This document shows, one piece after another, positions 1-32,695 of a stretch of DNA of 32,695 nucleotides (position 1 is the first letter of the stretch; each line of letters begins with the position of its first letter). The DNA is taken from contig NZBG01000010.1 in NCBI GenBank assembly GCA_002687795.1, forward strand, positions 1 to 32,695, read 5' to 3'. The DNA comes from Candidatus Woesearchaeota archaeon. GTDB lineage: Archaea > Nanobdellota > Nanobdellia > Woesearchaeales > GCA-2687795. Both the position numbers and the translations under genes were made by a program. Below the pieces are notes generated by a model. It worked only from the letters and a program-made list of their open reading frames with translations. It searched no databases and was not told the DNA's origin.

Positions 1-126
1 ATATAAAAAATTTAGCAGAATTGTTATAAATCTTAAACCTTAATCCAGGAACTTACTCGTTCCTAAAATCAAAACTCCCGTTAACTTAACAATGCACTAA
101 AACTATAATCTCAGAGAATTCTTTAT

Positions 127-744
127 TTATTCAGAAGGCAAAGGAAATATTTGCAGATAGGTATCCAGCATTATGTCATAGATATCCCTGCTTTCAGGGC
201 CAGCAGGCCTTAGGCCCTCCTCAAACATTCCCTCAAACCTTTGCTCAACATTTCCTAAGATTTCTGCTAGCACAAGATCTTTTAGTTCCCATATGCTCAG
301 CTCTTCTATTACAGCCGTGTCAGCTGTGCCGTCCATTGTTCCTGGGTATCTTGGATGAAAGCCGTCTATGAAAGCATGGACATATTTAGACTCAAACAGC
401 CCGTAATTAAACAGGCCGACAAAGATGCGCTCTCCAAACTTTTCGCTTGCTGAGAATTGAAGGATGAACCTCTCATATCTTTCTTCACCAATATAGACTT
501 TGTATTTTTCTAACCTGTAATCTGTTCTTTCTTCATGCCCATAACGAGTAGTAATTTCAACTGTTTTCGGCTTTTCCTTTTTCAGCCTTTCAACAAGGGA
601 TTCGAGCCTGGGGTCAACAACTTCTTCCGGCTTTTCTATTCTCGGTCTTTCAATAAGAGAGTCAAGCATAGGGTTAGCATTTGAAAAGAATTTAAGCAGC
701 AAACAAAAGCCAGTTGCTACAGTTCTTTTTATTCTATTCCTCAT
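127..744 (-). CDS. hypothetical protein (205 aa), possible N-terminal hydrophobic segment
   Basis: Long ORF on minus strand with promoter-like AT-rich upstream; no recognised motif. Confidence 0.6.
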   Translation of the reverse strand: MRNRIKRTVATGFCLLLKFFSNANPMLDSLIERPRIEKPEEVVDPRLESLVERLKKEKPKTVEITTRYGHEERTDYRLEKYKVYIGEERYERFILQFSASEKFGERIFVGLFNYGLFESKYVHAFIDGFHPRYPGTMDGTADTAVIEELSIWELKDLVLAEILGNVEQRFEGMFEEGLRPAGPESRDIYDIMLDTYLQIFPLPSE

Positions 745-835
745 ATATCAAAAGAATTCCGATAATAAATAAAAAGGTATTGTTTAAATGCGCTTTTGAG
801 AAAGTTTTATATAATATCAATAATAGGAGCATAAC

Positions 836-1786
836 ATGAAAAAAGAGGTTATATTTCTGTTAATATTTCTTTTTATTAGCAGCTGCGCTCAGAAAGAGGC
901 TGAAGAGATGTCTGTAACATCTGAAACTCTTGAAGAGCCTGTTGTTGAGACTCCTGAAGAAACCACTCCAGAAGAGCCTGAGACACTTCTTGGGGCTCTT
1001 GAACCAGAAGCTGAAGAACCAGAAACATATGATGCAGTAACCCAAGCAACTCCTGTTTCCCCAAATCTGATTGCTCATTGGAAATTTGAGGGAAATGCAA
1101 AAGACTCTATTAATGATCATGATGGCACAATCTTTGGAGATGCTATATTTGATACCGGAAAAAAGGGAAAAGCGATTTCTTTTGATGGTGTTGATGATTA
1201 TGTTGAGTTTTCACAGAGTACAGTGGATGAATTTGGAAGCCTTAGTAAGGGAACAATTGCATTCTGGTTTAAGTTTGAATCTTTGCTTGATACTCAAACA
1301 GTTATGCCTATTTTCTATTTTGGAAATGATAAAGCTAAAACAACTCAGGAGGATATATATATTATTGAGATAGGGCATTTTGATGAATCATCCTTTGATG
1401 CTGTGGCAACTCCGGACCCTAATAATAAAAAGATTTATTCCACATGGATGAATAATAATAGAGACCCTTTCTTATGTTTTGATTCAAATAAGAATTTAGA
1501 AGAAGATAAATGGCATCATTATGCTGTTGTTGTTGGGGCTGATGGCAATACAGGATATTTGAATGGTGTAGAATTAACGAACAGGCGTTACAATTTTGGG
1601 AATAAGAATGACAAATCATTCTTGAATTCTATTTCAGCAAAGGAAAGATTGATCCTTGGCTATGGAAGAAGCTCTTATCTGCTTTCCCCTGAGTTTATTT
1701 ATTTTAAGGGAACCCTTGATGATTTTAGGGTTTATGATAAGGCTTTGAGTACGGATGAAGTTAAGGAATTAGCTTCATTATCTTAA
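836..1786 (+). CDS. LamG/concanavalin A-like lectin domain lipoprotein
   Basis: N-terminal MKKEVIFLLIFLFISSC lipobox-like signal, Glu/Pro/Thr-rich linker, LamG-type 'LIAHWKFEGNAKDS...DGVDDYVEF...GTIAFWFKF...WHHYAVVVGADGNTGYLNG...GTLDDFRVYDKALS'. Confidence 0.85.
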   Translation: MKKEVIFLLIFLFISSCAQKEAEEMSVTSETLEEPVVETPEETTPEEPETLLGALEPEAEEPETYDAVTQATPVSPNLIAHWKFEGNAKDSINDHDGTIFGDAIFDTGKKGKAISFDGVDDYVEFSQSTVDEFGSLSKGTIAFWFKFESLLDTQTVMPIFYFGNDKAKTTQEDIYIIEIGHFDESSFDAVATPDPNNKKIYSTWMNNNRDPFLCFDSNKNLEEDKWHHYAVVVGADGNTGYLNGVELTNRRYNFGNKNDKSFLNSISAKERLILGYGRSSYLLSPEFIYFKGTLDDFRVYDKALSTDEVKELASLS

Positions 1787-1838
1787 AAACATCGCTTCAC
1801 ATCAGAAAGAACATTAAGAATAAGGTTTGGGTTATAAG

Positions 1839-2720
1839 TCAATCTAATTTAGAATTGAACCATTCTCTAAATACATGAACAAAAACATTAATCATTTGCT
1901 CTGAAACTTCCCTTTTTCTTAGATTTTGTATAGTCTCCCTTACTAAATCAACAAATTCAGGTCCGTTCACGAATCTGGTATCTATTTGGGGATGCTGAGT
2001 TAAAATACGCTTATCATATGCCTCCTTAACCTTAACTTTAACTGCATTGAAAACAGCTTTTCCCCATGCCAGTGTTATTCCAGTTGAGATTTCTCCTGAG
2101 GATATTTTATCCATTCTTTTTTGCATAAGTCTAAGAAGCCTTTTTTCCTTAGCATCCATGGACTTAATGACTTTTTCTCTTTTGACTAACGCTACAAATA
2201 TGTCATGAAATTCATCTACATCATACATTTGATTCAAGACTTTCCTTTCCATAGTTAATTCTGATGTTAAAAGGCCAACCAACTTTCTATATTTTCTTAT
2301 ATCCTTATTCTTTTCAAGCTTTTCCAATAAATGCCATTCTGACTTTAAGATTACATAAAGATGGCAAAGCAGGTAATAGATATACTTATCATGTGATTCA
2401 ACATATCCTAAACAAGCCTCTAACCTCTTAATCCGTTTCATCCTTTTGGAATGTTCTAGAGACTCAATATTCTTTATCATATCATTTTCTTCTTTCTTTG
2501 TCACTTGAATATCAACTATCTCTAAAGTAAGTAATTGCTTTAATCTTCTCAAAGGAGCACTCCTTTCGTCAAAAGCGTAAGGTAGTTTTGCTATAATCTT
2601 TTTTTTCTCAGGAATAGTGTCTATATAATCCTCCCACTTCTTTAGAATTATGTCACCTTCCTTTATTTCATTCTCTGCAATAGCTTCAACAGAACCAAAA
2701 ATGCGATTTATATAAGTCAT
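1839..2720 (-). CDS. hypothetical helical/charged protein (293 aa)
   Basis: Long minus-strand ORF, charged Lys/Glu-rich composition. Confidence 0.65.
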   Translation of the reverse strand: MTYINRIFGSVEAIAENEIKEGDIILKKWEDYIDTIPEKKKIIAKLPYAFDERSAPLRRLKQLLTLEIVDIQVTKKEENDMIKNIESLEHSKRMKRIKRLEACLGYVESHDKYIYYLLCHLYVILKSEWHLLEKLEKNKDIRKYRKLVGLLTSELTMERKVLNQMYDVDEFHDIFVALVKREKVIKSMDAKEKRLLRLMQKRMDKISSGEISTGITLAWGKAVFNAVKVKVKEAYDKRILTQHPQIDTRFVNGPEFVDLVRETIQNLRKREVSEQMINVFVHVFREWFNSKLD

Positions 2721-2784
2721 ATACTAGAAATAGTAGTTTTCTTAATAAACATTTCGCATCAGGAATGGCAAAGCCCTCACTTTT

Positions 2785-4005
2785 TTAACGCCTTCCGCGC
2801 CCATATCTCTGCCCACCTGAAAACCTTCTTCTCTGGGGTTGTCTTCTACCGCCCCAGCTTCTCCTTTCATCTCTTCTTTCTTCAACCTTGGCAGCCATTA
2901 CCATTTTTACATAAGGCTTCTGGAGTTTTTCAATGTTGAAGTCATAGTCTCTTAAGATTCTTGAGAAGTTGTCATGGTCAAGGTCGCAGAGAAGGTTTAT
3001 TACAATGCCTTCTTCGCCTGCCCTTGCAGTCCTTCCTATTCTGTGCACATAATCGTTTGCATCTTTTGGGAGGTCATAGTTGTAGACATGGGACACATTG
3101 TCAATGTCAAGGCCTCTTGCAGCAACATCTGTGCATACTAAGACCCCTACTTTTGCCCCATTGAACATGCTGATAGTCTTGTTTCTTTTGTTTTGGGTTA
3201 ACCCGCCATGGATAGCTATTGCATTGATCCTGTTCTTTTTAAGGTTTTTTTCAACAAAGTCGGTCATTCTTCTTGTGTTGCAGAATACCATCACAAGCCC
3301 TGACTTTTCGTTTTCCAGGAGATGAACTAATAGGGATAACTTCATGTTCCTTGGAACATCATAGTATACCTGTTTTAGCTTGCTTGGGTCAACATGCCTT
3401 TTTGCCATGACTGTTGTCGGCTCAACCATGTATTGGCTGGCTAATTCTTTAACTCTTGAAGAGATTGTGGCTGAGAAGAACAGTGTCTGCCTTTTTTCCG
3501 GGCATGCTCTTATGATCTGCTCCACATCCTCTATGAAGCCCATCTCAAACATCCTGTCAGCTTCGTCTAAGACCAGTATGTTAACTTTTGAAGTGTCAAT
3601 TGTCCTTCTGCCGAGATGGTCTAACATCCTGCCGGGAGTGGCAACAACCACATCCGCTCTTGGCAGATCATCTATCTGAGGGCCTATTGAGACACCTCCG
3701 TATATTGCAATTATATTTAGGTTTGGCGATAGCTGTTTTAGAACATCTTTTACCTGCTCTGCAAGCTCCCTTGTCGGGGTTAGTATCAATGCCTGCAGGC
3801 CTTTTCTTGGCATTACCTTTTCAGCTATAGCGCTGCCAAAGGCTAATGTCTTGCCTGAGCCTGTTGCTGACTCTCCTATTACATCCTTCCCTTCTGTTAT
3901 GTGCGGGATGGATAATGCCTGAATTTCAGTTGGCTCAGTAAAGCCTAATCCTTTTATTGTTGCTTGTAATTCATGGCCTAAGCCAAGATTTTCAAATACA
4001 TTCAT
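2785..4005 (-). CDS. DEAD/DEAH box RNA helicase
   Basis: SATGSGKT, PTRELAEQ, LDEADRMFEMGF, FFSAT, ARGLDI and HRIGRTAR motifs; Arg/Gly-rich tail; start placed at MNVFENLGL rather than the upstream start of the 4062 ORF. Confidence 0.95.
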   Translation of the reverse strand: MNVFENLGLGHELQATIKGLGFTEPTEIQALSIPHITEGKDVIGESATGSGKTLAFGSAIAEKVMPRKGLQALILTPTRELAEQVKDVLKQLSPNLNIIAIYGGVSIGPQIDDLPRADVVVATPGRMLDHLGRRTIDTSKVNILVLDEADRMFEMGFIEDVEQIIRACPEKRQTLFFSATISSRVKELASQYMVEPTTVMAKRHVDPSKLKQVYYDVPRNMKLSLLVHLLENEKSGLVMVFCNTRRMTDFVEKNLKKNRINAIAIHGGLTQNKRNKTISMFNGAKVGVLVCTDVAARGLDIDNVSHVYNYDLPKDANDYVHRIGRTARAGEEGIVINLLCDLDHDNFSRILRDYDFNIEKLQKPYVKMVMAAKVEERRDERRSWGGRRQPQRRRFSGGQRYGRGRR

Positions 4006-4178
4006 TCTTTTATACCTCGTACAGCACTTATTCAGAAAAAGCAAAATGTTCGTTTTAAACAAGTGCTCTCTCTTTCTTCATGCTTTCTTGTAGTTTATGC
4101 TATTAATATCTAGTATATAAACCTTTCGATATTTTAACTACTAATTGGTGAATAAGAAGAATGGAGAGTAAAGCAGCT

Positions 4179-4385
4179 TTACTCTTTCTGTTCTTCGTCT
4201 TTTGCTACATTAGTTGCCCTAGGGCCCCTGTCTCCTTGTTCTACATCAAATACAACAGCATCATTGTCCTGTATAGTGACTCCTTCTTTTAGACCTGTCT
4301 TGTTGACATAGTACTCTTCTCCGTCTTCAGCTACTATAAACCCAAATTCTTTGTCCGGGTTAAAAAATTTCACTTTTCCTTTCAT
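4179..4385 (-). CDS. cold-shock domain protein
   Basis: MKGKVKFFNPDKEFGFIVAEDGEEYYVN (RNP1-like KEFGFI); Shine-Dalgarno CAGGAGGTAC just upstream of the internal ATG. Confidence 0.9.
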   Translation of the reverse strand: MKGKVKFFNPDKEFGFIVAEDGEEYYVNKTGLKEGVTIQDNDAVVFDVEQGDRGPRATNVAKDEEQKE

Positions 4386-4519
4386 TCTTGTACCTCCTGG
4401 TAGTTTTGCTTGAATTTTGACTGGCAATCATCACAGTAATTCTTTTTGGCTTCATCTTTATTGACAACATACCTTTTTTTGCATAATCTGCAGTGTTTGA
4501 CTATTTTGTAGTTTATCAT
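4382..4519 (-). CDS. small zinc-ribbon protein (45 aa), translationally coupled to the cold-shock gene
   Basis: Translated from the sequence: MINYKIVKHCRLCKKRYVVNKDEAKKNYCDDCQSKFKQNYQEVQE; two CxxC pairs; TGA overlaps the cold-shock ATG (ATGA). Absent from the supplied ORF track. Confidence 0.75.
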   Translation of the reverse strand: MINYKIVKHCRLCKKRYVVNKDEAKKNYCDDCQSKFKQNYQEVQE

Positions 4520-4607
4520 TTTTTTTAGAAAAAGCCTAGACAATTTTGTTAAGTTTAAATCCTCATTATCTTACTATAAATAAAGCTGCCTTTTTAAATG
4601 CTTCTAT

Positions 4608-5024
4608 TTATACAACCTTTATCTTGAATGTAAGGGTCTTTCCTGCCAGTGGATGGTTGAGGTCAATGGTTATGTCATTGTCGCCTACTTCAGTTATTCT
4701 TGCAGGTATCTGCTGGCCGTCCGGTGTGCCCAATGCAAGCACCATGCCTGGTTTTGGATCCTGGCCCTGGGGAAGCTTGTCTTTTGGCACTTTCTTTACC
4801 AGTTGAGGGTTAGGATCTCCATAAGCATCTTTTGGCTCAAGCTTGATCTCTTTTTCCTGGCCTTTTTCCATGCCTATTACAGCATCGTCAAAACCTTTTA
4901 TGATCTTTCCTGCGCCTACCTCAAATTCTAAGGGAGGCTTGCCTTCTGATGTGTCGAAGACTTTTCCGTCTTCTAAGGTTCCTGTGTATTCAACCTTTAT
5001 TTTGTCTCCTTTCTTGATTGGCAT
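4608..5024 (-). CDS. FKBP-type peptidyl-prolyl cis-trans isomerase (SlyD-like)
   Basis: KVEYTGTLEDGKVFDTSEGKPPLEFEVGAGKIIKGFDDAVIGMEKGQEKEI and the insert-in-flap-like segment; DLNHPLAGKTLTFKIKV. Confidence 0.93.
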   Translation of the reverse strand: MPIKKGDKIKVEYTGTLEDGKVFDTSEGKPPLEFEVGAGKIIKGFDDAVIGMEKGQEKEIKLEPKDAYGDPNPQLVKKVPKDKLPQGQDPKPGMVLALGTPDGQQIPARITEVGDNDITIDLNHPLAGKTLTFKIKVV

Positions 5025-5190
5025 ATTAGGGTGTAGATAGACTATATTATTTAAGTGTTTGGTTTAAAGAGTAAGCTTTATAAAGGGGAGAACATTATCC
5101 TATGTAATAGCATATAAGAAATCATTTCTTTTATGTTTATTATTAGATAATAGGCATTAGGATTCTAATGCAGACGAGGAGGAAACAAGA

Positions 5191-5364
5191 ATGGGAGAAT
5201 TCGAAGAAGGCGGTTTCCAGGGCGGAGGCTTTGGAGAACGTGAGAAGCATAAAGCAACATGTTCTGAGTGCGGCAAGGAATGCGAAGTTCCGTTTAAGCC
5301 AACACCAGGCAGAGAAGTTTTCTGCACAGACTGTTGGAGGAAGAGAAAGCCTAGAAGGTTCTAG
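5191..5364 (+). CDS. small CxxC-x17-CxxC zinc-ribbon protein (57 aa)
   Basis: Translated from the sequence: MGEFEEGGFQGGGFGEREKHKATCSECGKECEVPFKPTPGREVFCTDCWRKRKPRRF; CSEC-17 residues-CTDC; GAGGAGG Shine-Dalgarno at 5176-5182. Confidence 0.88.
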   Translation: MGEFEEGGFQGGGFGEREKHKATCSECGKECEVPFKPTPGREVFCTDCWRKRKPRRF

Positions 5365-5422
5365 AGCTTTTTTTATTTTTTTCTTATTATTTTTTTGTAT
5401 TACTTTTATAACTATTTCTTTA

Positions 5423-5463
5423 GTCCTGACATTTTAGGACGACAAGCTCTTTTCAAGAGCTTG
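5423..5463. repeat. two adjacent hairpins in the intergenic region
   Basis: GTCCT(5423-5427)/AGGAC(5436-5440), and CAAGCTCTT(5443-5451)-TTC-AAGAGCTTG(5455-5463), a perfect 9-bp stem. Confidence 0.7.
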
Positions 5464-5488
5464 GTGAATTATACTACTCAAGGATAGA

Positions 5489-5504
5489 AATCTATATATA
5501 GATT
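5489..5504. promoter_or_regulatory. 16-bp perfect palindrome overlapping the putative TATA box of the downstream gene
   Basis: AATCTATATATAGATT; ATG of the next CDS at 5545. Confidence 0.5.
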
Positions 5505-5544
5505 AAACTTAGAGATTTAGTAATTACAATATGGAGGGATAAAA

Positions 5545-6021
5545 ATGGGCTGGTTTAAAAAAAAAGTTTCTTTGAAGACGTTCCCAAATCTAGATGATTA
5601 TTTGGCGAATAATAGTGAGGCGCTTGAGCAACTTCAACGGGAAGATTCGCCTCTTTATTGGATGACTCAGGGAGTGAAATTCGACCCTGAAGACCAAAGA
5701 GCAGCAGTTGACAGGCCAGCTCCCTCAGAAGATACGACTTTTCCTTTGGATGGTTATGTTAACAAGTTTATTGGCCTAAATAGGGATAGGCTCCAGAGAG
5801 CGTTTGAGCTTGCAGCTGAGTCTGATGAAGCAGGGCAGCGAGTTAATAAGCAGCTTCATGTAGGGATGGTTAACCTTCTTGTTGGCTACTTTCGCCAAAA
5901 GAAACAAGAGGCAGATAAAACAGGCTCTTCAACTAAAAGGTATTTCCAGACCTTGAAAAGCGACATTGAAGGAACTATTGAGAAAATAGAAAAGATTGAT
6001 GTTGGGAAGTATAGGAATTGA
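5545..6021 (+). CDS. hypothetical protein (158 aa)
   Basis: ORF with GGAGGG Shine-Dalgarno-like motif 5' of ATG. Confidence 0.7.
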   Translation: MGWFKKKVSLKTFPNLDDYLANNSEALEQLQREDSPLYWMTQGVKFDPEDQRAAVDRPAPSEDTTFPLDGYVNKFIGLNRDRLQRAFELAAESDEAGQRVNKQLHVGMVNLLVGYFRQKKQEADKTGSSTKRYFQTLKSDIEGTIEKIEKIDVGKYRN

Positions 6022-6045
6022 TTGGAAAAGGTTTAAAGAAGCATT

Positions 6046-6450
6046 TTAATCAACATATTCCAGGCTTTCTACTTTACCAAGGCTAACCTCTCTCAATTCA
6101 CTGATTCCTTCAGGAAGAGGCAACATTGGCACCTTTACTTTCATATCTATCACTTCACCTGCTTTAACAGCTTGTTCTACATTTGCTAGGTTAGAGTCTG
6201 TTTCTGCAATAAGAACCGCCAGGTTTTTGGTTATTCTTAGCTCCCCTTTTCCATCATAGAATAAAACATAAGGACTTTCTGTATCCGGGAGATAAAAATA
6301 AAATACTGATTTCTGGTTTCTTATAATTACCGGGTTTTTTTCAGGATCATGAGACTCGCCTAAATAAACAGAAACAGGTTTATTTTGTTCAACTCTTTCC
6401 AAAAGTTCTTCAATTGGAAAGGGTTTTCCAAATCCATTATAATCGCTCAT
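6046..6450 (-). CDS. hypothetical protein (134 aa)
   Basis: ORF with AGGAGGTATA Shine-Dalgarno upstream. Confidence 0.7.
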   Translation of the reverse strand: MSDYNGFGKPFPIEELLERVEQNKPVSVYLGESHDPEKNPVIIRNQKSVFYFYLPDTESPYVLFYDGKGELRITKNLAVLIAETDSNLANVEQAVKAGEVIDMKVKVPMLPLPEGISELREVSLGKVESLEYVD

Positions 6451-6640
6451 TTTTATTATATACCTCCTGAATAAGAGAGTAAAACAGGTTTTTATTTAAA
6501 AAGGTTTTGGGGTTTATTACTTAAATAAGGTGACAGATTTAAACCATTAGCTCAGCCGCAGTCTTTAGAATTTCTAAGCGTTTTTATGTTAAGAAGTTTA
6601 TGGGAATATTTATAATAAATCCTGTATTAGCGTTTACAGG

Positions 6641-7537
6641 ATGGATAGCCTGGAAGATATTAAAGCGCTTCATAAGGTTCATAGGGATTTTGAGCTTACA
6701 TTGGGGAGAGGTTATAGCCTGAGGATTCATGATTTTGAGAATGCTGAGGGTTTAGGTTCTAAAGCATTGTATGCTGCAAACCATTTTCATTACTTTGACC
6801 CTTTCTTTGTGGGTTATGCTGTTTCTAAGAATAAGGATATATGGATACATTATATTGCGAAATCTGAGCTTTTTCATATGCCTTTGATTGGGCCTTATGT
6901 AAGAAATAGCAGAGCCATTGAGATTGTGAGGCCTTATGATGTTGTAAAACATGAGGATGGAACAATTGAAAGAGTGCCTAATGATGAGAAAGAAAAGCAG
7001 TTTAAGGGAAGCATTCGTGCTACCCAGAGAGAGATTGCAGATATGCTTAAGGAAGATCATTCCATATGTTTTGCATTAAGCGGCACAAGGACAAGGAATT
7101 ATGGGCTTGATGATGCAAGCAGGGAGAACGAGCTGATGTATTTGGAGGATGGTGAAATGCATGAAGAGAAAAAGAGCTTGATCTCTATGACTATATTGCC
7201 TGAAAAGAAATCTGGTTATGATATATTCATTGTTCCTGTTGCAGTTGAAACATATCAGAAGGATTCCAAGAAAGTGATTATCAAAGGAGTGCAGGCTCTG
7301 CTGAAGAAATATAATCCTTTATTAAGATTGTATGAGCCTAAGAATAAGGTTCCTGGGGATATTATGTTCGGCACTCCTGTGCATGTAGGGGAATTTCTTT
7401 CTTCAAGGAAAAGAAAAACAGGCAAGCAGGATCTGGCGGAGAAGCTTAGGGATGATATCTGGGAGATGAGGAGAAGGCTGGCAAATATTAATGAAGGTGA
7501 TTCGGAACGTTCGCTTTCAAAGCATTCTGGGGCTTAG
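6641..7537 (+). CDS. lysophospholipid acyltransferase (PlsC)-like protein
   Basis: NHFHYFD (NHx4D), downstream AKSELFHMPLIGPYVRNSRAIEI, and block-III-like FALSGTRTRN. Confidence 0.8.
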   Translation: MDSLEDIKALHKVHRDFELTLGRGYSLRIHDFENAEGLGSKALYAANHFHYFDPFFVGYAVSKNKDIWIHYIAKSELFHMPLIGPYVRNSRAIEIVRPYDVVKHEDGTIERVPNDEKEKQFKGSIRATQREIADMLKEDHSICFALSGTRTRNYGLDDASRENELMYLEDGEMHEEKKSLISMTILPEKKSGYDIFIVPVAVETYQKDSKKVIIKGVQALLKKYNPLLRLYEPKNKVPGDIMFGTPVHVGEFLSSRKRKTGKQDLAEKLRDDIWEMRRRLANINEGDSERSLSKHSGA

Positions 7538-8177
7538 CCCAGCTGCAGTATTCGCAGTTTTTTTCTGGTTTTGGTATGGTTGCTTTAAGAATTTCTAAGG
7601 CTTCTTTGAAGATTCTTTCTGCGTTTTTTATGTTAATGTTTATTTTTATTAAGTTAGTGTTGAAAACAACATCACCGTTTGGGTTTAGTTTCTTTGGATG
7701 GTAGAATAAGAGGTATGCATAATCTTCAGTTTGATGGTTATTTTTCCTTAAGAGAAGGTTGTAAATGTCCATCTGGTCCTGGTAATGCTCATGAGTGTCT
7801 TCTTTTAATGGATAGCCTCTTGTTTTGTAGTCTAAAACAATAAGTTTGTTTCCTTTTACTAAGAGGTTGTCTATTGCTCCCCTGAATAGATTGCCTTCAT
7901 CATCTTTCCATTGAATTCCTTTGAAGTTGTTTCTCCAGGTTTGTAATTGCTCTTTATCATTGAATAGTTTTAGGTCTTTGCATTCATTTAGCTCTGGAGG
8001 AAGTTCACCTTTCTCCATGAATGAGTCAAAGTGAATCTTTAGTATCTTATCCATGCCGCTTGGCAATGATGGGAAGATTCCTTGCGGCCTTTTGATTCCT
8101 TTATTGAACTGAAGCCAGAAGCATCTGGGGCAGTCTTTTAGTAAGCTTAGGCTTGATGGAGAGAATTTGTATGTCAT
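7488..8177 (-). CDS. PD-(D/E)XK nuclease superfamily protein (Cas4/RecB-like)
   Basis: FSPSSLSLLKDCPRCFWLQ, GAIDNLLVKGNKLIVLDYKT (D...DYK), QMDIYNLLL, C-terminal CEYC; TATA box placed for a leaderless start. Confidence 0.82.
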   Translation of the reverse strand: MTYKFSPSSLSLLKDCPRCFWLQFNKGIKRPQGIFPSLPSGMDKILKIHFDSFMEKGELPPELNECKDLKLFNDKEQLQTWRNNFKGIQWKDDEGNLFRGAIDNLLVKGNKLIVLDYKTRGYPLKEDTHEHYQDQMDIYNLLLRKNNHQTEDYAYLLFYHPKKLNPNGDVVFNTNLIKININIKNAERIFKEALEILKATIPKPEKNCEYCSWAKPQNALKANVPNHLH

Positions 8178-8215
8178 GACTGGGGATAAGAGGATTTAGT
8201 TTAAATATGTTGCGC

Positions 8216-8280
8216 GGGGTTGGCCAGTGGCCAGTAGGTTAGGGGGTATTTTGGGGTTAGGGGGCTTGTGGAGGAGGAAG
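8216..8280 (+). other. G-rich intergenic tract with G-quadruplex potential
   Basis: G4 runs at 8216-8219, 8242-8246, 8253-8256 and 8260-8264, plus GGAGGAGG. Confidence 0.5.
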
Positions 8281-8295
8281 CACTGGTCAAAACAG

Positions 8296-8323
8296 AGAAA
8301 ACAAAAAGTATATAAAGAAGGTG
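8296..8323. repeat. left copy of a 28-bp direct repeat flanking fic
   Basis: AGAAAACAAAAAGTATATAAAGAAGGTG; 27/28 identical to 9324-9351. Confidence 0.85.
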
Positions 8324-8365
8324 ACCACAGATTTAGGCCCATTATGATTCTGTGGTCACCTTCTT
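8315..8365. repeat. 17-bp perfect inverted repeat around the fic stop codon
   Basis: AAGAAGGTGACCACAGA (8315-8331) / TCTGTGGTCACCTTCTT (8349-8365). Confidence 0.85.
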
Positions 8366-9241
8366 AAGAGTCTTTTTGAATTGGCTTATTAGCAGCCTTA
8401 ACATAGGTTTAATATCATGCAGTTTATCATACTCACGCAAAGCCTTATAGTATTCTGTCCTGTCTTCAAGTGTTATGTTTATTGGAGGATACCTTTTTTT
8501 TATTAATACATAATTAAGCAGAAGCCTCCCAATTCTTCCATTGCCATCCTGGAAAGGGTGTACATGCTCAAACTGGTTATGAACAATCGCTGCAAGCGCT
8601 AATGGCCTGAACTTATTCTTGTTTTCTTTATACCATAAGACAATATCCTGAACAGCTGGTTTTACCTCTTTTGCAGGAACACCTTGGTGGATAACTTCTC
8701 CTTTAGGGTTCCTTATCACAACCTCAACATCCCTTAATTTTCCTGCGAAATGTTTTGAGCTTTCAAAACAAAGCTTATGAAGCTTCAGGACTAGTTTGAG
8801 GGAAAGCTCCTCTTTCGTGCCCCTTATGAACTCAACAGCTTTTGCAACGCCTTTTGTTTCAGTTTCGTCTTTATTAAGGCCTTTTTCTTTTTTTAATATG
8901 CCAGGAACTTCCTCTCTGCGGACAGTTGAACCTTCTATTGCGTTTGTGTTATATACAAAGTCTTCTGTAAACCTTTGCCATTCTTTTGCATTAAGATGCG
9001 CTATTTTGATCTTATCATTGTACCTGTTAAGCTTTTCAAGCTGGGCTTTGGTTAATGAGAAAAAGAAAACCTCTGTGCTCTGCTCTCTGATAATGTTTGA
9101 GATAGCTTCTTTTGCTTTCCTCTTTGTTTCTTCTTTTGGCGGGTTTAACCCTAAGTATTTTCTTATCTTTCTTACCTTTCCATCTTCCCTGTAGGAATGT
9201 ACAAGGTAATATTTCCCGTTTTTCCTTTTTTCAATGTACAT
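8342..9241 (-). CDS. Fic family protein (probable AMPylating class II Fic)
   Basis: Fic motif HPFQDGNGRIGR; inhibitory-helix motif TNAIEG matching [S/T]xxxE[G/N] N-terminal to the core. Confidence 0.93.
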   Translation of the reverse strand: MYIEKRKNGKYYLVHSYREDGKVRKIRKYLGLNPPKEETKRKAKEAISNIIREQSTEVFFFSLTKAQLEKLNRYNDKIKIAHLNAKEWQRFTEDFVYNTNAIEGSTVRREEVPGILKKEKGLNKDETETKGVAKAVEFIRGTKEELSLKLVLKLHKLCFESSKHFAGKLRDVEVVIRNPKGEVIHQGVPAKEVKPAVQDIVLWYKENKNKFRPLALAAIVHNQFEHVHPFQDGNGRIGRLLLNYVLIKKRYPPINITLEDRTEYYKALREYDKLHDIKPMLRLLISQFKKTLKKVTTES

Positions 9242-9283
9242 ATTAATATTAAAGGTTTCCTTGTTTTTAAATGTTTCTTATTT

Positions 9284-9295
9284 TGTGGTCACCTT
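9284..9295. promoter_or_regulatory. TGTGGTCACCTT element upstream of the fic TATA box
   Basis: Inverted copy of AAGGTGACCACA at 8318-8329; lies upstream of the minus-strand CATTTAAAAAC TATA box. Confidence 0.55.
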
Positions 9296-9323
9296 TGTTT
9301 CAGTAAAGAAAGATAGTTTCATA

Positions 9324-9351
9324 AGAAAACAAAAACTATATAAAGAAGGTG
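9324..9351. repeat. right copy of the 28-bp direct repeat, including the promoter of the 9367 gene
   Basis: AGAAAACAAAAACTATATAAAGAAGGTG; TATA about 25 nt before ATG 9367. Confidence 0.85.
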
Positions 9352-9366
9352 TTCTTTAGAAAGCTT

Positions 9367-9813
9367 ATGAAGAAACTTTTTATGGCATTGGCTATTGTGT
9401 TAATAGTTGGCGTTGTGTTTGTTTTTGCGCAGAATAAGTCCTGGTATGGTCATAAAGGTTGGAAAAAGGGCGGAGAGCATAATTTTGATAAAAGCGTTTG
9501 GTTAGAGAAGCTGGGGCTTGATCCTGATGCGAGTGAAGAGGAGATTATTGAAGCTAAGAAAGCGCTTTGGGGTAAGGAAGAATGGCAAGGCAAAGCAGGA
9601 CATATATGGGGAAAAGATAAAGCAGCTTGGGGAGAAGGCAAAGAAAACCATAACTGGGAAGAAGAGAAAGCAGCCTGGTTAGAAAAGATGGGGTTACCTG
9701 CTGATGCGAGTGAAGAGGAGATTATTGCGGCGAAGAAGGAGTTATGGGGAGATAAAGAGTTCTATCATGGTGGATGTTCTGAGTGTCCTTTTAGGAAGTG
9801 TGGGAAGGATTAG
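9367..9813 (+). CDS. secreted or membrane-anchored protein with two tandem GLxxDASEEEIIxAKKxLWG repeats
   Basis: Signal MKKLFMALAIVLIVGVVFVFAQ; 27-bp identical DNA repeat at 9524-9550 and 9701-9727; TATA placement favours ATG 9367 over GTG 9349. Confidence 0.75.
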   Translation: MKKLFMALAIVLIVGVVFVFAQNKSWYGHKGWKKGGEHNFDKSVWLEKLGLDPDASEEEIIEAKKALWGKEEWQGKAGHIWGKDKAAWGEGKENHNWEEEKAAWLEKMGLPADASEEEIIAAKKELWGDKEFYHGGCSECPFRKCGKD

Positions 9814-9879
9814 TTCTTAAAAAGCGATAAGTTTATACAGATTGAGTTCTATAATCTAATTTATGGGGTGTATGCTAAA

Positions 9880-10377
9880 ATGAGGATAGGAAAAACATTA
9901 ACAATCTGTGCAATAGTAATTATTTCTGTTATCGCTGTTTTTGTTTATACATCTAGCCGTAATGGGAACTTTACAGGGTTTGCAATAACTAACCCTATAA
10001 AAACTTGTAAAGAAGTTCAAGTTCCATATCAAGATACAGAAGAATATCAGGCTCCATTAAAATATACTGTAATGGAAGCATATGATAAAGGTGACATAAG
10101 GGGGTTTGATTATAAGGTTAAAGGTATAGTTAAAATCAAGAATGTTGATTCTGAAACAGGAAAGTTTACTGTTAAGATGTCTTTCACTACACTTAATAAA
10201 GGAACAAGAACATTAAGTTCTTCCAAATATATTATGCCTGGAGAAGTAATAGAGTTTAATGAATATTATGATGTTAACCTTGGAGAAGATGTTAATTTTG
10301 ATTACAGTATTGTTCCTGGAGAAAAAACACTAACAAGAACGGTAACTAAGTATAGAACTGAAGAGAAATGCTCTTAG
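9880..10377 (+). CDS. single-TM membrane-anchored hypothetical protein
   Basis: N-terminal TM followed by NFTGFAI; ATG 9880 preferred over GTG 9868. Confidence 0.65.
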   Translation: MRIGKTLTICAIVIISVIAVFVYTSSRNGNFTGFAITNPIKTCKEVQVPYQDTEEYQAPLKYTVMEAYDKGDIRGFDYKVKGIVKIKNVDSETGKFTVKMSFTTLNKGTRTLSSSKYIMPGEVIEFNEYYDVNLGEDVNFDYSIVPGEKTLTRTVTKYRTEEKCS

Positions 10378-10413
10378 TATGAAGCCATTCTTAAAGAAGA
10401 TTGTTTAAATATT

Positions 10414-11025
10414 TCATTTTGTCTTTTTCTTATGTTTTTTTAATTTTGTGAATGCCTTTGAGAATCCTTTCTTACTCTTTGCCTGGCTTCTATTTAACAA
10501 TCTTTTATGTAAAAAATCATATTCATATAAAATTATTTTACCTTTTAGAAGCGTAGCTCTCATTACATGGTTTGTAAATATTAATCTTGGTTTTAATTTC
10601 ATATAAAGCCAGATTCTAAGAAACCTAAATAATCCCATTCTTAGAGCTATTGTAGTATGTGGTTTGAAAGGCCTGTTTATGTTTTTAATACAACAATAAG
10701 ATTTTATTGTCTTTAATAGCTCTTTTCTAAATTTAAGTAATTCATCACCTGGTTTTACTTTAGCAAAAACAACAAAGAAAGGAAAAGTTCCGATTCCATC
10801 AACTGTGAATTTCATTGATTTATAATTAGAACATACCTTCTTAAAATCTGATACCAACCATTTCTGTCTTTTCGTTGTAAATGGTTGTATAAGAGTTATA
10901 TGAGGAACTTTATGTCCTTTTTTGAGCCTGAATTTGTTACCAACTTCATTAATAAGACTCTTTATCCGATGTTTTGCTTTACCAAAATATCTTATCTCTA
11001 TGAAATAATTTGTTCTTTTAGTCAT
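10414..11025 (-). CDS. 2H phosphoesterase / RNA 2',3'-cyclic phosphodiesterase (LigT/ThpR)-like
   Basis: Two HxT motifs: PHITLIQPF and PHTTIALRM with the expected spacing. Confidence 0.8.
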   Translation of the reverse strand: MTKRTNYFIEIRYFGKAKHRIKSLINEVGNKFRLKKGHKVPHITLIQPFTTKRQKWLVSDFKKVCSNYKSMKFTVDGIGTFPFFVVFAKVKPGDELLKFRKELLKTIKSYCCIKNINRPFKPHTTIALRMGLFRFLRIWLYMKLKPRLIFTNHVMRATLLKGKIILYEYDFLHKRLLNRSQAKSKKGFSKAFTKLKKHKKKTK

Positions 11026-11026
11026 T

Positions 11027-11770
11027 TTAATTCACAATAAAGAAATCATCCATTTCTTTCATAGTATCTTTAAAACTTCCTTCCATTATTTCATCTGGAT
11101 CCTTCCCACATACTGTTTTAACAAAGTTCATATTTTCATCATAAATATTAGAAAATGATTTCATGATTGTATCTCCAATTGTTCCATCAGTATTAATTAA
11201 GGTTTTTTGTATTACCCCATAATCTGCATTTTCTCCCCAAGTCACATATAAGTCTCCACAATACCAATAATCAGAATTCTCTCCTTTTTCATCTCCTTTA
11301 TAGCAATGTATTGTTGATAATCTATATCCCCTTACATTCCACCCCTCATGTTCTTTGACATCTAAAACATACGGTCTATATGAACCAGAGCCTACTCTTG
11401 TGATTGGATAATCCAACTGGGGACAATTATTTGGGACAGTGGTGGGCAGCATATTTTTTATTGAATCAAAGATATTTCCCATATTTACACTATTATTTTG
11501 AGAATTTGTATAAACTGTTTTATTCGCTTCGTTTAATTTATCTCCTATTTTTTTAAGAGTTCCATCATTCGGGAATCTTAAAAAGAGTAAAATTATAATC
11601 AATATAACTATTATTGTAATAAGAGTAGATTTAGTCGTTTCCTTTTTCGGTCGGTTAATCCATTTTTTATACTCCCCTTTGAATTCTTTGGTGGATTCTG
11701 TATCCCTAAATTTTTCATCCCCTGTGTAAACAAATTCCTTTGTGCCCCCTGTATTGACTCTTTCAACCAT
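11027..11770 (-). CDS. single-TM hypothetical protein
   Basis: Start at internal MVERVNTGG; TM TLITIIVILIIILLFLRF. Confidence 0.65.
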   Translation of the reverse strand: MVERVNTGGTKEFVYTGDEKFRDTESTKEFKGEYKKWINRPKKETTKSTLITIIVILIIILLFLRFPNDGTLKKIGDKLNEANKTVYTNSQNNSVNMGNIFDSIKNMLPTTVPNNCPQLDYPITRVGSGSYRPYVLDVKEHEGWNVRGYRLSTIHCYKGDEKGENSDYWYCGDLYVTWGENADYGVIQKTLINTDGTIGDTIMKSFSNIYDENMNFVKTVCGKDPDEIMEGSFKDTMKEMDDFFIVN

Positions 11771-11875
11771 TTTTTTTATTAATAATGAAAATAGTATAAA
11801 AATATTTGCACTTTTATAGTGAGTTACCACCTCTTGTAATAAACCTATTTAAACTTCTTTTAGCTTAATTCAATT

Positions 11876-12046
11876 ATGAACCCCTCCCTCCTCCTCTTCG
11901 AAAAGAAATGGAAGGAAAAGATCAAGACCGCCCCTTTATTCTATGCATATGAGCGTAAAGTCTTCATCGAGTCTTTGTTCAAAGACTTAGAAGCAATTCA
12001 GAACAAAAGCTTGAAGGATTACATAATCCCTTCACCTAAAACTTAG
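11876..12046 (+). CDS. small hypothetical protein (56 aa)
   Basis: Translated from the sequence: MNPSLLLFEKKWKEKIKTAPLFYAYERKVFIESLFKDLEAIQNKSLKDYIIPSPKT; TATTTAAAC TATA box at a leaderless distance; below the ORF-track size cutoff. Confidence 0.6.
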   Translation: MNPSLLLFEKKWKEKIKTAPLFYAYERKVFIESLFKDLEAIQNKSLKDYIIPSPKT

Positions 12047-12079
12047 CCAAAAACATAATTTAATTATTAAAAACAAAGA

Positions 12080-12433
12080 TTACTGTTTTCCCAACTCTTT
12101 CTTCATTTCTTCAAACTGTTTCTTTGAAATCTCACCTTTAACATATCTAGTTTTTAAGAGATCCATAGAATCAGAGCTTTTATGCGTGTCTTTATGGCTA
12201 CCATGACCCATCATACCACACATACCTCCATGTTTGCCCATCATAACTACCATCATAATAATACAAATAACAATAAAAAAACCAGGAAACATCACCCATG
12301 ATCCCCCCATTGGGCCCCATGCGCCGCTAGTGTTACCCCTAAAACCGAACCCTATAAAAATGAGCATTATACAAATTGGTATGAACATCCAAACTGGAAA
12401 CTTTTTCATCATATTGACTATTAATAAATTCAT
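12080..12433 (-). CDS. membrane protein with C-terminal SHOCT domain
   Basis: Two TM segments, Met/Gly/His-rich loop, LLKTRYVKGEISKKQFEEMKKEL SHOCT motif. Confidence 0.82.
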   Translation of the reverse strand: MNLLIVNMMKKFPVWMFIPICIMLIFIGFGFRGNTSGAWGPMGGSWVMFPGFFIVICIIMMVVMMGKHGGMCGMMGHGSHKDTHKSSDSMDLLKTRYVKGEISKKQFEEMKKELGKQ

Positions 12434-12523
12434 TTAATATAAACTTTCCTGTTTACAAGTTCCTTGACCAAACATACAACCTCTTCCAAAATATTTAAAT
12501 ACAACCTGAATTAAAATAAAAAC

Positions 12524-12721
12524 ATGAACAAAACTAAATGCAAACAAGATTTCAGTAAAATGCGCAAAGGAAGCGGAATTTACTTCTTTGGTTTCATTGG
12601 CGCAGCAATATATTACATCTCCACCGCCACCAGCTTTTGGAACGGGGTTTTAGGCTTCTTTAAAGCTCTTGTCTGGCCAGCCTTTGTTGTTTATGAAGCA
12701 TTGAAGTTCTTAGGGATGTAG
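12524..12721 (+). CDS. conserved small membrane protein (65 aa)
   Basis: GIYFFGFIGAAIYYISTATSFWNGVLGFFKALVWPAFVVYEALKFLGM; TATA box upstream. Confidence 0.75.
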   Translation: MNKTKCKQDFSKMRKGSGIYFFGFIGAAIYYISTATSFWNGVLGFFKALVWPAFVVYEALKFLGM

Positions 12722-12748
12722 GAAGCAAGAAAGCTGATTAACCCCTTT

Positions 12749-13126
12749 TCACATTGCAATATCTACCCTTAACTTATCACAATCAAAAACCGGCTTTATC
12801 TTATAACCTCCATTAACAGATACCTTTTTTGTGTCTATTAAGCCATATTTCTCAAGAATGTTAATATCCACAGCAACACTCTTAAAATCCCTATTAGTTA
12901 ATTTTGCTAATTTATAGATAGATCCTGGTTGTTTATGCTTAATAACCTTCAATAATTCAATCCTTCTTGGAGTAAAGAATTCTCTGAAAGATTCTACACT
13001 GCCAAAGCTTAGGCCTTCTTTAGGCTTAACAGGCCTTCCTTTCTTAATCTCTTCCATAACCCCTGCAGCTTCTTTCAAAACATCTTTGAGAGGCTTTATT
13101 TCAACTATAATGTTTTTTATTTTCAT
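12749..13126 (-). CDS. HVO_A0114-like HTH DNA-binding protein, putative antitoxin
   Basis: Winged-HTH 'RRIELLKVIKHKQPGSIYKLAKLTNRDFKSVAVDINILEKYGLI'; ATGA overlap with the upstream gene. Confidence 0.78.
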   Translation of the reverse strand: MKIKNIIVEIKPLKDVLKEAAGVMEEIKKGRPVKPKEGLSFGSVESFREFFTPRRIELLKVIKHKQPGSIYKLAKLTNRDFKSVAVDINILEKYGLIDTKKVSVNGGYKIKPVFDCDKLRVDIAM

Positions 13127-13407
13127 TTTAATTCACCTTTTGTGATTTTCTCGGTATCCTTTTGGAAATCTTCAATAAGTTTCCATTCATCCACAAACTC
13201 ATAAGGTAATTCTCTGTTTCCTCTGTGAATATGATGGCCTTTTCGTTCATGGTTATCATATCCTAATATTCTTTTTCCTTCTTTAATCAATACAAGTGAA
13301 TACTGAAAGCCTTCTGGATGAGACTCATTCTTCACCACTTTGTAAATCTTAATTTCAATAGTATATTTGCCTTCTTTATGCTTATGCTCAAACACAGGCT
13401 CTATCAC
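13123..13407 (-). CDS. TumE/DUF6516-like putative toxin
   Basis: RILGYDNHERKGHHIHRGNRELPYEFVDEWKLIEDFQKD; paired with an HTH gene. Confidence 0.78.
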   Translation of the reverse strand: MIEPVFEHKHKEGKYTIEIKIYKVVKNESHPEGFQYSLVLIKEGKRILGYDNHERKGHHIHRGNRELPYEFVDEWKLIEDFQKDTEKITKGELK

Positions 13408-13412
13408 ACCAC

Positions 13413-13429
13413 ATGGTAGAGTATACCAT
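13413..13429. promoter_or_regulatory. putative operator between TATA box and start of the toxin-antitoxin operon
   Basis: Inverted repeat ATGGTA-GAGTA-TACCAT beside the minus-strand TATATA. Confidence 0.55.
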
Positions 13430-13552
13430 ATATAAAAACTTTTGCTTTTGAAAAAGAAAATTCATCTGCAAAGCAGACTAAACTCCCTTCACCAAAAACT
13501 TAGCCTAAAAAATAAAGAAAAACTTCAGATTATTATTAAAAATAAAAAACTA

Positions 13553-13741
13553 TTAAAAAACAAAAACTTCATCAATCTTTGCTTTCAAAGCCTTTGCAAC
13601 ATCATGCGCTAGCTGGAGAGAAGGGTTATACTTGCCTTTCTCTAAGAAAACAATGGTTTCCCTTCTGACTCCAACCTTTCTTGCTAAATCTTCCTGGGTA
13701 AGGTCATACCTTGCTCTGAACTCTTTGATGCGGGTTTTCAT
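13553..13741 (-). CDS. XRE-family HTH transcriptional regulator (62 aa)
   Basis: [47 protein letters not shown]. Confidence 0.92.
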
Positions 13742-14151
13742 AGTTCCCTCTTATTATAATAAGCCCAAAACACTGCAAACAAGATAGCCATCCCGCCTAC
13801 TGCAACGCTTGTTGCCTGTGAAATATCCCTAAACTTAATCAGCTTGTCAGACAATAAGCCAATAGCTATTAAAAGGTAAAGAGACACATAGAACGCTTTG
13901 GAGCTTGCCTTCTCCAGAACTTTTCTGCTTCTTTCATCCTTCAGGGGAAAGCCTTTCTTAAGATCCTCGTTTCCTCTCTTGAAGACAAACACAGCAAATA
14001 TTACTATAATTATTGCAATAATAGTCCCTAAAACAGCTCCTGCAATCTTCCCTTGCATAAAGGAGTTGTATGCAAACAATGTGCCTGTTGCTATCACAAG
14101 CATGCTTATTATGGCTATGACCGCCAATCTTATTCTTTCATTTGTTACCAT
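13738..14151 (-). CDS. DUF2178-like membrane protein
   Basis: Four TM segments; [32 protein letters not shown] overlap with the XRE gene. Confidence 0.78.
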
Positions 14152-14181
14152 TTTCTCACATTTTGTTAGTTATATTTAACA

Positions 14182-14205
14182 TTATGTTAGAAATAGATAA
14201 CATAA
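14182..14205. promoter_or_regulatory. putative operator for the DUF2178-XRE operon
   Basis: TTATGTTA (14182-14189) / TAACATAA (14198-14205) inverted repeat upstream of the operon. Confidence 0.5.
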
Positions 14206-14217
14206 CTTATATATAAA

Positions 14218-14364
14218 CTTTTCTGTTTAGAAAAGTTTATGCTCAGAAATCACTTTACGTGGTACAAGAAATACGTAGTATTTCTAAGTATCTATGATTT
14301 CTGTTGTATAAATGTTTCGAAAACAGAATGTTTTAGAAGCCCAAAAATCCTTTTAGGATTTTTT
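14218..14364 (+). ncRNA. candidate structured RNA with TATA box upstream and terminator-like hairpin
   Basis: TATA ATATATAAAC (about 14209-14218); stems 14218-14224/14229-14235, 14244-14252/14295-14303, 14267-14274/14278-14285, 14313-14317/14321-14325; terminator-like AAAAATCCT-TTT-AGGATTTTT 14343-14363. If the TATA box is used, the RNA would start near 14240 and exclude the first stem. Confidence 0.45.
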
Positions 14365-14373
14365 ATGTTTCGG

Positions 14374-15093
14374 TTAAGGGGAGACAAGAGCAGACCATCT
14401 TTTTTGGTCGCCGGTAACAGTGTTCCCAATTTCTCTTGAGTATAGTGCAGCTAATTGCTGTTTCCCATAATCTCCCAGGATCTCTGACCTTAATCTTGCG
14501 TCTGTTAACAGCATATCAAGGTCGATAAATGGAAGCTTTCTTTCAAATTCAAAAGCTTCTATTATTTGATAAGCCTCGGCTGGCTGGTCCATCCCTCTGG
14601 ATTGAAGGGTTTCTCTGGCTAAATCAGCATGGACTTCCAACACCTCAAAGAATCTCACTTCATCTTCCAAAACAGAAAGATTCGGGATTCCTGAATGCAC
14701 ATATATACCGGAGGAGAGCATCTTCTTAAAGACCTCATCTGCTTTTGGAGGCAGATGTTGAATTTTAGCAAGCTCTTTTCTATGCCCTACCCCTTCTATA
14801 GAGGAGTGATACACATTTTCTTCTGATCTGCGAATCCTTTCACTGTACATCTCCCTGTCAATTAAATCCTGCCCCATTACGTTGATGTTGTGTTGAGGGA
14901 AAAGAAGATAAGCAATTTGGTGTTTTCTAAATAATAAAAATGCATCTAGGATTGTATTCCTACCATAATGTTCCTCCCTCCTGGGCAATCTACCTATTTT
15001 TCCTTGGTGAATCCCATCTAAATATAGATATACATCAGCTTCCTCACCAGCACCAATTAACACTCTCTTTCCTTTAAGAGAATCTTCTATCAT
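14374..15093 (-). CDS. hypothetical protein (239 aa), N-terminus weakly reminiscent of a kinase P-loop (GAGEEADVYL)
   Basis: Long ORF; motif match weak. Confidence 0.6.
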   Translation of the reverse strand: MIEDSLKGKRVLIGAGEEADVYLYLDGIHQGKIGRLPRREEHYGRNTILDAFLLFRKHQIAYLLFPQHNINVMGQDLIDREMYSERIRRSEENVYHSSIEGVGHRKELAKIQHLPPKADEVFKKMLSSGIYVHSGIPNLSVLEDEVRFFEVLEVHADLARETLQSRGMDQPAEAYQIIEAFEFERKLPFIDLDMLLTDARLRSEILGDYGKQQLAALYSREIGNTVTGDQKRWSALVSP

Positions 15094-15158
15094 TACAGAT
15101 TGAAGTCAGGAGAATATTATAAAATTTATGGAAATAATTGAAAGGTATATGGCTGAAA

Positions 15159-15410
15159 CTATCTTCCAAGTGAATTCCTAACAAGCCCAAGGTAAGCAGT
15201 TAATCCAGAAGTATTATGAAGAGCATATGACCTGTCCTTTCCCTTTTCCAAAAGTCCTGCTAAGCCTGAAATATCATTTCCTTCCTCATAAGATAAGCAT
15301 ACTCTTGTTTTAGGGTTTTCTCCTTTAACAAGCTCAAGAAAAGTAAGCGCATCTTCAGGAGGTTTGCAGTCCAGAACAAGAACATCAATATATTCAAGGT
15401 TATAGGGCAT
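15159..15410 (-). pseudogene. N-terminally truncated receiver-like fragment
   Basis: Receiver-like DVLVLDCKPPEDALTFLELVKGENPKTRVCLSYEEG; coding-like frame stays open to about 15470 with no start codon other than ATG 15410. Confidence 0.45.
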
Positions 15411-15493
15411 TTCATCTAAAGCAGAATGATAAATATTGTCGTTTAGCTCTAACCTGCACCAGGGATTCTGTTAGCGATCCTTTTGATGGAAGG

Positions 15494-16699
15494 ATGTTTG
15501 CTAAATGGATAGCTTATGATAATGCAGGGAATATGATGATTTATCCTGATATTGATAATTTCAATGGCACCAGCTATTATCTTGATGTTGATAATATTGC
15601 GCCTGGCAAGGTTCTTGATCTGGAAACTTCTATACCTTCAGCTGCTAATAAGGTTACCCTTAACTGGACTGCTGTGAGCGATAATGGTTATGATCCTGGA
15701 GGTGCAAATGAGGTTGACAGGTATATTATCAGGTATTCTGAATCGCCTATTTCGAGTGAAGAGGATTTTGAGAGCGCTAATAATGTGAGCAATACTGCAG
15801 AGGATACCTGCTATCAGCTTGTGGCTGGCAATTCAGTGTATATTATTGAGCCAGGTGAGGAGCAGGTCTGCAATGTTACCACTGGCATGGTTTTGGATAA
15901 TCATTCTTATTATTTTGCTGTTAAGGCTGTTGATCATGTTGGAAATGAGGGCGAGAGGTCTGATTCCGTTGAAGGAAAGACTGGTTATTTTGATATTGAG
16001 TTGTTATGGACAAACCTTACAATGCTTAAGAATGGGAAGATGTATAATGACAGCGGTAATACTATTTATCAGTATGACCTTATTAATGTTACAGGAGAGT
16101 TCATGAATAATGGGAATAGGGAAGAGGAAGTTCTTGTTAGGTTAGGGGAAGAGGGTTATTATATCATGAACCAAACCGTTAATCTTACGCCTAATGAAGT
16201 GAAGAATGTAAGCTTTATTTATAATTCAACCCTTAATGACTATTATATCCCATTATTATTATCAGGCTTTTTACCGCAGTATGGACCAGATATGAATGCA
16301 ACCAATGATTATAAGAATTGGGTTATTAGTAGTTGGAGTGTTAAGGATAATGTGAATCTTATTTGGTATATGGATGATTTTGTTCCAGCTCCTACAGGAA
16401 TACTCTCTGATGAAAGGTTCCTTGTTTATTCTAATCTAACTAAAAAATATGTGGATACATTTTATGATTTAGAATTAACTGTCAACATAAATGATACCTT
16501 TACTATTAATGGAACAGATGCATCTATTTATTGTAATGGGCTTAATGAAACATGTTATGGAAACTTTACGGGTGGGCTTTATGGATTTTACTGGTGGATT
16601 AACCCATTACCAGCAGGAGATTATGAAGTATCAGTTACAGCAGGATCTTATCCAGAAGACCAATCAGTTATTTATAGGAATATTACCATTTCTCCATAA
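15494..16699 (+). pseudogene. fibronectin type III-containing surface protein, apparently missing its N-terminus
   Basis: FnIII-like APGKVLDLETSIPSAANKVTLNWTAVSDNG...YYFAVKAVDHVGNEGE; no signal peptide; coding-like frame continues 5' of ATG (TCTRDSVSDPFDGRMFAKW). Confidence 0.55.
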
Positions 16700-16744
16700 T
16701 TCAAGAAAAGATTTAAATATATCACTTTTTAGATAGGATTTATC

Positions 16745-19700
16745 ATGAAAAAAGAGCTGGTATTAGTTGTATTCTTATTGTTTTTTGTTAAAATGAGCTA
16801 TGCTGATGTCTGCGGAGGTGATATTAGCTTTAATTCTTATCCTACTGAGCCATCTTGTGGTTCTTTTACATTAAGATTAAGAGATATCAGCACTCTTTGT
16901 AACCCTTTAGATGAATGTTGGGATGGCTATACATCAGCTTCTTTAGCCTTACCAGAAGGCTTATCAACTCCTAATCCTGCAGATTTAGATAAGACAATTG
17001 TCTCAAATATAAACCTCTATGAATATCCAATAACTTGCTCTATTGCTCAAGACTATGAAGTAATCCTAACCTTATCAAATGGAAGCACATGCGAAGAAAG
17101 CATTTCATTAAACTTCGCCCCAGTTGCCCCTTCCCTAGCCCTCTCAATAACCGCTCCTTCCTCTATAACCAAAGACATCCCAACTGATTTCACAGTTGAA
17201 GTCAATAATGACGGCACTGTTGATGTTGATAGCGTGGAGCTTTTATGGGAGGTCAGCCCTCCTGATTATACAGCAACTCCTCTTTCCGGAACTCTCTCTT
17301 TTGGCAAAATCACTGTTGGCCAGACCAAGTCAGACACTGTTTCAGTCACAGGCACTTCTCTCACAACAGATACCTTACCCACCTTTACTGTTGATGTAAC
17401 TAACCCAACATCATTGTCCTCAGTCACTGCCTCAGAAACCTTCTCAGTCACAGACGCCCTTTCAGTCTCCTGCACTAACCCTCTTGCTTTTAGCAAAGAT
17501 GATGAGATGATTCTTACCATTCCTGATGTATGCACTTCTGAGGATGGAGTAGCCTGGACAGCTACAGGTAATGCAGATATGGCAGCTGCAGTTGTTGGCA
17601 CAACAGTCATATTAACAACATCCTCCGGCTGGACCGGCACAGCAGATATAAACATGACAGCTTCTAAAGAGAGTCAAGAAGCTTCTGATTCTTTCACAGT
17701 TACTGTTTTAGAGCCAGGGGATATCCCCTGCGGCCAGACTGGCTATGTTGAGAGCGTATGCGATTATGACCAGGATGGCTCGTTCAGTAAACTCAGAACC
17801 TGCGCTCCAGGCTCTGTCTGCAATGACTGCAATGATGATAACAGGTATATCCATCCCAGGATGAATGAAACCTGCGATGGCATTGACCAGAACTGCAACC
17901 TTAGGTATGATGAGGATTTTGATGAGGACGCTGACGGCTTTACAAGCTGTGGAACAAGGACAGACGGCTCTGATAAGATTAAGGGCACAGATAAAAGTGA
18001 TCCCAGCTGGGACTGCAATAATACAAATGAGTTTATCTTCCCAACTAATGAAAACCCTTACTGTGATTGCGATAACACTAACAAGAGCCAAAGCAAGAGA
18101 GAGAGCATCTCTGACGGGGAGTGCGAGGATAATCTTGATAATGACTGCGATGATTTGACCGATGATGAGGATCCTGACTGCGACCCCTGCAATATCTTCG
18201 ATGATTTCAACCCTTTCCCGGAAATCATCATTACAAGGCCTGAGAGAACAGAATTGTTCATAGACGACCTGATAACGTTCAAGGCAGATGTTGACAGGGA
18301 GGAGTATATTGACAAGAAGAATATTTTATGGGAGTTCGGGGATGGAGGCATGGCTTACCGATTATTGGCAAATTATTCTTATGAAGAAGCAGGAACATAT
18401 ACTGCTAAAGTCAGCATAAGGGATAAGAAGGATTGCCATACAAGCTTTGACACTATAGAGCTAACCATCACTGAGTGTAAAGAAGATACAGATTGCGGGA
18501 ATAGCAGTTTTTGCTGCGATAACCTCTGCAAGGCGCCTGAGTGTATAATAGACCTGGATTGCGAGCAGGAAGACCCTTTGATTACAGATGAATTGTGCGA
18601 GAATAAGGGCTGCGATGCCTTTTGCTCCAGGGGTAATTGCACTATTAGCTGCACCGATGATGAGGATTGCAATGATCTGGATGATTCAACCATTGATAAG
18701 TGCGGCAACCCTGGCTCATGCGGCTCAAGATGCCTGCATAAGAAAGAAGAATTACAAATAAACATAGTTTCTCCTAAAGAGGGTGAGAGATACCCGGATA
18801 ATTTTGTTATGCTTGAGTATTCCACTAACATGGATGTTGAGTGTGAATACCAGCTGAATTATGGCAATAAGCAAAAACTCTACACAAACAAGTTTGAGAT
18901 ATGGGCAAGGCCGGGTGATAATGTTCTGGAGCTGTTCTGCAATGGCAAGAAGGCAGCTGTTAAGTTTGCTGTTGAAGGCGAGGCTAATTTAATAGGGGAT
19001 ATCGCAGGAGAGAGTGATGAGGAGTCCAGCCTGTTTGATTTCCTTAAGAAGAAAGAGCCGCTGATTAAGGTTTCTGAGGAGGAAATTACAACTTTGTTGG
19101 GCAGAGTGATCAAGGATGAGGGTGTTGGCTATGAACTTAAGAGAGAACTTAGCCTTAAGGGCAACCAAAGCACTATCAAGTTAGGGTTAAAGAACATTAA
19201 AACCTTTTTGGCGCTGAAGAATGTTGAGCTTACTGTTACAATCCCAAAGTCTATTGCAGAGAATGTTGACCAGATAAGGAGCGAGCCTGCGTTCACCGTG
19301 GTTGAGGCCGACCCTGTTGTGAGGCATGCTATACCTAACATCGGTACGGGAGGCTTGGAGAGTGTTTCTTATTCTATAGATAAGGAAATCACAGAGGAGC
19401 TGCTTAACCAGATAGCTGCAGAGGTAAATATAGCAGAGGTTACTGATGAGGATATTGAGGAGGTTAAGGATAAGATTGAGGAGACCCAGGATGCAACAGA
19501 GATCACAAAGAGGATAGTGAAAGAGGCTGGTAAGACAACGGTTACTACTACTATTGTGCCTAAAGGGGTCTTGAAGGATACAAAGGTTTTCCTTGAGATC
19601 CCGAAGTGCATGGCTGAGAAGCTGAACGAGGTTGCTTTTAAGAATAAGAATTTTAAGGTTATTTCTGATGACCCTTTGATTGTATGGCATTTTACAGAGC

Positions 19701-20089
19701 TGTCTGATAAGCTGGATCTGAGCTATGAGGTTTCCAAGGATATCAGCGTTGAGGATTGCGAAAGGCAGTCAGTTATTTTAGCATTAGCTGAGCAGATTGA
19801 GGCTATGGAGGTGGGCTCTCCGGCAGCGTCTTATTGGAGGCTGATCCTGGCAGCCTTAGTTGTTCCTGTTGTTGGCTTTGGGGTTGTTTATTTCCATAAA
19901 ACCGGCGGCAAGTCTCCGGATGATAAAAAGCTGGATGATGTTATTGATAAGACTGTAGCTTCTATCAAGGATGCTATGGCAAAGGGGTATTATAAGGAAG
20001 AGAGTTCTTTGAATAACCTTAAGCTTGAGCTTTATAAGAACGGCTGGGATGCCAAGTCTATTGAGAAGCTGTTTAAGAGGATTAAATAA
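16745..20089 (+). CDS. large cell-surface protein with MopE-type Ca-binding and PKD domains and a C-terminal TM plus cytoplasmic tail
   Basis: Signal peptide; CDGIDQNCNLRYDEDFDEDADGF and CEDNLDNDCDDLTDDEDPDC; PKD ILWEFGDGGMAYRLLANYSYEEAGTYTAKVSI; TM LILAALVVPVVGFGVVYF. Confidence 0.88.
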   Translation: MKKELVLVVFLLFFVKMSYADVCGGDISFNSYPTEPSCGSFTLRLRDISTLCNPLDECWDGYTSASLALPEGLSTPNPADLDKTIVSNINLYEYPITCSIAQDYEVILTLSNGSTCEESISLNFAPVAPSLALSITAPSSITKDIPTDFTVEVNNDGTVDVDSVELLWEVSPPDYTATPLSGTLSFGKITVGQTKSDTVSVTGTSLTTDTLPTFTVDVTNPTSLSSVTASETFSVTDALSVSCTNPLAFSKDDEMILTIPDVCTSEDGVAWTATGNADMAAAVVGTTVILTTSSGWTGTADINMTASKESQEASDSFTVTVLEPGDIPCGQTGYVESVCDYDQDGSFSKLRTCAPGSVCNDCNDDNRYIHPRMNETCDGIDQNCNLRYDEDFDEDADGFTSCGTRTDGSDKIKGTDKSDPSWDCNNTNEFIFPTNENPYCDCDNTNKSQSKRESISDGECEDNLDNDCDDLTDDEDPDCDPCNIFDDFNPFPEIIITRPERTELFIDDLITFKADVDREEYIDKKNILWEFGDGGMAYRLLANYSYEEAGTYTAKVSIRDKKDCHTSFDTIELTITECKEDTDCGNSSFCCDNLCKAPECIIDLDCEQEDPLITDELCENKGCDAFCSRGNCTISCTDDEDCNDLDDSTIDKCGNPGSCGSRCLHKKEELQINIVSPKEGERYPDNFVMLEYSTNMDVECEYQLNYGNKQKLYTNKFEIWARPGDNVLELFCNGKKAAVKFAVEGEANLIGDIAGESDEESSLFDFLKKKEPLIKVSEEEITTLLGRVIKDEGVGYELKRELSLKGNQSTIKLGLKNIKTFLALKNVELTVTIPKSIAENVDQIRSEPAFTVVEADPVVRHAIPNIGTGGLESVSYSIDKEITEELLNQIAAEVNIAEVTDEDIEEVKDKIEETQDATEITKRIVKEAGKTTVTTTIVPKGVLKDTKVFLEIPKCMAEKLNEVAFKNKNFKVISDDPLIVWHFTELSDKLDLSYEVSKDISVEDCERQSVILALAEQIEAMEVGSPAASYWRLILAALVVPVVGFGVVYFHKTGGKSPDDKKLDDVIDKTVASIKDAMAKGYYKEESSLNNLKLELYKNGWDAKSIEKLFKRIK

Positions 20090-20197
20090 TCCCTACAGTA
20101 CACTCTATAAGTCGCAAAGTATTTAAATGATTTTGTATCTCCTACACTGATATAAAATTAAAAGGGGTTGATTGAAAAATATTTTTTATGTATTTTG

Positions 20198-21232
20198 GTG
20201 ATTAACATTAAGAAATTAATACTACTGATTATTTTGGTTTTATTGTATTCTTTTTCTGCGTCAGCTTCTAAGCTTTTGATTACAGACCTTGATGTTGATG
20301 TGGGTGATAAGACTGATAAGAACCTGCAGGAAGGTGATACTATCAGCGATGAGGCTGCGCCTGAGTCAGAGGTGAGCTTTGAGATAGAAGTAATGAATAA
20401 TTTTACAAGAACAGAGGATATTGAGATTGAGGATATTACTGTTACTGTGTATATAAGGAATATTGATGATGATGATGACCTGGAAGAGGAGAGCGATGAG
20501 TTTAACCTGAAGGCTGATAAGGATAAGAAGGTTACAGTGGATTTTTCCCTGCCTCTGGAGGTTGAGGAGGACAGCTACACTGTTGATATAGAGATTGAGG
20601 GAAAGGATGAGAACGGCACAAGCCATACAGTTTCCTGGGCTTTGTATCTGGATTTAGATAAGGAGAGCCATCTTTTGAAGCTGATTAAGGCGGATTTGGA
20701 GGAGAGTTCGCTGGTGTGCCCTGATTCTACATATCTTAGCATAGAGATTGTCAATATTGGAGCGAATGAGGAAGAGGATGTTGAGCTGTCTGTCAGTAAC
20801 AGTGATTTGGATATAAATGAAAACAGGGTGTTTACCCTCACCGAGGATCCTTATGACAGCGACAGCACATATGAAGAGAAGCTGTTTATTGATATACCTA
20901 ATGATGTTGATGGGGGCAGTTATATTTTAAGGCTGAAGGCAGCTTATGGCAGCAGGGTGCTTGAGCAAAGCCTTGATTTAAACGTGTTGTGCGGGAATGA
21001 AGAAGAAGAAGAAGAGGAGGAGGAAGAGGCTGAAGCTCCTGAGCAGGAGGAGGAAGAGGAAACCGGGGGTATGGAGAGCATCACAACCACTGCAATCCAG
21101 CCAATTTCTGTGAGGCCAGATTCTTTTATAGAAAGATATAAATATGTAATTGCTGTAGTTCTTGCTTATCTTGTTGTTTTTTCAGCATTGGTTGTTTTTG
21201 CTGTTAAGATATTCAGAAAGAGAAGCTATTAA
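20198..21232 (+). CDS. acidic S-layer-like/surface protein with C-terminal TM
   Basis: Signal peptide, beta-rich CARDB-like repeats, poly-Glu stretch, TM YVIAVVLAYLVVFSALVVFAV; GTG 20198 preferred over TTG 20168. Confidence 0.75.
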   Translation: MINIKKLILLIILVLLYSFSASASKLLITDLDVDVGDKTDKNLQEGDTISDEAAPESEVSFEIEVMNNFTRTEDIEIEDITVTVYIRNIDDDDDLEEESDEFNLKADKDKKVTVDFSLPLEVEEDSYTVDIEIEGKDENGTSHTVSWALYLDLDKESHLLKLIKADLEESSLVCPDSTYLSIEIVNIGANEEEDVELSVSNSDLDINENRVFTLTEDPYDSDSTYEEKLFIDIPNDVDGGSYILRLKAAYGSRVLEQSLDLNVLCGNEEEEEEEEEEAEAPEQEEEEETGGMESITTTAIQPISVRPDSFIERYKYVIAVVLAYLVVFSALVVFAVKIFRKRSY

Positions 21233-21243
21233 AAGAGGAATGA

Positions 21244-21717
21244 ATGAAGAATACAATCTCAAAGGATACTCCGCTTGCTGAGATAGTTCTGAGAAGGTAT
21301 GAGAAGCCGGATTCTTTTTCTGATAGAGAATTGATAAGAAAATTATGCTTGTCCATAGGATTGCTGCAGCCGGGTGATTCAAGGGATATTGTTGTTGATG
21401 TTTTTTATGTCATGCTTAAGAACAAGGGTAAAGAATTATCCTCAGAAAATATCAAAGAGTTAGTGATAAAGAACAGGAAAGAGTATAATCTTGTCCTGTT
21501 AGGCATTGCTTCTTCTAATATAAGGAGGCAGCTGAAGCGGCTGAGGGATATTTTCCTTATTGAGAAGGTTGCTAACAGCTACAGAATATCTGAGAATTCA
21601 ATGCTTTCGGATATTTTTAAGGAGAAGCTGGAGAGGTTCTTGTTTCCTTCCATTGTTAACAGGGTGAGTGAGTATTTTAAGGTTGTGGATGAGAAGTTTT
21701 ATGGGGAGAGTGAGTAG
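21244..21717 (+). CDS. hypothetical, possibly winged-HTH protein (157 aa)
   Basis: NIRRQLKRLRDIFLIEKVANSYRISE resembles a wHTH recognition region; directly downstream of the surface protein gene. Confidence 0.6.
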   Translation: MKNTISKDTPLAEIVLRRYEKPDSFSDRELIRKLCLSIGLLQPGDSRDIVVDVFYVMLKNKGKELSSENIKELVIKNRKEYNLVLLGIASSNIRRQLKRLRDIFLIEKVANSYRISENSMLSDIFKEKLERFLFPSIVNRVSEYFKVVDEKFYGESE

Positions 21718-21766
21718 GCATTTCCACAATATTTAAATATCCTTTCCGTTTAAGGTATTCTTTAGT

Positions 21767-22516
21767 ATGAATAAAACAAAGATAGCTATATCTATTGACC
21801 AGCCTTTGCTTGAGCTGATTGATTCAAAGGTGGATGGCTCTATTATCAGGAGCAGGAGCCAGGCTATTGAGTTCTTCCTGAGGAAAGGGATTGGTGAGCA
21901 GACTATCAAGGATGCTGTGTTATTAGTGCATAAGAAGGATTTTGGCATGCTGCTTGAGGAGTTCCAGGGGAGCAGGCTGATTGTGAAGCATCTGAAGTTC
22001 CTGATTGAGAACGGCATCAATAATGTTTATCTTGTTACACAGCCGAATGATAAGATCAATGAGATTAATAAGCTGATTTCCGGGCTTAAGGTAAAGGTGA
22101 ACTATGTTTATGAGAAGAATCCAAGGGGAACAGCTTCTGCTTTAAATCTTGTCAGGGATTATCTGAAGGAGAGCTTTGTGGTTATTAACGGGGATACTTA
22201 TAATGAGTTTAACCTAAGAAAGATGATGAATAAGCATGTTAAGTCTAATAAGGTTGCTACAATAGGGCTTATTACCAGCAAAGCGCCGCATAATTACAGC
22301 TCTGTTACGCTTGAAGGGGATAATGTGATTTTTTTCAAGGATAAGGAGAGGACAGAGTCTTTTATTATCAATGCGGGCATCTATATCTTTAAGCCTGATG
22401 TTTTTAATTATCTTAAGGATATCAGCTCATTGGAGAGAGAGGTTTTTCCAAATCTGACGCAGATTAATGAGCTGCAGGGCTATTTTACTTATGGAGTGTA
22501 TAAGCATTTTAGTTAG
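21767..22516 (+). CDS. ribbon-helix-helix domain fused to degenerate sugar nucleotidyltransferase domain
   Basis: RHH KIAISIDQPLLELIDSKVDGSIIRSRSQAIEFFLRKGI; NTase-like EKNPRGTASALNLVRDYL...FVVINGDTYNEFNL...FIINAGIYIFKPDVF; canonical GGxGTRL loop absent. Confidence 0.82.
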   Translation: MNKTKIAISIDQPLLELIDSKVDGSIIRSRSQAIEFFLRKGIGEQTIKDAVLLVHKKDFGMLLEEFQGSRLIVKHLKFLIENGINNVYLVTQPNDKINEINKLISGLKVKVNYVYEKNPRGTASALNLVRDYLKESFVVINGDTYNEFNLRKMMNKHVKSNKVATIGLITSKAPHNYSSVTLEGDNVIFFKDKERTESFIINAGIYIFKPDVFNYLKDISSLEREVFPNLTQINELQGYFTYGVYKHFS

Positions 22517-22525
22517 TATTCTTAT

Positions 22526-23398
22526 ATGAAGATGAAAAAATATATCAAAATTCTGATTATAATAATAATACTAATTATTATAACATTAATAGCAATAAAT
22601 GCAGAATATACGGGAAGTAAAGTAAAAAGCATAATTATTAGTTCTTCTGTTGATGATTCTCCTGGTGATGCACCTAAAAATACATTCCCATTGATATTAT
22701 TCCATGGATTCAATCCAACATATAGTCCGCGACTCTCAGAATTTATATTAAGAAGTATGCAGAATAAATTATCTCAGGATCTCGATTATAGGAATAAGGG
22801 ATTATTTACATCCGAAACAACATGCGCAGAGTTACGATATTCAAAGATTCCTATAATAATTCGGGCTACATACCTCAAACAATTCGAATTACTTGAGATT
22901 GAAGATTATAGTAAAAATGTTGATAAGATAATTTTAAAGGTTAAATACTGTACAGGAGCTGATAAAGTTGATGTTATTACATATTCTATGGGGGGTATTG
23001 TAGTTCGTTATTATATCAAGAATATCGATAATTCATCTATAAGAAGACTAATTCTGTTGGGAACTCCAAACCATGGAGGGCTTTATAATATTGGATGGTT
23101 TGCGAATTATCTCGTTGAAGATGGAAAATCAAGGATAAACCTAGATTTTATTGAGCTTTCAGAAAACCATGATTTTATGAAATCTTTGAATAGTGGAGAT
23201 GAAACTATTGGAGATATTGAATATTATACTATTGCAGGGGAGATTGATCAGAAAGGAGATGGCCTTATTTTATCTGAATCAGTTAGCTTGGATGGTGAAA
23301 ATGCTCATCTGGTTGTTCCATGCAGACATTCCCTAATGAATTTGCCCTTTATATGTCCTGATGCATACACGTTTATTAAAGAAGTGTTCAGCTCATAA
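22526..23398 (+). CDS. alpha/beta-hydrolase, lipase-like, N-terminal membrane anchor
   Basis: ILFHGFNP, nucleophile elbow VDVITYSMGGIVVRYYI, LLGTPNHGG. Confidence 0.82.
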   Translation: MKMKKYIKILIIIIILIIITLIAINAEYTGSKVKSIIISSSVDDSPGDAPKNTFPLILFHGFNPTYSPRLSEFILRSMQNKLSQDLDYRNKGLFTSETTCAELRYSKIPIIIRATYLKQFELLEIEDYSKNVDKIILKVKYCTGADKVDVITYSMGGIVVRYYIKNIDNSSIRRLILLGTPNHGGLYNIGWFANYLVEDGKSRINLDFIELSENHDFMKSLNSGDETIGDIEYYTIAGEIDQKGDGLILSESVSLDGENAHLVVPCRHSLMNLPFICPDAYTFIKEVFSS

Positions 23399-23432
23399 GC
23401 AAGATAATTGTATTCTTATAATCCTTATTTCC

Positions 23433-23446
23433 CAAACTATAGTTTG
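23433..23446. promoter_or_regulatory. 14-bp perfect palindrome upstream of the nrdR TATA box
   Basis: CAAACTATAGTTTG just 5' of AAATATTTATATATAGG. Confidence 0.4.
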
Positions 23447-23486
23447 CAGAACAAAAATATTTATATATAGGTCATTCTAAGAAATT

Positions 23487-23531
23487 ACCACATATTGTGG
23501 TTTTCAATTATAATATGCACAATATGTTGTG
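23487..23531. promoter_or_regulatory. tandem NrdR-box-like palindromes
   Basis: ACCACA-TAT-TGTGGT (23487-23501) and CACAA-TATG-TTGTG (23518-23531); centres about 30.5 bp apart. Confidence 0.65.
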
Positions 23532-23568
23532 GTTAACCTAAAGTAGTAAAAACTTATATTTTGCACAA

Positions 23569-24030
23569 ATGATCTGCCCTTACTGCCATAATGAAGATAC
23601 AAAAGTGCTGGATAAGAGAGAGACTGAGGATGAAAAGGTCACAAGGAGAAGGAGGGAATGCTTAAAGTGCGGGAAGAGGTTTACAACCTATGAAAGGATT
23701 GAAGACCTTAATTTAGTGGTTGTCAAGAAGGATGATAAAAGGGAGCAGTATGACAGGCAGAAGCTAAGGTCGGGAATCTTAAAGTCATGCGAGAAGCTTC
23801 CTATCCCAACAGAGAAGATTGATAAGCTGGTTGATGATATTGAGGCTGAGCTGAAAAGCAAGGCGACTAATGAGATTAAGAGCGTAGAGGTTGGCAATCT
23901 TGTTATAAAGAAGCTGAAAAAGCTCAATAAGGTTGCGTATATAAGGTTTGCATCTGTTTATCAGGAGTTTGCTGATTTGAAGGAGTTCGAGGAAGAGCTG
24001 CATAAGCTGCTGAAGAAAGGGAAGAGGTGA
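23569..24030 (+). CDS. nrdR: NrdR transcriptional repressor
   Basis: MICPYCHNEDTKVLDKR...RRRRECLKCGKRFTTYERIEDLNLVVVKKD zinc ribbon plus ATP-cone. Confidence 0.95.
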   Translation: MICPYCHNEDTKVLDKRETEDEKVTRRRRECLKCGKRFTTYERIEDLNLVVVKKDDKREQYDRQKLRSGILKSCEKLPIPTEKIDKLVDDIEAELKSKATNEIKSVEVGNLVIKKLKKLNKVAYIRFASVYQEFADLKEFEEELHKLLKKGKR

Positions 24031-24039
24031 ATAGTATAA

Positions 24040-26163
24040 ATGATTAAGAATATCAGAAAACGGGATGGAAGGATTGTAGAGTTTACAGAAGAAAAAATTG
24101 TCAATGCAATCTTCAAGGCTGCTGAGTCTGTTGGCGGCCATGACAAAGAGACTGCTGAAAAGCTTGCGAATAAGGTTACAACCATCCTTGAATATAAGCA
24201 TGATAATAATGATACTCCTACTGTTGAAGAGCTTCAGGATGTTGTTGAAAGAGTGCTTATTAAGAGCGGCCATGCAAAGACTGCCAAAGCTTATATCTTA
24301 TATAGGAACCAGCATAAAAAGTTAAGGGAAGCAAAGTCAACCTTTATTGATGCTCAGAACACTATTAATTCTTATTTAAAGCAGGATGACTGGAGGGTTA
24401 AGGAGAACAGCAATGAAGCTTATTCCTTCTCAGGATTATTATTATACACTGCAGGCAAGGTTATGGCTCATTATAACCTTAATGAGATGTACACAGAGGA
24501 TATAAAGAATGCTCATGTTAATGGATATTTCCATATCCATGATCTGTCCCATGGGGTTATTGGCTATTGCGCGGGATGGAGCCTTAAGAACCTTTTGTTG
24601 AAAGGCTTTGGAGGCATACCTAATAAGGTTGACTGCAAGCCTGCAAAGCATATGGGCACTGTTGTGCATCAGATGGTTAATTATATTGGCTGCCTGCAGA
24701 TGGAGTTTGCGGGTGCGCAGGCATTCAGCTCTGTTGACACTTTATTATCTCCATTCGTGAAGACTGACAACTTAACTTATAAACAGGTAAAGCAGGCTGT
24801 GCAGCAATTGGTTTTTTCTTTGAATATCCCTTCAAGATGGGGAGCGCAGTATCCTTTTTCTAACCTTACTTTTGACTGGGTCCCGCCAAAGGATATGAAA
24901 GACCAGAAAGCCATAGTTGGCGGCAAGGAGCAGGATTTTACATATAGCGACTGCCAGGAAGAGATGAATATGATAAACAAGGCTTTCCTTGAGGTTATGA
25001 TTGAAGGGGATGCAAACGGCAGGACTTTCTCATTCCCTATTCCTACTTATAATCTTACTAAAGATTTTGACTGGAATAATGAGAACGCAAAGCTGCTTTT
25101 TGAGCTTACAGCCAAATACGGCACTCCTTATTTCCAGAATTATATTGGAAGTAACCTTGACCCTAGCTCAATAAGGGCTATGTGCTGCCGCCTTAATCTT
25201 GACCAGAACGAGCTTATGAACAGGCCCGGAAGCATGTGGGGTCCTGGAGATAGTACAGGTTCTATAGGCGTTGTCACAATAAATGTCAACAGGCTTGCAT
25301 ATGAAGCTAAGAACCAGGAAGAGTTCTTTGCAAGAATAAAGCATTATATGATTCTTGCGAAAGAATCTCTTGAGATAAAGAGAGAGGTTGTTGAAAGAAA
25401 TCTTAAGAACGGCTTGATGCCTTACACCAAGGGTTATTTAGGAACTTTTAAGAACCATTTCTCCACAATTGGATTGTGCGGCATGAACGAAGCAAGCCTT
25501 AACCTTATAGGAAAGGATATCAGCACAGAGGAAGGCAAGGAATTAACAATAAACACCTTAAAGTCCATGAGGGATACCATAAAAGAGCTCCAGGCAGAGA
25601 CAGGTAACCTGTATAATCTTGAGGCAACGCCTGCAGAATCCACAGCTTACAGGCTTGCAAAGTTTGACAAGAAGTTCCATCCTGACATCATTACTGCAGG
25701 AGAGGATGCGCCCTATCTTACTAATTCCACACACCTTCCTGTTGGTCTTACAGATAACGCGATTGAAGCTATAGAGCACCAGAATGATATCCAGCCGTTG
25801 TATACTGGGGGCACAATTTTCCATACTTTCCTTGGTGAGAAGATGTGCTCAGGAGAGAGCTGTAAAAGGCTTGTTAAGAAGATAGCCCATAATACAAGGC
25901 TGCCTTATTTTTCAATAACACCTACCTTCAGTGTTTGCAAAACGCATGGCTATATTAAGGGCAAAGAACTTAACTGCCCTGAGTGCGGAGAGGAGACTGA
26001 GGTGTTCTCAAGGATAGTGGGTTATTACAGGCCTATAAAGAACTGGAATATTGGTAAGAAGGAAGAGTTCAAGGACAGAAAGGAGTATCTGGAAAAGAAG
26101 TCATTGGAACATCCCTTTAAGACAGAATTGTCAAGTTTTGCTCAAAATGATCAAAAGCTATAA
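24040..26163 (+). CDS. nrdD: anaerobic ribonucleoside-triphosphate reductase (class III)
   Basis: N-terminal ATP-cone; CKTHGYIKGKELNCPECGEETEVFSRIVGYYRPIKNWNIGKKEEFKDR zinc site and glycyl radical motif. Confidence 0.97.
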   Translation: MIKNIRKRDGRIVEFTEEKIVNAIFKAAESVGGHDKETAEKLANKVTTILEYKHDNNDTPTVEELQDVVERVLIKSGHAKTAKAYILYRNQHKKLREAKSTFIDAQNTINSYLKQDDWRVKENSNEAYSFSGLLLYTAGKVMAHYNLNEMYTEDIKNAHVNGYFHIHDLSHGVIGYCAGWSLKNLLLKGFGGIPNKVDCKPAKHMGTVVHQMVNYIGCLQMEFAGAQAFSSVDTLLSPFVKTDNLTYKQVKQAVQQLVFSLNIPSRWGAQYPFSNLTFDWVPPKDMKDQKAIVGGKEQDFTYSDCQEEMNMINKAFLEVMIEGDANGRTFSFPIPTYNLTKDFDWNNENAKLLFELTAKYGTPYFQNYIGSNLDPSSIRAMCCRLNLDQNELMNRPGSMWGPGDSTGSIGVVTINVNRLAYEAKNQEEFFARIKHYMILAKESLEIKREVVERNLKNGLMPYTKGYLGTFKNHFSTIGLCGMNEASLNLIGKDISTEEGKELTINTLKSMRDTIKELQAETGNLYNLEATPAESTAYRLAKFDKKFHPDIITAGEDAPYLTNSTHLPVGLTDNAIEAIEHQNDIQPLYTGGTIFHTFLGEKMCSGESCKRLVKKIAHNTRLPYFSITPTFSVCKTHGYIKGKELNCPECGEETEVFSRIVGYYRPIKNWNIGKKEEFKDRKEYLEKKSLEHPFKTELSSFAQNDQKL

Positions 26164-26416
26164 GCTGTTTTTCACGCCAATGTGCCCTAACTGCCCTTCT
26201 GTTAAGGAGTTTATGAAAACTCAGGGCATGGAAGGCAAAGAGATTGATGCAACCTCTGATGAAGGCATAGAGGAGGCAAGGAAGTATGAGGTTATGAGTG
26301 TGCCGACTGTTTTGTTTTTTGATGAGAAAGGAGAATTAATAGGGAGAGCGAATAACATAGAGGAAGTAAAAAGGCTGATTGAGAATAAGAGCTTGGCAGA
26401 TGTTGGAAAGGCTTAA
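26147..26416 (+). CDS. glutaredoxin/thioredoxin-like protein
   Basis: KLFFTPMCPNCPSVKEFM...YEVMSVPTVLFFDEKGELIGR; overlaps the nrdD end; start placed at ATG 26147. Confidence 0.88.
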   Translation: MIKSYKLFFTPMCPNCPSVKEFMKTQGMEGKEIDATSDEGIEEARKYEVMSVPTVLFFDEKGELIGRANNIEEVKRLIENKSLADVGKA

Positions 26417-26441
26417 AAGTTATTTCAGTTTCTTTGTACAA

Positions 26442-27137
26442 ATGTTAAACATAAAAGGCTTCCAGAAGACTTCTTTAATAGATTACCCTGATAAGGTTTC
26501 TTCAATCATATTTCTCTCTGGATGCAATATGAGATGCCCTTACTGCCAGAATAGGGATTTGGTGGTTAATCATGAGAAATTGCCTGATATTGAGGAAAAG
26601 GATGTGCTTGATTATCTTAAGGCCAAGAGTAAATGGCTGGATGGGGTTGTGATTACAGGTGGTGAGCCCTCGCTTCATGATGGTTTAAAGGAGTTCATTA
26701 GGAAGGTAAAACAGCTAAACTTCCTTGTAAAGCTTGATACAAATGGCACTAATCCTGGGGTATTAAAAGAATTAGTTGATGAGAATCTGCTGGATTATGT
26801 TGCTATGGATATAAAAGCGCCTTTGGAGAGATATGATGAGGTTGCTAAGGTGAAGATAAACAAAGAAGATGTACAGAGGAGTGTGGATATTATCAGGAGT
26901 TCTGATGTTGATTATGAGTTCAGGATGACCTGCACGCCTTCCTTAATTAAGAAAGAGGATATCATTAAGATAAGAGAATGGCTTAAGGGAAGTAAAAGGT
27001 TCATTTTCCAGCAGTTTAGCAATAAGACAACGCTTGATAAGAGTTTTGAGAAGGAAAAGGCTTATTCTAAGGAAAAGCTAAACATGTTTAAAGATATGCT
27101 AAAAGCTGATATAGAACATACTGAAGTGAGAGCTTAA
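26442..27137 (+). CDS. nrdG: anaerobic ribonucleoside-triphosphate reductase activating protein (radical SAM)
   Basis: MLNIKGFQKTSLIDYPDKVSSIIFLSGCNMRCPYCQN (CxxxCxxC), TGGEPSLH. Confidence 0.92.
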   Translation: MLNIKGFQKTSLIDYPDKVSSIIFLSGCNMRCPYCQNRDLVVNHEKLPDIEEKDVLDYLKAKSKWLDGVVITGGEPSLHDGLKEFIRKVKQLNFLVKLDTNGTNPGVLKELVDENLLDYVAMDIKAPLERYDEVAKVKINKEDVQRSVDIIRSSDVDYEFRMTCTPSLIKKEDIIKIREWLKGSKRFIFQQFSNKTTLDKSFEKEKAYSKEKLNMFKDMLKADIEHTEVRA

Positions 27138-28090
27138 CTCCTACTTATCTTCCCAGGCTTTCTTTTTATAATCCTCATTGCTTCATTCAATGTTAGCAGC
27201 TTGTTCTTAGTGCCATAATGTGTTATCACTGACTCTGCTTCCGCTAATCCAAGCTGGAGTGCAAATTCAATGTCATTCTTTCTTATGACCCCAGCTAAGA
27301 ACCCTGCTCCAAAGCTATCACCCGCGCCGGTTGCTTCAAGAACCTTAACCCCATGCGGCTTTAGGAAATAATTATCTTTCCCATCATAAGCATAAACTCC
27401 ATGCTTTCCATCAGTTATTACAACAATCTCAGGCCCTTTTTTATGCAAATCATGGAGAAGGCTGCTTATAGATTTTTTATTAATAAGCAAACCAGCCTCT
27501 TCTTTGTTTAGAACAAGTATATTGGTTCTAGTCAAGATACTCCTGATATACCCCACGCCTTTCCTTGCTAAGTAAGAGCTTGGATTAAACAATATCTTTA
27601 TGCCCTTTTTCTCTGCAAAAACAGCTAATTTCTTTTGTGTTTCAAAGGATTTCCCCATCATTGATGAGAAATAGAACCATTTTGTTCTTAGCTTGCTTTT
27701 TATGATATCAGAGTATAATAGGTCATCATTAGAGCCTTTAAAAGCAAGGATTGTTCTGTCATGCCCTTTTGCATCAAGTATTACAGAGAAGCCTGTTCTT
27801 GTGTTTTCCCTTGATATTAAAGAAAGGTTAACATTCTCCTTTTTTAATAAAGCAATAATTCTCTGGCTGTTTGTTCCCATACCAATCTTCCCAATGTAAC
27901 CTGTTCTAAAGCCAAGCCTTGAGAACGCAACTGCGCTGTTTGTGCCTCCCCCGCCTATGTCAAACTTCAGCTCTTTGATAAGAATCTTGCTGCCGAATGG
28001 CACATGTACCCTTTTTTTGCCTATGAAAAGCTTGTTCTCTGTATTAACAAAGGCGTCAACTGTTGCAGAGCCTACAGTGATTATATCATA
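27134..28090 (-). CDS. PfkB-family carbohydrate/nucleoside kinase
   Basis: MYDIITVGSATVDAFV, GGGGTNSAVAFSRLG, VLEATGAGDSFGAGFLAG. Confidence 0.92.
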   Translation of the reverse strand, partial: YDIITVGSATVDAFVNTENKLFIGKKRVHVPFGSKILIKELKFDIGGGGTNSAVAFSRLGFRTGYIGKIGMGTNSQRIIALLKKENVNLSLISRENTRTGFSVILDAKGHDRTILAFKGSNDDLLYSDIIKSKLRTKWFYFSSMMGKSFETQKKLAVFAEKKGIKILFNPSSYLARKGVGYIRSILTRTNILVLNKEEAGLLINKKSISSLLHDLHKKGPEIVVITDGKHGVYAYDGKDNYFLKPHGVKVLEATGAGDSFGAGFLAGVIRKNDIEFALQLGLAEAESVITHYGTKNKLLTLNEAMRIIKRKPGKISRS

Positions 28091-28151
28091 CATAAGACTA
28101 GATTTAGTAAACATTAGTTAAAAAGCTTTATTTTAACTTTAGGATAGTAAT

Positions 28152-28640
28152 TTAAATTCCTCTTGGCATCCTTGGCTGGTAAGGCTTGAATATTGGCTTT
28201 TTCTTCATTTTTATCTGCGCAAGGTTAACCTTCTTTTTGCTTACCATGTTTTTGATATAATCAAGGTCCTCTTTTATTGCCTGTATCTCCCTTTCAGCTT
28301 TCCTGTTTATATGGTAATCATATTCCGCTCTTACCCTGTCCCTTTCAGTCTGCCTGTTCTGGCTCATAAGGATAACTGGAGCCTGGTAGGCTGCTAAACC
28401 TGAGAGAACGAAGTTAAGCAGTATAAAAGGATATGGATCCCATCTGTTGAGCACCATATAAACATTTAACATTACCCATATCATCAGGAAAATTGATAAG
28501 CCTATAATAAAGCCCCAGCTTCCAACCCACTTGGTAACAGAGTCAGCAGATTTCTGGCCAAATGTTGGCTTTGTCTTCAGGACTGGATGAGAGCTGTTTT
28601 TCTTGTGGAATAAGCGAGAATTATTTTTTTTATTATTCAT
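28152..28640 (-). CDS. DUF1003 membrane protein
   Basis: SADSVTKWVGSWGFIIGLSIFLMIWVMLNVYMVLNRWDPYPFILLNFVLSGLAAYQAPVILMSQNRQTERDR. Confidence 0.9.
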   Translation of the reverse strand: MNNKKNNSRLFHKKNSSHPVLKTKPTFGQKSADSVTKWVGSWGFIIGLSIFLMIWVMLNVYMVLNRWDPYPFILLNFVLSGLAAYQAPVILMSQNRQTERDRVRAEYDYHINRKAEREIQAIKEDLDYIKNMVSKKKVNLAQIKMKKKPIFKPYQPRMPRGI

Positions 28641-28730
28641 GATGCAAACCTTAGGTTATATTATATATAAAGGTTTTTAATTTGCTAACAACAATAAACT
28701 TTATATATACATTCTTTTATTAACAGCAGT

Positions 28731-29642
28731 ATGCTTGACATTAATAAAGAGCTTGAGTCAAACCCTGTGATTCTGTCAATCTTCTCTTCCAGTTATTATA
28801 ATGAGTCTATAGGAGAGCTGATGAAGAATATACAGACAAAGAGGGTCTGTTATGTTACATTAAATAAGACAACAAATTCTTTGATGAAGAAGTTCAAGTC
28901 AGAGGGTATTAAGACTGATAAGGTCTTTTTTATTGATGCGGTTACATCGTATATAACTCCAAACCAAACGTATGATAATTCTATTATGGTTTCATCTCCC
29001 AGCGCATTGACAGAGATATCTATAGCTATCAGCGAGGCGTTGAGGTCAGAGGCGTTTGATGTTATTGTTTTTGACTCTTTGTCAACCCTTAATGTTTATA
29101 GCAGCGTGCTTAAGAGGGCTGGGAAGTTTACATTCTATATTATCAATAAGATAAAATCACAGAAGAATAAGGGGATTTTTACATGCATTGAGGAGGATGA
29201 GAAAACTGATTTAATAAAAGAATCGTTTATGTTTGTTGATAAGGTTATAAGGTTCAGGAATGAGAGCAGGGAGCACCAGAGCACCATGCTTGCTTATACC
29301 TTTGCTATATTGCTGCTGGGGCTGTCTTCTCTTCTTATCATAAAGCCTAATATAACAGGCATGGTAATCGGAGATAACATGGTTCCTGCCTCTGCAAATA
29401 GCTTTCTCCTGCCCTTTTTTGTTGGGATGTTCCTGCTGGCAGGCATAATTATCTATAAGAAGATGCGCTTTTCCAAGCAGGAGGAGGTTTTTGTCCCGGA
29501 AGGAAGCGCTTACAGGAAAAAACTCTCTAAGAAGAAGCCGTCTTTCAAGAAGGAGACAGGCTCTGTTAAGCTGAGGAAAAGCTTTAGGAATAAGATATAT
29601 AACTGGTTTAAGAAAACGGAAAAACCCTTGCCTAAATCATAA
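28731..29642 (+). CDS. KaiC/RecA-like degenerate ATPase-fold protein with C-terminal two-TM module
   Basis: RVCYVTLNKTTNSLMKKF...FDVIVFDSLSTLNVYSS (Walker B-like) with no GxxxxGK[ST]; two TMs flanking ITGMVIG. Confidence 0.6.
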   Translation: MLDINKELESNPVILSIFSSSYYNESIGELMKNIQTKRVCYVTLNKTTNSLMKKFKSEGIKTDKVFFIDAVTSYITPNQTYDNSIMVSSPSALTEISIAISEALRSEAFDVIVFDSLSTLNVYSSVLKRAGKFTFYIINKIKSQKNKGIFTCIEEDEKTDLIKESFMFVDKVIRFRNESREHQSTMLAYTFAILLLGLSSLLIIKPNITGMVIGDNMVPASANSFLLPFFVGMFLLAGIIIYKKMRFSKQEEVFVPEGSAYRKKLSKKKPSFKKETGSVKLRKSFRNKIYNWFKKTEKPLPKS

Positions 29643-29660
29643 AAAAAGAGGTGAATTAAA

Positions 29661-30038
29661 ATACCGGAAGAGTACTATATATTCCTGCTGAAGATAGTTT
29701 TTGTGATAGTATTAATAATCTTTACCATGTACTATCGGCTGAAGGCTATGAGGATTCTTGAGCTTTTGATTAACGAAATAGGCAAAAAGACAAAGCTTAT
29801 TAAAAAAGATGAAATAAAAAAAGGGCTTATAAGCTCCCAGTATTCATTAGGCTTTGCATTGGTTACCATTTCATGGCTGATGTATATAAGGCTGTTTAAG
29901 CTGCCTTACCTATGGGCGGATATCGTAACGCTGATTGGGTTTTTGCTTTTCTCTGTTTATGCGTTTGAGCTTTACAGGCATTTTAAGAAAGCTATTTATC
30001 TTAAAAAATATGCGGAGAACACCAAAAGCAAAAGATGA
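29661..30038 (+). CDS. small membrane protein, apparent non-canonical ATA start
   Basis: In-frame (ATA)PEEYYIFLLKIVFVIVLIIFTMYYRLKAM; GAGGTG Shine-Dalgarno 7 nt upstream; listed ORF begins at GTG 29703 inside the TM. Confidence 0.55.
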   Translation: MPEEYYIFLLKIVFVIVLIIFTMYYRLKAMRILELLINEIGKKTKLIKKDEIKKGLISSQYSLGFALVTISWLMYIRLFKLPYLWADIVTLIGFLLFSVYAFELYRHFKKAIYLKKYAENTKSKR

Positions 30039-30529
30039 TCCTTAAGTGCCCAAAATATGTTCTTAACAAGCTGGTGCTGCCGGCCAGAAGATGGCGGAAA
30101 GAGCATTTCCCTCCGGAAAGGATAGAGAAAATCAAGCTGGTTCTAAGTTTCATAGCTCTCATCATCCTTGTTATCTGTTTTGTTTATTTGGAGCTGAGGC
30201 ATGCTGGGAACGTTTCCGGGGTGGCGAAGATTTTTATCATAGCTTCTGCGCTGTTAATATTCTCAACATTGGTTATTATCCCTGAATATGCCCCTTATGC
30301 CAGCCTTAGTATCTTTACATTCGGGCTGGTGGTGATAACGCTTTCGGTTATAAGGTTCCTTGTGTTTAGGGATCTTGGTGATATTGCTATAGTTAAGTTT
30401 GTGAGCGGGGCTGTTCTTGTTATTGCAAGCCAGTTCTTCAGGGTAAAGGACTGGTCTTTTTTTAAGCAGGATAAAAAGTTGCTTTATCATAGAAATCCGC
30501 CTAAATCTGGATTATCATCCAGAGTTTGA
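30035..30529 (+). CDS. multi-TM membrane protein (164 aa)
   Basis: ATGA overlap with the upstream gene; four or more hydrophobic segments. Confidence 0.7.
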   Translation: MILKCPKYVLNKLVLPARRWRKEHFPPERIEKIKLVLSFIALIILVICFVYLELRHAGNVSGVAKIFIIASALLIFSTLVIIPEYAPYASLSIFTFGLVVITLSVIRFLVFRDLGDIAIVKFVSGAVLVIASQFFRVKDWSFFKQDKKLLYHRNPPKSGLSSRV

Positions 30530-30560
30530 TTGCTAATTTAATATTACAGGCGGATTTCTA
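30490..30560. repeat. nested inverted repeat at the end of the 30035 CDS
   Basis: TAGAAATCCGCCT (30490-30502)/AGGCGGATTTCTA (30548-30560) enclosing TCTGGAT-TATC-ATCCAGA (30506-30523). Confidence 0.85.
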
Positions 30561-30632
30561 GGGTCCCAGAAAAAGATAATGTCCCAAAAAGATAAAAAGC
30601 TTTTTATATATCCTTTTTTCTAATAGATAATT

Positions 30633-30860
30633 ATGGCTGCAAGAGCTAAGAAAACCAATAAGAAGGATTCAGGGGATAGATTAGTTCTGGCTCTTATTCT
30701 GCTCTCGCTTGCATTTCTCTCAATTTCTATTTTTGACCCGAGCATAATAACTTTTGCTGTTGTTGAGGAGATACCTGAGATGAACCAGTACTTTCCGCTT
30801 GTTTTAACAGGGATATTTTTCCTGGCGGCAATGATAATTTATAGAAGATCGCATTACTGA
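30633..30860 (+). CDS. two-TM small membrane protein (75 aa)
   Basis: LALILLSLAFLSISIF..IITFAVVEE..YFPLVLTGIFFLAAMIIYRR; TATA box upstream. Confidence 0.7.
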   Translation: MAARAKKTNKKDSGDRLVLALILLSLAFLSISIFDPSIITFAVVEEIPEMNQYFPLVLTGIFFLAAMIIYRRSHY

Positions 30861-30874
30861 GCAAAAAGCTCTGT

Positions 30875-31216
30875 TCAGCATGTAGAATGAATGATAGCAG
30901 CCACTTTTTTGTTCTCTTTGAGCAGCTTGTTGTATTCATCGCATGCTTCTGCAGAGGGCTTGATCACCAATTTTATGTTCTTTTGCTCAGCTAGTTTTAT
31001 AACTTCATCCTCTACTTTCACCAGGCCTGAAGCGCCGGTGCCTATAACAATAACCTCAGGGTTGGAATCAGTAATCTCTGTTATGTCCTGGACTGTGACA
31101 GTATGGTGCTTTGTGTATTGCCAGCCTATTACCTTCTCACCGATTATTTTTATATCTTCATGCTTTATGCCTTTGATTAGTATTGAACCAAATGAATATG
31201 ATTCTATTTCAGGCAT
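30875..31216 (-). CDS. Mth938-like (DUF498/NDUFAF3 family) protein
   Basis: IESYSFGSILIKG...W...NPEVIVIGTGASGLVKV...KLVIKPSAEACDEYNKL. Confidence 0.87.
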   Translation of the reverse strand: MPEIESYSFGSILIKGIKHEDIKIIGEKVIGWQYTKHHTVTVQDITEITDSNPEVIVIGTGASGLVKVEDEVIKLAEQKNIKLVIKPSAEACDEYNKLLKENKKVAAIIHSTC

Positions 31217-31224
31217 TTTTAGAA

Positions 31225-31491
31225 TTATAATGTGTTCCTGATACTGTCTATATTTTCAGCTATATCCGAGCCCATCTTTGTTAGTGTCAACAGTTTTAAC
31301 CTTCCCTGTTTCTCAAAGTTAATAAGCCCTGATTTCTGCATCTCCTGTAGTATCTTAACAACATGAGAATAAGTGCAGTCGATAGACTTTGCCAAGGAGG
31401 AAGCATATACTTCAGACTTAGCGTTCTTTAACCCTACTAACATCATTGTTGGTTTCTCTCTAAAGAGAACATTAAACATTTTCTTATTCAT
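31225..31491 (-). CDS. winged-helix transcriptional regulator
   Basis: SSLAKSIDCTYSHVVKILQEMQKSGLINFEKQGRLKLLTLTKMG. Confidence 0.85.
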   Translation of the reverse strand: MNKKMFNVLFREKPTMMLVGLKNAKSEVYASSLAKSIDCTYSHVVKILQEMQKSGLINFEKQGRLKLLTLTKMGSDIAENIDSIRNTL

Positions 31492-31621
31492 AAAAACTAC
31501 CCCCACATTTATATACTCTTAAATAGCTATTAGATTATTTATATTGAATATTTATCTTCTATAACAAAGAGGTTACAATAAATATTTAAACTTTACTATT
31601 ATGAACCTTGTAAATGCCCTT

Positions 31622-32452
31622 TTATAGAGGGGTTATTGCTTCTTTTGTGTTCATGTAGAAATATATCCTGTTGTGTGCTGTGATGAGGTATATTATTATT
31701 AGCGTGATTATTGTGAATGCCCTGACGTATATAGGGAGATATCTTAAGGCATTCTGGGGGAGGGTGCTTTTTAAGAGTAATGCAAAAGGATAATAGATTA
31801 TAATGTATGCAATGAAAAAGAGCAATGAGATAATGTATATTTTATAGTATGAAGATAATCTTCTGAACGTCTTTTTCAGGCTGCTTTTTAGTGTGCTCTT
31901 GATTGAGCCTGGCTTTAGCATGAAGTATGAGTGGGAGAAGTTGAGGAATGAATAGGTTATAAGCGCTAAGAGAACAAGCACTATTAAGGTGGTTATCTGA
32001 AGATACTGCTTTTTTATTGCCAGGGAGATAATGATTGTTATTGCAAGAAATATTATAAAAACAGATGCAAATATTATAAGGTTTAAGAGGAAAAACCTGC
32101 CAAATCTTCTGAAGCTGAACCCTGTTTTTTCTGTCATTGATTTGATTATGTCAAGGATGCAGTATTTGAAGAATGAATATATTAAGATAAGCAGGCAGAT
32201 ATATGTTATGGAGAATAAGAGCAGGGATATGATGGTTAATGACGGTAGTGTGAAGAATGTTGCTATTTGTTCTAGATTGGCTCCTATTAATGAGCTCAAA
32301 AGCTGGCTGAATAGGTATAAGCTGATAAGGAACAGTAAGTCAAAGACCAATGTTAATAGAAAGGGCTTTTTGTTTAGCTTGATTAGCTTTAAGACCCTGA
32401 AAAATAAGGAGTTCTTGAGTTTTTCTATTATTTCTTTTTTGTTCATAATCAA
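31622..32452 (-). CDS. multi-pass membrane protein (276 aa)
   Basis: Six hydrophobic segments. Confidence 0.72.
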   Translation of the reverse strand: MIMNKKEIIEKLKNSLFFRVLKLIKLNKKPFLLTLVFDLLFLISLYLFSQLLSSLIGANLEQIATFFTLPSLTIISLLLFSITYICLLILIYSFFKYCILDIIKSMTEKTGFSFRRFGRFFLLNLIIFASVFIIFLAITIIISLAIKKQYLQITTLIVLVLLALITYSFLNFSHSYFMLKPGSIKSTLKSSLKKTFRRLSSYYKIYIISLLFFIAYIIIYYPFALLLKSTLPQNALRYLPIYVRAFTIITLIIIYLITAHNRIYFYMNTKEAITPL

Positions 32453-32496
32453 GAAAAGGTGTGGTTTGCAAGATAGTTATAATTGAAGATGGGCAA

Positions 32497-32541
32497 TCAC
32501 CCACCTCCTCCTTCATCTCCTTCGCATTCTCCGCATCCCAT
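32497..32541 (-). CDS. 14-aa Cys/Gly/Glu-rich micropeptide
   Basis: ATG...TGA = MGCGECEGDEGGGG; GAGGTG Shine-Dalgarno 6 nt upstream; TATTTAAATA promoter farther upstream. Confidence 0.45.
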   Translation of the reverse strand: MGCGECEGDEGGGG

Positions 32542-32691
32542 GTTTTTCACCTCGTGCTGAGTTTATGAATAAAGTGAAAGGCTTTATTTAAATAGTTTTT
32601 GAATTCCAGAATAGGCTCTGGTGAAACCCTTATATAGAAAGGGCTCTTAGCCCCTTTTATGTTCCGCAAGGACAAAAAAGAGGTGAGCCCC

Positions 32692-32695
32692 ATGG
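32692..32695 (+). CDS. start of a CDS truncated by the window end
   Basis: GAGGTGAGCCCCATGG with TATA CCCTTATATAG upstream. Confidence 0.45.

Follow-up and report, generated by a model that had tools for sequence, protein, structure and literature searches.

A Predicted Archaeal Regulator of Heptose and Glycan Synthesis Pairing a Ribbon-Helix-Helix Domain with a Degenerate Sugar Nucleotidyltransferase

What is the role of a sugar nucleotidyltransferase fold that has lost its catalytic loop and lies behind a DNA-binding domain? The question is raised by a 249-residue protein encoded on the forward strand at positions 21767–22516 of the window, the 32,695-nucleotide stretch of Candidatus Woesearchaeota DNA analyzed here (contig NZBG01000010.1). 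The initial annotation, which had placed the open reading frame at exactly these positions, proposed an enzyme domain recruited into a transcription factor for glycosylation or envelope genes. Regulation in uncultured archaea with tiny genomes is almost unknown, and here sequence alone yields a regulator, an operator, a regulon, and a testable ligand, all of them predicted.

Domain Organization and Residue Conservation

Homologues, many of them full-length, are present in 72 of 99 order-level relative genomes, whose archaeal and probably DPANN affiliation was deduced from genome size, gene content, and promoter layout, and full-length fusions of a ribbon-helix-helix (RHH) domain with a nucleotidyltransferase (NTase) domain also occur elsewhere across the same class, ruling out a lone oddity of one genome; an assembly or frame artefact is ruled out by full-length proteins of matching length in ~20 genomes. 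Bacterial RHH matches (L035–L037) were rejected as relatives, being short stand-alone RHH proteins without an NTase domain, and a search of a viral collection found no relatives. In the tree, the proteins of the window type form a single branch, clade A (support 100/99), with 19 members, and nine more were found later; genes in relatives are longest-ORF calls, and three later-picked loci that turned out to be B-like (L217, L218, and L225) were left out of the clade A count. Clade B has an intact GGKGTRLRPITYEIPKALIP loop and includes one gene in the window's own genome (G000:C5, locus L004), while clade C has kept the GG and lost the catalytic Arg and Lys. The window protein belongs to a single branch of this class-wide family, other members of which are catalytically intact.

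The N-terminal ~45 residues (positions 21767–21901, + strand) have the β-α-α arrangement of an RHH domain, with a basic/polar strand triad (K5-A7-S9) and the N/S-R-S opening of helix B (RSRSQAIE). The K-A/S-S triad and RSRS are conserved, the K and SRS columns being invariant in clade A. The Pfam RHH_1 match (residues 8–38, 18.3 bits, E = 0.0023) lies slightly below the curated cut-off of 20.5, and RHH_1 matches 7/19 clade A members; when the family profile of the N-terminal 45 residues was compared with the PDB, the best matches were the nickel regulator NikR (1q5v, 2.7e-5), an antitoxin of the RHH type (6e-4), and another NikR. The remainder (21911–22504, + strand; approximately residues 49–246) is homologous to the Rossmann-like core of sugar nucleotidyltransferases, as indicated by a PF00483 (NTP_transferase) match to residues 67–225 (E = 1.6e-20, 74.2 bits versus a cut-off of 21.2) that recurs in 19/19 clade A members. 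The family profile of this part matches GDP-mannose pyrophosphorylase (7x8j, 1.7e-39) in the PDB, as well as UTP-glucose-1-phosphate uridylyltransferase and the HddC-type heptose pathway enzyme 6jq8 (9e-26). Both halves of the initial annotation, an RHH domain in the first ~45 residues followed by an NDP-sugar pyrophosphorylase fold, are thus borne out, and the motifs on which it had relied (PRGTASAL, VINGDTYNEF, and FIINAGIYIFKPDVF) are all found in the protein. A single-sequence AlphaFold2 model had a mean pLDDT of 35 and is unusable as fold evidence.

The window protein enters the PF00483 profile only at position 29, because the GGxGTRLxPLT...PK start of the fold is missing. Its place is taken by a degraded, shortened NTP-binding loop, AVLLVHKKDFGMLLEEFQGSRLI (21911–21979, + strand); in alignment, AVVLVGGKGTRLRPITYEIPKALIPISGKT of the intact paralog in the same genome corresponds to AVLLVHKKDFGMLLEEFQGSRL, which is several residues shorter. 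That the GGxGTRLxPLT signature is replaced, as first noted from the window alone, holds across the clade: the catalytic P-loop Arg and the PK Lys are each kept in 0/19 members of clade A, in 22/25 of clade B, and in 2/22 of clade C. The second metal-binding Asp is absent from all 19 clade A members, with His at that position in 18 of them, and is lost in clade C too.

Four other elements on the same strand are retained. The G-[TN]-A motif (G121-T122-A123; 22127–22135) keeps its Gly in 19/19 and its Ala in 17/19 clade A members. The metal-binding Asp of the GD motif (D143; 22190–22195) is present in 19/19, 25/25, and 21/22 members of clades A, B, and C, respectively. In F-x-[ED]-K (22334–22345), the sugar-phosphate Lys (K193) is kept in 19/19 clade A members and the Glu in 18/19, the window protein carrying Asp at this position. 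The sugar-pocket motif NAGIY (22370–22384) has each of its Asn, Gly, and Tyr in 19/19 clade A members; NxGxY is kept in about 22/25 members of clade B and in none of clade C. Small extra changes in the window protein are YG to YS and EK to DK. By these residue counts, clade A seems to have lost catalysis and kept its sugar-phosphate pocket.

Heptose Genes and Predicted Operators

In all 17 relatives of the first set with a readable upstream neighbour, this neighbour is divergent from the clade A gene, usually at a distance of 80–290 bp, and is mostly the first gene of a nucleotide-activated heptose operon. Such operons comprise GmhA, HldE kinase and adenylyltransferase domains, GmhB, and HldD, with transketolase/transaldolase in some genomes, and have GT9 heptosyltransferase-type and STT3 oligosaccharyltransferase genes nearby. 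Gene identities were taken from NCBIfam (TIGR02198, HldE kinase; TIGR02199, HldE-C; TIGR00441, GmhA; TIGR02197, HldD), with GmhB and heptosyltransferase models also used. HldE is present in 17/20 genomes with a clade A gene versus 13/79 others (Fisher p = 1.5e-8). The window gene itself is not adjacent to heptose genes; the target predicted for it is on a different contig (G000:C2). The surface-protein genes beside it were rejected as targets, since this neighbourhood is not conserved in relatives; of the earlier suggestion that such neighbours point to control of envelope or glycosylation genes, the control is supported and the adjacency clue is not.

The shared clade A/heptose promoters carry a putative operator just behind the TATA box, either GTATKA-N5-TMATAC or a 10-bp direct repeat, the GTATKA half-sites being inverted with a 5-bp spacer (e.g. 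AGTATGAACTATTCATACT in L047) or direct with a 10-bp period. An inverted site occurs within 200 bp upstream of 14/19 clade A genes and a direct repeat upstream of 9/19, versus a dinucleotide-shuffle mean of 0.005 for each form; the clade A gene of G079 has no operator, and that of G055 is cut short by the end of its contig. In most clade A genes, a pair of half-sites adjoins the start codon. At both the clade A and the heptose promoter the predicted sites follow the TATA box, and in relatives TTTATATA precedes the predicted operator. Paired and arrayed half-sites in 10-bp or 5-bp-spacer geometry would fit the binding of tandem or inverted half-sites, by dimers of dimers, that is expected of RHH proteins.

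At the window gene, a TATA-like element, ATATTTAAATAT (21729–21740, + strand), was placed from its sequence, the archaeal promoter layout, and relatives; TATTTAAATA is followed by a predicted autoregulatory operator, the direct 10-bp repeat GTATTC-TTTA-GTATGA (21755–21770, + strand), which overlaps the ATG. The same layout of TATA box and direct repeat is found in the relative L041, and the generalized direct pattern occurs three times in the 925-kb genome, once at the window gene. Directly upstream and in the same direction lies a 157-residue open reading frame (21244–21717, + strand), for which no Pfam or NCBIfam match was found at the thresholds used.

The pattern for the operator was initially recognized by visual inspection of these same loci, a point addressed by a trans test and by loci fetched later. 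In the window's own genome, the exact inverted motif has exactly two sites. One (C2:10544–10560) lies directly behind the TATA box of a cupin-HldD-HldE operon, the promoter of which contains AAGTATGAATATATCATACTT, with the clade A gene on C10; the other (C5:7926) lies between the clade B paralog and glpX/aldolase genes, so that clades A and B may share operators in this genome. A second genome of the genus (G001) has a single exact site, ahead of GmhA-HldD-HldE, and in both genomes the sequence of the heptose promoter shows four half-sites arrayed at ~10-bp steps. In G067, an exact site precedes HldE, 25 kb from the clade A gene. Across 99 genomes there are 27 exact sites in the 20 with clade A and 30 in the 79 others. 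Taken alone, such genome-wide counts are near background, so the position of the sites, not their number, carries the evidence: 18 of the 27 are at clade A/heptose loci, and the remainder corresponds to the background rate. Among the nine clade A members fetched later, some from families already in the first set and two (G336 and G392) from a family (f38) without a clade A gene in that set, an exact inverted site is present in eight and a direct pair in the remaining one, and heptose-pathway or GT9 genes are near all nine.

Several clade A loci (L038, L043, L044, L052, and others) cluster ADP-heptose genes with GT9 heptosyltransferase-like genes, DUF2304, and STT3, which suggests heptose-containing N-glycans in these archaea. 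At L224:2903–7000 (G392:C6), a heptose operon facing a clade A gene has a B-type NTase gene beside GmhA/GmhB, and the pathway may here be a GDP-heptose (HddC-like) variant. The present loci point to heptose-nucleotide synthesis and to heptose-bearing, STT3-dependent glycans in these archaea, neither of which turned up in a targeted search of open-access literature. In both genomes of the genus, [NiFe]-hydrogenase/oxidoreductase-like genes follow the heptose genes (L116:2767–6543 and L117:7674–11535, as read from the sequence) and may be co-transcribed with them. The heptose-operon leader in each has a hairpin, CCAGTAAATG-loop-CATTTACTGG (L116:10433–10460 in G000:C2; L117:3690–3717 in G001:C4), which occurs once per genome, its stem conserved and its loop changed, though the first gene of the operon differs; it has no match in Rfam, and RNA-level control of the operon through it is possible. 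A Fic/DOC family protein is encoded in the window at 8342–9241 (− strand), and its homologue (L038:10744–11634) directly adjoins the clade A gene in G050.

Proposed Mechanism and Alternatives

We consider it probable that the window protein is an autoregulated one-component repressor that acts on heptose and glycan synthesis and has a pseudo-NTase domain as its sensor; the operon and operator evidence would fit a regulator of this type. Two RHH domains would pair to form a DNA-binding unit reading GTATGA half-sites. Pairs or arrays of these are located after the TATA box and before the start codon, both at the protein's own gene and at the heptose/glycosyltransferase operon; the latter is predicted to make nucleotide-activated glycero-manno-heptose and to encode its glycosyltransferases. 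An RHH dimer or tetramer over the starts of both would repress both. The C-terminal domain, which has lost the NTP loop and catalytic Arg/Lys and kept the sugar-phosphate pocket, would act as a sensor of heptose in phosphorylated or nucleotide-activated form (a heptose phosphate or ADP-heptose) and would alter DNA affinity in response; the most likely ligand would be the pathway product, as a feedback co-repressor.

DNA targeting by clade A is well supported by comparative genomics, which also supports the architecture, the loss of catalytic residues, the operator, the target operon, and the autoregulation site. We infer dimer or tetramer assembly, that the protein represses transcription and does not activate it, and which ligand acts and with what sign; the last three are based on where the operators lie, on the logic of the pathway, and on conservation of the pocket. 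The core idea of the initial annotation gains strong independent support from this comparative evidence, because of the divergent synteny with heptose/glycosyltransferase genes, the operator at their promoter and at the protein's own gene, the recovery of this operator at later loci, and the kept pocket with a lost NTP loop.

There is a modest chance that the same repressor answers to a ligand other than heptose, a general signal such as an NTP, a sugar 1-phosphate, or another NDP-sugar. Its pocket motifs are generic for sugar NTases, and archaeal GlmU and GMPP models outscore HddC on the window-type protein; since such HMM similarity is not specific to the heptose type, the assignment of a heptose ligand rests on the target operon and not on the pocket. 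Sister clade C has the appearance of a regulator even though it has lost the sugar pocket. On the other hand, it is heptose genes, not those of other sugar pathways, with which clade A is consistently paired, and NxGxY and the EK Lys are invariant within it.

A repressor of heptose synthesis is also favoured over a subunit akin to GMPPA, an improbable reading in which the dead NTase binds an NDP-sugar and allosterically controls an intact NTase such as the clade B paralog, with the RHH domain mainly pairing the two and transcriptional control secondary. GMPPA is a dead, GDP-mannose-binding paralog that inhibits GMPPB (PMC11228364), GMPP is the closest PDB relative of the NTase part, and the clade B protein of the same genome shares the architecture, with the same half-site in its operator. 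This, however, leaves the conserved operators at heptose promoters and at the clade A gene unexplained, and clade A genes are divergent from heptose genes, not from the clade B gene, the two lying on different contigs in the window's genome. More doubtful still is a transcriptional activator, to which nothing specific points beyond the fact that divergent regulators can be activators: the operators follow the TATA box and cover the predicted start of transcription as well as the start codon, where bound protein would be expected to block initiation. An active enzyme with an accessory RHH domain, a trigger enzyme like PutA, is very unlikely indeed, for although clade B fusions have an intact catalytic loop, clade A, predicted from its sequences to be inactive, lacks the GGxGTRLxPLT loop, and the P-loop Arg, the PK Lys, and the second of the two metal-binding Asp residues are missing in 19/19 members.

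Related Clades and Known Regulators

Clades B and C differ from clade A in RHH strand triad, half-site, and predicted target. The RHH strand triads are K-A-S (A), R-T-T (B), and K-S-T (C), and the half-site tallies, AGTATGAA, GTATGATA, and GTARGATA, respectively, run parallel to them. Clade B promoters have mainly the direct form (10/25), while in clade C promoters neither GTATKA form was found and a different motif, CTTAC-N6-CCTAC, occurs in 12/22. Clade B genes repeatedly face the class II fructose-bisphosphatase gene glpX, and most clade C genes diverge from a gene of the UDP-glucose 6-dehydrogenase type; given these contexts, the whole family looks like a set of sugar-pathway regulators at varying distance from the ancestral enzyme. 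We lean toward a class-wide archaeal, probably DPANN, transcription factor family in which sugar-nucleotide-making enzymes became sensors at least twice (A and C), each with its own half-site and pathway (heptose and UDP-glucose dehydrogenase), beside the still-catalytic RHH enzyme of clade B, i.e. a lineage between enzyme, trigger enzyme, and pure regulator. An intact, ancestor-like paralog of the enzyme fold turned sensor is still present in the same genome, so the enzyme-to-sensor transition is directly open to study.

NadR and ROK-family proteins are transcription regulators built on metabolic enzyme folds; they differ from clade A in that their DNA-binding domains are of the HTH type and their enzyme folds are unrelated. 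PutA, NikR, and GMPPA come closest as precedents, none of them uniting all these parts, and no description of an RHH-nucleotidyltransferase fusion of this kind was found in the open-access full-text literature. PutA carries an N-terminal RHH domain, which forms a dimer, on an enzyme and is an autogenous repressor of its own pathway (PMC5293562). Clade A resembles it in domain order and in its predicted autogenous repression, but the enzyme part of trifunctional PutA (proline dehydrogenase/P5C dehydrogenase) is active and unrelated, whereas that of clade A is a dead sugar nucleotidyltransferase in an archaeal heptose/glycan pathway; clade B could qualify as a PutA-like trigger enzyme. NikR, the top PDB match of the RHH half, likewise joins an RHH repressor to a C-terminal ligand-sensing domain (predicted in clade A), but its ACT-like domain is unrelated and senses nickel rather than the predicted sugar nucleotide. 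GMPPA, an NTase paralog without catalytic activity, has retained sugar-nucleotide binding and exerts feedback (PMC11228364), and with GMPPB belongs to the solved NTase family closest to clade A; unlike clade A, it has no DNA-binding domain and acts on enzyme activity via protein contact. HddC (D-glycero-D-manno-heptose 1-phosphate guanylyltransferase; 5xhw/6jq8) has the NTase fold for heptose 1-phosphate and a significant sequence match, but is active, lacks an RHH domain, and matches clade A no better than other NTases do.

Further loci of the sister clades were noted. At clade C loci (L171, L178, L181, L227, and others), an operator, TATCTTACCTTTATCCTACTTTATGCGATA, lies behind the TATA box with a UDP-glucose 6-dehydrogenase-type gene divergent. 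Intact clade B fusions divergent from glpX (L004:6957–8875 in G000:C5; L200, L202, and L226) are candidate trigger enzymes, and the operator TATCATACTTTATCATAC is found at clade B-glpX loci in many relatives. At L062:3313–4845 (G086:C40), an RHH-NTase with a part-damaged loop is directly followed by an intact NTase without an RHH domain, a possible regulator-enzyme pair.
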